Shown here: positions 1 to 45,883 of the stretch, one piece after another
How positions within the stretch are numbered: position 1 is the first letter of the stretch
How the letters are laid out: the number at the start of each line of letters is the position of its first letter
Source: a virus
Virus record (IMG/VR): IMGVR_UViG_3300025316_001120
Span: 1-45,883 of that record
DNA: 45,883 nucleotides
Direction: 5' to 3' (one strand)
Notes under the pieces: model-generated
Told to the model about the DNA's origin: nothing
Databases searched by the model: none
The model's input: the letters and a program-made list of their open reading frames with translations, nothing else
Program-made: the position numbers and the translations under genes

Positions 1-1320
1 TTAGTCCCCTTTTTCTAAAACAGGGACTAAAGAGGGACTAAACAATCCACGGTCAAACTTGGCCATTTCTTGCGCTTTCAGGTCGTCCACAATTTTAATA
101 TAAGGCCGCATGGCAGCGAAGTCAGAATGACTCGTCCACTTCATAACAACCTCCGCCGGGATTCCCAAGAAAAGAGCATTCACAATAAAAGTGCGCCGAC
201 CGCAATGAGTAGTCAAAAGCGAATATTTAGGGAGGACATCCTCGTGTCGGACGTTTCCGTTAAAATAAACAACCCGCTGCATTTCCACCAACCCAGCCAG
301 CAAGCCTAGCTCCTTCAGGTAGATATTCATGCGCACATTGGAGATAACAGGGAACGCGCGATCATCCCGGAAAGGAAGACCCGAATATTTGTCGAGCAAC
401 GCCTTCGAGTATTTGTTTAGGTCGATAACCAGAGCGTCCGCCGTTTTCTGGGTGACAACCAAAATGGAGGTAGACCGAACATCAGAGCGGCATAATTTCT
501 GCACATCTGAGTAACGCAACCCGGTAAAACAGCAAAAACAAAAAACATCACGAACACGAGCGAGGTACGCCTTGGACTCCGGGACTTCAAAAGAGAGCAA
601 CCCCAATAACTCAGCCCAAGACAAATGGGTGACGTCCCGCGATTGATAATCGATGCCTTTGAGTTTTGGCCGAAAGGTTTCGTGAGACTTCCCGGAATAA
701 AAATTTTTATTAAACGCCCAGCGAAGGAACCACCGAACGAAGGCCACGTTTTTAGAGATTGTCGTATTTCGGAGTTCGAGACGATGCTGGTAGGCAACAA
801 AGGCTCCAAGGGTTTCATCGTTCACGGAAGCCAGCGCCAACGAAGAGTTAAACACCATGAGGTGCATCCGGATATTTGTAAACTTTTTATACGTCGCCTC
901 AGACCAAGTGTTCTGAGCGCCCATCTCACCAACGAACCGATCAAACAGAGAAAAGAACGACTCGCCCGGCGCAACAGCAGAGACGCGTGAAGCCTTACCA
1001 ATTGCCAAATTGAATGCGTCCCGGAATTCGGGAACGGTAGGGTTTTTTTCAACTTTCTCGAACGAGTCGAACACCAAATCAAGCGCCGAAGCAAAGCGCT
1101 GGATTTCGCGATTTATAACGCTGGCTTGTATTTTTTTTACACCATGCGTGGTTGACTGTTTGCAGCGCTGAGTGCTCTGCGACCATTTGAGCGGGTCAAC
1201 ACGATACCCCAGAGAAAAGGCTACAATTCCGCCCGTCCATTTTACCCTGAACCGAAGTTTTGAATCTTGCCGATCCGCCTCTTTGTCTAACAGGAAGAGG
1301 GAGTACCGCTTTAAGTTCAT
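1..1320 (-). CDS. int: Tyrosine recombinase (phage integrase)
   Basis: Catalyses site-specific integration and excision of the phage genome. The catalytic set of the family is visible, numbered from the Met at 1320 (439 aa): Arg269 in TGLRYSDV, Lys292 in the beta-hairpin VVTQKT, His372 and Arg375 in THCGRRTF, His398 in WTSHSD and the nucleophile Tyr407 in MRPYIKI. The N-terminal ~100 residues look like the arm-binding region and residues ~120-210 like the SAM-like core-binding domain. The frame is open to 1356 (451 aa), but MNLKRYSLF at 1320 fits the family start better. The stop codon is on bases 1-3, so the gene is complete although the att site lies outside. It is last in a minus-strand unit and overlaps the preceding gene by 125 bp. 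Function is near certain, the exact start less so. Confidence 0.95.
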   Translation of the reverse strand: MNLKRYSLFLLDKEADRQDSKLRFRVKWTGGIVAFSLGYRVDPLKWSQSTQRCKQSTTHGVKKIQASVINREIQRFASALDLVFDSFEKVEKNPTVPEFRDAFNLAIGKASRVSAVAPGESFFSLFDRFVGEMGAQNTWSEATYKKFTNIRMHLMVFNSSLALASVNDETLGAFVAYQHRLELRNTTISKNVAFVRWFLRWAFNKNFYSGKSHETFRPKLKGIDYQSRDVTHLSWAELLGLLSFEVPESKAYLARVRDVFCFCCFTGLRYSDVQKLCRSDVRSTSILVVTQKTADALVIDLNKYSKALLDKYSGLPFRDDRAFPVISNVRMNIYLKELGLLAGLVEMQRVVYFNGNVRHEDVLPKYSLLTTHCGRRTFIVNALFLGIPAEVVMKWTSHSDFAAMRPYIKIVDDLKAQEMAKFDRGLFSPSLVPVLEKGD

Positions 1321-1588
1321 TTTGTTGAATTGGTTTTTTAGTAAACATTTCACCACACCCGGTCAAAAGCCAAGAAGAAGAAACACTGTAATCATTGACC
1401 AACGCAACCAACCACGAAATCTGGAACATATCCGAAGCCGGGTTTTTTTCGACCGTGTTTAAATTCCACCGATTGATTCCGTAACGCCGGGTGAACGTTT
1501 GCTTGCCCCGAATAACACTAAAAGACTTGAGGGCAGCAAGCGCAACAAAGAAACGAGTAACGACTTTTTGACTTTCCGGGTTTTGCAT
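1196..1588 (-). CDS. Small regulator-like protein ending its conserved part in a WLLTG motif
   Basis: 130 aa. Residues ~10-80 look like a conserved unit (for example RGKQTFTRRYGINRWN, then a hydrophobic stretch and VSSSWLLTGCGEMF). The S-x-SWLLTG-x-GEM motif is shared with the C-terminal side of the HTH in the repressor encoded at 2296-2730, and is common in Cro/C1-like proteins of Bacteroidota. A classical HTH is not clear here, so this is a probable DNA-binding or repressor-like accessory. The last ~45 codons overlap the integrase start in another frame and read like low-constraint sequence. It starts 2 nt after the lipoprotein stop, so it is co-transcribed with it. Position between repressor and integrase suggests a role in the lysogeny decision or excision control; that is inference. 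Confidence 0.7.
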   Translation of the reverse strand: MQNPESQKVVTRFFVALAALKSFSVIRGKQTFTRRYGINRWNLNTVEKNPASDMFQISWLVALVNDYSVSSSWLLTGCGEMFTKKPIQQNELKAVLPLPVRQRGGSARFKTSVQGKMDGRNCSLFSGVSC

Positions 1589-1590
1589 AG

Positions 1591-1953
1591 TTATAATTTT
1601 TTCATAAGAAGAGATTTAACCTGAAGTACAGAAGAAGAAAGGAATACTGCATCCCAGAAACCACCTGCCGCGTTTGAGCCTTCTATTTTAAAGGAAGGAT
1701 AAACACCAGAATAAGAAACAACCTTCTGTGTTATAACTCGCGCGTTTTCATCGAGCACCAACTCCAGAGCACTGGAAGTTGACGTGAAGCGATACCCGGC
1801 GTAAACCTTAGAACCATCGAGTGAAGAGGTGAGAACATAAGCAGAAAACGTCTGCCCAACAATATCGGGAACCGACGCCACCACAACGTCGGTCTTTTTA
1901 CACCCAATAAACAACAACACAAAAACGATTAAAGAAAGATTTTTTAATTTCAT
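1591..1953 (-). CDS. Small lipoprotein encoded in the immunity region
   Basis: 120 aa. The N-terminus MKLKNLSLIVFVLLFIGC is a lipoprotein signal: basic n-region, hydrophobic core and a lipobox ending at Cys18, followed by KKTD. The mature part of ~100 residues is rich in Ser, Val and aromatic residues, looks beta-rich and is not recognised. It overlaps the upstream gene by 4 bp (ATGA) and is followed within 2 nt by the next gene, so it is translationally coupled in the repressor-integrase unit and is likely expressed in the lysogen. Known prophage lipoproteins in this position (Ltp of TP-J34, Llp of T5, Cor-type proteins) block superinfection. The same role here is an inference from location and export signal only. 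Confidence 0.8.
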   Translation of the reverse strand: MKLKNLSLIVFVLLFIGCKKTDVVVASVPDIVGQTFSAYVLTSSLDGSKVYAGYRFTSTSSALELVLDENARVITQKVVSYSGVYPSFKIEGSNAAGGFWDAVFLSSSVLQVKSLLMKKL

Positions 1954-2162
1954 AGTAACGATTTTTTGACCGACTGATCAAACCAGAGCTGGATCGCGGC
2001 ATTTTTAGCAGTGAGTAATTCTGACCAATTCGCCTCCTCCTCCGGGGAAAAAGAAACCGGAGTAACAGAGAAGAGAGACGCTGCAAAAGTAGCACGCTCA
2101 GCCGGAGTCATGACCGGAAGAAACCGCTCGAATTCAAGTGTTTTCAAAATAGATTTTTTCAT
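1950..2162 (-). CDS. Hypothetical protein, 70 aa
   Basis: Short soluble protein beginning MKKSILKTLEFERFLP with a middle section PEEEANWSELLTAKNA that looks helical. No motif recognised. There is a 133-nt gap upstream towards the repressor gene and a 4-bp ATGA overlap downstream with the lipoprotein gene, the usual sign of a real co-translated gene. It may be the first gene of its own transcript. No clean TTG-N20-TAnnTTTG promoter was found in the gap, so read-through from the repressor promoter is as likely. Confidence 0.6.
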   Translation of the reverse strand: MKKSILKTLEFERFLPVMTPAERATFAASLFSVTPVSFSPEEEANWSELLTAKNAAIQLWFDQSVKKSLL

Positions 2163-2295
2163 AGCTAAATTTTTTAATCGATATAATAAAGAGCCAAAGC
2201 ATCCAAGACAAAAACAATACTAGCAGCAACCCTAGAAACTTTTAGAAAATAAGACGCCAGAGTTTTATAATCAAAACCCCCAACATCCTCAGATT

Positions 2296-2730
2296 CTAAG
2301 CAGTACTTCTGCGACGAGAGTGGTCCTCCGGATGCGCTACGCGATAACGCAGAACAGCGACCTCCTCGATTAGTTTTTCATTTTTTGCCAGCGATGCAGC
2401 GAGCTGTCCTTTAAGGTCTATGATAATTTTTTTAAGTTCGAAAATCTCCCACGCTTGGCGATTAGGATCGTCCGCAAGAACAAGTGGAGTGGAAGCCATA
2501 ACAACAAAGGAGCCGATATCGGACTGGTTCAGCATTTCACCCTCCCCAGTTAAAAGCCACGAAATAGAGAGCTCCGGAAATATTAAAGCAATGCTCTGAA
2601 TTTTTTCAGGCGCAATAGACCGACGCATCGAACTCACGTAGGAATTAGACACACCAATGGAATCACAGAATGAAGTTTTTGTAATCCTCTTGTAATTAAT
2701 GAACTGTTTAATACGAGCTTGGACTGACAT
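2296..2730 (-). CDS. Phage repressor-type transcriptional regulator (Cro/C1 HTH)
   Basis: 144 aa from the Met at 2730 (MSVQARIKQF); the frame is open further upstream to 2880, but that part covers the control region and is not protein-like. Residues ~5-60 form an HTH of the Cro/C1 type: KTSFCDSIGVSNSYVSSMRR carries the helix-turn-helix and is followed by PEKIQSIALIFPELSISWLL and the WLLTGEGEM motif typical of Bacteroidota prophage regulators. Residues ~95-130 predict a coiled coil (EIFELKKIIIDLKGQLAASL), probably for dimerisation. There is no peptidase domain, so induction is not by LexA-like self-cleavage. It is divergently transcribed from the early operon. Likely the lysogenic repressor; the operator it binds is unproven but the palindrome at 2815-2828 is the best candidate. 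Confidence 0.85.
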   Translation of the reverse strand: MSVQARIKQFINYKRITKTSFCDSIGVSNSYVSSMRRSIAPEKIQSIALIFPELSISWLLTGEGEMLNQSDIGSFVVMASTPLVLADDPNRQAWEIFELKKIIIDLKGQLAASLAKNEKLIEEVAVLRYRVAHPEDHSRRRSTA

Positions 2731-2789
2731 ATCTAATGGGCTAATAGGAATTATCCTCACAAAAACAAATCTTTTAATAAGTAAATTAT

Positions 2790-2819
2790 CAATATATTCT
2801 AAAGCAAAAGACATAAACG
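2790..2819 (-). promoter_or_regulatory. Candidate leftward (repressor) promoter
   Basis: On the minus strand a TATATTG lies at 2796-2790, about 60 nt before the repressor start. Twenty nt upstream of it the -33 position falls inside the palindrome at 2815-2828, but no TTG is present there. Weak match; proposed because it would let one operator control both directions. Confidence 0.3.
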
Positions 2820-2828
2820 CTTGCGTGT
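2815..2828. promoter_or_regulatory. Operator-like palindrome between repressor and early operon (class A)
   Basis: ACGC-TT-GCGT inverted repeat (2817-2826) within AAACGCTTGCGTGTTT. It contains the TTG of the rightward promoter's -33 box. Related palindromes centred on CTTGCA sit at the same place in three further promoters in the window (14979, 16526, and 30723 on the minus strand). Confidence 0.55.
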
Positions 2829-2851
2829 TTTCAGAGCATTGCTTATATTTG
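2821..2851 (+). promoter_or_regulatory. Early rightward promoter (Bacteroidota type)
   Basis: TTG at 2821-2823, exactly 20 nt, then TATATTTG at 2844-2851, a full match to the TAnnTTTG -7 element of Bacteroidota housekeeping promoters. It faces the early operon starting at 2947 and its -33 element lies in the class A palindrome. Confidence 0.75.
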
Positions 2852-2946
2852 CATTGAGGTTTTAAACAGAACGCCTTCAAAAGTATGAAACGAAATTGTT
2901 TAAAACAAGCAAATCAAAGTATTTCTTAAAAAATAAAAAAAACAGC

Positions 2947-3186
2947 ATGAAAAAAGAACCCATCAAAACACCCTACACACTCGAAAAAGAGGCGAAAGAC
3001 CTCCAAGTCTACCGGGAACACAAAGAGCTCATGACGCACGAAGGCGCGATGGCAACAGCGGTCGATGACTTCATAATGAAAAAATACGGGATTTTTGGAA
3101 GCTCCACAGTTTGGAACATCCGCAAAAGGGTAGAAAAGAGAATCGCCGGAAACCCAGAACTAGCGCTAACACCACAGCAAGCATGA
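2947..3186 (+). CDS. Hypothetical early protein, 79 aa
   Basis: First gene after the early promoter. Start chosen at the second Met (MKKEPIKTPYTLEKEAKD); the frame is open to 2896 but the upstream residues are low-complexity leader. A charged helical N-terminus is followed by HEGAMATAVDDFIMKKYGIF and a basic segment around NIRKRVEKRI. No family assigned with certainty; proteins of this look are common as first early genes in Bacteroidota phages. Overlaps the next gene by 4 bp (ATGA). Confidence 0.7.
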   Translation: MKKEPIKTPYTLEKEAKDLQVYREHKELMTHEGAMATAVDDFIMKKYGIFGSSTVWNIRKRVEKRIAGNPELALTPQQA

Positions 3187-3362
3187 AAAAAATAAACAAC
3201 GTCGGAATTACAGCCCTGTCGATTTTAGGACTGGTAGCAGCGAAAGCAGGAATCGATGGATCGACACACCAATTCTGGATCGCGGGAATTTGCGCCTTTT
3301 TGGTTGCAGCGCTGGCATCAGACAACGTAGCGAAGAAAACCACAAAAAAAACAAACCGATGA
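3183..3362 (+). CDS. Small membrane protein, 59 aa
   Basis: Starts at an ATGA overlap with the previous stop. Two hydrophobic segments (NNVGITALSILGLVAAKAG and FWIAGICAFLVAALA) separated by a short polar loop, and a Lys-rich tail, give a two-pass inner-membrane hairpin. Function unknown. The next gene again starts at an ATGA-type overlap, so the three genes are tightly coupled. Confidence 0.65.
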   Translation: MKKINNVGITALSILGLVAAKAGIDGSTHQFWIAGICAFLVAALASDNVAKKTTKKTNR

Positions 3363-3607
3363 GCTGCAACATTTGTCACGGACACCCAGACTGCCCATGC
3401 TGCCAAAGCGAAGGAACGACAGCGCCATGCCCGACATGCAACGGAACCGGGTACGACAATTACTACGACGCCACAGGCGAAGAAATAACAAAGGAACGCT
3501 ACGACACTCTAAGCCCAAGCGAACGGATGGCAGACGAATGCGTCACCTGCGACGGAGCTGGAGAAATAGCCTACGAGTACAAACTTGATTATGATTACAG
3601 CGAATGA
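3359..3607 (+). CDS. DnaJ-like zinc-finger protein, 82 aa
   Basis: Cys-rich protein with CNICHG, CPCC, CPTCNGTGYD and CVTCDGAGE motifs, i.e. CxxCxGxG-type repeats as in the zinc-binding central domain of DnaJ, but no J domain. Start chosen at MSCNICHG, overlapping the preceding stop. Such stand-alone zinc-ribbon proteins probably bind nucleic acid or act as adaptors; the actual role is unknown. The C-terminus is acidic and Tyr-rich (YEYKLDYDYSE) and overlaps the start of the next gene by 4 bp. Confidence 0.75.
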   Translation: MSCNICHGHPDCPCCQSEGTTAPCPTCNGTGYDNYYDATGEEITKERYDTLSPSERMADECVTCDGAGEIAYEYKLDYDYSE

Positions 3608-3891
3608 CAACCGAATATTTAAATAAACCCCTGTTTTCGCTGACCGTCGGAGAGTTCATCGAACTCCAAAAGAACACACAAAACCCGGTGACAATTGACC
3701 AGACAAACAATTTAACCCGATACGTTTATGGACTCGCGGGACTGGCGGAACTTTTGAATTGCACAATAAGAACAGCCCAGCGAATAAAGAGTAGCGGACG
3801 AATCGACAAAGCGGTCATTCAAACAGGCCGAACAATTGCAATAAACGCGGAGCTAGCGATGCAGCTGCTCGCACAAACAAATAAAAATTAA
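3604..3891 (+). CDS. DUF3853-family HTH protein
   Basis: 95 aa. The pattern LxVGEFIEL near the N-terminus, then YVYGLAGLAELLNCTIRTAQ and RIKSSGRIDKAVIQTGRTIA, matches what I know of DUF3853: a winged or MerR-like HTH of excisionase type found in Bacteroidota mobile elements. A role as excisionase or early transcription factor is possible and fits an early operon opposite the integrase. Starts inside the end of the previous gene (4-bp overlap). Confidence 0.8.
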   Translation: MTTEYLNKPLFSLTVGEFIELQKNTQNPVTIDQTNNLTRYVYGLAGLAELLNCTIRTAQRIKSSGRIDKAVIQTGRTIAINAELAMQLLAQTNKN

Positions 3892-3921
3892 ACCGCCGAA
3901 AGGCAAAACACAACAAATAAT

Positions 3922-4344
3922 ATGGATAAAGTACTAGGACAAGGTTACAAAGGAGTAGAGCTCGAACAATTCCTAAGAGACAACTGCGAAAAGCGCGAAG
4001 AGCTCGGTTACATGAAAAGGTTTACCCCGGAAGAAATCGCCGAAATGAAAGACCAGCTGGCTACGGTCTCAATAGAAATAAACGACATCGAAGAGGAAAA
4101 GAAGGAAGCGATGTCAGCATTTAAAGATCAGCTTAAACCACTGACAGAGCACAAAACAAACCTACTCGGACACATAAAAAAGAAAGCCGAATTTGTGACA
4201 GAAGACTGCTTCAAGTTTTCAGACCACACCGAGAGCATGGTCGGGTTTTATAACAGCGAAGGAATTCTGGTAGAGGCAAGGCCAATGAGACCCGACGAAT
4301 TCCAAGCCACCATAAAATGGCTACAAACAGGAACAAATAATTAA
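3922..4344 (+). CDS. Hypothetical protein with central coiled coil, 140 aa
   Basis: Residues ~33-85 (EEIAEMKDQLATVSIEINDI onward) are a charged heptad-like helix; the C-terminal part (FSDHTESMVGFYNSEGILVE) looks like a small beta unit. The C-terminal segment ARPMRPDEFQATIK recalls proteins that precede RecT genes in Bacteroidota phages, but I cannot name a family. Lies in the recombination operon. Confidence 0.7.
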   Translation: MDKVLGQGYKGVELEQFLRDNCEKREELGYMKRFTPEEIAEMKDQLATVSIEINDIEEEKKEAMSAFKDQLKPLTEHKTNLLGHIKKKAEFVTEDCFKFSDHTESMVGFYNSEGILVEARPMRPDEFQATIKWLQTGTNN

Positions 4345-4371
4345 TTTTTTAAACTTTAATTTTTTTACACC

Positions 4372-5079
4372 ATGAACAACATGTTAAAAATCAACATCGA
4401 AAAAGAAGAGGGTCGCGTTTTTATTTACGAAGGAGCTGCCCCGGTCATCCAGAACCCAAATATCATCGGAATAACAGGAACCATCGACGCGCCGCAGCGC
4501 TGGCTGGAAAAGAGAACCTCCGAGATTGCACCGCTGAACGCGCACATTTTGGTAGACCGGGAAAAGCTGACCATCACCCTGAATATGGAAGATAAAAACG
4601 CCTTCGGAGACAGCATCACCGGAAAGGCAGAATTCCACCCAGCCTTCGTGAGGTTTGGAATAAACAACGGGAACTACAAGACACCACAAGAAATGGCGCA
4701 ATTATTCAAGATGAACCGCTCCCATTTCGAGAACCAAGGAGCCGCCATGAAGCTGGTAACCGAACTGCAAAACTTTAAAGCGAAGATCGCCTCGGAGATA
4801 GAAAAGAGCGACAACAACAGAGGTGACAAAAGGGAGCTCCAAGCGCAAAAAGTAAACAGCAACCTCCCGGAAGGGTTTAACCTTTGCCTCCCAATATTTA
4901 AGGGACAAAAGAAAACCACCATCGCCGTCGAGGTTTACATCAACCCAAACGACCTGACCTGCACCTTGGTCTCACCAGACGCAAACGACCAAATCGAATC
5001 CTTCCGGGATTCGATGATTGACAACGTCCTCGACGGAATAAAAGCCATTAGCCCTGAAATAGTAATAATTGAACAGTAA
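4372..5079 (+). CDS. Hypothetical protein upstream of recT, 235 aa
   Basis: Soluble mixed alpha/beta protein. Features seen: IIGITGTIDAPQRWLEKR in the N-terminal third, repeated beta-like strands, FKMNRSHFENQGAAMKLVTE in the middle and an acidic C-terminus. A second Met three codons in (4381) is an alternative start. Conserved position directly before recT suggests a role in phage recombination or DNA metabolism, but no family was recognised with confidence. Confidence 0.75.
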   Translation: MNNMLKINIEKEEGRVFIYEGAAPVIQNPNIIGITGTIDAPQRWLEKRTSEIAPLNAHILVDREKLTITLNMEDKNAFGDSITGKAEFHPAFVRFGINNGNYKTPQEMAQLFKMNRSHFENQGAAMKLVTELQNFKAKIASEIEKSDNNRGDKRELQAQKVNSNLPEGFNLCLPIFKGQKKTTIAVEVYINPNDLTCTLVSPDANDQIESFRDSMIDNVLDGIKAISPEIVIIEQ

Positions 5080-5112
5080 AAACCAGCCACTCGGCATAAT
5101 AACGACAACAGA

Positions 5113-6027
5113 ATGAACACAGCAACACCACAAACAGCAGCAGAAAAAGTGGCAGCAGCGATGGCAGCAGCAACCGAAACACCGAGAACAACGGTCGCAA
5201 TCCCCACCGCGAAACCAACCATACAAGCGAGGGTCGCAGCATCCGGGAACCTTATAGGATTGAAGCAAAGCGAAATCGGCGAGTTTTTGTCCGGGATGAA
5301 AGGACAGATCGCCAACGTCCTCCCCAAACACCTGACACCGGAACGGGTGCTCCAGATGGCCGCAACGGTAATCCACAGAAACCCGAAGATTGCAGCATGC
5401 AGCACCAACAGCCTAATCGGAGCGGTGATGCAAGCGAGCATCCTAGGCTTTCCACCCGTCGATGCGCTGGGTTACTGCTATTTTGTGCCCTACGGAAAAG
5501 ACGTCCAATTTCAGATCGGGTACAAGGGATATATTGAGCTAGCGCGCCGGAGCTCACAAATAAAAATGATTTACGCCGAAGTGGTCAGGGAGGGTGACGA
5601 ATTCGTCTGCGAGTTCGGACTCGAACCAAAGCTGATCCACAAACCGAAGCTAGACAGCTCAAAAGCCATGACACACGTCTACGCGGTCGCACACTTCCAA
5701 GACGGAGGTCACAACTTCATAGTTTTAAGCAAATCAGACGTCGAGCGATTAAGGATGCGCAACGCCTCCCAGAAGGGAGCGCCGAGCGGAGCATGGGCAA
5801 CAGACTACGACAAAATGTCGAAGGCGAAAGCGCTCAAACAATTGAGCACCTACCTACCATTAAACATTGACGTTCAAACCGCCATGAGCACCGACGAAGC
5901 CATCCTGAAACCGGAACACTTCGGAGAAAACGGAAGCATCAAAACGGAGGACATCACATACGAGGAAATGGTAGACACCACCACAGGCGAGATCACGCCG
6001 GGAACAGCAGCAGCCAAAAACAACTAA
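5113..6027 (+). CDS. recT: RecT-family single-strand annealing protein
   Basis: 304 aa. Anneals complementary single strands coated by SSB during phage recombination. The RecT core is clear: LPKHLTPERVLQMAATVIHR, then ACSTNSLIGAVMQASILGF, LGYCYFVPYGKDVQFQIGYK and the GYIELARRS segment, followed by AVAHFQDGGHNFIVLSK and YDKMSKAKALKQL. The first ~40 residues are Ala/Thr-rich low complexity, as often seen in this family. It pairs with the YqaJ-type exonuclease two genes downstream (6559) and with SSB at 12966, a complete exonuclease-annealase-SSB set. Confidence 0.96.
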   Translation: MNTATPQTAAEKVAAAMAAATETPRTTVAIPTAKPTIQARVAASGNLIGLKQSEIGEFLSGMKGQIANVLPKHLTPERVLQMAATVIHRNPKIAACSTNSLIGAVMQASILGFPPVDALGYCYFVPYGKDVQFQIGYKGYIELARRSSQIKMIYAEVVREGDEFVCEFGLEPKLIHKPKLDSSKAMTHVYAVAHFQDGGHNFIVLSKSDVERLRMRNASQKGAPSGAWATDYDKMSKAKALKQLSTYLPLNIDVQTAMSTDEAILKPEHFGENGSIKTEDITYEEMVDTTTGEITPGTAAAKNN

Positions 6028-6038
6028 AAAGTTTAACC

Positions 6039-6069
6039 AAAACCCCGGATAAATAAAAACCGGGGTTTT
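6039..6069 (+). terminator. Perfect GC-rich hairpin after recT
   Basis: Arms AAAACCCCGG (6039-6048) and CCGGGGTTTT (6060-6069) with an 11-nt A-rich loop. Resembles an intrinsic terminator with a short T run but lies only 15 nt before the next start codon inside an operon, so attenuation or RNA processing is equally possible. One of several hairpins in this position class. Confidence 0.6.
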
Positions 6070-6084
6070 AAAAACAAAACAGCA

Positions 6085-6546
6085 ATGAGCACAACAACAA
6101 TGGACTTATTCTCGCCAATCACGCTGAACGAGGCGAAAGCAAACAGAAGAGGACGCAACCTCAAAGAAAACGAAATCAGCATAATGCTGACAGCGAACAA
6201 AAAAACAATGACGATAAACATTGCCGTTTCAGAAGAGGCGGAAAAGACAAACCGCCGATTTTTTAACGTCATCGTCAACCCGATCACCGGGGAGGTTTAT
6301 TTTTATTTTGACCTCAAAGGGTTTGAGCTAACCAAATCCGGGACAAACAGAACATCCTTTGGAATTTATAACAACCGGGGAGCGGTCGAACAAATAGCCA
6401 AGGCGCTCCACATAGAGAATGCGAAACCCGGTAGGTACATAGTCAGCATCAAGAAAATAGAAGATAGCCCGGATAAAACGAAGACCTCATTCTGGGTGAA
6501 CACGGTGAAATTAGACGAAGACTACAACTGGACAAAAACCAAATAA
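6085..6546 (+). CDS. Hypothetical protein between recT and exonuclease genes, 153 aa
   Basis: Not recognised. The N-terminus carries a short basic patch (ANRRGRNLKENEIS); the rest alternates beta-like strands (FFNVIVNPITGEVYFYFDLK) and one helix (RGAVEQIAKALHIE), ending in a conserved-looking SFWVNTVKL. Its place between annealase and exonuclease genes and its compact size suggest a recombination accessory; this is inference from context only. Confidence 0.75.
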   Translation: MSTTTMDLFSPITLNEAKANRRGRNLKENEISIMLTANKKTMTINIAVSEEAEKTNRRFFNVIVNPITGEVYFYFDLKGFELTKSGTNRTSFGIYNNRGAVEQIAKALHIENAKPGRYIVSIKKIEDSPDKTKTSFWVNTVKLDEDYNWTKTK

Positions 6547-6558
6547 AAAACACACGAA

Positions 6559-7500
6559 ATGGCAACAACAATCATCAGACCAGCAAGCCACGAAGAATGG
6601 CTCAAACACCGCGAAGAGGGGATCGGAAGCTCCGAGGTTTCGAGCATCCTGTCGATGAACCCATACCAGACACCATACCAGCTCTGGCGACGCAAAAAAA
6701 AGCTCGACCCACCACTAGAGCAAAACATGCCCATGCGCTTAGGCCACCTGCTCGAAGGAGCCGTCTCCCAGCTTTGGAGTGAAGAGAGCGGTCGAGAAAT
6801 AATTAAAGCGTCAGCCATTGACTGGATCGCAGTCAACACAGAAAAGCCTTTTTTTAGAGCAAGCCCCGACCGCACATACTGGCTCCCAGAAATGAAGCGG
6901 AACAACGACAACAAAGGAATCCTAGAGTGCAAAACCACGATGATGAACGTGAGCAGAGACGACATCCCGAAAACGTGGTTTATTCAACTTCAGTACTTAC
7001 TCGGAGTTTCAGAGACGCAAACCGGATCACTGGCGTGGCTTTGCGCCGGGCGGGATTTCGACTACGTCGACATAAACCTTGTACCCGATTTTTTTGAGGT
7101 GATAAAAGAGGACGTCGAGCGATTCTGGGTGGATAACATTCTGGGAAACCGGGAACCCGAAGCGATAAACGCCGCCGACATTTTGATCAAGTACGCGCGG
7201 CATTCTCCGGGAAAACTGGCGGAGGTCGGCGAAGACATCGCCAAAGCCTACAGCGATTTGAAAGAAGTAAAAAAGGAACTCAAAGCGCTTGAGGAAAAAA
7301 AAGGAGGGCTAGAAGAAACCATAAAAATGAAATTCAAAGACGCCGAAACGATCGCCTACCTAGGAGAGACACTGGCCACTTGGAAAACAGCGAAGGATAG
7401 CGAGAAAATAAACACCAAAGCACTAGCCGCCGCCTACCCAGCCATAGCCGCACAATTCACCACCACAGAACCCGGCTCCCGGCGATTTTTACTGAAATAA
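6559..7500 (+). CDS. YqaJ-type viral exonuclease (lambda-exo fold)
   Basis: 313 aa. Predicted 5'-3' double-strand exonuclease that makes ssDNA for RecT. Motifs of the PD-(D/E)xK exonuclease family are present: IGSSEVSSILSMNPY near residue 22, RLGHLLEGAV with Glu66, ASPDR with Asp104, ILECKT with Glu123 and Lys125, and WFIQLQYLLG with Gln143. Residues ~225-262 form a Lys/Glu-rich helix (SDLKEVKKELKALEEKKGG), and a small C-terminal beta unit follows, as in many phage YqaJ proteins. The ATG at 6559 gives the full family N-terminus. Confidence 0.95.
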   Translation: MATTIIRPASHEEWLKHREEGIGSSEVSSILSMNPYQTPYQLWRRKKKLDPPLEQNMPMRLGHLLEGAVSQLWSEESGREIIKASAIDWIAVNTEKPFFRASPDRTYWLPEMKRNNDNKGILECKTTMMNVSRDDIPKTWFIQLQYLLGVSETQTGSLAWLCAGRDFDYVDINLVPDFFEVIKEDVERFWVDNILGNREPEAINAADILIKYARHSPGKLAEVGEDIAKAYSDLKEVKKELKALEEKKGGLEETIKMKFKDAETIAYLGETLATWKTAKDSEKINTKALAAAYPAIAAQFTTTEPGSRRFLLK

Positions 7501-7507
7501 TAAACCC

Positions 7508-7536
7508 GATCCCCGGAATAAAAAAAGCCGGGGATC
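7508..7536 (+). other. Intercistronic hairpin
   Basis: Arms GATCCCCGG (7508-7516) and CCGGGGATC (7528-7536), 11-nt A-rich loop, no T tract, followed by a (CAA)n leader and the start codon at 7557. Likely affects RNA stability or processing rather than termination. Confidence 0.6.
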
Positions 7537-7556
7537 ACAACAACAACAACAACAAC

Positions 7557-8876
7557 ATGACCACAGACACAACAGAAGTACTTGAAGTAACAGAGGTGAC
7601 CGAAGTCACAGAAACAACAGAAACAACCCCAGCGCTGGTGATGGTTGACGCGAACGAATACGGACTGGCAGCAACAGAAGCCCTTCAGGTCGAGGCCGTA
7701 TTCATGCCAATGATCGCAAAAATGGCAGCGCTCGAAATCGAGTTTAATATTTTAAAAGCTAAGCCCATAACAAAAGACACCTGCAAGGAAGCAGGAAAAC
7801 TCCGAAACAGGTACGTGAAAATCAGAACCGGGACGTCGGAGATTCACAAAAAAGCGAAAAAATACTACCTCGCTGGCGGACGTTTTATCGACGGCTGGAA
7901 AAACGCTCAAGCCTTCACCAGCCAAGGAAAAGAAGAGGCGCTGCTCGAAATAGAAAACCACTTTGAGAAATTGGAGGCAGAGAGAATCGCAGCAACGGAC
8001 GCCGAAAGACGAACCCAGCTGGCGCCATACACAAACGCGATCCCCGGCGGGATTGCCTACCTTGAAGAGGAAGAGTTCAACAACTACCTGCTGGGAGCGA
8101 AACTGACACACGAAAATAAAATCCGGGAAGAACAGGAAGCCGCCACCCTCCGGGAACAAATCGCAGAGCAGGAAGCCGCCGCGCAACTTTTGGTCGAACA
8201 GGAAAACGAAAAACTCAAAGCAGAATCTGCAGCACTGAAAGCAAACGCCGACCAGCTCGCAACCAGACTCGGACAACTGACCCGGCTGGGTTTAAATTTC
8301 GACTGGCAGCAAACACACATCGGACTCGGGTTTTTTATAGATTCTCACGACATAATAACCTACGACAACGAAAAGTGGAATAAACTGACAGATGCCATCC
8401 AGATCAAGCACGACGAAAAAGCCGCTGCCGACAAAGTAAAAAAAGAAGCGGAAGCCGCTGAAGCGAAGGTGAAAAAAGAAGCCGATGACGCCGAAGCAAA
8501 ACGCCTCGCTGATATTGCAGAGACTGCCAGACAAAACGCAGAAAAAGAAGTGAAGCGACTGAGTGACCAACTCGCAGCGAACAACGCCAAAGAGAAAAAA
8601 CGCCTAAGTGACGAACTGGCTGCAAGAAACGAAAGAGAGCGCAAAGAGATAGCCGCCGAAAGGGAAAAAGGGAAAATCGAACAGGAACGCAAAGCCGCGG
8701 CACTTTTGGCAGCGAAAGCCCCGGACAAAGAGAAACTCACAGCATTGATCGAGGCGCTAGAATTGACGCTCCCAGACGACCTGACAACAGGAGCCGCAAA
8801 ACTGACCGGGATGGACATAGCCCTGAAATTTGAAGGTTTTAAAAGGTGGGCTCAGACACAAATAAACAGCCTGTAA
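7557..8876 (+). CDS. Long coiled-coil protein in the recombination operon, 439 aa
   Basis: Begins with a Thr/Glu/Val repeat (MTTDTTEVLEVTEV). Residues ~45-135 are helical with KAKKYYLAGGRFIDGWKNA, a region I associate with phage proteins encoded next to YqaJ/RecT genes (DUF1351-like architecture, tentative). Residues ~140-235 and ~280-395 are almost continuous coiled coil, rich in Ala, Glu and Lys (for example AKVKKEADDAEAKRLADIAE). The last ~45 residues form a separate small domain. The coiled coils imply self-assembly or bridging between exonuclease, annealase and DNA ends; no catalytic motif seen. Confidence 0.8.
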   Translation: MTTDTTEVLEVTEVTEVTETTETTPALVMVDANEYGLAATEALQVEAVFMPMIAKMAALEIEFNILKAKPITKDTCKEAGKLRNRYVKIRTGTSEIHKKAKKYYLAGGRFIDGWKNAQAFTSQGKEEALLEIENHFEKLEAERIAATDAERRTQLAPYTNAIPGGIAYLEEEEFNNYLLGAKLTHENKIREEQEAATLREQIAEQEAAAQLLVEQENEKLKAESAALKANADQLATRLGQLTRLGLNFDWQQTHIGLGFFIDSHDIITYDNEKWNKLTDAIQIKHDEKAAADKVKKEAEAAEAKVKKEADDAEAKRLADIAETARQNAEKEVKRLSDQLAANNAKEKKRLSDELAARNERERKEIAAEREKGKIEQERKAAALLAAKAPDKEKLTALIEALELTLPDDLTTGAAKLTGMDIALKFEGFKRWAQTQINSL

Positions 8877-9038
8877 ATGTTCAGCATACCAAACAGCCAA
8901 CGAGCGGAGCTATCAAGGCTGCTCGTGGCTTTAACCGAAACACCGGGAAGCGACACCCGGACTGCCAACTTACGAAGGAGAGCGAAAATCGCCATTAAAA
9001 AACTAGTAAAAGCAAAAAAGACAACCGATGGAAAATAA
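8877..9038 (+). CDS. Small basic protein, 53 aa
   Basis: Starts directly at the base after the previous stop codon (TAA ATG) and overlaps the next gene's start by 11 bp. The product begins MFSIPNSQRAELSRLL and ends in a strongly basic helix (ANLRRRAKIAIKKLVKAKK), suggesting nucleic-acid binding. Too short for most gene finders; codon use and tight packing support it. Function unknown. Confidence 0.6.
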   Translation: MFSIPNSQRAELSRLLVALTETPGSDTRTANLRRRAKIAIKKLVKAKKTTDGK

Positions 9039-9579
9039 AATATTAGTGGTCGATATCGAAACCACAGGACTAGACAAAGTGAAGGATTGCATCGTCGAGA
9101 TTGGAGCCGCCGAAATCGACCTGAAGACCGGAATAATTACCGGTGTTTTTAACAGCCTGTGCCGGGAAAAACACCTGACAGCAAAACACCGGGATGCTTG
9201 GATTTTCAGCAACAGCGACCTGACGCCGGAAGAGGTAAGGAACGCGCCACCATTTGAAGAGGTCGTCGCAAAATTTCAGGAGCTGGCCAGCCGATACACC
9301 AGAGGCGCCACCGCCTTTAATCGGGTTTTCGACATGGGATTTCTGCACGTCCGCGGCGTGAAGTTTCCCAGACTGGTACCATGCCCCATGCTCCTAAGCA
9401 CTGACATTTGCGAGATTCCCGGAAAGTTCGGAAAAAACAAATGGCCAAAGGTCGAGGAAGCGTTCAGTTTTTTTTATCCGGGATTCGAGTACACGGAAAA
9501 ACACCGGGGAGCAGACGACGCCTACCACGAAGCAATGATCGTCCGGGAACTTCACAAAATAGGTTTTTACGAAAAATAA
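9028..9579 (+). CDS. DnaQ-like 3'-5' exonuclease (DEDDh)
   Basis: 183 aa. Exonuclease fold of the DNA polymerase III epsilon type. Catalytic residues: Asp9 and Glu11 in VVDIETTG, Asp102 in FNRVFDMGFL, and His159 with Asp164 in HRGADDAYHEA (the DEDDh variant). The domain fills the whole protein; no polymerase-binding tail is evident. No phage DNA polymerase is encoded in the window, so it may proofread for the host enzyme or trim recombination intermediates or RNA. Confidence 0.93.
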   Translation: MENKILVVDIETTGLDKVKDCIVEIGAAEIDLKTGIITGVFNSLCREKHLTAKHRDAWIFSNSDLTPEEVRNAPPFEEVVAKFQELASRYTRGATAFNRVFDMGFLHVRGVKFPRLVPCPMLLSTDICEIPGKFGKNKWPKVEEAFSFFYPGFEYTEKHRGADDAYHEAMIVRELHKIGFYEK

Positions 9580-9581
9580 CC

Positions 9582-9836
9582 ATGGAACTAACAATGGAGT
9601 TAACAGCCAAGCTGACCAAAGCCAGCGACACGGCTAAACGGTTTTTCAATAGCGAGTTCGAGGAACGAATCGCACCTTACAAGGCCATTATCCGGAAGGT
9701 AAGGATGGCAGAGAAAACACAAACCCTAGAGGCCACAATTAGCTGCTTAGAGCTCCCGTCAATAAAGGGAGACGGGATGGCCGCGATGATGCTCCTAGCC
9801 GCCGCCGTCGAAATAATAAGAGAGGAACCGCCGTAA
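9582..9836 (+). CDS. Hypothetical protein, 84 aa
   Basis: Start chosen at MELTMELTAKLTK, 2 nt after the DnaQ stop; the frame is open further upstream but inside the DnaQ gene. The sequence is helical with a Met/Ala-rich C-terminal helix (GDGMAAMMLLAAAVEIIREE). Last gene of the early operon, followed by a weak terminator-like hairpin and a new promoter. Not recognised. Confidence 0.7.
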   Translation: MELTMELTAKLTKASDTAKRFFNSEFEERIAPYKAIIRKVRMAEKTQTLEATISCLELPSIKGDGMAAMMLLAAAVEIIREEPP

Positions 9837-9844
9837 TGCATGAC

Positions 9845-9865
9845 AGCGAATACATTACGCTTTTT
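9845..9865 (+). terminator. Weak terminator-like hairpin at the end of the early operon
   Basis: AGCGAAT (9845-9851) can pair with ATTACGCT (9854-9861, one bulged A), followed by a T-rich run. Short loop and low GC, so only suggestive; its position between the last early gene and the next promoter supports it. Confidence 0.35.
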
Positions 9866-9886
9866 ATTTAGAATCAATCAATGCGC

Positions 9887-9911
9887 AAAGTGATTGCGTG
9901 ACAATCACTTT
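9887..9911. promoter_or_regulatory. Class B operator 1 (perfect inverted repeat)
   Basis: Arms AAAGTGATTG (9887-9896) and CAATCACTTT (9902-9911) around CGTGA, a perfect 10-bp inverted repeat. The TTG at 9894-9896 is also the -33 element of the promoter. Two further copies of GTGATTG-N5-CAATCAC lie at 19383 and 30801. Confidence 0.8.
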
Positions 9912-9924
9912 TTTTATATATTGC
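9894..9924 (+). promoter_or_regulatory. Promoter of the replication unit
   Basis: TTG at 9894-9896, 20 nt, then TATATTGC at 9917-9924 (one or two mismatches to TAnnTTTG). Overlaps class B operator 1; first gene starts at 9942. Confidence 0.65.
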
Positions 9925-9941
9925 ACCCGAAACAATAAAGC

Positions 9942-10079
9942 ATGAGAACACCACAAAAGACATTTCTACGCTCACCGGAAGGACGGCTCCCCCGAAAGGA
10001 GGCCAGCGGACTCATTGCCGCCGTTTCACCCTTACCCGGTGAGCTTAAAAACGCCACCCAAAAAACGACGGAGCCATGA
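9942..10079 (+). CDS. Small basic protein, 45 aa
   Basis: Begins MRTPQKTFLRSPEGRLPRKE, Pro/Arg/Lys-rich and probably disordered. First reading frame after the promoter (start about 18 nt after the -7 element) and joined to the next gene by a 4-bp ATGA overlap, so it could be a real gene or a short leader peptide that couples translation of the initiator. No family recognised. Confidence 0.5.
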   Translation: MRTPQKTFLRSPEGRLPRKEASGLIAAVSPLPGELKNATQKTTEP

Positions 10080-10849
10080 AAGACGAAGGATGGATCAAGA
10101 TACACCGCCGGATTACAGAACATTGGATATGGAAAAACTCACAGTACGTCCACGCATGGATGACCATTTTAATGACCGTAAACTACGAACCAAAGCGCGT
10201 CCTTGTTCACGGCGAAATAATAGACTGCGGACGAGGTCAGGCCATTTTGAGCCTTGGAAATTGGACTAAATTATTTGGTAAAAACTGGACAATTCAGCGC
10301 ACTCGGACGTTTTTCGACTTGTTGAAGGATGACTCAATGATCAACACGGAAGGCCTACAAAAAACAACACGGTTAACAGTTTGTAAATACGACGATTATC
10401 AAGACAACCAACAAGCAGAGAACACACAAAAAACATCGACGGAACAAGCAAGTAACACACAGATAACAACAACTAAAGAAGGTAAGAATATAAGAAGTAA
10501 AGAAGTAATAGAAGAGGAAAAAAAAGCTGCGCTCGCAGCCACCACCCAAAGGAAAAAAGACTTCAGAGACTTGGTCGATTTGTACGCCGGGACACACCCA
10601 GCCGAAATGCTCGAAAAATTTTACACCTACTGGAGCGAGCTCAACAAATCAAAAACAAAGATGCGCTGGGAGACCGAGAAAACATGGGAGACACCCCTGC
10701 GACTAAAAACATGGGCTGGCCGGGACTTCAACAGGAACGGACAAGCAAAGCCCCAAGGCCGGGTCGGACAAATCCTGCAACCAGACGAAGAGAGAAAACA
10801 AGCGCTCCTCGCGAAATTTAGAAACCAAGAAGCACAACCAGCGCAATGA
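10076..10849 (+). CDS. Replication initiator / DnaD-like protein
   Basis: 257 aa. The N-terminus MKDEGWIKIHRRITEHWIWK and the following winged-helix region with VHAWMTILMTVNYEPKR and GRGQAILSLGNW are typical of phage replisome organiser (DnaD-like) proteins. A Gln/Thr/Glu-rich linker (residues ~115-160) follows, then a C-terminal helical domain with FYTYWSELNKSKTKMRWETE and RLKTWAGRDFNR. It would recognise the phage origin and recruit the loader encoded next. Overlaps the loader gene by 4 bp. An origin may lie inside this gene, but no iteron cluster was found by eye. Confidence 0.88.
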   Translation: MKDEGWIKIHRRITEHWIWKNSQYVHAWMTILMTVNYEPKRVLVHGEIIDCGRGQAILSLGNWTKLFGKNWTIQRTRTFFDLLKDDSMINTEGLQKTTRLTVCKYDDYQDNQQAENTQKTSTEQASNTQITTTKEGKNIRSKEVIEEEKKAALAATTQRKKDFRDLVDLYAGTHPAEMLEKFYTYWSELNKSKTKMRWETEKTWETPLRLKTWAGRDFNRNGQAKPQGRVGQILQPDEERKQALLAKFRNQEAQPAQ

Positions 10850-11457
10850 AACAAAAAAACGCAATAAGCATGGCCGAAGCGGTGCAAGCCATGAGATCCG
10901 GTCACGGAATAGAGACCCAGCGGAAAAAAAGAGATTGGAGCTTTGGAACGAAAGCCGAATGCCGGGTGAAGTTTGAGGAAGCATTCAGAACAGCTGACGA
11001 AACGATCACCAAGTACCACCACCTGCCAGAATACGACGCCGTCATCGATTGGATGACGAACACCAACGGAAAAGGGCTAATGCTGGCCGGGGACTGCGGA
11101 CGCGGGAAGTCGATAATTTTAACCGGAGTTCTGCCGCTTTTGTTTTTTTCGGAATTCAACAAAATACTGACAACACACTCAGCCCAAACAATCGCAACCA
11201 AATCAGAGACGATTAGCCGGGCGTGGGCGATTTCAATCGATGAGCTGGGAGTGGAAGCGCAGGTCAACAATTACGGAGAAAAGAGCGAAGGGTTTAACGT
11301 CATAATTGACGCCGCCGAAACCCGGATCGCGCCGTTTTTCATAACCACCAACATGAAAGACGAAGACATCCTGACGCGCTACGGAGAGCGGACGCTCGAC
11401 CGATTATTCAGACTTTGCAGATTGGTTGAATTCAAAGGAAAAAGCCTAAGACAATAA
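10846..11457 (+). CDS. DnaC-like helicase loader (AAA+ ATPase)
   Basis: 203 aa. Walker A GDCGRGKS at residues 82-89, Walker B ISIDELG with Asp132 and Glu133, a sensor-like FFITTN near 165-169 and a terminal YGERTLDRLFRLCRLVEFKG with the arginine-finger-like Arg residues usual in DnaC/DnaI proteins. N-terminal ~60 residues probably contact the replicative helicase, which is not encoded here and must be the host's. Slightly short for the family because the N-terminal domain is small. Coupled to the initiator gene by an ATGA overlap. Confidence 0.92.
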   Translation: MKQKNAISMAEAVQAMRSGHGIETQRKKRDWSFGTKAECRVKFEEAFRTADETITKYHHLPEYDAVIDWMTNTNGKGLMLAGDCGRGKSIILTGVLPLLFFSEFNKILTTHSAQTIATKSETISRAWAISIDELGVEAQVNNYGEKSEGFNVIIDAAETRIAPFFITTNMKDEDILTRYGERTLDRLFRLCRLVEFKGKSLRQ

Positions 11458-11463
11458 AAACCA

Positions 11464-11709
11464 ATGGAATCCCTATTCACAGCAAAAGAACAACAAGCAC
11501 TGACGGAGCTACAGCAGCATAAATCCGAAATACGGTGCCAGACATGCGACAGCTGCATCCGCAAACAATACGGATCGGCGGCATTTTTTTACTGCAGGGA
11601 ACGAAAGAGCAAGCAAACCGGGAACGGGTACCAGAAAATAAAAGCAAGACAGAACGCATGTCCCCTTCACCAATATTTTAAAACAACACCAAACCCAGAA
11701 AAGAAATGA
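11464..11709 (+). CDS. Small Cys-rich protein, 81 aa
   Basis: Four cysteines in CQTCDSC, FYCRERK plus a late NACPLHQYF suggest a zinc-binding knuckle. The N-terminal ~20 residues are helical (MESLFTAKEQQALTELQQH). Possible nucleic-acid-binding or adaptor protein. Overlaps the next small gene by 4 bp (AATGA). Confidence 0.65.
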   Translation: MESLFTAKEQQALTELQQHKSEIRCQTCDSCIRKQYGSAAFFYCRERKSKQTGNGYQKIKARQNACPLHQYFKTTPNPEKK

Positions 11710-11861
11710 AAACGATTTTTTTAATTTTTGGCCTTGCGATTATCGCCGCCGGGCTAGCCATAACCACCGCAATACTTTGCGCGATTGCACCAAAAAAAAG
11801 CGATCAGATTATTAATAATTGGTTCATAAAGACGGAGCCAGAAAATGAAAGTAATTTTTAA
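11706..11861 (+). CDS. Single-pass membrane peptide, 51 aa
   Basis: MKTIFLIFGLAIIAAGLAIT and the following TAILCAIA form one long hydrophobic segment, then a soluble tail of ~22 residues (KKSDQIINNWFIKTEP). Starts at an ATGA overlap with the previous gene, which supports it being translated. Function unknown; not a recognisable holin because lysis partners are absent here. Confidence 0.55.
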   Translation: MKTIFLIFGLAIIAAGLAITTAILCAIAPKKSDQIINNWFIKTEPENESNF

Positions 11862-11871
11862 ACACCACACA

Positions 11872-12084
11872 ATGAGCAACAGAGAAGCAAGGATGGTAGA
11901 CTTCATCGCGGGAAACGGACTAGCCATGAAATCAGTAAAAAAGACCCGCAACGCAAAGTGCGAATGCAACAGCGGAAAAAAACAAAAGTATTGCTGCGGA
12001 ACCGAAACCAAATGGTACCACAAACCAACTACCCCGGAAGAGGCAGTCGAAACGAAGAACAACAAACACGCAACAGAGTCGTGA
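11872..12084 (+). CDS. SEC-C motif zinc-binding protein, 70 aa
   Basis: Start taken at MSNREARMVDFIAGNG; a Met at 11845 is an alternative but overlaps the membrane peptide. The segment CECNSGKKQKYCCG is a clear SEC-C motif (CxCxSG...CCG), the zinc-binding tail known from SecA and many small proteins. In SecA it contacts SecB and the ribosome; in a phage protein it may be an adaptor to a host factor. The stop overlaps a GTG start of the next gene (GTGA). Confidence 0.7.
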   Translation: MSNREARMVDFIAGNGLAMKSVKKTRNAKCECNSGKKQKYCCGTETKWYHKPTTPEEAVETKNNKHATES

Positions 12085-12257
12085 GCGAAAAAAAGAAAAG
12101 GAAGGTAACAGAATTCTGGGATGGATGGTACGTCACGCAAGAGAACCCCGGCCAACGAAGACTCCAGAAATTAGCTGGAGCCTTCATCACAGAAGCAGAC
12201 GCGAAAAGCAAGAAAGCGGAAATCGAAAAAAAGGAACTCGAAACAACAACAAAATGA
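12081..12257 (+). CDS. Hypothetical protein with GTG start, 58 aa
   Basis: The frame has no suitable ATG; the GTG at 12081 overlaps the previous stop (GTGA) and gives SEKKKRKVTEFWDGWYVTQE, a Trp/Tyr-rich beta-like unit, followed by a Lys/Glu-rich helix (KSKKAEIEKKELETTTK). Overlaps the MazG-like gene by 4 bp. Not recognised. Confidence 0.6.
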   Translation: MSEKKKRKVTEFWDGWYVTQENPGQRRLQKLAGAFITEADAKSKKAEIEKKELETTTK

Positions 12258-12637
12258 AAGAATTACTCAAAGGACTAAACGAAGCAGCGAAGCGCATTCA
12301 TGCCGCCGCTAAAGAAAAAGGATTTTACAACACAACCCCGGAAACCGGAACAGCACTCATGCTGGTAGTTTCGGAGCTGAGCGAAGCGATGGAAGCAGAC
12401 AGAAACAACCACAAAGCGAACCGGGAAGTGTACGAAGCAATAATCGGGAAAGGCGAAAAATGGGACGCCGAGAATTTTGAATTTTGGATCAAGGACACGC
12501 ACGAGGATGAGATCACCGACGCCATCATCCGCTTGCTCGATTACGCCGGGTTTAAGAATATCGACATCGAATGGCACATCCGCGAAAAGCTAGCCTACAA
12601 CCTGACGCGCCCACACAAACACGGGAAAAAATACTAG
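12254..12637 (+). CDS. MazG-like nucleotide pyrophosphohydrolase
   Basis: 127 aa. All-alpha NTP pyrophosphatase fold: metal-binding ExxE at Glu41 and Glu44 (VVSELSEAMEADR) and ExxD at Glu86 and Asp89 (DEITDAIIRLLDYAG). The family hydrolyses (d)NTPs or the alarmone ppGpp; phage copies are thought to alter host nucleotide or stress signalling. The substrate cannot be told from sequence. Start at 12254 overlaps the previous stop. Confidence 0.87.
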   Translation: MKELLKGLNEAAKRIHAAAKEKGFYNTTPETGTALMLVVSELSEAMEADRNNHKANREVYEAIIGKGEKWDAENFEFWIKDTHEDEITDAIIRLLDYAGFKNIDIEWHIREKLAYNLTRPHKHGKKY

Positions 12638-12639
12638 CC

Positions 12640-12789
12640 ATGCCAGAGTTAAAAGCAGGAGACCACATCTACCAGTACCAGCAAAAAGGCGTAAACCGGG
12701 AGCTGACCAGAAAGAGGGTCGCGTTTGTAACCACCCACGCAAGGACGGCAGACGGAAAAACTTACAACCGATTCGTGGGTACCAGCTGA
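12640..12789 (+). CDS. Hypothetical protein, 49 aa
   Basis: Starts 2 nt after the MazG-like stop at MPELKAGDHIYQYQQKG. Short beta-rich sequence with a basic centre (RELTRKRVAFVTTHAR) that resembles an SH3-like barrel. No family named. Confidence 0.55.
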   Translation: MPELKAGDHIYQYQQKGVNRELTRKRVAFVTTHARTADGKTYNRFVGTS

Positions 12790-12795
12790 GCCGTC

Positions 12796-12951
12796 ATGCC
12801 GCACAGCGACAACGAACAGAGCTGGTGGTTGGAGACAACCAGACTGAAGGACGAGTACGAACGAAGACAGCTGCTCCGCCGATGGGATGAGATAAACGCG
12901 GCGCACATAAGCACATCAAAGCTCAAAAAAATACTTTCAATTTTAGAATAA
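12796..12951 (+). CDS. Hypothetical protein, 51 aa
   Basis: MPHSDNEQSWWLETTRLKDE continues as one charged helix with YERRQLLRRWDEI, then KLKKILSILE. Fits between two well-supported genes with 6-nt and 14-nt gaps and shows normal codon use. Function unknown. Confidence 0.55.
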   Translation: MPHSDNEQSWWLETTRLKDEYERRQLLRRWDEINAAHISTSKLKKILSILE

Positions 12952-12965
12952 CAAACACCACCACC

Positions 12966-13415
12966 ATGATCAATAAATGCATTTTCATCGGACACTGCGC
13001 CGCAGACCCAGAGGTCAAAACAGCCGGAAACGACACCGTCGCCAATTTCAGAATCGGATGCTCCGAAAATTGGACAGACAAAAACGGAGACAAGCAGACC
13101 TCCACAGAATGGATCAACTGCGTAGCTTGGAGGAAGCTGGCCGAAATAATCGAAAAGTACGTGAAGAAAGGCCAGCTGGTCTACGTGGAAGGAAAAATGA
13201 AGACACGGAGCTACGAAGACAAGGATGGCGTCAAGCGTTACAGCACCGACATTGTGATCGACACGATGAAGATGCTCGGAGGGAAAAGGGACGCGAACGA
13301 CACCAACTCCCCACACCACCAAGCCCCAGCGGAGCAAACCTACGGAAACGCCACAGGCGCGGCACAAAAAGCGAAGCCGGACGACAGTAGCAAAGGCGAC
13401 GATTTACCATTTTAA
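12966..13415 (+). CDS. ssb: Single-stranded DNA-binding protein
   Basis: 149 aa. OB-fold SSB: MINKCIFIGHCAADPEVKTA at the N-terminus, NFRIGCSENW, EWINCVAWRKLAEIIEKYV, and KGQLVYVEGKMKTRSYEDKD. A disordered Pro/Gln-rich linker leads to the acidic tip DDLPF, the conserved protein-interaction tail. Expected to coat ssDNA in replication and to hand it to RecT. Confidence 0.96.
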   Translation: MINKCIFIGHCAADPEVKTAGNDTVANFRIGCSENWTDKNGDKQTSTEWINCVAWRKLAEIIEKYVKKGQLVYVEGKMKTRSYEDKDGVKRYSTDIVIDTMKMLGGKRDANDTNSPHHQAPAEQTYGNATGAAQKAKPDDSSKGDDLPF

Positions 13416-13427
13416 ACCAGCGAAGCC

Positions 13428-13661
13428 ATGACCATGAAGTACATCCCGAAACCAAAACACGCGAACACGATGAGCGAAAAGCTGGTCGGTTTGAGAGCAA
13501 CACAAACGACACTCACAAAAAAGTTAGAGTTAGGATTTGACACCGACGCTTACAGGGAGCTGAACATTGTAAACCACAAAATCGCCGTGACAGAAGAGCG
13601 GAAGAAAGGAGGCTGGGAGAAACCCGGTCTCCACCTCCCAACAATTGGAAACACAAAATAA
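13428..13661 (+). CDS. Hypothetical protein, 77 aa
   Basis: Small basic helical protein (MSEKLVGLRATQTTLTKKLE, then YRELNIVNHKIAVTEERKKG). A second Met (MKYIPKPK) two codons in is an alternative start. Not recognised; follows ssb by 12 nt. Confidence 0.65.
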   Translation: MTMKYIPKPKHANTMSEKLVGLRATQTTLTKKLELGFDTDAYRELNIVNHKIAVTEERKKGGWEKPGLHLPTIGNTK

Positions 13662-13669
13662 AAAGCACC

Positions 13670-13975
13670 ATGAACAAAAACAAGAGAATCTACCTCGTCG
13701 CCAAAGTTAGCGGTCTCCCGGCGGAGGTGGTGAAAGCAAAGTACGACCGGGCAAGGGACATCGTCGAAAGTTACGGATACACAGCGGTAAGGCCAATCGA
13801 CCACGTGACGCCAGCGACGCCTTGGCACGAAGCAATGAGAATCTGCATCCCGCTGATGCTTGAGTGCGATGGTTACGCCAACATAGATGACCCGCACACC
13901 AGCCCCGGCGCTCTGGTCGAAACAACGGTCGCAGGATGGGTGAAGCTCCCACACTTTTCATTCATAGAATTTTAA
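13670..13975 (+). CDS. DUF4406 protein (nucleoside deoxyribosyltransferase-like fold)
   Basis: 101 aa. KRIYLVAKVSGLP, followed by a helix with KYDRARDIVESYGYTAVRP, TPWHEAMRICIPLMLECDGY and a terminal Glu in GALVETTVAGWV, is the DUF4406 pattern: a small Rossmann-like domain related to nucleoside 2-deoxyribosyltransferases. Common in phages; possible nucleotide salvage or modification enzyme. Activity unproven. Confidence 0.8.
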   Translation: MNKNKRIYLVAKVSGLPAEVVKAKYDRARDIVESYGYTAVRPIDHVTPATPWHEAMRICIPLMLECDGYANIDDPHTSPGALVETTVAGWVKLPHFSFIEF

Positions 13976-13988
13976 CACCACAGAACCC

Positions 13989-14303
13989 ATGAATGACATA
14001 AACACATACATTTTGAAGATTGGCGCAGTACTCGGTTTTATTGGAATATTAGCCGTCGTTTTTATAATTTTTATGGCCGGAATTATAATCGGCGTGATGG
14101 CCGCAAAAATAAAAATGATCGAAGAAGAGTGCGAAGAAGAGTGCGAAGAAGAATCAGAAGCGGAAGCGATCCACGAAGAGCACAAATGCCTCCTCTACGA
14201 AGACAAAACCAGCTGCGCGGCATTTTTGAAACGATTTGGAGAACTCTGCCCGGAATGCATCTACGGAGAAACTCCACATAAAAGCCCAAAAAAGGACGAA
14301 TGA
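13989..14303 (+). CDS. Membrane-anchored Cys-rich protein, 104 aa
   Basis: One strong transmembrane segment at residues ~10-38 (ILAVVFIIFMAGIIIGVM inside it), then a very acidic stretch with a twice-repeated EECEEE and a C-terminal part with KCLLYEDKTSCAAFLKRFGE and LCPEC, probably a small metal-binding unit. Overlaps the next gene by 4 bp. Function unknown. Confidence 0.65.
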   Translation: MNDINTYILKIGAVLGFIGILAVVFIIFMAGIIIGVMAAKIKMIEEECEEECEEESEAEAIHEEHKCLLYEDKTSCAAFLKRFGELCPECIYGETPHKSPKKDE

Positions 14304-14692
14304 CGACAAGAACACCCAAAGACACCACCGAGAGGGTGAAGAGGCCAAAAACAAGCGGAAAGCAACCAAAGACGGACGCTTTCTGCCTTGCTTTAAAATC
14401 CCAGACCGGAATACTACCAGAAAGAGAGTTTTTGTTTCATCCAACGCGAAAGTGGCGTTTTGACTACGCCATCCCGGAATTGAAGATCGCCGTCGAGAAA
14501 GAAGGCGGAGTCTGGACGGGCGGACGCCACACCACGCCGCAAGGTTTCCTAGGAGACATCGAGAAGTACAACCAAGCCGCGCTGCTCGGCTGGCGCCTTT
14601 TCCGGTTTGCCTCACATGACCTTTTCACAAAAGCAACGTTTGACCTTTTGAGACAAGCAACGAACCCGGTCAAAGTTTTTACAAATGAGTAG
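14300..14692 (+). CDS. PD-(D/E)xK nuclease of VRR-NUC/VSR-like type
   Basis: 130 aa. KWRFDYAIPELKIAVEKEGG contains Asp55 and Glu66/Glu68 in the arrangement FDYA...AVExEGG typical of phage restriction-like or Holliday-junction-type nucleases; RHTTPQGFLGDIEKYN and GWRLFRFAS complete the pattern (D-x-KYN and R-x-S). Likely resolves branched DNA or nicks damaged DNA. The N-terminal ~25 residues are basic and disordered. Overlaps the HNH gene by 8 bp. Confidence 0.82.
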   Translation: MTTRTPKDTTERVKRPKTSGKQPKTDAFCLALKSQTGILPEREFLFHPTRKWRFDYAIPELKIAVEKEGGVWTGGRHTTPQGFLGDIEKYNQAALLGWRLFRFASHDLFTKATFDLLRQATNPVKVFTNE

Positions 14693-14960
14693 CCTACCAC
14701 ACAGCATCCCGGAACACATCCGGGTTTACATGGAATTCTTCGGGTACCAGATTCAGGAAGACGTGGTCTGCGAAATAACAGGCCAGCCAGCAAACGACAT
14801 CCACCACGTCAGAGGCCGGGGAAAAGGGAAAAACGTGATCCGGAATTTGATGGCGCTCACCGACGAAAAGCACATCGACTGCCACGCGGAGCGAATAAAG
14901 AAAGACGAAGCTCAAGAAATACACGACCGTTTTATTGCAAATTTTTTAAATAAAGTGTGA
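14685..14960 (+). CDS. HNH-type nuclease, 91 aa
   Basis: CEITGQPANDIHHVRGRGKG gives the double His (His40, His41), RNLMALTDEKHIDCH the Asn54 and His63/His67 of a beta-beta-alpha metal finger. Only one cysteine precedes the HH, so the structural zinc site of many HNH enzymes is absent. Overlapping a PD-(D/E)xK nuclease gene suggests a joint role in recombination or late DNA processing. Last gene of the replication unit. Confidence 0.8.
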   Translation: MSSLPHSIPEHIRVYMEFFGYQIQEDVVCEITGQPANDIHHVRGRGKGKNVIRNLMALTDEKHIDCHAERIKKDEAQEIHDRFIANFLNKV

Positions 14961-14978
14961 TTTAAAATGGCTAAATAC

Positions 14979-15009
14979 TTGCAGGTGTGCGCTTTAAATG
15001 TTATATTTG
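14979..15009 (+). promoter_or_regulatory. Promoter with class A palindrome
   Basis: TTG at 14979-14981, 20 nt, then TATATTTG at 15002-15009 (exact TAnnTTTG). The -33 element lies in ACTTGCAGGT (14977-14986), one mismatch pair from the palindrome ACTTGCAAGT. Drives the gene at 15033. Confidence 0.75.
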
Positions 15010-15032
15010 AGAAACAAAAACAAAGAGACCCC

Positions 15033-15302
15033 ATGACAGACTACAACAGCACCGAGAAACGAAGCATCCTCTACCAGACAGAAGCGAGCCAATTAGCAAC
15101 CTACGGGAACAGCTTGATCGGGAAAACAGCCCAATCGACCATTTTAACCCAGATTTCAAAATGCGGACAAAAGGCCGAAATGATGCCAGCCCAAAAAATA
15201 ACCGGGTACTCGGTGCAAGAATGGTGCGGAGAGCCAAACCTCATGATTTGCGTCGGAACCGAAGAGGTCTGGGAGGATAGCCTTAGAAATATAAAAGAAT
15301 AA
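15033..15302 (+). CDS. Hypothetical protein, 89 aa
   Basis: Start at MTDYNSTEKRSILYQTEA; the frame extends to 14967 but that part is the promoter. Helical N-terminal half, then a beta-like PNLMICVGTEEVWED. First gene after a strong promoter, so possibly expressed early and strongly. No family recognised; first-position small genes of this kind are often host-takeover or anti-defence proteins (inference). Confidence 0.65.
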   Translation: MTDYNSTEKRSILYQTEASQLATYGNSLIGKTAQSTILTQISKCGQKAEMMPAQKITGYSVQEWCGEPNLMICVGTEEVWEDSLRNIKE

Positions 15303-15311
15303 AAATAACCA

Positions 15312-15330
15312 GCCCGGCCAACCACCGGGC
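15312..15330 (+). other. Intercistronic hairpin
   Basis: GCCCGG (15312-15317) and CCGGGC (15325-15330), 7-nt loop CCAACCA, 18 nt before the next start. Nearly the same 20-nt sequence recurs before the tail chaperone gene (35440-35459). Confidence 0.6.
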
Positions 15331-15348
15331 GCAAAACACCACAACATA

Positions 15349-15705
15349 ATGACAACAACAACAACACCAACCCCAAAGAGAGGTGACCGAATCCGGATAA
15401 ATAACATCCCGGAAGACTACAGTTTTAAAGACCTTTACGTGACCGAACACCGGAACGAAGGAGTGGTCACAAACATAGGGAACCGGGTCGGATTCATGAC
15501 CGGGTACACTCCCTACCTCCATGACGGGGACTTTTCATGCAGCGGAGGCGGACACGGAGCACCAATCGACCTGCTCAAATTTATTGAGACAGCCCCCGCC
15601 AACTTCTGGAGGTTTAAAAACAACCTGCCAAAAGCGCACAACGGCGAAACCTACCAGCTGGAGGTCAATATTTTTGAAATAGAATTCTCACAATTAACAC
15701 GATAA
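15349..15705 (+). CDS. Hypothetical protein, 118 aa
   Basis: Thr-rich start, then KRGDRIRINNIPEDYSFKDL and NEGVVTNIGNRVGFMTGYTP, which look like a small beta-barrel, and a Gly-rich loop (FSCSGGGHGAPIDLLKF). Family not recognised. Ends 3 nt before the next gene. Confidence 0.65.
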   Translation: MTTTTTPTPKRGDRIRINNIPEDYSFKDLYVTEHRNEGVVTNIGNRVGFMTGYTPYLHDGDFSCSGGGHGAPIDLLKFIETAPANFWRFKNNLPKAHNGETYQLEVNIFEIEFSQLTR

Positions 15706-15708
15706 GCC

Positions 15709-16029
15709 ATGATCACTTTTCTATCAAATAAGGAAGCCGCAAAAAAATTCACAGAGAAGCTGCCTAACGTCCTTAACACCCCACAAACAACGAGTCAGGT
15801 CGTTTTTTTAGACGGGACAACCTGCACTCTTACACGGACAAAAAAGAAAGATAAGGGAGCGCCTCCCAGATACATCTGGGGAATGACATCGAACAAAACC
15901 GGGTACCACCAAATCACCACAGCCGAACAATTCCCAGATGACCGGGTGCTCGCACATTGGGACGGTTTCATCACCAACAACGCTCCCGCGATTTCGGAAA
16001 AACTAAACGAAAAATTAGGTAATAAATAA
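15709..16029 (+). CDS. Hypothetical protein, 106 aa
   Basis: Soluble protein; the middle has a basic loop (TCTLTRTKKKDKGAPPRYIW) and the C-terminus is helical (APAISEKLNEKLGNK). Followed after 6 nt by the next gene. Not recognised. Confidence 0.65.
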   Translation: MITFLSNKEAAKKFTEKLPNVLNTPQTTSQVVFLDGTTCTLTRTKKKDKGAPPRYIWGMTSNKTGYHQITTAEQFPDDRVLAHWDGFITNNAPAISEKLNEKLGNK

Positions 16030-16035
16030 AGCACC

Positions 16036-16491
16036 ATGACAACAGCAAAGAAAAACACCGAACTGAGCAAGGCCGAAGAGATCGCGCTCATCGAGAAACT
16101 AGAAGAGGGAAAAGGCTATTGGTCGGAATATTTCGGAACGGACGCACACCAAATGTGCACCAACATAAAAAACGACTTTCCGGTCGAGTTCGCCACCAAA
16201 GTGAAATATTTTGAAACCGTGACACAGGAGAAAATCAAAGAGGCGAACGAGCTGCAAGAAAAACTGAACAGCCAGAACCAACGGGTCGCCAAGTTAGAAA
16301 AAGAACTCGCCGGGCGGAATTTACAGCTCGAATGCATCCTCGACAGGCTCGTCCGGGATTGGAACAACGGAGAAGCCACCAGCCCGGTCGACTTTTTCAC
16401 TTGGAGCGAAGTCACCAGAGCCAGACTGCTCTCCGGGATAACGCTGAGCTACGAAGACAACGTGGAACTGCTAAAAAAGGCCGGGATTTAA
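16036..16491 (+). CDS. Hypothetical coiled-coil protein, 151 aa
   Basis: N-terminal ~60 residues globular (GKGYWSEYFGTDAHQMCTN), residues ~70-105 a leucine-containing coiled coil (ANELQEKLNSQNQRVAKLEK), and a C-terminal LVRDWNNGEATSPVDFFTW segment. Last gene of its unit: its stop lies inside an intrinsic terminator. Confidence 0.65.
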   Translation: MTTAKKNTELSKAEEIALIEKLEEGKGYWSEYFGTDAHQMCTNIKNDFPVEFATKVKYFETVTQEKIKEANELQEKLNSQNQRVAKLEKELAGRNLQLECILDRLVRDWNNGEATSPVDFFTWSEVTRARLLSGITLSYEDNVELLKKAGI

Positions 16492-16503
16492 CCCCCGGTT
16501 TTT
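16481..16503 (+). terminator. Intrinsic terminator
   Basis: CCGGG (16481-16485), 8-nt loop containing the stop codon of the preceding gene, CCCGG (16494-16498), then TTTTT (16499-16503). A new promoter follows 22 nt later. Confidence 0.65.
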
Positions 16504-16525
16504 ATGAAAATAAACATACAAACGC

Positions 16526-16556
16526 TTGCAGGTGAACTGTTTGATGATTACATTTA
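16526..16556 (+). promoter_or_regulatory. Promoter with class A palindrome
   Basis: TTG at 16526-16528, 20 nt, then TACATTTA at 16549-16556 (one mismatch to TAnnTTTG). The -33 lies in GCTTGCAGGT; CTTGCAGGTG is identical to the copy at 14978-14987. Confidence 0.65.
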
Positions 16557-16586
16557 AGGACAATTAACAACAACAACGCAACGAAA

Positions 16587-16781
16587 ATGGCACTACACCA
16601 CACACCCGAAGAAAAGAGAGCAGCCCAAATCGAGAAACTGACACTCGAAATCGCAGACCTAGACCACGACCAGATCGCGCAAATAAAAGCCACCGGATTC
16701 TGGGGAGGAACCGGAAGCTACCGCCGGGGACTGAAAAAACGCAAACTGGCTGCGATTTTAGCCGCCACAGAAACGAAATAA
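16587..16781 (+). CDS. Hypothetical protein, 64 aa
   Basis: Helix-rich N-terminus (EEKRAAQIEKLTLEIADLDH), then GFWGGTGSYRRGLKKRK, a Gly- and Arg-rich segment suited to nucleic-acid or nucleotide binding. First gene after the 16526 promoter. Not recognised. Confidence 0.6.
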   Translation: MALHHTPEEKRAAQIEKLTLEIADLDHDQIAQIKATGFWGGTGSYRRGLKKRKLAAILAATETK

Positions 16782-16793
16782 AAAACAAGCGAC

Positions 16794-17159
16794 ATGGGCG
16801 ATTTTTACAAAGACACCACCAACCTAGTAGAATGCAAGATCAGCGAGTGCACGAACCGCGACAACTTCCTAATCGGGACATGGGGAAACCAAGGAACCTA
16901 CCGCATGTTTTGTCAGGATTTGATGGGAAACTACGAGGTTAAAAGCATCGCCGGGGACAGGGAAGCAAAGCTGGCGCCAATAGCTACCGTTTGGAGAAGC
17001 AAGCGCCTCTGCGAAATGCTGCTGACCGGGAACGAAAAAAACATCATCAACCCGGATGCGACACCAGCCCCGGCGGAGCAGCCCCGAAAAAAAAGCAACA
17101 GGCTGGTCGATATTTTGGAGAGCAACGAAAACGAACTTTGTATTTTAAATTTTTTATAA
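16794..17159 (+). CDS. Hypothetical protein, 121 aa
   Basis: KISECTNRDNFLIGTWGNQG and a further beta-like half, a Pro/Ala linker (ATPAPAEQPRKKSN), and a short hydrophobic C-terminal helix (ILESNENELCILNFL). Function unknown. Confidence 0.6.
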   Translation: MGDFYKDTTNLVECKISECTNRDNFLIGTWGNQGTYRMFCQDLMGNYEVKSIAGDREAKLAPIATVWRSKRLCEMLLTGNEKNIINPDATPAPAEQPRKKSNRLVDILESNENELCILNFL

Positions 17160-17167
17160 GCCACACA

Positions 17168-17401
17168 ATGACAGCATCACAACTGATTGAAGAATTGAAA
17201 CAACTGCAGCCAGGCACCGAGATCCGGATCGCAAGCCAACCAAGCTGGCCATTTGAATGGAGCATCGGCGGACTGGTCGTCACCGAAGAGGGCGAAGAGG
17301 CAATCGCCTACCTAAGCGAAGGAGACCAGATCGGCTACCTCCCGCAAGATGCAGCGATCGCGCTGGGATGGGGCGAAGAAAACGAAACGGATGAGAACTA
17401 A
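17168..17401 (+). CDS. Hypothetical acidic protein, 77 aa
   Basis: Start at MTASQLIEELKQLQPGTEIR; the longer frame overlaps the previous gene and is rejected. Very acidic, with WPFEWSIGGLVVTEEGEEAI and a Glu/Asp-rich end; the small alpha-beta shape and negative charge recall DNA-mimic anti-restriction proteins, but that is a guess. Followed after 4 nt by the next gene. Confidence 0.6.
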   Translation: MTASQLIEELKQLQPGTEIRIASQPSWPFEWSIGGLVVTEEGEEAIAYLSEGDQIGYLPQDAAIALGWGEENETDEN

Positions 17402-17405
17402 AGCC

Positions 17406-17597
17406 ATGCCAAAAAAACAAGCCATCACCCCGGAGGAAATGAGGACGATCGCCGAAGCCATCGCCAAAACGATAAACGTCCCAACCCTAGAAGTTAGAAA
17501 TTCAGACAGCCTAGACTTTTATGACGTAGCAGTCTGGAACCTAGAGAAAATAATAAACATAGCCTTTTTGATGGGCGTCAAATCAATGGAGAAATAA
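17406..17597 (+). CDS. DUF6900-like protein, 63 aa
   Basis: PEEMRTIAEAIAKTINVPTL followed by EVRNSDSLDFYDVAVWNLEK matches what I recall of DUF6900 (L-E-x-R-x-SDxxDFxxVAVW). The family is small, common on mobile elements of Bacteroidota and Firmicutes, with no known function. Start chosen at MPKKQAIT because the upstream part of the frame lies in the previous gene. Confidence 0.7.
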   Translation: MPKKQAITPEEMRTIAEAIAKTINVPTLEVRNSDSLDFYDVAVWNLEKIINIAFLMGVKSMEK

Positions 17598-17608
17598 AAC
17601 ACAACGCA

Positions 17609-18136
17609 ATGACAATAAAGTTAATAGACTTAGCAAGAAAAGTAAGAGAGCTGGCGGAGAAAGGCATCGACGGCGAACGGGACGCGGCACAAAAAGCGCT
17701 CGAAAGAATTCTAAAAAAAAGCGGACTGACCATTGAGGACATAGAAGGCGAAGAAAAAAACCGCTGCTATTTTTCCTACAGGACAGCAAACGAAGAAAAC
17801 CTCCTCCACCAAGTAATTGGATCGGTTACAAAAGAAAGCAGCTACACCGTCCCGGCGAACGGAAACACCAAGCGAGTCGGCTACATGATGACCGTCGCCG
17901 AAAGGGTCGAAGCCGAGCTGAAGTACGAAATTTATAGAAAGCTCCTGAAGGAAGAGTATGAAATATTTTATCACGCCTTCGTTCAGAAAAACAGAATCTA
18001 CCACCCGGAAGGAACAACAACGGACATTAGTGAAATGACCCCGGAAGAAAAAGCGAAACTGCGCCGCATCGCAGAGATGGCCGACAGCATAAAAAAAGCG
18101 CAAATTCACAAACAACTAACAGCAACAGAGCGATGA
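17609..18136 (+). CDS. DUF2786-containing protein, 175 aa
   Basis: The N-terminal ~45 residues (RKVRELAEKGIDGERDAAQK, then ALERILKKSGLTIEDIEG) fit DUF2786, a helical domain seen in phage and plasmid proteins. The remainder resembles the usual follow-on region with YMMTVAERVEAELKYEIYRK and a helical tail. Function of the family unknown. Overlaps the next gene by 4 bp. Confidence 0.75.
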   Translation: MTIKLIDLARKVRELAEKGIDGERDAAQKALERILKKSGLTIEDIEGEEKNRCYFSYRTANEENLLHQVIGSVTKESSYTVPANGNTKRVGYMMTVAERVEAELKYEIYRKLLKEEYEIFYHAFVQKNRIYHPEGTTTDISEMTPEEKAKLRRIAEMADSIKKAQIHKQLTATER

Positions 18137-18390
18137 GAAAAGTAAAAATAAAAAATTGGATTCCTCGCATAAATACAACACACCCGGACAACCGAGCGTT
18201 TATTGTCGCACAAACCGGGACGGGATGCTTCGAAACGGAATTCTCAACAGACGGGCTTTTTCATCAATGGGCGCCAGCTTATGAAGAGTTTGAAAACGGA
18301 GCCGGAAATTACACGGTCGCGCTGGTCGAACTGGCCAACGGGACGATCGAACAAGTGCTGCCAAAAAACCTAAAATTCATAACAGAATGA
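18133..18390 (+). CDS. Hypothetical protein, 85 aa
   Basis: Beta-rich protein: RAFIVAQTGTGCFETEFSTD, then GAGNYTVALVELANGTIEQV, resembling small phage proteins of the DUF551/DUF1642-neighbour kind, without a firm family. ATGA overlaps on both sides tie it to its neighbours. Confidence 0.65.
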   Translation: MRKVKIKNWIPRINTTHPDNRAFIVAQTGTGCFETEFSTDGLFHQWAPAYEEFENGAGNYTVALVELANGTIEQVLPKNLKFITE

Positions 18391-18440
18391 TCCCGGAAAT
18401 AACACTAGAAGAGGCGGAACAAAAAAAGACAGGGCGATGA
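18387..18440 (+). CDS. Micro-ORF, 17 aa
   Basis: Reads MIPEITLEEAEQKKTGR. Its start overlaps the previous stop (ATGA at 18387) and its stop overlaps the next start (ATGA at 18437). It may only bridge translation across a 50-nt gap, or be a real small peptide. Confidence 0.4.
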   Translation: MIPEITLEEAEQKKTGR

Positions 18441-18673
18441 AGGAAATAAAAGCCTACCAGTGCGATCATTGCGTCAAATACCTGAAAACAAAACACCTCA
18501 TAAAAAAACACGAGGCGCGGTGCTTTTACAACCCGGCGACAAAGAGCTGCATCACCTGCGACCATTTCTCACCGAACGTCGACGGCGAAGTCGGAAGATA
18601 CTGCGAAGCAAAACGCAAAGATTTGAAAAAGCTACGGACGGGATGCCCGATCCATAGATCAGAATTGATTTAA
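18437..18673 (+). CDS. Zinc-finger protein, 78 aa
   Basis: YQCDHCVKYLKTKHLIKKHE with the following RC is a C2H2-like finger (CxxC...HxxxH/C); a second Cys set, SCITCDHFSPN, RYCEAKR and GCPIH, makes a further zinc site. Likely binds DNA or protein. Starts at an ATGA overlap with the micro-ORF. Confidence 0.7.
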   Translation: MKEIKAYQCDHCVKYLKTKHLIKKHEARCFYNPATKSCITCDHFSPNVDGEVGRYCEAKRKDLKKLRTGCPIHRSELI

Positions 18674-18696
18674 AAGCCCACAGAAACAACAAAAGC

Positions 18697-18897
18697 ATGA
18701 AAGCCAAAATTTTACTTTTTACTTACGACGACAAATCAGCAACGAAGCTGATCCGCGCCTTCGGAGACCAGCACTACGAACAGGCAGAAAACGACCTCTC
18801 CATGCTTCAGGAGTTTGGAAGCAGCGACAAAAACTACCGACTGGAAGAGGTCGAGATTTATCAGCCAAATACAACAGGAATACTAAAAACAAGATAG
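18697..18897 (+). CDS. Hypothetical protein, 66 aa
   Basis: Begins KAKILLFTYDDKSATKLIRA, a beta-alpha start, and has an acidic middle. Not recognised. Gap of 2 nt to the next gene. Confidence 0.6.
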   Translation: MKAKILLFTYDDKSATKLIRAFGDQHYEQAENDLSMLQEFGSSDKNYRLEEVEIYQPNTTGILKTR

Positions 18898-18899
18898 CC

Positions 18900-19118
18900 A
18901 TGCCAAAAACAATCGACGAGTTAAAAAGAGCACACGCGGAAAAACGCCACGCTGACGAAATGAATCCAGACTTCACGTTTCGACTGACATACACAGACCT
19001 GCTGGTCAAGATCGCAAGCGGAGAAGTGAGCGCACAACAGCTAGCGTACAAGGAGCTAAGAAGCAGAGGATTGAACGCAAGCGGGAAGTTTATCGGATTC
19101 AAAAACAAGGAGGAATAA
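18900..19118 (+). CDS. Hypothetical protein, 72 aa
   Basis: Helical, basic N-terminus (MPKTIDELKRAHAEKRHADE) and a motif-like QLAYKELRSRGLNASGKFIG at the end that is typical of small phage proteins whose C-terminus reads GxFxGF. Function unknown. Confidence 0.6.
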   Translation: MPKTIDELKRAHAEKRHADEMNPDFTFRLTYTDLLVKIASGEVSAQQLAYKELRSRGLNASGKFIGFKNKEE

Positions 19119-19121
19119 ACC

Positions 19122-19322
19122 ATGACAGCGGAGGAAGCAAGAAGAGAAAGCGAGATCAACCAGCTCACAACGCACCAAGTGATTGAACGCATAAAATTTG
19201 AAGCAAGCCAAGGACGCGTTCAGCTCCCGTTTTTTGAGGCGCCGCCATCCCAAGAGACCCAGCTAGAGCTCATGAGGCTGGGTTATAAAATAAGCATGGG
19301 AAAACACCCGACAGGACAATAA
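19122..19322 (+). CDS. Hypothetical protein, 66 aa
   Basis: Helical N-terminal half (EEARRESEINQLTTHQVIER) and a Pro-rich centre (LPFFEAPPSQETQLELMRLG). Last gene of the small-gene region. Not recognised. Confidence 0.6.
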   Translation: MTAEEARRESEINQLTTHQVIERIKFEASQGRVQLPFFEAPPSQETQLELMRLGYKISMGKHPTGQ

Positions 19323-19382
19323 CTATTTATTTGTAGCTGGTAAACACCCGCCACAGTAACCCGAAATTTTTTTAAAATAAAA

Positions 19383-19401
19383 GTGATTGGATGGCAATCA
19401 C
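19383..19401. promoter_or_regulatory. Class B operator 2
   Basis: GTGATTG (19383-19389), GATGG, CAATCAC (19395-19401): perfect 7-bp arms with the same 5-nt spacing as operator 1. The TTG in the left arm is the -33 element. Confidence 0.8.
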
Positions 19402-19417
19402 CTTTAAGTTATTTTTG
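19387..19417 (+). promoter_or_regulatory. Promoter of the packaging unit
   Basis: TTG at 19387-19389, 20 nt, then TATTTTTG at 19410-19417, an exact TAnnTTTG. Overlaps class B operator 2. The stretch 19323-19382 before it holds no gene. Confidence 0.75.
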
Positions 19418-19436
19418 CATAAACACAACACACACG

Positions 19437-20186
19437 ATGAACACAAAAGAAGACAAAGAAGAGGGAGCCGAACTCGGGCTCGATTTTGAAATACCGGATT
19501 TCGACTCGGAATTCAGTATTGACGATTTCGAGTTTGAAGGAATCGAAGACCCGCATCCCGAAGAAACGCGATACCAAAAACCTGTTTTATACCGGGACAT
19601 CCCAGAGCAAAATATCAAGTACAGCAACGCCATCGCGCTCGCGAAAGAGCTACGGCTCCCGCCAGGCGGAAGGGCGAACGTCATCGTCGCTGGCGCTTTC
19701 ATTTTTGGAGACTTCATCGAAGCCTACGTCACCACGCACAATGTGAAGATAAAGCGAATGACCATAACCACGCTTTCAATGAACCAAGACAACGTCGACA
19801 GCCTCGCCAATTTACTGACAGACGGGTACGTGGACGAACTCAACCTCATTGTTTCACACTTTTTCTTCAGTCACGAACGCCACACGCTAATCCCATACAT
19901 TTATCAAACCCTAGACATTGAGGGACGGTTTCAGCTTGCGGTCTGCGGAGCGCACACAAAAACGGTTATTTTCGACACCCTAGGCGGAAAGAAAATGGTC
20001 ATCCACGGAAGCGCGAACCTTCGCAGCTCCAACAACGTCGAACAATTCACGATTGAAGACAACCCCGAACTTTTTGATTTTTACGACGAATACCAAAACC
20101 GAATTATTGAAAAATATAAAACAATAAACAAAGCAATCAGAGTGAAACCGCTCTGGGATTTAATCACCACTAAAAACTTTACATGA
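19437..20186 (+). CDS. Phospholipase D-fold nuclease-like protein
   Basis: 249 aa. Single HKD motif: AHTKTVIFD with His173, Lys175 and Asp180, followed by HGSANLRSSNN with Gly191, Ser192 and Asn194. A single motif usually means a dimer forms the active site, as in the nuclease Nuc. The N-terminal ~50 residues are very acidic. Related proteins are commonly encoded just before ParB/methyltransferase and terminase genes in Bacteroidota phages. Possible role: host-DNA degradation or DNA processing at packaging. Start at 19437, 20 nt after the -7 element. Confidence 0.82.
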   Translation: MNTKEDKEEGAELGLDFEIPDFDSEFSIDDFEFEGIEDPHPEETRYQKPVLYRDIPEQNIKYSNAIALAKELRLPPGGRANVIVAGAFIFGDFIEAYVTTHNVKIKRMTITTLSMNQDNVDSLANLLTDGYVDELNLIVSHFFFSHERHTLIPYIYQTLDIEGRFQLAVCGAHTKTVIFDTLGGKKMVIHGSANLRSSNNVEQFTIEDNPELFDFYDEYQNRIIEKYKTINKAIRVKPLWDLITTKNFT

Positions 20187-20187
20187 T

Positions 20188-20331
20188 ATGGGACGCAAGA
20201 CAGGCGGAGCGGACAGCCCCACAAAAAAAGCAAATATTCAGGCTTGGAGAATAAAAAAAACACAAGCAGCAGTAAGAAAAGGAAGCCAGCCATACGTCAA
20301 ACACCACGCCGGGATGGACACACCATTTTAA
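20188..20331 (+). CDS. Small basic protein, 47 aa
   Basis: Begins 1 nt after the previous stop: MGRKTGGADSPTKKANIQAW, then a Lys/Arg-rich helix and VKHHAGMDTPF. Net charge strongly positive, so it probably binds DNA. Recognised only as a type of peptide found near phage packaging genes; role unknown. Confidence 0.6.
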   Translation: MGRKTGGADSPTKKANIQAWRIKKTQAAVRKGSQPYVKHHAGMDTPF

Positions 20332-20339
20332 AATAAAAA

Positions 20340-21662
20340 ATGAAACAAATTATTTCATTGTCGCTGATCGACAGGAACAAAGGACAAATCGAAGGACTCC
20401 CGGCGAACCCCCGGCTCATAAAAGATACCGAGTTCGACAGGCTGGTCAAATCAATCCAAGAAGACCCGGAACTACTCGAACACCGGGGTCTCCTTGTTTT
20501 TCCTTACAATGGGCGATTCGTGACCATCGGCGGAAACATGCGAAGCGAGGCATGCCGCAAAGCAGGATTAAAAGAGGTCACCTGCGAGACGCTACCAGCG
20601 GAAACCCCGGTCGCCAAACTGAAAGCCTTCATGTTGAAGGACAACGGCTCTGCCGGAGAATGGGATTGGTCAGAATTCTGGGCAAACTTCACACTGGAAG
20701 ACGCCAACGCTGCCGGGATAAAAGTGGAACCATTCGCGATTGACGATGGCAGTGAAGTCGAGGCGGAAGAGGATGACTTTGAGGTGCCCGAAAAAGACGA
20801 AATCCAAACCGACATAAAAACCGGGGACGTGATCGAATTTAAGAAAGGGAGCCTCACACACCGACTGGTCTGCGGAGACAGCACCAAGGCCGAAGACGTC
20901 CAAGTTTTAATGAACGGACACTCTGCCAATTTGTCGGTTACAGACCCACCTTACAATGTCGCGTACACAGGCGGAACCAAAGAGGCACTCACGATCATGA
21001 ATGACAGCATGAGTGACGCCAACTTCAGAAAGTTCTTGGTCGCGGCATTTACCCAGATGAACAACGCAATGAACAAAGGCGCTGCGTTTTACATTTGGCA
21101 CGCAGACAGCGAAGGGTTTAATTTCAGAGCGGCGGTGAAAGAAGCAGGATGGCAAATCCGCCAGTGCTTGATTTGGGTAAAAAACCAGATGGTCATGGGC
21201 AGACAGGACTACCAGTGGAAACACGAACCATGCCTGTACGGATGGAAGGACGGCGCCTCACATTTTTTTATTGATGACCGAACCAACACTACAGTGTACG
21301 AAGACAAGGTCGACATCCGGAAACTGACCAAGCCGGAAATGATAACCATGCTGGAAGAGATATTCTCGGACAAAACCAGCACCAGCGTCATCCACGAAAA
21401 CAAGCCCCAGCGCAACGCCGAACACCCGACCATGAAACCCGTTCGCCTTATTGCCAGAGCAATCAGAAACAGCAGCAAAGTAGGACAAGTTGTTCTTGAT
21501 CTTTTTGCAGGGAGCGGAACCACGATGGTAGCCTGCCACCAGCTCGGACGCAACGCATACGTTATGGAAATGGACAACAAGTATTGCCAAGTCATCGTCG
21601 ACAGAATGACCGCGCTCGACGGAGGGATCGAGATTTTTATAAACGGCGAACTCGCCATCTAA
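20340..21662 (+). CDS. ParB-like domain fused to DNA methyltransferase
   Basis: 440 aa. Residues ~1-100 are a ParB/sulfiredoxin-type domain with IGGNMRSEACRKAGLKEV (the GG-x-MR motif). Residues ~160-430 are an amino-methyltransferase: LVCGDS, then TDPPYN with DPPY at 202-205, HPTMKP at 362-367 and DLFAGSGTT with FAGSG at 389-393. DPPY before FAGSG is the beta-class order. It should methylate adenine (N6) or cytosine (N4) in a specific site, protecting phage DNA or marking pac. Fusions of this type are common in phages beside terminase genes. Target site unknown. Confidence 0.92.
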   Translation: MKQIISLSLIDRNKGQIEGLPANPRLIKDTEFDRLVKSIQEDPELLEHRGLLVFPYNGRFVTIGGNMRSEACRKAGLKEVTCETLPAETPVAKLKAFMLKDNGSAGEWDWSEFWANFTLEDANAAGIKVEPFAIDDGSEVEAEEDDFEVPEKDEIQTDIKTGDVIEFKKGSLTHRLVCGDSTKAEDVQVLMNGHSANLSVTDPPYNVAYTGGTKEALTIMNDSMSDANFRKFLVAAFTQMNNAMNKGAAFYIWHADSEGFNFRAAVKEAGWQIRQCLIWVKNQMVMGRQDYQWKHEPCLYGWKDGASHFFIDDRTNTTVYEDKVDIRKLTKPEMITMLEEIFSDKTSTSVIHENKPQRNAEHPTMKPVRLIARAIRNSSKVGQVVLDLFAGSGTTMVACHQLGRNAYVMEMDNKYCQVIVDRMTALDGGIEIFINGELAI

Positions 21663-21680
21663 AAACAAGACACAAACAAC

Positions 21681-22118
21681 ATGCCGCTCAAAAAGGGAAA
21701 CAAATTAGGAAACCGATTCTCCAAAACCAACCAACCATCGAAAAACGGAAGGAAGCCGTCCCGGATGAATTTATTGTTTTCAGCGTTCAAAGTCGAGGAC
21801 GAAACCCGGAGCGTAGGAAAGGAAGACATTTTTAAATTGATGGCCTACATATTAGGGTGCACCAAAGGAGAGATCGAAACCATGCTGCGCAACCCGGAAC
21901 TACCATTCTCGGTCGCTTGCCAGATTCGCGCAATAATAACGGACGTTCAGAACGGGAAGACTGACACCATCGACCGAATATTTGACCGGGTCTACGGGAA
22001 GGCAACCACACCAATGGAACTGACAGGCGCCAAGGGAGTGCAGCTAATCCCTGACGAAGCCATGAGCCGCCGAGATTTTGAAAAACTGCTAAGCGACCTG
22101 AAATGCGGCGCAAAATAA
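21681..22118 (+). CDS. Terminase small subunit-like protein (DUF5681-type N-terminus)
   Basis: 145 aa. The N-terminus KKGNKLGNRFSKTNQPSKNG is the GN...QPxKNGR signature of DUF5681. A helical middle (LMAYILGCTKGEIETMLRNP) and a segment with IDRIFDRVYGKATTPMELTG match small terminase subunits of this phage group. Expected to bind pac/cos DNA and regulate the large subunit. Overlaps terL by 16 bp. Confidence 0.8.
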   Translation: MPLKKGNKLGNRFSKTNQPSKNGRKPSRMNLLFSAFKVEDETRSVGKEDIFKLMAYILGCTKGEIETMLRNPELPFSVACQIRAIITDVQNGKTDTIDRIFDRVYGKATTPMELTGAKGVQLIPDEAMSRRDFEKLLSDLKCGAK

Positions 22119-23566
22119 AAAGCGCATCGATGGAAGCCTCCCTACTTTTGAGAGCAAACCTGAAGGAGTACACTCAGGTGCTTTTCAGCGCGCAATTCAA
22201 AAAGGGATTCATCACCAACAAACATCACCTCCAAATTTTTGAAGCCCTGCAAGACGTCGTCGACGGGAAATGCAGCAAGCTAATAATCAACATTGCACCA
22301 CGCTACAGCAAGACCGAAATTGTGGTGAAAAGCTTCATAAGCTGGGCGTTCGCCATAAACTCCGCCTGTAAATTCATCCACCTTTCGTACAGCGACGCGC
22401 TGGTCACGGATAACAGCCGCGCGATTCAGGAGATCATGCAGGAAACCATTTATAAAAATTTGTTTCCCAAATCGAAGCTGGCCAGCAACCGGATCAGCGG
22501 CACAAAATGGAACACTGAAAAGGGCGGAGGACTCTACGCGGTGAGCACACAGGGACAAGTTACGGGATTCGGAGCCGGGGAGGTGGAAGAGGAAGAGCTC
22601 GACAAATACAACTCCGGGAGGCCGGGCGCCGATTTCGCTGGCGCCATAATAATCGATGACCCGATAAAACCAGAGGACGCGCTAAGCGATACCGTCCGCG
22701 AGCGGGTAAACCAACGATTCGAAAACACCATCCGCAACCGGGTGAACAGCAGACACACGCCGATCGTCATAATCATGCAGCGGCTCCACGAGCATGACCT
22801 TTGTGGTTACCTGCAGGAGATCGAACCGGGAGAATGGCGGGTTTTGTCAATGCCCTGCATAGAGACAGACGAACAAGGGAATGAAACACCACTCTGGCCA
22901 CATAAGCACACACTGGAAGAACTTTATAAAATACGGAGCGCCAACTCCTACGTTTTTGACACCCAGTACATGCAAGACCCGAAACCAATCGAGGGATTAA
23001 TGTACTCGAAGTTCAAAATTTACGAGAAAATACCAACAACCAAGCGGTCGGAGCGGAAGAATTACACGGACACCGCCGACACCGGAACGGATTACCTGTG
23101 CTCAATTTGCTACGATGAAACGGAAATCGGCTGCTTTATAACAGACGTCCTCTACACGAAAAAACCGATGGAGTACACGGAGCCAATGACAGCAGAGATG
23201 CTGACAAGAAACAGCACCCAGACGGCGAACATTGAAAGCAACAACGGAGGCCGGGGATTTGCCCGGAACGTTGAATCGCAACTCCGGATCGCGCACAATT
23301 TCACAACAACAATAGACACCTTCACCCAGAGCGACAACAAGGCCGTCCGCATTTTCAGCAAATCAGCAGAAGTCCAGAACATGATCCACTACCCGATCGG
23401 CTGGGACAAAATGTGGCCGGAGTACCACCGGGACATGACCGGGTACAGGAAGGAAGGAAAAAACAAAAACGACGATGCCCCAGACGCCACAACCGGAATC
23501 GTCGAAAAATACGGACAAACGACAACAGTCGAAGAGTTAAACGAATTGGAAGAAATCGCTTATTAA
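22103..23566 (+). CDS. terL: Terminase large subunit
   Basis: 487 aa. Packaging motor and nuclease. ATPase: Walker A-like APRYSKTE near residues 65-72, Walker B AIIIDDP at 181-187, and a motif III-like VIIMQRLHEHD near 222-232. Nuclease (RNase H fold): DTADTGTDY with Asp near 323-330, Glu378 in IESNNGGRGF, and DDAPDA near 457-462. The variant Walker A with Arg-Tyr before Ser-Lys-Thr is usual for this terminase group. Met10 at 22130 is an alternative start. Confidence 0.95.
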   Translation: MRRKIKSASMEASLLLRANLKEYTQVLFSAQFKKGFITNKHHLQIFEALQDVVDGKCSKLIINIAPRYSKTEIVVKSFISWAFAINSACKFIHLSYSDALVTDNSRAIQEIMQETIYKNLFPKSKLASNRISGTKWNTEKGGGLYAVSTQGQVTGFGAGEVEEEELDKYNSGRPGADFAGAIIIDDPIKPEDALSDTVRERVNQRFENTIRNRVNSRHTPIVIIMQRLHEHDLCGYLQEIEPGEWRVLSMPCIETDEQGNETPLWPHKHTLEELYKIRSANSYVFDTQYMQDPKPIEGLMYSKFKIYEKIPTTKRSERKNYTDTADTGTDYLCSICYDETEIGCFITDVLYTKKPMEYTEPMTAEMLTRNSTQTANIESNNGGRGFARNVESQLRIAHNFTTTIDTFTQSDNKAVRIFSKSAEVQNMIHYPIGWDKMWPEYHRDMTGYRKEGKNKNDDAPDATTGIVEKYGQTTTVEELNELEEIAY

Positions 23567-23580
23567 CAAACACCCACACC

Positions 23581-24957
23581 ATGAAAGACATCACAGAATT
23601 AACAGCCGCCACGCGGGACGCCGAATCGATAATCACAGACCTGAAGCAAAAGTCGGTCGTTGTTCCGGGATGGAGCGACCTCGAAAAAGAGTACAACCCG
23701 AAGAAACACCCAATAATGACAGACCCGTCCTACACGGATAAAGTGACGAAGACCGGAATCGAAAAGGTGACGCGAATAACCATCGACCTGCAACGCCTTG
23801 CAGCCAAAAGGATGACAGAGCTCGCGTTCGGAATTCCGGTCAAAAGAATTTATAACAGCGAAACGGAGGGCGAAAAAGCAATCGCCAAAATAATTGAGAA
23901 AGTATACAAGCGCAACCGGATCAACAGCCTAAACACGGAGCGTGGGAAAATGCTTTTTGCAGGATGCGAGGTGGTCACGCTTTGGTACGCGGTCGAAGAA
24001 AAGAACAACCTATACGGAATCGACAGCGCTCTCAAATTGAGGTGCAAGAATTACAGCCCAATGAACGGAGACAGCCTGTACCCGCTTTTTGATGAGTACG
24101 ACGATTTGAAGGCGCTCTCCTTTGATTACACGCGCTACGAAGCCGGAGCAACTACGCAATATTTCGACACTTACACCGCAACAGAACACATCCGATGGAC
24201 GGTCGAGGGCGGAAAATGGGTGGAGCAAATAAGAGAAACGACAACGATCGGAAAAATACCAGCAGTTTACATCACCAGACCAACACCAATCTGGGAGGAC
24301 ACGAGCAATAACGTGTTTGAATTGGAATGGTCGCTGAGCCGGAACGGAAACTACCTGCGAAAAAACAGCAAGCCAATCTTTGCCATTTTCGCTGACGGGA
24401 AAATTAAAGTAGGAGACGAAAAGAACGATGACTCCCGGCTGGTTGTCCAGTACCCGCAAGGGAGCTCCGCCAATTACGTGACATGGCAGCAAGCGGTCGA
24501 GAGTTTGAAGTTTCACCACGAAAGCCTTTATAAAGCGTTTTTTACTCAATTACAACTCCCAGACATGAGCTATGAGAGTATGAAGAGCACACCCATGAGC
24601 GGCGAAGCCAGAAAAATGATGTTTATAGATTGCCAGCTAAAAGTAACAGACGAAAGCGGACGCTGGCTGGAAGCACTCGACCGGGAAACCAACGTCATAA
24701 AAGCATTTTTAAAAACTATCCTGCCGGAAAAGCAACACGCCGACATCGACAGCCTAGAAGTTGAAACGGTTATAACTCCTTACGCCGTTACAGATGACAA
24801 AGACACCATCACAAACCTAATCTCTGCGACAGGAGGGAAGGCAATCATGAGCCAGCTCGAAGGAATAAAAAACCTTGGATGGAGCGACAACCCAGAAGAG
24901 ACGCTGCGCCAAATCGACGCAGAAGCTGCAATAGCAAACTCGAACCCTACATTTTAA
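23581..24957 (+). CDS. Portal protein (SPP1 gp6-like)
   Basis: 458 aa. Forms the dodecameric gate at the packaging vertex. Typical elements: an N-terminal helix region, KVTRITIDLQRLAAKRMTEL AFG-type crown entry near residue 60, a stem-like stretch, KIPAVYITRPTPIWED, and the DESGRWLEALDRETNVIKAF helix in the C-terminal third. Length fits the family. Start chosen at MKDITELTAATRDAE, 14 nt after terL; the longer open frame overlaps terL. Confidence 0.88.
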   Translation: MKDITELTAATRDAESIITDLKQKSVVVPGWSDLEKEYNPKKHPIMTDPSYTDKVTKTGIEKVTRITIDLQRLAAKRMTELAFGIPVKRIYNSETEGEKAIAKIIEKVYKRNRINSLNTERGKMLFAGCEVVTLWYAVEEKNNLYGIDSALKLRCKNYSPMNGDSLYPLFDEYDDLKALSFDYTRYEAGATTQYFDTYTATEHIRWTVEGGKWVEQIRETTTIGKIPAVYITRPTPIWEDTSNNVFELEWSLSRNGNYLRKNSKPIFAIFADGKIKVGDEKNDDSRLVVQYPQGSSANYVTWQQAVESLKFHHESLYKAFFTQLQLPDMSYESMKSTPMSGEARKMMFIDCQLKVTDESGRWLEALDRETNVIKAFLKTILPEKQHADIDSLEVETVITPYAVTDDKDTITNLISATGGKAIMSQLEGIKNLGWSDNPEETLRQIDAEAAIANSNPTF

Positions 24958-24962
24958 GCAAA

Positions 24963-25154
24963 ATGGAAGAAGCATTACTAGAGACCATTCGGGAAATAAT
25001 AAACCAGAAGAGCGAAGCATCCCAAGCGCCGCTGCTGGTCACCCGAATGGAAATAGAACAGGAAGTGAGCCGGGCGCTGAACGCTTTATTCAAAAGAAAG
25101 GCGATTCTCGTCGGGCGAACCGCGAACGATAAATGGATAAAATTAAAAGAGTAA
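24963..25154 (+). CDS. Hypothetical protein between portal and MuF genes, 63 aa
   Basis: Start at MEEALLETIREIINQK, 5 nt after the portal stop. Looks like a small winged helix: LLVTRMEIEQEVSRALNALF then RKAILVGRTANDKWIKL. Its fixed place in the head operon suggests a virion or assembly protein, but a DNA-binding role is also possible. Confidence 0.65.
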   Translation: MEEALLETIREIINQKSEASQAPLLVTRMEIEQEVSRALNALFKRKAILVGRTANDKWIKLKE

Positions 25155-25157
25155 GTT

Positions 25158-28100
25158 ATGGAGCCTAGAAATTGGGAACTGGAACACCAAGTCAGACAAG
25201 AAGAAATAAAAAAAGCGCTTGATAAAATCTATGCAGCGTCGGTACGCGAAGCCGCTGACATTGGCGCTTCAGTTACCGATTTTAACCCGGATAAACCATT
25301 CAACTGGAACGATTACACATCCACAAAGGCGAGGGTCGACGCCATGAACAAAGCGCTGGCTCAAAGAGTTCAAACGGTAATCACCACCGGGTCGAAGATA
25401 GCATGGGAGCAAGCCAACATGAAAAACGACGCACTCGCAAAATGGGCGCTGGGACTTCACACACCAGCCCCGGCGCAACCATCAACCAACGGAGCCGCTC
25501 CCGTTCAGCTTGATTTGTTTGCAGCATTGCCAGCCGCCGTCAAGGAATTGCCAACCGTAAAGAAATTATTCAACAACAACGAAGGCGCTCGCGCGGCATT
25601 TTTGGAGCGCAAGACGGACGGGCTCAAACTTTCCGACCGGGTGTGGAATTACACAAACCAATTCAAAACAGAGATCGAGATGGGACTCGATGACGGAATA
25701 CGAAACGGGAAACCAGCGGCGGAGATTGCCAGAGACCTGCGACAATTCCTGAAGGAACCAGACCGGGTGTACAGGCGCTTCCAAATGTACCTCCGGGACG
25801 CGGACGGGAATCCAGTCCTAGACCGGAACGGTAACAAAATAATGATAAAGCAACAGCGCCGCCAATACATCGACCCAGCTACCGGAGCCAAAACCTGGAA
25901 AGTGGAAAAGCCCGGCTACCATCCGGGACGCGGCGTTTATAGATCGAGTTACAAGAACGCGCAACGATTAGCGCGAACCGAAGTAAATATGGCCTACAGG
26001 ACAGCTGACCACATAAGATCGCAGCAATTTGACTTTGTGGTTGGAGTAAAAATCGACCTTTCAAAAAGCCACCCAAAGACAGACATTTGTGACACGTTGA
26101 AAGGGCGCTACCCTAAAGAATTCAAGTACACAGGATGGCACACGCATTGTTATTGCCCCATGACGTTCATAATGAAGACACCAGACGAACTGGCAGCGGA
26201 CACCGAAAAGATTCTCGCGGGAATTCCGACAGACGGCGAAAGCGTCCTGTCCATAAACCAAATGCCTGACAATTTCGACCGATGGATCACAGCAAACAGA
26301 GACAGGTACCAGAACGGAGCATCCGCGCCATATTTCATCCGGGACAATTACGACGGCGGGAAAATAGACAATGGCCTACGGTTTGACGCCACGCCACCAA
26401 CAGCGCCTCCAGTTGTACCTGCCAGCGTTCAGGCCACAATTCTCAGAAACCAAAGAGCAACCAGAGCGACACCCGCAACCGCGCCGCCTGACCTTTTCAG
26501 TCAACCAGCCCCAGCGCCACCAGCACCAACACCAATACCAGCGCCTACCCCAACACGATACACGATTGAACAAGCCAGCACTGATTATGAAGCCGCAAGA
26601 ATGAGGGCTGCAAACTACCCACCTAACGATCAGAGGCGAACTGCAAGACAGGCGAGAATCGACGTCGTAAACACGCGATCCAACCTGCAACGGATGGAAC
26701 GCGAAGCCGCTGCCTCCGTTCAAAGAGTTGAACAGGCGGTCATTCAGAGCACCATCCCATCGAACGAAACACCAAGGGAGGCCGCAACGCGAACACTCCA
26801 CGAACAACAGGTCGCAGAGTATAAAAGATACTCACAGCGCAAAGTAGACGAAGCAAGGAGGCTGGGAATTGCAACCCCGGAACTTGACGCAACGGTCGTC
26901 GCGATAGCAACATCGACAGACACCAACGAAATCGCAACAGTAACACAAAAGCTGACCAGACAGATCGCCAAAGAAAAGAGGCGAGTCAGGGAAGCAGAAG
27001 CCTTGGCAGCCAGAACAGGAACCGCCGCCGTCCAGACAGAAGCCCAGCTCGCAGCCGAAGCAAGCGCCGCTCAACAGCGAATCTCAATGGCAGAGCGAGC
27101 CGCCGCACGAACACAGGCCGCTGGAATTGTCGAGCAACAGGACGCCGCCATCCTTGCTGAAAGGGAGGCTGTAAGATTGACGGGCGGAGTCATTGATTGG
27201 TCGAAACAGACATCAACAGAGAAAACCGAAGCGGACGCCAGAGTTTTAAAATGGGCGATTGAAGACGCAAAACGAGTAATGAAACAGGCGGACAAGATGG
27301 GATTTAAACCAACGGCTTACTCCGAACTTAACTACTCCGTTACAATGGGTCACGGAGCGGACGTTCTAAAATACAGGACAAGCGAGTTATCTAACGCCAT
27401 CACCGTCGAAAATGCAAGACTGATGGCGGAATCGATGGCCGCGGCAAAACGTGGGACGTTTGCAATGAACGACGCAACCAGAAAAGAGTTAGAAAAAAAA
27501 TATTTTAAAATATCTATTACGGATGATGAATGGAACCAGAACATGGAAAGTTTTGATTTATTGAAATTAAACGAGGAAATAGAAGCTCTCTCCAAAAAAT
27601 ATGGAATAACACTGACAAGCAAGGAAGTAGTAGGCGGATGGGGAGAAAAAATAAAAATGGAAATTAGAGGACATAGGGCTGGAAACGGAGATACAGAATT
27701 CATCCTACAACGGCAATTTATACCCAAAGGCGTCAAAGGACACACGCAGAAAACAGTTAGCCATGAATACTTGACGGTACCAGACGAACTACAAGGAAAA
27801 AACCTGACAAAAGAATTATTTTCATCGCTTTACACCCAATATAAAAACGGAGGATTCGAAAGGCTCGAAGTACACGCAAACATCGACGTCGGAAGTTACG
27901 CGTGGGGACGTTACGGATTCACTGCCAACAAAGACCAAAACAGCAAAATAAAGGGCTTTTTCACAAAACGAAGGTCAGATATTTACAACTACCCAACGCA
28001 GATGCTGAAATCGGAAAATGAGCGAAGAGCAAAACAAAAACTACCACCAACAACCGTCGCCATAATGAACAAAGAACTCGACGACATCGACGCGTACCTG

Positions 28101-28256
28101 AACAAAAACGACGGGAAGTTGATCGACATGCACAAGGTCTCAGGAATGCCCGGAGCAAAGACGCCGCTCTTAAATAAGCATTGGTTCGGACACTTAGACT
28201 TAACCAAACCAGATCAGCGGCAAGTATTCGAAGAGTACATCTCAAGGCGGAAATAG
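25158..28256 (+). CDS. MuF minor head protein with C-terminal GNAT-like domain
   Basis: 1032 aa, far longer than the usual 300-500 aa of minor head proteins. Residues ~1-400 are the head-morphogenesis part; the MuF (SPP1 gp7) core is at ~265-340 with AQRLARTEVNMAYRTADHI, DICDTLKGRYP and a His/Cys cluster WHTHCYCPM. Residues ~400-480 are a Pro/Ala linker, ~480-800 long helical Ala/Arg/Glu-rich sequence. Residues ~830-930 resemble a GNAT acyltransferase: SHEYLTVPDELQGKNLTKEL followed by RLEVHANIDVGSYAWGRYGF, although the usual glycines of the acyl-CoA loop are partly replaced (QGKNLT). From about 27480 the DNA is clearly richer in A/T than the rest of the gene. Architecture fits MuF polymorphic toxins carried by temperate phages; toxicity is inference. 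Confidence 0.85.
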   Translation: MEPRNWELEHQVRQEEIKKALDKIYAASVREAADIGASVTDFNPDKPFNWNDYTSTKARVDAMNKALAQRVQTVITTGSKIAWEQANMKNDALAKWALGLHTPAPAQPSTNGAAPVQLDLFAALPAAVKELPTVKKLFNNNEGARAAFLERKTDGLKLSDRVWNYTNQFKTEIEMGLDDGIRNGKPAAEIARDLRQFLKEPDRVYRRFQMYLRDADGNPVLDRNGNKIMIKQQRRQYIDPATGAKTWKVEKPGYHPGRGVYRSSYKNAQRLARTEVNMAYRTADHIRSQQFDFVVGVKIDLSKSHPKTDICDTLKGRYPKEFKYTGWHTHCYCPMTFIMKTPDELAADTEKILAGIPTDGESVLSINQMPDNFDRWITANRDRYQNGASAPYFIRDNYDGGKIDNGLRFDATPPTAPPVVPASVQATILRNQRATRATPATAPPDLFSQPAPAPPAPTPIPAPTPTRYTIEQASTDYEAARMRAANYPPNDQRRTARQARIDVVNTRSNLQRMEREAAASVQRVEQAVIQSTIPSNETPREAATRTLHEQQVAEYKRYSQRKVDEARRLGIATPELDATVVAIATSTDTNEIATVTQKLTRQIAKEKRRVREAEALAARTGTAAVQTEAQLAAEASAAQQRISMAERAAARTQAAGIVEQQDAAILAEREAVRLTGGVIDWSKQTSTEKTEADARVLKWAIEDAKRVMKQADKMGFKPTAYSELNYSVTMGHGADVLKYRTSELSNAITVENARLMAESMAAAKRGTFAMNDATRKELEKKYFKISITDDEWNQNMESFDLLKLNEEIEALSKKYGITLTSKEVVGGWGEKIKMEIRGHRAGNGDTEFILQRQFIPKGVKGHTQKTVSHEYLTVPDELQGKNLTKELFSSLYTQYKNGGFERLEVHANIDVGSYAWGRYGFTANKDQNSKIKGFFTKRRSDIYNYPTQMLKSENERRAKQKLPPTTVAIMNKELDDIDAYLNKNDGKLIDMHKVSGMPGAKTPLLNKHWFGHLDLTKPDQRQVFEEYISRRK

Positions 28257-28261
28257 TAAAA

Positions 28262-28471
28262 TCAAAGAGGGGACACAGGCCACGTCTTCTCGTATTTTTC
28301 AAAGTCGGAAAGAGACACCTGACTAAGGCGGAGCGCATCCTCCAGCGGGTACTCATTCCAATAAACCATGCTGGCAGCAGCCCAAACGCGGTGCTTGATT
28401 TCGGTTTCTTTATCGACAACAAAAGTGGAGTGCATCCGCTCCGTTAATTCTTCGGGATAATCGTAGGCCAT
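28262..28471 (-). CDS. Hypothetical protein convergent to the MuF gene, 69 aa
   Basis: MAYDYPEELTERMHSTFVVD, then EIKHRVWAAASMVYWNEYPL and a helical end with EDALRLSQVSLSDFEKYEKT. Looks like a compact helical protein with an HTH-like final part. It ends 5 bp from the MuF stop, tail to tail, and starts 33 nt beyond a strong terminator. Its place beside a possible MuF toxin makes it a candidate immunity or antitoxin gene; nothing in its sequence proves that. Confidence 0.6.
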   Translation of the reverse strand: MAYDYPEELTERMHSTFVVDKETEIKHRVWAAASMVYWNEYPLEDALRLSQVSLSDFEKYEKTWPVSPL

Positions 28472-28503
28472 AAAATGAAGGTTTTAAAGCCACAAAGCTA
28501 GAC

Positions 28504-28532
28504 AAAAAAAAAGCCGGGAGCTAAGCCCCGGC
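28504..28532 (-). terminator. Intrinsic terminator (minus strand)
   Basis: On the minus strand GCCGGG (28532-28527), a loop containing the stop codon of the gene ending at 28521, CCCGGC (28518-28513), then nine T (28512-28504). The best terminator in the window. Confidence 0.85.
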
Positions 28533-28850
28533 GTTTATTTTTGCAGCGAAGAAAAGAACCCGCTCCACGTTTTCAGCAGTCATGGACGACTTGCCATTCA
28601 GGAAGCTGGAAAGGGTAGCCCGGCGAATCCCGGCGAGATCAGCAACCGCGTTCTGCTTCCCATGAACTGCCAATTTTACAGCAAGGCGAAGATTCACAAC
28701 CCCGGTAGTTAGGAAGCAATGACAAGCCCTGAGAGCTGCCAGCCGATCGGTCATCCAATCGTCGTCCTTGACAAGAGCAGGAAGCGAGGACATGGAAATG
28801 CGAAGCTCCAGCGCCGCAATTTCAGTTTTTAAAATATCGGCAGTTTTCAT
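28521..28850 (-). CDS. HTH protein, 109 aa
   Basis: The N-terminal half is a helical unit (MKTADILKTEIAALELRISM). The C-terminal ~45 residues are a Cro/C1-type HTH: KQNAVADLAGIRRATLSSFL then NGKSSMTAENVERVLFFAAK. Probable transcription regulator of the minus-strand cassette or of one operator class. Overlaps the upstream gene by 4 bp and ends in the terminator at 28504. Confidence 0.78.
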   Translation of the reverse strand: MKTADILKTEIAALELRISMSSLPALVKDDDWMTDRLAALRACHCFLTTGVVNLRLAVKLAVHGKQNAVADLAGIRRATLSSFLNGKSSMTAENVERVLFFAAKINAGA

Positions 28851-29119
28851 TTTTCAACAGAATTAAGAGCGTTAACAATAGCGCGATATTGGAACCCGAC
28901 AATTGGATGCTCCGCCGTAATTCCCTGCGCGTCCATAACGGCCTTTGCACCACGACACGCCTCGTAAAGCGAAGGAGCCGCCGCGATCAAGTCGCCATCC
29001 CCTGCACTAACGCCAGAACAAACTACTACCGAACCAACAGCCGGATCACTCGATGGGAAAGAAACGACGCGATGAAGGCCGCGATGGTGTCGCCAAATCC
29101 CTGCCGTAAATTTACCCAT
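28847..29119 (-). CDS. Hypothetical phage protein, 90 aa
   Basis: GDLIAAAPSLYEACRGAKAV resembles the DxxLIAAAPxLxEAL segment seen in many small phage proteins of unknown function. The N-terminus contains a His/Arg-rich strand (GIWRHHRGLHRVVSFPSSD). Overlaps both neighbours by 4-8 bp. Confidence 0.7.
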   Translation of the reverse strand: MGKFTAGIWRHHRGLHRVVSFPSSDPAVGSVVVCSGVSAGDGDLIAAAPSLYEACRGAKAVMDAQGITAEHPIVGFQYRAIVNALNSVEK

Positions 29120-29591
29120 TCCACACCTCCTCTCTCAACCCATTAGCAGACCAACCGAAAGCCCGGAAGCAATCCTCGACGGTTAGTTTTTTGGGGTCGA
29201 CCGTCATAAGATAATCGCGTCCATTATCAAGGCGCTGTCCCAAAGACACCCGCAAATTAAACTCGCACTGCGACACAACCGGGTCTGGCCGGGTTTCGTT
29301 TTCGATTTCAAAATGGCTAATTTTATTGGAGCCACACCCAGTGCTCAGGATGTAGGCGACGACCGAAACCAGATCACCTGTTTTTTTGAATCCGCGCACA
29401 CTAACAGGAAATGTTGTTTTAAGCTGAAGGTTTAGTAAGGAATTCGAAGCCCCGGAAGATTCCCAGCCATCAAAAAAAGAATAAAGTAAGGATGAATCCT
29501 CATTCACATTAACAATTAGGGTTTTTTTGTTGACACCAACACCGTAGGTAGGATTAAAAAGGCGAAAAACGACTAAGGTTTTTAAACTCAT
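29112..29591 (-). CDS. Hypothetical protein, 159 aa
   Basis: Beta-rich sequence with VGVNKKTLIVNVNEDSSLLY, a Ser/Gly stretch (DGWESSGASNSLLNL), and a C-terminal helix VEDCFRAFGWSANGL. No family recognised. Preceded by one of the recurrent GC hairpins. Confidence 0.65.
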   Translation of the reverse strand: MSLKTLVVFRLFNPTYGVGVNKKTLIVNVNEDSSLLYSFFDGWESSGASNSLLNLQLKTTFPVSVRGFKKTGDLVSVVAYILSTGCGSNKISHFEIENETRPDPVVSQCEFNLRVSLGQRLDNGRDYLMTVDPKKLTVEDCFRAFGWSANGLREEVWNG

Positions 29592-29608
29592 TTTTGAAAG
29601 TTTTGTGC

Positions 29609-29629
29609 CTCCCGGCGCTAACCGGGGAG
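29609..29629 (-). other. Recurrent intercistronic hairpin, cassette copy 1
   Basis: CTCCCGG (29609-29615) pairs with CCGGGGAG (29622-29629) with one bulge; lies 17 nt upstream of the start at 29591 on the minus strand. Shares CTCCCGGCG...AACCGGGAG with the copies at 29830 and, shorter, at 30351. Confidence 0.55.
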
Positions 29630-29638
29630 CGGATTAAA

Positions 29639-29812
29639 TTAATAAGGGAAATAAATCAGAGAAACCAACCCCTGCGGAAGAGGCTCATTACACCCGGTCG
29701 GCGTAACATCAGAGCAAAGGATCGGACGAACGGACAGCGCCTCAGACAGAACATGAACCGTACCACAGACAGGACAAGTGAAACTGAAGTCGGTAAAATT
29801 TGGGTTTTCCAT
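29639..29812 (-). CDS. Small zinc-knuckle protein, 57 aa
   Basis: Product begins MENPNFTDFSFTCPVCGTVH and has a second Cys group (LCSDV, GCNEP), giving a probable zinc ribbon (CPVC plus two later Cys). It lies between two hairpins and fits the spacing of its neighbours. Function unknown. Confidence 0.6.
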   Translation of the reverse strand: MENPNFTDFSFTCPVCGTVHVLSEALSVRPILCSDVTPTGCNEPLPQGLVSLIYFPY

Positions 29813-29829
29813 TTCGATGTTTTTGAGCC

Positions 29830-29845
29830 TCCCGGCGAACCGGGA
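29830..29845 (-). other. Recurrent intercistronic hairpin, cassette copy 2
   Basis: TCCCGG (29830-29835), 4-nt loop CGAA, CCGGGA (29840-29845); 17 nt upstream of the start at 29812 on the minus strand. Confidence 0.55.
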
Positions 29846-29854
29846 AGCGGGTTT

Positions 29855-30151
29855 TTAATAACGGTTAATAATTTCGACAGAGTGAATCGAGCGGAGCGAA
29901 GACAGGATGGAAGACAGCTCATCATCCAGCGAAGCAACGGTCGGAAATTCGACAATCGACAAAGGAAACAAGCGGTCGGTGTCCAGATCGCAAAGGTCGA
30001 TTTTTCCACCTCCGGGATTGAAACCACTGCGCCATTTATAACGGAGCGAACGATCCGGGTAGACAATAACACTGAAGGTCGACTGGTCGAAAATTTCTTT
30101 TGAACCAAAACCGACAGAAAAGAGACGGTAAACAAGTAGGAGCCTTTTCAT
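29855..30151 (-). CDS. Hypothetical protein, 98 aa
   Basis: Start chosen at MKRLLLVYRLFSVGFGSKEI (30151); the frame is open to 30262 but would overlap the upstream gene. Basic beta-like N-terminal half (VIVYPDRSLRYKWRSGFNPG) and a helical C-terminus with a Leu/Ser repeat (DDELSSILSSLRSIHSVE). Not recognised. Confidence 0.6.
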   Translation of the reverse strand: MKRLLLVYRLFSVGFGSKEIFDQSTFSVIVYPDRSLRYKWRSGFNPGGGKIDLCDLDTDRLFPLSIVEFPTVASLDDELSSILSSLRSIHSVEIINRY

Positions 30152-30161
30152 TTTGCAGGGA

Positions 30162-30332
30162 CTAAAGGATTTGAGAATTGGAGACAGAAAGAGTAGAGCT
30201 GGAACCGTCCGAGTCAGCGATAAGATAATCGCCATCGGGCTGAACCCGAACAAAGATGCCATGAAGAGCGACGTTTGAACCCGGAAGCGTAAACCAAACG
30301 AGCGATCCTTTTTTAATTTTTTGAGCTGCCAT
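30162..30332 (-). CDS. Small SH3-like protein, 56 aa
   Basis: Start at MAAQKIKKGSLVWFTLPGSN. Alternating strands (ALHGIFVRVQPDGDYLIADS) look like a KOW/SH3-type small barrel. Ten nt separate it from the next gene. Function unknown. Confidence 0.55.
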   Translation of the reverse strand: MAAQKIKKGSLVWFTLPGSNVALHGIFVRVQPDGDYLIADSDGSSSTLSVSNSQIL

Positions 30333-30350
30333 TTTTTGAGAGTTTATGCC

Positions 30351-30366
30351 CCCGGCGCGAACCGGG
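30351..30366 (-). other. Recurrent intercistronic hairpin, cassette copy 3
   Basis: CCCGG (30351-30355) and CCGGG (30362-30366) with loop CGCGAA; 18 nt upstream of the start at 30332 on the minus strand. Weakest of the three. Confidence 0.45.
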
Positions 30367-30376
30367 AGCGGGTGAA

Positions 30377-30640
30377 TTAGAAAGTAAAAAATTGAGAAAT
30401 TTGACCATCCATGACGCAAACAAAGCGCTTCCAAACAGCCATGTCGCGGTGAATTGCAACCGCTGAACTGTTAGAGAATTCACCAATTAACAACCGTTGA
30501 AGGCCGAAAGAAAGAGTTTTAACCGTCTTCGTCTCGGTAGCGCCAAAGACATCAGAGGCGAAAATCAGAACGAGAGGCGAGCAATCGTCATACTTTGTGC
30601 TCAAAAAAGAGAAAAGGTCGGAGGTGGAAATTGTTGTCAT
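30377..30640 (-). CDS. Hypothetical protein, 87 aa, first gene of the cassette
   Basis: MTTISTSDLFSFLSTKYDDC at 30640 (Met at 30649 is an alternative). Soluble, Ser/Thr/Phe-rich, with VLIFASDVFGATETKTVKTL and a Trp-containing end. It is about 55 nt downstream of a strong minus-strand promoter. Not recognised. Confidence 0.6.
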   Translation of the reverse strand: MTTISTSDLFSFLSTKYDDCSPLVLIFASDVFGATETKTVKTLSFGLQRLLIGEFSNSSAVAIHRDMAVWKRFVCVMDGQISQFFTF

Positions 30641-30694
30641 AATAATCATGGTTTTAAGAAAAACAGCCGGGGTTCATTCCCCATTTGCATGCTA

Positions 30695-30725
30695 CAAAGA
30701 TACGCTAAACCGTAACAACTTGCAA
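30695..30725 (-). promoter_or_regulatory. Promoter of the minus-strand cassette with class A palindrome
   Basis: On the minus strand TTG (30725-30723), 20 nt, TATCTTTG (30702-30695), an exact TAnnTTTG. The -33 lies in AACTTGCAAGTT (30717-30728), a perfect 12-bp palindrome and the best class A operator in the window. Confidence 0.8.
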
Positions 30726-30800
30726 GTTTTCAGGGCTTTATTTTCAAACAAAATAACATGCTGTACAACAGCTTTTTAAATGAACAATAAAAAATATTAA

Positions 30801-30819
30801 GTGATTGGGAGAAAATCAC
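30801..30819. promoter_or_regulatory. Class B operator 3
   Basis: GTGATTG (30801-30807), GGAGA, AAATCAC (30813-30819): one mismatch in the arms. Same spacing as operators 1 and 2, but it sits 6 nt further from the -7 element. Confidence 0.7.
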
Positions 30820-30841
30820 TTTTTAAAACCGCTTATTTTTG
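30805..30841 (+). promoter_or_regulatory. Candidate promoter of the capsid/tail unit
   Basis: TATTTTTG at 30834-30841 is an exact TAnnTTTG, 33 nt before the scaffold start. No TTG lies 20 nt upstream; the nearest is in operator 3 with 26-nt spacing, so the promoter may need an activator. Confidence 0.5.
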
Positions 30842-30874
30842 TAAAAACATAAACTTACAACACAAAAAAAGGGT

Positions 30875-31543
30875 ATGAGGAACAAGATCAAGGAAGCACT
30901 AAAAACAGCGTATAAAAGCGCCGGGTTCGGTGAAAAGGCGTTTGATGGGGTCGCCGATTTTTTAGCAACATCAGTAACAGACGAAGCAGGAATCGAAACA
31001 GCGGTAGCTGGCGTCGCAGGATTGCTCAAAGCCTTTCAATCAGACACGGACAAAGTGAGAACTGAAAAGGTAGCACTGGAAGCCAAACTAGCAGCACTGG
31101 AACCAAAACCAGCAGCGGAACCAGCGAAGAAACCAGATGAAGGTGGAAACGAACCACCAGCATGGGCGAAGGCGCTGATCGACAGCAACGCGGCACTTTC
31201 AGCAAAACTGCAAGCGATTGAAGGCGAAAAAACAACCAACAGCCGAACACAACAGCTGAAAACAGCGATGGAAAAAGCGCCAGAGAAAATCCGGGAACAA
31301 TACGAAAAAGACCTGTCCCGCATGAATTTTGAAAGCGACGAAGACTTCAGCACTTGGCTGGGAGAATCGAAAACCCGAATCGACGCTTTCGTTCAGGAAG
31401 CCGCATCGAAGGGCGCTGTTTTTAACAGGCCGATGGGAAACGGAGCACCACCGCCAGACAAAGTGTCGCCGGAAGTGGAAGCTCGCATCAAAGCACGAGA
31501 GGCAGTAACGGAAGCCCCTGCCATTATAGGGCTATCGAAATAA
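30875..31543 (+). CDS. Capsid scaffold-like protein
   Basis: 222 aa. The N-terminal ~50 residues are a small helical domain (LKTAYKSAGFGEKAFDGVAD), then a coiled-coil region with KVALEAKLAALEPKPAAEPA, a Pro-rich linker, and a C-terminal helical part. High Ala/Glu/Lys content, no catalytic motif and location just before head and capsid genes fit a scaffold. Start lies 33 nt after the -7 element. Confidence 0.75.
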   Translation: MRNKIKEALKTAYKSAGFGEKAFDGVADFLATSVTDEAGIETAVAGVAGLLKAFQSDTDKVRTEKVALEAKLAALEPKPAAEPAKKPDEGGNEPPAWAKALIDSNAALSAKLQAIEGEKTTNSRTQQLKTAMEKAPEKIREQYEKDLSRMNFESDEDFSTWLGESKTRIDAFVQEAASKGAVFNRPMGNGAPPPDKVSPEVEARIKAREAVTEAPAIIGLSK

Positions 31544-31561
31544 TATTAACAACACAAAACA

Positions 31562-32116
31562 ATGGATGTAAATTTTGTCGCAATCAGCCCGGACGCAATC
31601 AGCCCGGTGATTTTTGAAAAAGTCCTTGGAGACAAGCCCGGCGGAGGGATGGTAGGAAACCCAACCTACGACATCGCACCGGGAACGGCAGTGGGTCTGA
31701 ATGGCTCCGGCGTCCTTACGCCAATAAAAGCCTACCGATTAACCAAGGCTGTAGCAATCGCCGACACCACCATCGAAATTGCAAAAGGGAGCGGGGTCGC
31801 AATTGGCGACGTTATCGGGAACCTGAAAAAGTCAGTCGCTTGCACTGGGCTCGACCAGACCAACGCCATCAAAGACGTGGTCACAGTTACGCTAGGCGTA
31901 AACATCACCAACGGGACGGTTTTATTTCAGGCCGCCTCCGCACAGGCCAGCACCGCTGCGCCAATCTACACGCCTAAATATTTGACCAGAGCATCGGTAT
32001 GGGCTGGAAAAGGAGACCAAGCCATCGCGCTGGTAAATATCGCAAATGTGCGAAAAGAGACAGTCAACGCTTCGCTCGAAGTTCTGGCTTTAATTCCAAC
32101 CATTAACGCCGTTTAA
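31562..32116 (+). CDS. Head decoration or fibre-like protein with shared domain
   Basis: 184 aa. N-terminal ~55 residues resemble the head-fibre type (SPVIFEKVLGDKPGGGMVGN). Residues 58-127 form a beta-rich domain (ADTTIEIAKGSGVAIGDVIG and KDVVTVTLGVNI) found again in the tail-tube protein at 34799-35008, about 45 of 70 positions identical by eye. The C-terminal part (TRASVWAGKGDQAIALVNIA) closes the fold. Position between scaffold and major capsid genes suggests a capsid decoration protein; not proven. Confidence 0.7.
   Translation: MDVNFVAISPDAISPVIFEKVLGDKPGGGMVGNPTYDIAPGTAVGLNGSGVLTPIKAYRLTKAVAIADTTIEIAKGSGVAIGDVIGNLKKSVACTGLDQTNAIKDVVTVTLGVNITNGTVLFQAASAQASTAAPIYTPKYLTRASVWAGKGDQAIALVNIANVRKETVNASLEVLALIPTINAV
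31733..31942 (+). repeat. Shared domain copy 1 (head protein)
   Basis: Codes for residues 58-127 of the head protein; paralogous to 34799-35008 in the tail-tube gene. Conserved also at DNA level in stretches such as GACACCAC and GACGTTATCGG. Confidence 0.8.
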
Positions 32117-32119
32117 GAA

Positions 32120-33232
32120 ATGGGACAAATGAACAAACCGCTTTTTGATCTCGACCAAGTCGGGATGAGCGCAGAGGTAAACAGCTACAAGCCCGGCTCC
32201 GGGCTAGTTTGGCAGAAATTATTTCCTTTGAAATATTCGCCAAAATTCGATTTAAAAGGAATCGAAGGAAACGACGGAATCCCCGTCTCCGCTGACCGGG
32301 TAGCATTCAACACGAAAGCACCACTGAAGACACGCAAGAAGGTCGGCTCTTGGAGCGGCAAACTTGGAAAGATTGCCATTTCAAAAGAAAAGGGTGAAGT
32401 TGAAATCAACGAGTACCTCGATTTAAAAGTAATATCGGCAGCGAACAAAGAAGACGCCGCAACAGCGCGCTACTTGGTAGACATGGTGTACGACGACATC
32501 CAAGCATGCAACGACGGAGCCGATTACAAAATTGAAATCGACGCGCTCCGAATTGGATCAGCCGGAATTCAAACATTTCCTGCCTCGATTGAAGGCGACA
32601 TGGCCACAACCGACGTAATCAACTTTAACGTCCCAGCCGTGAACTTTGTGGGAGTTACAAAAGTTTGGAGCGACGTCGCCGCTGACGGAATCGCGGACAT
32701 TGCCAAACAACAGAAAGCGATCGGAAAGCTGGGTTTAAAAAAGCCGCAGTTTGCAATTATCGAAGATGCCACATTCGAAAGACTGCTCGCACAAACAGCG
32801 ACAACCAAAAGAGTCGCCTCCGTTTTGATCAACGCCACCGGGATGACATCCGCCGAGGTTTTGTCGATCGACAACGTCAACGCTTACATGCGAAGCAAGG
32901 GCTACCCGCAATTCTTGAAGATCGACAGTTACGCCACCATTGAAGCGAAGGACGGAACCCAGAGCACCATCAAACCGTGGAACGAAAACGCCGTCGTTTT
33001 GTCTCCGGTCGCGCAATTGGGATGGACTTATTACAAGCCAGTACCGATGGTTCAGGAAACCGCCGCTCTGCAATCGCAGGGAGCGTACAGCAAAACGACC
33101 GTTTATTCAGAGGTCAACCCAATGCTCGAGGTCACGATGACCGAAGCCTACGTGCAGCCAGCGCTCATCAACAGAGCCTCGCTTGTTTTCATTAATGTGG
33201 CCAATGCCACAGGCTGGAACGGCGGACTTTAA
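32120..33232 (+). CDS. Major capsid protein
   Basis: 370 aa. Resembles the gpE-type major capsid family (HK97 fold): N-terminal arm, then SGKLGKIAISKEKGEVEINE, the long alpha-helix NKEDAATARYLVDMVYDDIQ, the sugar-binding-like strand DSYATIEAKDGTQSTIKPWN with NAVVLSPVAQLGWTYYKP, and a C-terminal hydrophobic strand. It lies after scaffold and before connector genes, as expected. No protease or long delta domain is visible; the separate scaffold replaces it. Confidence 0.9.
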   Translation: MGQMNKPLFDLDQVGMSAEVNSYKPGSGLVWQKLFPLKYSPKFDLKGIEGNDGIPVSADRVAFNTKAPLKTRKKVGSWSGKLGKIAISKEKGEVEINEYLDLKVISAANKEDAATARYLVDMVYDDIQACNDGADYKIEIDALRIGSAGIQTFPASIEGDMATTDVINFNVPAVNFVGVTKVWSDVAADGIADIAKQQKAIGKLGLKKPQFAIIEDATFERLLAQTATTKRVASVLINATGMTSAEVLSIDNVNAYMRSKGYPQFLKIDSYATIEAKDGTQSTIKPWNENAVVLSPVAQLGWTYYKPVPMVQETAALQSQGAYSKTTVYSEVNPMLEVTMTEAYVQPALINRASLVFINVANATGWNGGL

Positions 33233-33244
33233 TCAGCGGCACAA

Positions 33245-33562
33245 ATGGCAACGATTCTCGACGCTCTTATGAGCATTACAAACTACCCGATACCACCGCG
33301 CACCCTTAACCGGGTAGCGGTGCGCCGGGGTTTGATCCTGACCACAGAGGCAACACAGGAAATCCTTAACACAAGGGATTACAGACTGGCCGAAGCGGAC
33401 ACCATGAAATGGTTGATTGCTGCCCCCAACATTTCTGAGGGAGGCGTCACGTTTAGCCTTTCGCAAATAGAGCGGAGCCAACTAAAACAGGAAAGCGCGT
33501 CGATTTATGAAGAGCTGGAAACAGAGGAACCAACCTACGGGTACATCGGGGAGGACTTATGA
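33245..33562 (+). CDS. Head-tail connector (adaptor) protein
   Basis: 105 aa. Helical protein (ATILDALMSITNYPIPPRTL, then GLILTTEATQEILNTRDYRL) of the gp6/DUF6706-like adaptor type that binds the portal. C-terminus acidic. Its stop overlaps the next gene by 4 bp. Confidence 0.72.
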   Translation: MATILDALMSITNYPIPPRTLNRVAVRRGLILTTEATQEILNTRDYRLAEADTMKWLIAAPNISEGGVTFSLSQIERSQLKQESASIYEELETEEPTYGYIGEDL

Positions 33563-33873
33563 AAAACGGAACACTGCAATACCAGACCAACGCCGAAAGC
33601 GAGATCGATCCGATCACAGGAGACGCCGCCTCGGTTTCAGCAACATGGAGCGAACCAATAGATTGTTTCATTCAGACAATCCACAAAGCGAAAAAAGGAA
33701 AGTACGAAGATGGACTCTTCACGTTAGCAACCTACATGGTGTTGATAGAATTGCAACCATTCGAGGCTGACCGGGTGAAGCTGATAACGGACACAGGAAA
33801 GCAGCTGGGAGAATTTCAGACACAGGACATCCAAAGACTCAACACAGTCGGACGCGTTAAAATTTCGGTTTAA
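33559..33873 (+). CDS. Head closure protein
   Basis: 104 aa. Beta-rich: GTLQYQTNAESEIDPITGDA with ATWSEPIDCFIQTIH and a barrel-like LATYMVLIELQPFEADRVKL. Size, order and fold prediction match SPP1 gp16/HK97 gp7-like stoppers. No direct sequence signature. Confidence 0.68.
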   Translation: MKNGTLQYQTNAESEIDPITGDAASVSATWSEPIDCFIQTIHKAKKGKYEDGLFTLATYMVLIELQPFEADRVKLITDTGKQLGEFQTQDIQRLNTVGRVKISV

Positions 33874-33874
33874 A

Positions 33875-34306
33875 ATGGCAGTCACACGAACCACACCACA
33901 GGCGGAGATCGACCGTTACATGACGCAACAAATCCAGCGAAAGGAAGCAGCGATAATCAACGCTTTTAATTACGTTGGACTGAGATGCATCAACGAAGCG
34001 CGAACCAACGGAGCCTACAAAGACAGAACAGGGAACCTGCGCAACTCAGTCGGTTACTTAATTTTTGTCGACGGAGTAATCCAAAGCAGCGCCGGAATGA
34101 GCCAGACCACTGGCGGAGGGGAAGGAGAGACAATTATTCGAAAATTAGCCGCGCAATTTCCACACGGAATCGCGCTCGTTGTTGTGGCCGGGATGAATTA
34201 CGCCGCCTCCGTCGAAGCCAGGAATCTGAACGTTTTGAGTAGCGCCGAACTCCTCGCAGAAACGATGGTACCGGAATTAATGACCAAATTAGGACTCAAG
34301 CGATGA
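33875..34306 (+). CDS. HK97 gp10-like neck protein
   Basis: 143 aa. The pair YKDRTGNLRNSVGY and AGMNYAASVEARNLNVLSS is the gp10 signature (D-R-T-GNLR-S and YA-VE-GxxVL). Joins head connector to tail. A 4-bp overlap leads to the next gene. Confidence 0.85.
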   Translation: MAVTRTTPQAEIDRYMTQQIQRKEAAIINAFNYVGLRCINEARTNGAYKDRTGNLRNSVGYLIFVDGVIQSSAGMSQTTGGGEGETIIRKLAAQFPHGIALVVVAGMNYAASVEARNLNVLSSAELLAETMVPELMTKLGLKR

Positions 34307-34710
34307 GTAGCAAAACAGGCGGACAAATAGAGTTAGACGTTTTTACAATAATAAACGCCAGCCCACTGAAGACAGCAATCTCCGGGAAGATTTACAAACA
34401 CGGAATGAGGCCGATCAACGCGAAGAGCGAAGATGCCGTCGTCTCGTTTTTAACAGGACTCGATGACGAAATCCAGACCGGAATTGTAAATCTCAATATT
34501 TACGTTTCAGACATAAAGCAAGGAGCCTCGATGGTGAAGAACGGCGAACGATGCCGGGAACTGGAAGAACTGACACGCGGCATAATTCAGGGACAAACCC
34601 CGCAAGAGTACCGATTCAGGCTCGGCGCAATAATTCAGACGTTTGCTGCGGAAGGAACTGACCAGCACTTTGTCAGCGCAAAAATAAAATTTCAATTAGC
34701 AACTTTTTAA
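34303..34710 (+). CDS. Tail terminator/completion-like protein
   Basis: 135 aa. KTAISGKIYKHGMRPINAKS and DDEIQTGIVNLNIYVSDIKQ, ending with HFVSAKIKFQLATF, fit the tail-completion protein (gp17-like) that follows gp10 in siphophages. Assignment rests mostly on gene order and mixed alpha/beta look. Confidence 0.7.
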   Translation: MSSKTGGQIELDVFTIINASPLKTAISGKIYKHGMRPINAKSEDAVVSFLTGLDDEIQTGIVNLNIYVSDIKQGASMVKNGERCRELEELTRGIIQGQTPQEYRFRLGAIIQTFAAEGTDQHFVSAKIKFQLATF

Positions 34711-34723
34711 TAATAAAATTATC

Positions 34724-35413
34724 ATGGGAACACTAGCATGGGGAAAGCCCACCATTGAAGTCAGCGCCTACATTTCAGGCGCAGCCCCAGAGAAACGGTA
34801 CGTTTTATCAAAGGCCGTAATTGTGGCTGACACCACAATCGAAATACTCAAGGGAAGCGGCGTGGCCGTCGGAGACGTTATCGGATTCGGTAAAAAATCG
34901 GTCGCTTGCACCGCCGTCGTTTCAACAGACTCAACCAAGGACGTGGTCACGGTTACGATGGGAATCGCAATTCCAATCGGTTCAATTTTGTTTGAGTCAG
35001 CCGCAGCCTCGCCAACTGCCGCCGTCGGAAAAGCCACATGGGTAACGCTTACCCCGGTCAAGCAAGACAGTACAAAACTGACCACAACCAAGGGCGCAAA
35101 GCAGGAAGCCAAAGAAGAGGGAGGCGGACTTGTTGACGTGAGGTTTGACAGGAACGGCTACGCACTCGAGGCGGAATTATGGGTAAAAAAAGGAGCGACC
35201 CGGCCAATTGCAGACTCCGACGGAATCATCATCCCGAACTACGCGGTCAGGCTAACACCCGAAGACACCACACAGGAAGGGTTTGTTTTAGACAAAGTAT
35301 CCGTCCAGCTGGAAGAAACCTTCACTTCAAAAGAAGGAAAAACACTGAAATATACATTTGAAGGATTGGTACCAGCGACTGGCGACATCCTCAAGGAATA
35401 TACAGCGTCCTAA
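34724..35413 (+). CDS. Major tail (tube) protein with inserted domain
   Basis: 229 aa. The tube fold is seen in MGTLAWGKPTIEVSAYISGA and, after the insert, DSTKLTTTKGAKQEAKEEGG, GLVDVRFDRNGYALEAELWV and TSKEGKTLKYTFEGLVP. Residues 26-95 are an insertion whose sequence matches the head protein encoded at 31562-32116. Without the insert the length would be ~160 aa, usual for this group. The insert sits at the start of the tube fold, so it probably projects from the outside of the tail. Confidence 0.85.
   Translation: MGTLAWGKPTIEVSAYISGAAPEKRYVLSKAVIVADTTIEILKGSGVAVGDVIGFGKKSVACTAVVSTDSTKDVVTVTMGIAIPIGSILFESAAASPTAAVGKATWVTLTPVKQDSTKLTTTKGAKQEAKEEGGGLVDVRFDRNGYALEAELWVKKGATRPIADSDGIIIPNYAVRLTPEDTTQEGFVLDKVSVQLEETFTSKEGKTLKYTFEGLVPATGDILKEYTAS
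34799..35008 (+). repeat. Shared domain copy 2 (tail tube)
   Basis: Codes for residues 26-95 of the tail-tube protein, paralogous to 31733-31942. Confidence 0.8.
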
Positions 35414-35438
35414 CCCAGAAGAGAAAAGCAACAGAAAC

Positions 35439-35461
35439 TAGCCCGGCCAATCACCGGGCTA
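35439..35461 (+). other. Intercistronic hairpin
   Basis: TAGCCCGG (35439-35446), loop CCAATCA, CCGGGCTA (35454-35461), 23 nt before the chaperone start. Nearly identical over 20 nt to the hairpin at 15311-15330. Confidence 0.6.
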
Positions 35462-35484
35462 ATTTAAAAAGCCAACAAAAAACA

Positions 35485-35997
35485 ATGAGCACAACGATAG
35501 AAGGAAAAGCAGCAGGAACCATCCTGCAACGACCAAAGCAAGTAACGGTCGGTGAAAAGACATTCTCGGTTGCACCACCCAGCACCGCCACCTTAATTCT
35601 CGTTTCAGAATTGGTCGCAAAAATGCCCGCCGTAAAAATAGACACGGACAACATCCTGACAGAGACGCTTCGAATCGCAAAAGACTGCGGAGCGATTGGA
35701 GACATTCTCGCCGTTTTGATTATTGGAGCAAAAGAGATCCTGCGGGAACGGAGAACCGAAAAAAGGAAACTGCTCGGTTTCATTCCGTGGTTTCAGAAAG
35801 CAGAAACCAACAGACAAGCCTGGCTGGCAGAAACCATCCTCCACGAATTGTCCCCAAAACAAGTGAGCGAGCTCACAATTAAACTCCTATCCGATTTAGA
35901 GATTTCGGATTTTTTCGGGTTTACCACTTCCCTAATAGAAATAAACCTGACGCAAGCGACGCGGGAGGTGGTAAAAATGACAGCATCTGGGCTCTAA
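35485..35997 (+). CDS. Tail assembly chaperone, short form (gpG-like)
   Basis: 170 aa. Helical protein between tail tube and tape-measure genes, the usual place of the tail assembly chaperone that coats the tape measure. Contains KTFSVAPPSTATLILVSELV, a basic KEILRERRTEKRKLLGF and a terminal EINLTQATREVVKMTASGL. Near its end the run AAAAA at 35973-35977 allows a -1 frameshift into a downstream frame that has no start codon of its own. Confidence 0.82.
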   Translation: MSTTIEGKAAGTILQRPKQVTVGEKTFSVAPPSTATLILVSELVAKMPAVKIDTDNILTETLRIAKDCGAIGDILAVLIIGAKEILRERRTEKRKLLGFIPWFQKAETNRQAWLAETILHELSPKQVSELTIKLLSDLEISDFFGFTTSLIEINLTQATREVVKMTASGL

Positions 35998-36188
35998 TTG
36001 CCGGAGTCGCAAAAGGGTACAACCTGAAATTTGATTACGTCCTTTATGAAATTAGCCACGCGAACCTAACGCTTTACAGCAGCGTCCTCCCTTCATACGA
36101 CGACATAAAAGGGAGCGAAAAAGAAAGGGTCATAAATGCAGACGACCCACGAAACAGGGAATTAGTAAAAAAAGAATTATTCGGATAA
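35976..36188 (+). CDS. Tail assembly chaperone, frameshift extension (gpT-like)
   Basis: Open in the -1 frame from 35883, with no ATG; from the shift site it codes for 70 residues beginning NDSIWALIAGVAKGYNLKFD and ending RNRELVKKELFG, then TAA. After decoding AAA at 35974-35976, slipping back one base re-pairs on AAA and continues AAT GAC. Gives a 234-aa fusion, as in lambda G/GT. The frame ends 4 nt before the tape-measure start. Confidence 0.78.
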   Translation, partial: NDSIWALIAGVAKGYNLKFDYVLYEISHANLTLYSSVLPSYDDIKGSEKERVINADDPRNRELVKKELFG

Positions 36189-36192
36189 AGAC

Positions 36193-39100
36193 ATGAACAC
36201 TGACAACGGAAGCCTAGGATTTGCAGTCACGATAGACAACAGCCAACTCAGCGCTGACGTCCAGAGAACAAATGCCGAATTTAAAAAAATAGGAAACACC
36301 GCAACCGCCGAAGGGTCAAGGATGCAAAACGCCTTTAGCGCCATGAGCGGAATGGTCGGAATGTTTGCAATGGGAGGGCTCGCCTCGATTGGGATGCTGG
36401 GGAAGGCCATTCTTGACACAACGGCGAAGTTTGAAAAATTCGGCGTCGTTTTGCGCAACACGCTGGGAGACGAAAAGGGAACTGACGCGCTGGCCATGAT
36501 TGCCAATTTTGCAGCAACTACACCGTTTCAGCTCGACGAAGTGACGGGAGCATTTATCAAATTAGCAAATCAAGGGTTTGTCCCGACCCAAGAACAAATG
36601 GTGAAACTTGGCGACCTTGCCAGCTCCACAGGTAAAAGTTTCGACCAGCTGGGCGAAGCGCTCCTCGACGCGCAAACCGGACAATTCGAAAGGCTCAAAG
36701 AATTCGGAATAAAGGCAAGCGCTAACGGGGACAAGGTGACGTTTTCATTTAAGGAACAAAAGACAACCGTAGAGAACACCAACTCCGCGATTCAGGCCTA
36801 CATTTTGAGCCTTGGAACGATGAAGGGGATAGTTGGAGCGAACGCGCTAATCAGCGCCACGCTGACAGGCCAATTATCAAACCTACAGGACAAACTAGCT
36901 GCCATGTATAACCAAATCGGCAGCGATAACAAAGGAATTCTTTACGCTGCGGTCGGCGGCATTTCGTCCTTGATCGACAATTACCACGCGGTCGGCGAAG
37001 TTTTAGAGGGAATAATTGCAATCTACGGAGTTTATAAAGTAGCGACAATGGTGCTGGCTTTTACAGAAAACGCAGCCGCCGCAACCAAGACCCGCAACCT
37101 TGCAATCGAAACGGAAATGGAAGCCCAGCTCGCAGCGACCAGAGCTGTCTCCGCATCCGCCGCAGCAGCACAAGCCGCCAACGCCGTATTTATGGCCGAG
37201 CTCCGGGTAACAGCGACGAAAACCGTCATCGCAGCCGAAAATGAGCTCCAAGCGAAAACCGCCGCAACAGCATCCGCCTCGCTTATAAATCCCTATGTTT
37301 TGGCAGCAACAGCCGTCGCTGCGCTCGGTTTTGCTATTTATAAAGTAATAACATACCAGACCGACTTAGAGAAGGCCACAATAAAACTGAATGAATCAGT
37401 TTTAAACGAAAAAGATAAGATGTTCCAACTAAAGGCGGAGCTAGACCACGCCACAGAAGGAAGCGACCAATGGAAGACATCAAAGCAAGCGCTACTCGAC
37501 CAATACGGGAAATATTTAACAGAGCAAGAAAAAGAACTGATCGGAACGAAAAACCAGTCAGATGCTTACATAGTTTTAAACAAAGGGATTGAAGACAACA
37601 TCGCGCTCAAAGTAAAGCAAGAATCACTCAATTCGATAAGCGCAAACTACAACCCAAAGATCGCAGAAGCAACCCAGAGCATCACCGGATCGGTGAAGAA
37701 ATCACTAGGGATTGAAAGAGCGGCGCAAGTAGGTCAAGACATTGCCCCACTTATCGCCAACATAAAACTAGCCATCGACCCGGAAGCAAGGAAAACAGCA
37801 GAAGCCGAGTTCGAAACCTACATGCGCAAATTGCAAGATGAAGCGTCGGGTGGTTCACCTTGGAGCACCGCTGGCGGGAACATATCCGCAAACCGGGGAG
37901 AGATAGAAAGAGCACTCCAAGGATTCAAAGACGACTCAGACGCCACCAACAAAGCCTATGGGAATGTTGTTCAGTCCGCAGAAAAAGCAAAAATTGATCC
38001 GATAAAAACAACCTACGCGGCACAAATGGAGGTGCTAAAAAAGGAAAAGACCAAACTAGAAAAAGAGATGGCCGTCCTGAAAGTTACGCCGGGCGAAGAC
38101 CCACGCAAAAAGGTAGTAGAGAAACAAGGCCAAATCGACGAAATAAACAAACAGCTGGGTGTAAAAGAAACGAAGGAAAAAACCGACCAAATCGAGATCG
38201 TAAAAAAAGCGATGGAGAAAGCGAGCGGAGCCGAACTCGACGGGCTGGCCAAAAAATTAGTTTTGCTTGAACAGGAAAAGTCACTCCGCGAAGCGATGGC
38301 GAAGGCATCGATGGCAATGGCTGAAAACAAAACAATGACAAGCTCCGGGTCGATTTCAGAGACGGGTAGTTTTTCCACAAAGAAACAGCAAGGAATGAAC
38401 GCCGTGCAGGAAGCGCTTACAGCCTCCGGAATTGAAGAAAAGGCGAAAGCAAAACTGCAAGCGACCAACGAAAAGAGCATCGAGAAAACAGCCAAAAAGC
38501 AAGAATCCATCGACAAGGCAAGGCAAGACAAAATCGATGAACAGGAAAAAAGAGCAAAAGAGGTAGCCGGGTATTTTAACGACGTAGCCGACTCCGCTGA
38601 TTACTTGGCGAAGTCAATCGGAGATTCAAACCAAGAGCTCTCCGGAATGCTTACCGGGGTTGCAAACATAGCTGGCCAATTGGGAAAGTTAGCCGAAACC
38701 GGGTTTAAAATAAGCAAGGAGCAAGGAATCGGAATGGCCATCAGCGGAGCAACCCAGCTGGTCGGAATGGTCATCGGACAAGCCGCCGAAAATAAGCGGG
38801 TAATGAAGGAATACTACGCAAGCATAATCGCACAACAGCAACAGTACAACCTGCTGCTCAACGACCAGCTCCGCCTTAATTCCTCGATAAACGGATCGGT
38901 TTTTTTAAAGGATTACCTCGGGTCGCTGAACGACAGCACCAACGCGTACAACGACGCACAAAAAAAGTACCAAGAAGAATTTAAAAAATTTTCCACCTCC
39001 GAGGCCATCACCGGAAAAAAGAACGTAGTGAGCGGAACCAACGTCCTCGCCGGGATTGGAGCGGGAGCGGCGCTGGGCGCTGGGATAGGGTCGATTGTTC

Positions 39101-39963
39101 CGGTAATTGGAACGGCCATAGGTGCAGCAGTCGGGTCGGTCGTCGGATTACTTACCGGGCTTTTTGCCAAAAAGAAAAAAGACGTCGTCGCGCCTCTTTT
39201 GGAGACCTACCCGGATTTGATAAAGGCAAACGGAGAGTTCAATGCAGACCTCGCCAAAACGCTGATCGCAAACAACCGGGTAACGGAGGCCACGAAAGCG
39301 ACGCTTCAAAACTTGATCGATTGGAAAGCCGCCGCCGACGCAGCGACCGCACAAATGAAACAAGTGATCACGGAGCTCACAGGCTCTCTGGGTGACGATT
39401 TAAGAACCGCGCTTGTTACAGCATTTGAAGACGGAACGGATGCAGCTAAGGCTTTTGGAACCTCGGTCGATAAAGTGCTCGAAAATATAATGAGCAACAT
39501 GATATTCAATGCCGCCTTTGATGGAGCGTTTAAACAACTCGAAGCAGGGATGGCAGCGAGCTACGCAACAGGCGGAGACCAAAGCTGGCTCGACGATTTC
39601 CAAGCCTTTTATGCGCAAAGCCCGGAATTAATAAAAGAGTTCAACCAAGGAATGTCAGACGCAAAGGCCGCTGCGTCGGGTGCCGGGTTTGACATTTTTA
39701 ACTCATCGACAACCAGCGGAATGAGCGGAGGAATAAAAGCGGTAATGACAGAGGACTCGGTCTCGGAAATAAAAGGACTTTGGAACCGGATAACAATCGA
39801 CATCCGGGAAACCCTAACCATCTGCAAGGCAAGCGCCGGAAACATTGTTCTAATCGAGCAGCACTGCCTACGAACCGCCAACAACACCGACGCGCTGGCA
39901 GACATAAAAACCAGCCTCAAAAATATCGACACCGCCACAAACAAAACAGCAAGCCGGATATAG
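36193..39963 (+). CDS. Tape measure protein
   Basis: 1256 aa, the longest gene. N-terminal FAVTIDNSQLSADVQRTNAE and a TP901-like core (TTPFQLDEVTGAFIKLANQG and AQTGQFERLKEFGIKA) are typical. Then a helical, Ala-rich stretch, long coiled coils around residues 610-800, a Gly/Ala-rich hydrophobic region ~950-996 (GAGAALGAGIGSIVPVIGTA) likely to enter the membrane at DNA delivery, and a C-terminal helix. At ~0.15 nm per residue the tail would be near 185 nm long (a family rule of thumb, approximate). A second start at 36193 only; no frameshift needed. Confidence 0.93.
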   Translation: MNTDNGSLGFAVTIDNSQLSADVQRTNAEFKKIGNTATAEGSRMQNAFSAMSGMVGMFAMGGLASIGMLGKAILDTTAKFEKFGVVLRNTLGDEKGTDALAMIANFAATTPFQLDEVTGAFIKLANQGFVPTQEQMVKLGDLASSTGKSFDQLGEALLDAQTGQFERLKEFGIKASANGDKVTFSFKEQKTTVENTNSAIQAYILSLGTMKGIVGANALISATLTGQLSNLQDKLAAMYNQIGSDNKGILYAAVGGISSLIDNYHAVGEVLEGIIAIYGVYKVATMVLAFTENAAAATKTRNLAIETEMEAQLAATRAVSASAAAAQAANAVFMAELRVTATKTVIAAENELQAKTAATASASLINPYVLAATAVAALGFAIYKVITYQTDLEKATIKLNESVLNEKDKMFQLKAELDHATEGSDQWKTSKQALLDQYGKYLTEQEKELIGTKNQSDAYIVLNKGIEDNIALKVKQESLNSISANYNPKIAEATQSITGSVKKSLGIERAAQVGQDIAPLIANIKLAIDPEARKTAEAEFETYMRKLQDEASGGSPWSTAGGNISANRGEIERALQGFKDDSDATNKAYGNVVQSAEKAKIDPIKTTYAAQMEVLKKEKTKLEKEMAVLKVTPGEDPRKKVVEKQGQIDEINKQLGVKETKEKTDQIEIVKKAMEKASGAELDGLAKKLVLLEQEKSLREAMAKASMAMAENKTMTSSGSISETGSFSTKKQQGMNAVQEALTASGIEEKAKAKLQATNEKSIEKTAKKQESIDKARQDKIDEQEKRAKEVAGYFNDVADSADYLAKSIGDSNQELSGMLTGVANIAGQLGKLAETGFKISKEQGIGMAISGATQLVGMVIGQAAENKRVMKEYYASIIAQQQQYNLLLNDQLRLNSSINGSVFLKDYLGSLNDSTNAYNDAQKKYQEEFKKFSTSEAITGKKNVVSGTNVLAGIGAGAALGAGIGSIVPVIGTAIGAAVGSVVGLLTGLFAKKKKDVVAPLLETYPDLIKANGEFNADLAKTLIANNRVTEATKATLQNLIDWKAAADAATAQMKQVITELTGSLGDDLRTALVTAFEDGTDAAKAFGTSVDKVLENIMSNMIFNAAFDGAFKQLEAGMAASYATGGDQSWLDDFQAFYAQSPELIKEFNQGMSDAKAAASGAGFDIFNSSTTSGMSGGIKAVMTEDSVSEIKGLWNRITIDIRETLTICKASAGNIVLIEQHCLRTANNTDALADIKTSLKNIDTATNKTASRI

Positions 39964-39965
39964 TC

Positions 39966-40760
39966 ATGTATAAAATAAACAACATAGACGTCACCACCTA
40001 CGGAATTGTACCCACACAATTCTCAGGACAATCGCTGGCCATTGCCGGAGCGCTAGACTTCCCAGCCCGGAAAGGAACGACAGAGCATAGCTGGGGAACG
40101 GAAACTGAGGCGTTCGTTTCTGCTGCCGATTTGGAGTACGAAGGCCGGGACATTTCATTTAAAGGAATAATGAAAGCAACGACCAGAGCCGCGCTGATAA
40201 CCAGCCTCGCCAATTTCTCAGCGAACTGCAAAACCGCGAACACCACCATTGAAACCGGGCTCGGAACCTTCCCAGTGACGCTCACAAAAGGAATTACGAT
40301 TGTTGAGCTGAGTAGCACAATAATAATCCTAGAGGCGAAGTTTAGACAATTCGTGGTTTCATTCCCATCGACACCCGGAACGCCAACGGGCGGAACCGGG
40401 TACCGAATCGATGGGTACAACCTAAAAGTTGATTTTGGAATTGCAGTGCTCTCAACAGCAGGAAGGAAGAGCATCCCGGAACGAATCGAAATAAAAACGA
40501 CAGCGGACTACACGAACGCCGCCTACGGAGCGCCGCGCGATATTTCGATGGTTTGCTTTATGACTGCAGCCAGCCAAGCGATACTCGCGGCACAAATGGG
40601 ACGGTTTCAGAAATTGCTATCGACGCCGGGAATGAGAACGCTCACTTTCCCAGACGAAACGACCGCAAGCGTTTATGCGAAAAACGGATTCACCACCAGC
40701 GCACTGACCGGAGAGCCTAAAGCGTCGGGACACTTCACCCTAACACTTAGACAGCCATGA
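39966..40760 (+). CDS. Distal tail protein
   Basis: 264 aa. Begins MYKINNIDVTTYGIVPTQFS, 2 nt after the tape measure. Beta-rich with GRDISFKGIMKATTRAALIT and two similar halves, like Dit proteins that cap the tube and carry the baseplate hub. A family name is not certain, but size and position fit. Overlaps the next gene by 4 bp. Confidence 0.75.
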   Translation: MYKINNIDVTTYGIVPTQFSGQSLAIAGALDFPARKGTTEHSWGTETEAFVSAADLEYEGRDISFKGIMKATTRAALITSLANFSANCKTANTTIETGLGTFPVTLTKGITIVELSSTIIILEAKFRQFVVSFPSTPGTPTGGTGYRIDGYNLKVDFGIAVLSTAGRKSIPERIEIKTTADYTNAAYGAPRDISMVCFMTAASQAILAAQMGRFQKLLSTPGMRTLTFPDETTASVYAKNGFTTSALTGEPKASGHFTLTLRQP

Positions 40761-43700
40761 AAATAAAAAGAAGCGCATCGGAGATTTACGACATATACGT
40801 AGACCCCAGCACCGAACTGGCGGAGAAGATAATGGGCGAAGACTTGATCACCGCAAATGTTGTGACCGATTCAATTATTGACGTTAGAGTAGGAGACACC
40901 ACAACGCGAAACGGAATAACCTACGAGATCAATAGACCCGTAAAATTCAGGAAGACATCCGCCGTCGATTACGAGTACGAGCTGCAATTTGAAAGCCCGA
41001 CCTACCGCCTAATTGATAAGATAATCCAGTTAAACGGAAAGTCGGAGTTTTACCTGACAGGGAGCTGCTCCGATTTCGTCGATTTGATAATCGCAAACAT
41101 AAACACCATCGACACCGGGTGGACGAAAGGAGCCGTCGCAGTTTTGGATTCAGGATGGCGAAACATTTACATCGACGGGCTGACAGGAAAAGACCTGCTC
41201 GACACCCTAGCCCGCGAGTTCACAGCAGAATGGAACATTGAAAATAAACAGATAAATATTTTAGACAGAATCGAGCAAGCAACAGCGCTCACCTTTGAGG
41301 TGGGGAAAGGCAAGGGTTTGTACGAGCTTTCTAGGGAGTCGGCTGACGGAGAAAACACAGCGACCCGCGCGTTTGTTTTTGGATCGACCCGGAACATTCC
41401 GACCGATTACCGGGGAGGCGAAAGCCGCCTTATTTTCACGAACGCCAACGGCTCCCACTTTTTAGAGAACCTGACAGAATACAACAAGGTAGTAGAAAAG
41501 AAAATTGTTTTTGAAGGAATCTACCCGCGTTTTACCGGGACGGTCGGTGACGTTTCATCAGACAAGCTGACCATCACCTGCCCGTTAATTAATTTCGATT
41601 TGAACGCGCAACTGATTGCAGGAACCAAGCCTAAGCTGGTTTTTTTGAGCGGAGACCTCATGGGTTTGGAATTTGAGATTTTGTCCTTCAATAACGAAGC
41701 GAACGCGTTTAAATTGCTGGCCATAAAGTCGGGGGAGCTAACCTACCCATCCGCCACGTTTCCACCAGCGACGGGTGATAAGTTTACACTCCTCGACATA
41801 AACATGCCGCAGGAAAATATCACGGAGGCAGAAAACCTGCTCAAAGCGATGGGACAAAAGTGGCTGGATTATTACTCCCAGCTCCGGGTGAAATACACAC
41901 TGAAACTAGACGCGAGATATATCCGGAACAACAGCGTAGCGCTGGCCATTGGCGACGTTGTCCGGGTGGTTGACTCTGCGCTAGGGATAAATAAACAAAT
42001 TCGGATAACAGCATTAAAAACGAAATTAGACGGCAGCGACATTACTGCCGAAATTTCAAACTATAAGGACGAAGCATGGGAAAAGGAAATCACCGCCACA
42101 ATTTCAGATACAATCCAGAAGCTGACCGAAGCCAGAAGCGCGGCACTTTCAGCTGGAGTCGGCGTGGTAAATTTGACCGAGACATTCAACAATTACACGC
42201 CGTCGTTTAATTCGATAACGGGACTGCCCAACGACAACGATGCGTTGATAAAGTACCTCGCTAGCATTGGAGCCGCCAACGCCGACACAAAGACAGAGCT
42301 GCTCACCGGGTCCATAATTTGGATGAACGGCCTGAAGTATTCCGGGAAGGATATCACATATAAAATAATGGGCGTCCAGTTAGCAGCGCAAGACAAAGAA
42401 ATCACGCTGCAAGCTGCTGACCCGACCCTGTCCCGAATTGATGTTTTTTATGGTGACGTTTTCGGAAACCTACAGGTCGCAACAGGAACCCCTGCCGTCA
42501 ACCCAGCTAGCCCGATACTTTCATCGACGCAACTAGCGCTCATGACGGTAATGATTGCGCCGGGCGCTCTTGTGCCCACCAACATAAACGTAGAAAACAT
42601 TTACTCCGAAAACGTGGAATGGGTGACTTCGTCAACACGAGACAGCCACATCACCACAGACTTTGCATCGACAGAGACGCCGTCCATCGGAGCAAAGAGA
42701 ATTAAAGTAGCCATTTCGGTACCAAATACTGAGGTCGTAATCCCACAACACTTCATCGGCGAAGAGTACCAAGGAGGGGTTATTTTTTATTTGGATGCGA
42801 CAGGGAAAAAGGGACTGATCGCAGCGAAGGAAGATACAGCCTTAAATATATTTTTCTCAAGCATTTCAGGTGGAGGAACCTACACAACAGGCGGAACGGG
42901 TCAATTAATTGGAACGGGACAAACGAACACCGCCTTAATGATGGCGAACGACAACGCGAAAAATTACGCCGCAAAATTTTGCAGTGAATTATCAGTTGAT
43001 GGTTTCGGTAATTGGTTTCTGCCATCAGTGAAGGAATTGCTAGCCCTACATTTCAGGAGACAAGTTGTCCCGAACCTAGCAAATAAAACTTATTGGTCAT
43101 CGAGCGAGAACGCATGGAACAAGGCGTGGTGCATCAATTTTGAAAACGGCGTGGAATATCCGAGGCTAAAAAATAACAATTACTACGCCAGAGCAATCCG
43201 GGCTTTTGATGACACGCTCCTGCCGCCGGGCGAAGTGGCTACCTTCGCACCAACAGCAACTAAGCTGACGTTTGCATCCGGGACACCCGTCGCAATAAAG
43301 GACGGAATCCTAACAATGGAAATAAAAAGCACGATCCCGTGGAAGGCTAACAGCATGTTGGTGGTCGAGTCTTTCCTAGCAGGAACCCAGACCGGAAGCG
43401 CGGCAATTTCCGCCTCGTCAAATCTTTTTGGATATAAACCAGACAGCGACCAATGGCAGCTCGTCGCCATTCCAATGTACAGCTTTGCAGCATCACGCGC
43501 AACGCTCGACACTTTCAAGATAAGTTTAATCGGGAACTGGCCTAACAACATAGACCTCGGCCTCGACAACATACGGTTTCAGCACAGTGGAATATTAGAT
43601 GCAACACCAGTCACAGCGGACGCCACGAGCAACGAAGTGGAAGCGACAGAGTACGGCTTTATTGAAGCACAAGATGGAACCCGCGTTCTTTTCACAACGA

Positions 43701-43858
43701 CAAAAGTGATCAAGCCGGGAACCGCTAAAATATTTATAAACGGCGTCCGCCAATTTAGGGGAGCGAATGCTGACTTCACAGAGGACAATGGAAAAATAAA
43801 GCTAACCATTGCCCCAGCCCTGACCGATTTAATTATTTGTGATTACACAGCTTTATAA
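40757..43858 (+). CDS. Tail-tip/hub protein with C-type-lectin-like insert
   Basis: 1033 aa. Residues ~1-460 are a tail-tip hub (gp27/Tal-like) part, with YELQFESPTYRLIDKIIQLN and KQIRITALKTKLDGSDITAE. Residues ~480-660 link to the tip. Residues ~665-815 are a DUF1566/C-type-lectin-like unit: YQGGVIFYLDATGKKGLIAA, GNWFLPSVKELLALH, YWSSSENAWNKAW and NNNYYARAIRAF. Residues ~830-960 are a jelly-roll-like carbohydrate-binding type sandwich, and the last ~60 residues a fibre-type module (AKIFINGVRQFRG). The lectin-like and jelly-roll parts probably bind surface glycans. The Asn/Tyr-rich stretch coded by 43091-43206 looks like a diversified region (see findings). Confidence 0.82.
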   Translation: MKIKRSASEIYDIYVDPSTELAEKIMGEDLITANVVTDSIIDVRVGDTTTRNGITYEINRPVKFRKTSAVDYEYELQFESPTYRLIDKIIQLNGKSEFYLTGSCSDFVDLIIANINTIDTGWTKGAVAVLDSGWRNIYIDGLTGKDLLDTLAREFTAEWNIENKQINILDRIEQATALTFEVGKGKGLYELSRESADGENTATRAFVFGSTRNIPTDYRGGESRLIFTNANGSHFLENLTEYNKVVEKKIVFEGIYPRFTGTVGDVSSDKLTITCPLINFDLNAQLIAGTKPKLVFLSGDLMGLEFEILSFNNEANAFKLLAIKSGELTYPSATFPPATGDKFTLLDINMPQENITEAENLLKAMGQKWLDYYSQLRVKYTLKLDARYIRNNSVALAIGDVVRVVDSALGINKQIRITALKTKLDGSDITAEISNYKDEAWEKEITATISDTIQKLTEARSAALSAGVGVVNLTETFNNYTPSFNSITGLPNDNDALIKYLASIGAANADTKTELLTGSIIWMNGLKYSGKDITYKIMGVQLAAQDKEITLQAADPTLSRIDVFYGDVFGNLQVATGTPAVNPASPILSSTQLALMTVMIAPGALVPTNINVENIYSENVEWVTSSTRDSHITTDFASTETPSIGAKRIKVAISVPNTEVVIPQHFIGEEYQGGVIFYLDATGKKGLIAAKEDTALNIFFSSISGGGTYTTGGTGQLIGTGQTNTALMMANDNAKNYAAKFCSELSVDGFGNWFLPSVKELLALHFRRQVVPNLANKTYWSSSENAWNKAWCINFENGVEYPRLKNNNYYARAIRAFDDTLLPPGEVATFAPTATKLTFASGTPVAIKDGILTMEIKSTIPWKANSMLVVESFLAGTQTGSAAISASSNLFGYKPDSDQWQLVAIPMYSFAASRATLDTFKISLIGNWPNNIDLGLDNIRFQHSGILDATPVTADATSNEVEATEYGFIEAQDGTRVLFTTTKVIKPGTAKIFINGVRQFRGANADFTEDNGKIKLTIAPALTDLIICDYTAL

Positions 43859-43882
43859 ATTTTTTTAACAAAGACCAGAAAA

Positions 43883-45163
43883 ATGGCAGCTACATTAATT
43901 AAAAAGAGGCAGCTGGAAGCCCTCGCAATCGTAGACGCAGACGTCTCCGCGATTTCAGACAGCAAGATCACCAACATCGGAAATTACATTAAAAAGGACG
44001 GTACGGTAGCACACGCGGCTGACCAGTCAATGGGTAATTTCAAAATTACAAACCTCGGAGCTCCGGTCGCAGCAACGGACGCAGCAAGGCTACAAGACGT
44101 TCAGAATGCCGCGCTTGGACTTTCGGCAAAAGACGCGGTAAGGGTAGCAACCATAGCTCAGATTACGCTTTCAGGAGTTCAGACAATTGATGGGATTGTT
44201 CTTGTTGCAGGAGAACGAGTGCTGGTTAAAGCCCAGACACTACCAGCCGAAAACGGAATCTACGTTGTAAACGCATCAACATGGACGCGGTCGACAGACG
44301 CGAACACCTCCGCACTTTTATCCTCCGCGATTTTTTGCTTTGTGGAAGAAGGGACAACCAATGCCGACAGCGGATGGTTGCTGGCCACAGACGGAGCCGT
44401 CACATTAGGAACGACAGCGCTTAACTTCGTCCAATTTTCAGGAGCGGGACAAGTTGTGTCTGGAGCCGGGATGACAAAGAACGGAAACACGATGGACGTC
44501 GGAACAGCCAGTACAGCAAGAATTGTGGTGAACGCGGACAACATCGACCTAGCAACAACAGCCGTGACACCCGGAACCTACGGAAACACAGGTGCGAACG
44601 TTACCCAAATAACCGTCGACGCTTACGGGCGAATTACCAACGCAACCAACAGGGCACTGGCAGCAGGTGACATTTCCGCGCAAGTAGCAAGTGCGATCCT
44701 TGCCTCGATTACAGCGCTGGCGACGAACGGACTTATCGCAAGAACCGCCGCCGGAGTTGTGACCGCGCGATCTATTGCTGGAACAGCAGGAAGGGTCGGA
44801 GTTACAAACGGGGATGCCGTCGCAGGAAACCCGACAATCGACCTGCTGGTGAGCGGAGCAACCGCCGGGACTTTTAACAAAGTGACCGTCGACATTTATG
44901 GAAGGATAACGTCCGCAACGCTTGAAACATACATCGACGCAACACACCTCGTGGTGAGGGAAACGCCAACAGGTCTAGTGAACGGTTCTAATCCGACATT
45001 CACAATCGCCAATACTCCCATTACAGGAAAAGAAGAGGTGTATCTGAACGGAATCCTGCAAGACCCCGGAGCAGGGAACGATTACACCATCGCTGGCGCA
45101 ACAATAACAATGCTGACAACACCACTGACAGGTGAAAAAATCCGCGTAAATTACATTTACTAA
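43883..45163 (+). CDS. Tail fibre protein
   Basis: 426 aa. N-terminal QSMGNFKITNLGAPVAATDA is the usual fibre attachment motif (ITNLxxPxxxxDA), followed by the GERVLVKAQTLPAENGIYVV repeat type of fibre shafts, and VSGAGMTKNGNTMDVGTAST. The last ~65 residues (EEVYLNGILQDPGAGNDYTI) repeat the terminal module of the preceding protein. Likely a receptor-binding fibre. Confidence 0.88.
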   Translation: MAATLIKKRQLEALAIVDADVSAISDSKITNIGNYIKKDGTVAHAADQSMGNFKITNLGAPVAATDAARLQDVQNAALGLSAKDAVRVATIAQITLSGVQTIDGIVLVAGERVLVKAQTLPAENGIYVVNASTWTRSTDANTSALLSSAIFCFVEEGTTNADSGWLLATDGAVTLGTTALNFVQFSGAGQVVSGAGMTKNGNTMDVGTASTARIVVNADNIDLATTAVTPGTYGNTGANVTQITVDAYGRITNATNRALAAGDISAQVASAILASITALATNGLIARTAAGVVTARSIAGTAGRVGVTNGDAVAGNPTIDLLVSGATAGTFNKVTVDIYGRITSATLETYIDATHLVVRETPTGLVNGSNPTFTIANTPITGKEEVYLNGILQDPGAGNDYTIAGATITMLTTPLTGEKIRVNYIY

Positions 45164-45166
45164 GAG

Positions 45167-45883
45167 ATGCCAGCAACGCAACTACCCGGAAGACAAGTGC
45201 AGGACGGCTCAATCGGTCGTCCTGACCTTAATATTGCAACAGCGGGTCAAGCGGTGATTACTAAAATTTTAGAGGTCGCAAATTCGGGCGTTAAAATAAC
45301 AGCGTCCACCGGAGCCGACGCAGGAACCGGAGACGTGAGCCTCGGCTTGGATTTCACCTACCTTGACACGCAGTACGCAAGGAAAACAGCAATCGCGGCA
45401 CAAAAGCTATGGGGACGCTACGCGGTGACCGATGGAGTTTTGCAGGAAATCGGAATCGGAAACGGTCTAATTTTGCCGTCCGCAACCGGGCTCCTTGCAA
45501 TAAACATCGCGAAGGCGGACATCGAAGCGGTGTTGGTTGGAGCGATAACCACACACACCCACACTTACCTACCGCTTGCAGGAGGAACGCTGACTGGTTC
45601 CTTGAACGGAACAAACATCAACATAACAGGAAACGGAGGCTCTTCTGATCCCTACGGAACTATAGCGGTAAGCCAACCGGCGAACGCAAATAGTTATTCA
45701 TATTTTGGATTTACAAGAAACGCCAATGTTGGAATGGGGATGGGAATAACCGCATCAAATGAGTTCTTTATTGGAGCCACAACAGCAGGGAATGTGGGTA
45801 GCGTTTTAAATGGGACTGCATATTTAAAACTAACAGGCGCAGCTGCCAATTTTTCAGGAACCGCGACAGCGACTACATTTATA
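45167..45883 (+). CDS. Second tail fibre or collar-type protein (partial, runs off the edge)
   Basis: Starts 3 nt after the previous stop (MPATQLPGRQVQDGSIGRPD) and is open through the last base (239 codons seen). THTYLPLAGGTLTGSLNGT is the hallmark of phage fibres with the PLAGGTLTG repeat. The visible end is Asn/Gly-rich (FFIGATTAGNVGSVLNG). The C-terminal receptor-binding tip lies outside the window. Confidence 0.82.
   Translation, partial: MPATQLPGRQVQDGSIGRPDLNIATAGQAVITKILEVANSGVKITASTGADAGTGDVSLGLDFTYLDTQYARKTAIAAQKLWGRYAVTDGVLQEIGIGNGLILPSATGLLAINIAKADIEAVLVGAITTHTHTYLPLAGGTLTGSLNGTNINITGNGGSSDPYGTIAVSQPANANSYSYFGFTRNANVGMGMGITASNEFFIGATTAGNVGSVLNGTAYLKLTGAAANFSGTATATTFI

Follow-up and report, generated by a model that had tools for sequence, protein, structure and literature searches.

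The MuF toxins characterised to date are only ADP-ribosyltransferases and (p)ppApp synthetases (PMC11699363). Bxa, a MuF-ADP-ribosyltransferase of a Bacteroides stercoris prophage with the immunity proteins BAH and Bsi, is toxic to E. coli; small proteins encoded beside it neutralise it, in one case by binding (PMC11699363). The same paper reports variants of the ART, glutamine-deamidase and alarmone-synthetase kinds in Bacteroidales. The locus studied here lies in a 45,883-bp virus record, all of which was analysed and is referred to as the window. It resembles Bxa in having a matching MuF core (phrog_16625), an effector placed after a middle region, and a small adjacent gene. Unlike Bxa, the effector is a predicted GNAT, a kind absent from the text of PMC11699363, and the companion gene belongs to an unclassified family, lies on the opposite strand and has its own promoter element, while toxicity and immunity are properties that we infer for the window pair.

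In common with the MuF toxins of Jamet et al. 2017 (PMC5576092), the locus combines MuF with a variable C-terminus, belongs to a temperate-phage packaging module and has beside it a small gene for fewer than 150 aa. The main text of that paper contains neither 'acetyltransferase' nor 'GNAT'; it proposes that some MuF effectors act mildly, on lysogeny or on host defence. Phages also encode GNAT domains within polyvalent proteins, which are believed to pass into the host together with the DNA (Iyer et al. 2017, PMC5512222); of the two GNAT families set out in that source, neither is described as a MuF fusion or as having a small companion gene. Type II GNAT toxin-antitoxin systems such as GmvT-GmvA (9ilr, which is among the Foldseek matches of the window domain) likewise consist of a GNAT enzyme and an adjoining small partner gene, but the window GNAT is fused to a phage head protein, its partner is often convergent and not operonic, and the companion shows no evident DNA-binding antitoxin domain. 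A search of the open literature, with subscription papers and preprints outside its scope, found no description of a GNAT-ended MuF protein or of the companion family.

Phage record and head protein

As read from its gene content, the window is a temperate siphovirus, with a tyrosine integrase at 1-1356 and genes for RecT, YqaJ, large terminase, an SPP1-type portal, and major head and tape-measure proteins. Both open reading frames on which the sequence-only reading was built are present, tail to tail with 5 bp between their stops (Table 1). The longer specifies a MuF protein, judged by the matches of its core to phrog_7625 (E 1.5e-55), phrog_1657 (7e-24) and phrog_115 (6e-16), and by the gene order TerL-portal-MuF-capsid of the head/packaging module. 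A further family, phrog_16625, annotated 'Bxa ADP-ribosyl transferase', matches over the core with E 3.8e-77. The layout proposed from the letters was borne out: the MuF core (1 to about 408) gives way to a Pro/Ala linker, which leads through a helical region into the C-terminal domain (775-1032).

Two neighbouring regions deserve mention. Between the MuF gene and the next head genes, a minus-strand block of small genes (28521-30649) lies inside the head operon, with one HTH-like gene (28521-28850) and mostly without family match. Just upstream of the terminase genes, a protein encoded at 20340-21662 matches ParB-like and DNA methyltransferase families.

Table 1. Features of the MuF-GNAT locus and its companion gene, in window coordinates.
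Feature	Position	Strand	Basis or remark
MuF head protein with GNAT C-terminus, 1032 aa	25158..28256	+	ORF and PHROG matches
MuF core, residues 1-408	25158..26381	+	homology to closest relative, L154 (61%), ends here
Pro/Ala linker and long helical middle region, residues 409-774	26382..27479	+	sequence
GNAT-fold domain (predicted), residues 775-1032	27480..28253	+	AF2, Foldseek and VIA matches, homologs
His869, domain strand 4; candidate catalytic base	27762..27764	+	conserved in 44/48; putative role
Acyl-CoA loop position, QGKN (879-882)	27792..27803	+	relatives mostly QGxG
Family signature ANIDVGSYAWGRYGF (907-921)	27876..27920	+	A907, G912, Y914, W916, G920 invariant in 48
Companion gene, 69 aa; putative immunity protein	28262..28471	-	EELTxxMHxEF motif, then three helices
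TAGCTTTG, matching Bacteroidota -7 element TAnnTTTG	28493..28500	-	29 nt before companion start codon; consensus from PMC7366714
Terminator-like hairpin and T run	28513..28532	-	end of preceding minus-strand gene

A predicted GNAT fold at the C-terminus

The C-terminal domain had been described as GNAT-like from its sequence layout, and structure prediction agreed with this. The AF2 model is of high confidence (pLDDT 91.9, pTM 0.87), and its top PDB matches are nearly all GNATs. Foldseek returned mostly GNATs as its top PDB entries (p300/CBP, NatD, Naa50, SACOL1063), none of them below E 0.001, and VIA-align gave Z values of 7.6 to 6.5 (under 8, and so middling alone) to nearly nothing except GNATs or GNAT-containing proteins; PA3270 and other GNATs were also among the structure matches. 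By sequence alone the window domain has a weak Pfam match, to Acetyltransf_10 with E 0.06, below the cut-off, while 16 of its 48 relatives match Acetyltransf_10, and Acetyltransf_1 accounts for nine matches, the best E being 1e-4. Because the VIA list is uniform and Pfam GNAT matches recur in the relatives, assignment of the predicted structure of residues 775-1032 to the GNAT fold can be regarded as safe. The best match among predicted viral structures (E 7.8e-12) was an uncharacterised phage protein, and the top four included one phage head morphogenesis protein.

As single-sequence queries against IMG/VR, the window domain and the 69-aa protein found no relatives, and both families were seen only with profiles. 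Sequence searches of the PDB turned up no meaningful match, and phage records contained no nucleotide match to the structural half. The domain profile, seeded from the window, L002 and L007, recovered 71 viral loci and 18 genome loci, some of which are the same contigs; the phage records with related GNATs carry names such as minor head protein and capsid maturation protease. Across the 48 aligned domains six columns are invariant, W1009 and the five in the signature (Table 1), with R852, H869, Y895 and G1011 near-invariant. By analogy with other GNATs, H869 is a candidate catalytic base.

Exchangeable C-termini on related MuF cores

Variation of the C-terminus on a conserved MuF core had been predicted, and at least 16 unrelated ends were found among related cores; these differing ends rule out a constant structural C-terminus. 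Within a sample of 80 loci picked by MuF core alone, the last 180 aa of 53 non-GNAT proteins fell into 16 groups, and a scan of 49 non-GNAT ends, in which a protein could have multiple matches, identified ADPrib_exo_Tox (13), ART (7), Gln_amidase (6), CdiA_C (1) and prok_STING (1). The core closest to that of the window (L154, 61% identity over residues 1-408) ends in an ART (ADP-ribosyltransferase) domain, and three cores that are 96-99% identical over their first 290 aa (L013, L014, L015) carry three different C-termini. The ends seen on relatives include a glutamine deamidase (L005), an ADP-ribosyltransferase (L014), LPD3 (L008), weak matches to a metallopeptidase-like domain (L017) and CdiA_C (L018), and the GNAT itself (L002, L004, L006, L007), and some relatives are without a C-terminal domain. 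The GNAT and companion pair also occurs on a different, unrelated type of head protein (L023, L025, L028, L097).

The same GNAT signature was detected within giant ORFs of 3706 and 2789 aa (L086 and L091), both cut by a contig end, which look like polyvalent proteins and may belong to the polyvalent-protein GNATs of Iyer et al. (PMC5512222). A separate observation concerns a MuF protein (L171:5832-7682) with a C-terminal extension that has a prokaryotic STING-like match (E 9.4e-5, below the cut-off) and precedes an unclassified end common to L157, L213 and L223; a domain resembling a cyclic-dinucleotide sensor on a phage head protein would be of interest.

The companion gene

On first impression the 69-aa gene was an orphan, which proved wrong when relatives were found with a profile. 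A shadow ORF is ruled out by recovery of the gene with its own profile and by third-position substitutions: the companions of L007 and L026 differ by 13, 6 and 35 changes at the three codon positions, and since these cluster at third positions, the gene is translated. Residues E8 and H14 (window protein numbering), part of the motif EELTxxMHxEF, are invariant in 23 companions, 22 of which are acidic. In the AF2 model (pLDDT 86.3) an extended N-terminal part is followed by three helices. Searches against Pfam and PHROG gave no consistent match for the companion, and the family is unclassified. A DNA-binding regulator seems unlikely, as the three-helix part matches HTH proteins weakly (best E 0.99) and nearly all companions are acidic. 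Larger proteins in 11 of 395 Bacteroidota genomes matched the HTH-like half (E 3e-5 to 8e-4), but these matches were weak and were taken as unrelated.

The facing gene had been put forward as a possible partner of the domain, and the finding is now stronger than was then stated, because the gene is tied to the GNAT domain specifically. In a test set of 60 MuF loci chosen by core alone, in each of which the gene is complete and followed by 300 bp or more of sequence, the companion was present in 5/5 GNAT-bearing loci and in 0/55 others (Fisher P 1.8e-7). The 55 negatives include a few near-identical loci, and the companion profile had drawn on four of the five positives, so that the negatives carry most weight. 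A search by the small protein alone recovered 23 loci, with a GNAT gene adjoining in 19, in both orientations. Over all loci, 42 distinct companions were found, of which 30 are tail to tail with the GNAT gene (within 2-43 nt), eight are downstream on the same strand and four have no GNAT match, so that a GNAT adjoins 38/42. Downstream of Bacteroidota GNAT genes, a gene of 61-79 aa on the opposite strand recurs. Among the first-checked loci, the profile matched every complete Bacteroidota GNAT-MuF locus except L101 and L103, which have a weak match only, at the same place, and it matched no first-checked MuF locus with another end. Companion distances follow those of the GNAT (Mantel r 0.38, partial 0.30) more closely than those of MuF (0.27, partial 0.12).

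One of the four companions without a GNAT match has a GNAT remnant with stop codons beside it; the other three are orphans, forming two near-identical groups in fragmentary records with no GNAT match in the record. In genome G278 the decayed GNAT gene (L135) contains three in-frame TGA codons, and the frame of the companion beside it (L137) is complete. Orphans in phage records without GNAT match (L121:2275-2538 and L125:3926-4195) are possible stand-alone immunity genes. Orphan companions and a complete companion beside a GNAT remnant fit an immunity role.

The sequence TAnnTTTG is the -7 element of the Bacteroidota main sigma factor (PMC7366714). Of 23 companions, 13 have this element in the 45 nt preceding the gene, where random stretches taken from these loci would give 0.43. 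The window companion has its own match, TAGCTTTG, just after the hairpin and T run; this hairpin is modestly more stable than shuffles (z -1.4), and terminator-like sites in the region number 11 against 4.7 expected by chance. Because the -7 element comes just after a terminator-like hairpin, the companion looks like a separate transcription unit, and it could be expressed in the lysogen from this putative promoter, against which stands the absence of the element from 10/23 companions within the 45 nt searched.

A proposed effector and immunity pair

We lean, by a little, towards a reading in which a temperate siphovirus of Bacteroidota encodes here a MuF polymorphic effector with a GNAT C-terminus, together with a cognate immunity protein. 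On the predicted fold and the sequence comparisons, the best reading of the GNAT is as a new effector type within the MuF polymorphic-toxin class. The MuF core would build the protein into the head near the portal, and the exchangeable GNAT C-terminus would probably be ejected with the DNA. In the cell it would acyl-modify a host target, most likely a protein, and either harm the cell or benefit the phage. The companion, an acidic three-helix protein with its EELTxxMHxEF segment, would act as the cognate immunity protein by binding the GNAT domain and blocking it; if produced in the lysogen at a time when the late genes are silent, it would guard the lysogen against its own and incoming copies. 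Its own promoter, which in the window is on the opposite strand, would make it available in a silent prophage.

A wider proposition seems to us evenly balanced: that the GNAT protein is an acyltransferase effector carried in the virion and has a dedicated immunity protein belonging to a new family, the module having spread over unrelated head proteins of phages from several phyla; that it is the first GNAT among MuF polymorphic toxins; and that a guard gene with its own promoter, often on the opposite strand, keeps the host of a silent prophage immune. MuF toxins are a recognised class that has been little tested, and the locus would add to them a GNAT effector with a conserved, compact partner. 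The clear prediction is that the facing gene neutralises the GNAT domain. Through this system one could approach the questions of whether MuF effectors reach the inside of cells and what makes protection necessary for lysogens, and the unclassified partner family may serve as a genetic marker for further delivered acyltransferases.

The same anatomy and conservation would be expected of a non-killing acetyltransferase for host takeover or anti-defence, which would acylate a host defence or regulatory protein at infection and be silenced by the companion in the lysogen or during assembly. Such a role would suit the spread of the domain across phages of several phyla, unrelated head proteins and the two giant ORFs, and it has precedents in the mild effectors proposed by Jamet et al. 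and in the GNATs of polyvalent proteins thought to be injected, described by Iyer et al. Nevertheless, we consider it rather unlikely, since in Bacteroidota the domain occupies a site common to recognised toxin-family domains, and the orphan companions suggest that neutralisation matters outside the pair.

Peculiarities of the window copy

The acyl-CoA loop had been called degenerate. This is true of the window copy, with N882 where 40/48 relatives have glycine, whereas the family as a whole has preserved the loop well: the window reads QGKNLT (within TVPDELQGKNLTKELF, residues 873-888), relatives mostly QGxGxS/A/G, and the GNAT consensus is Q/R-x-x-G-x-G/A. The window protein is the only Bacteroidota member of the 48 without glycine at the last loop position. 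The A/T-richness of the domain, noticed by eye, was substantiated: G+C is 0.411, against 0.508 in the core and 0.535 in the helical part, but the deficit lies mainly in codons 775-870, where GC3 is 0.31, as against a normal 0.53 in codons 871-1032. The GC3 of the whole domain (0.45) is the lowest among 108 overlapping 258-codon windows of the structural genes. The G+C-poor codons could reflect recent decay or acquisition.

Both peculiarities count against an active effector, and would be explained if the window copy were a dead or non-catalytic GNAT, either a binding module or a gene in decay, with the G+C-poor first third of the domain and QGKN in place of QGxG as its marks. We judge this unlikely, given that the other signature residues are kept (R852, H869, N908, D910, Y914, W916, W1009), the frame and the companion gene are both intact, and confidence in the predicted fold is high; moreover, asparagine is able to adopt a Gly-like backbone shape.

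Small LHEEIL-type genes outside Bacteroidota

Phage GNAT genes outside Bacteroidota are often followed by a small ORF on the same strand with an LHEEIL or LHEPIL motif (L033, L047-L050, L053, L054, L057, L059, L060, L063, L073, L082). The hhalign program places LHEEIL on the MHxEF of the companion with P 0.004 and a probability of 8.5%, which is suggestive only of homology between them. If the two families were one, the partner would not always be a separate immunity protein: directly after the GNAT gene of L063 (6993 onward), an LHEEIL segment begins a second GNAT protein of 588 aa, and L054 and L082 show apparent read-through into the next gene.

A fusion in cis to the GNAT is odd for an immunity protein and weighs against the effector and immunity reading; together with the read-through and the near-obligate pairing, it would suit a companion that is a functional subunit of the GNAT (a substrate-presenting, activating or assembly partner) and not its inhibitor, which we think quite improbable, as the LHEEIL-companion link is unproven, the opposite strand and a promoter of its own are hard to square with a complex made in equal parts from the late operon, and the orphan companions have no GNAT in their records. 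The GNAT gene of L048 is followed by two related LHEEIL-type small genes in tandem (6434-6682 and 6698-6988).
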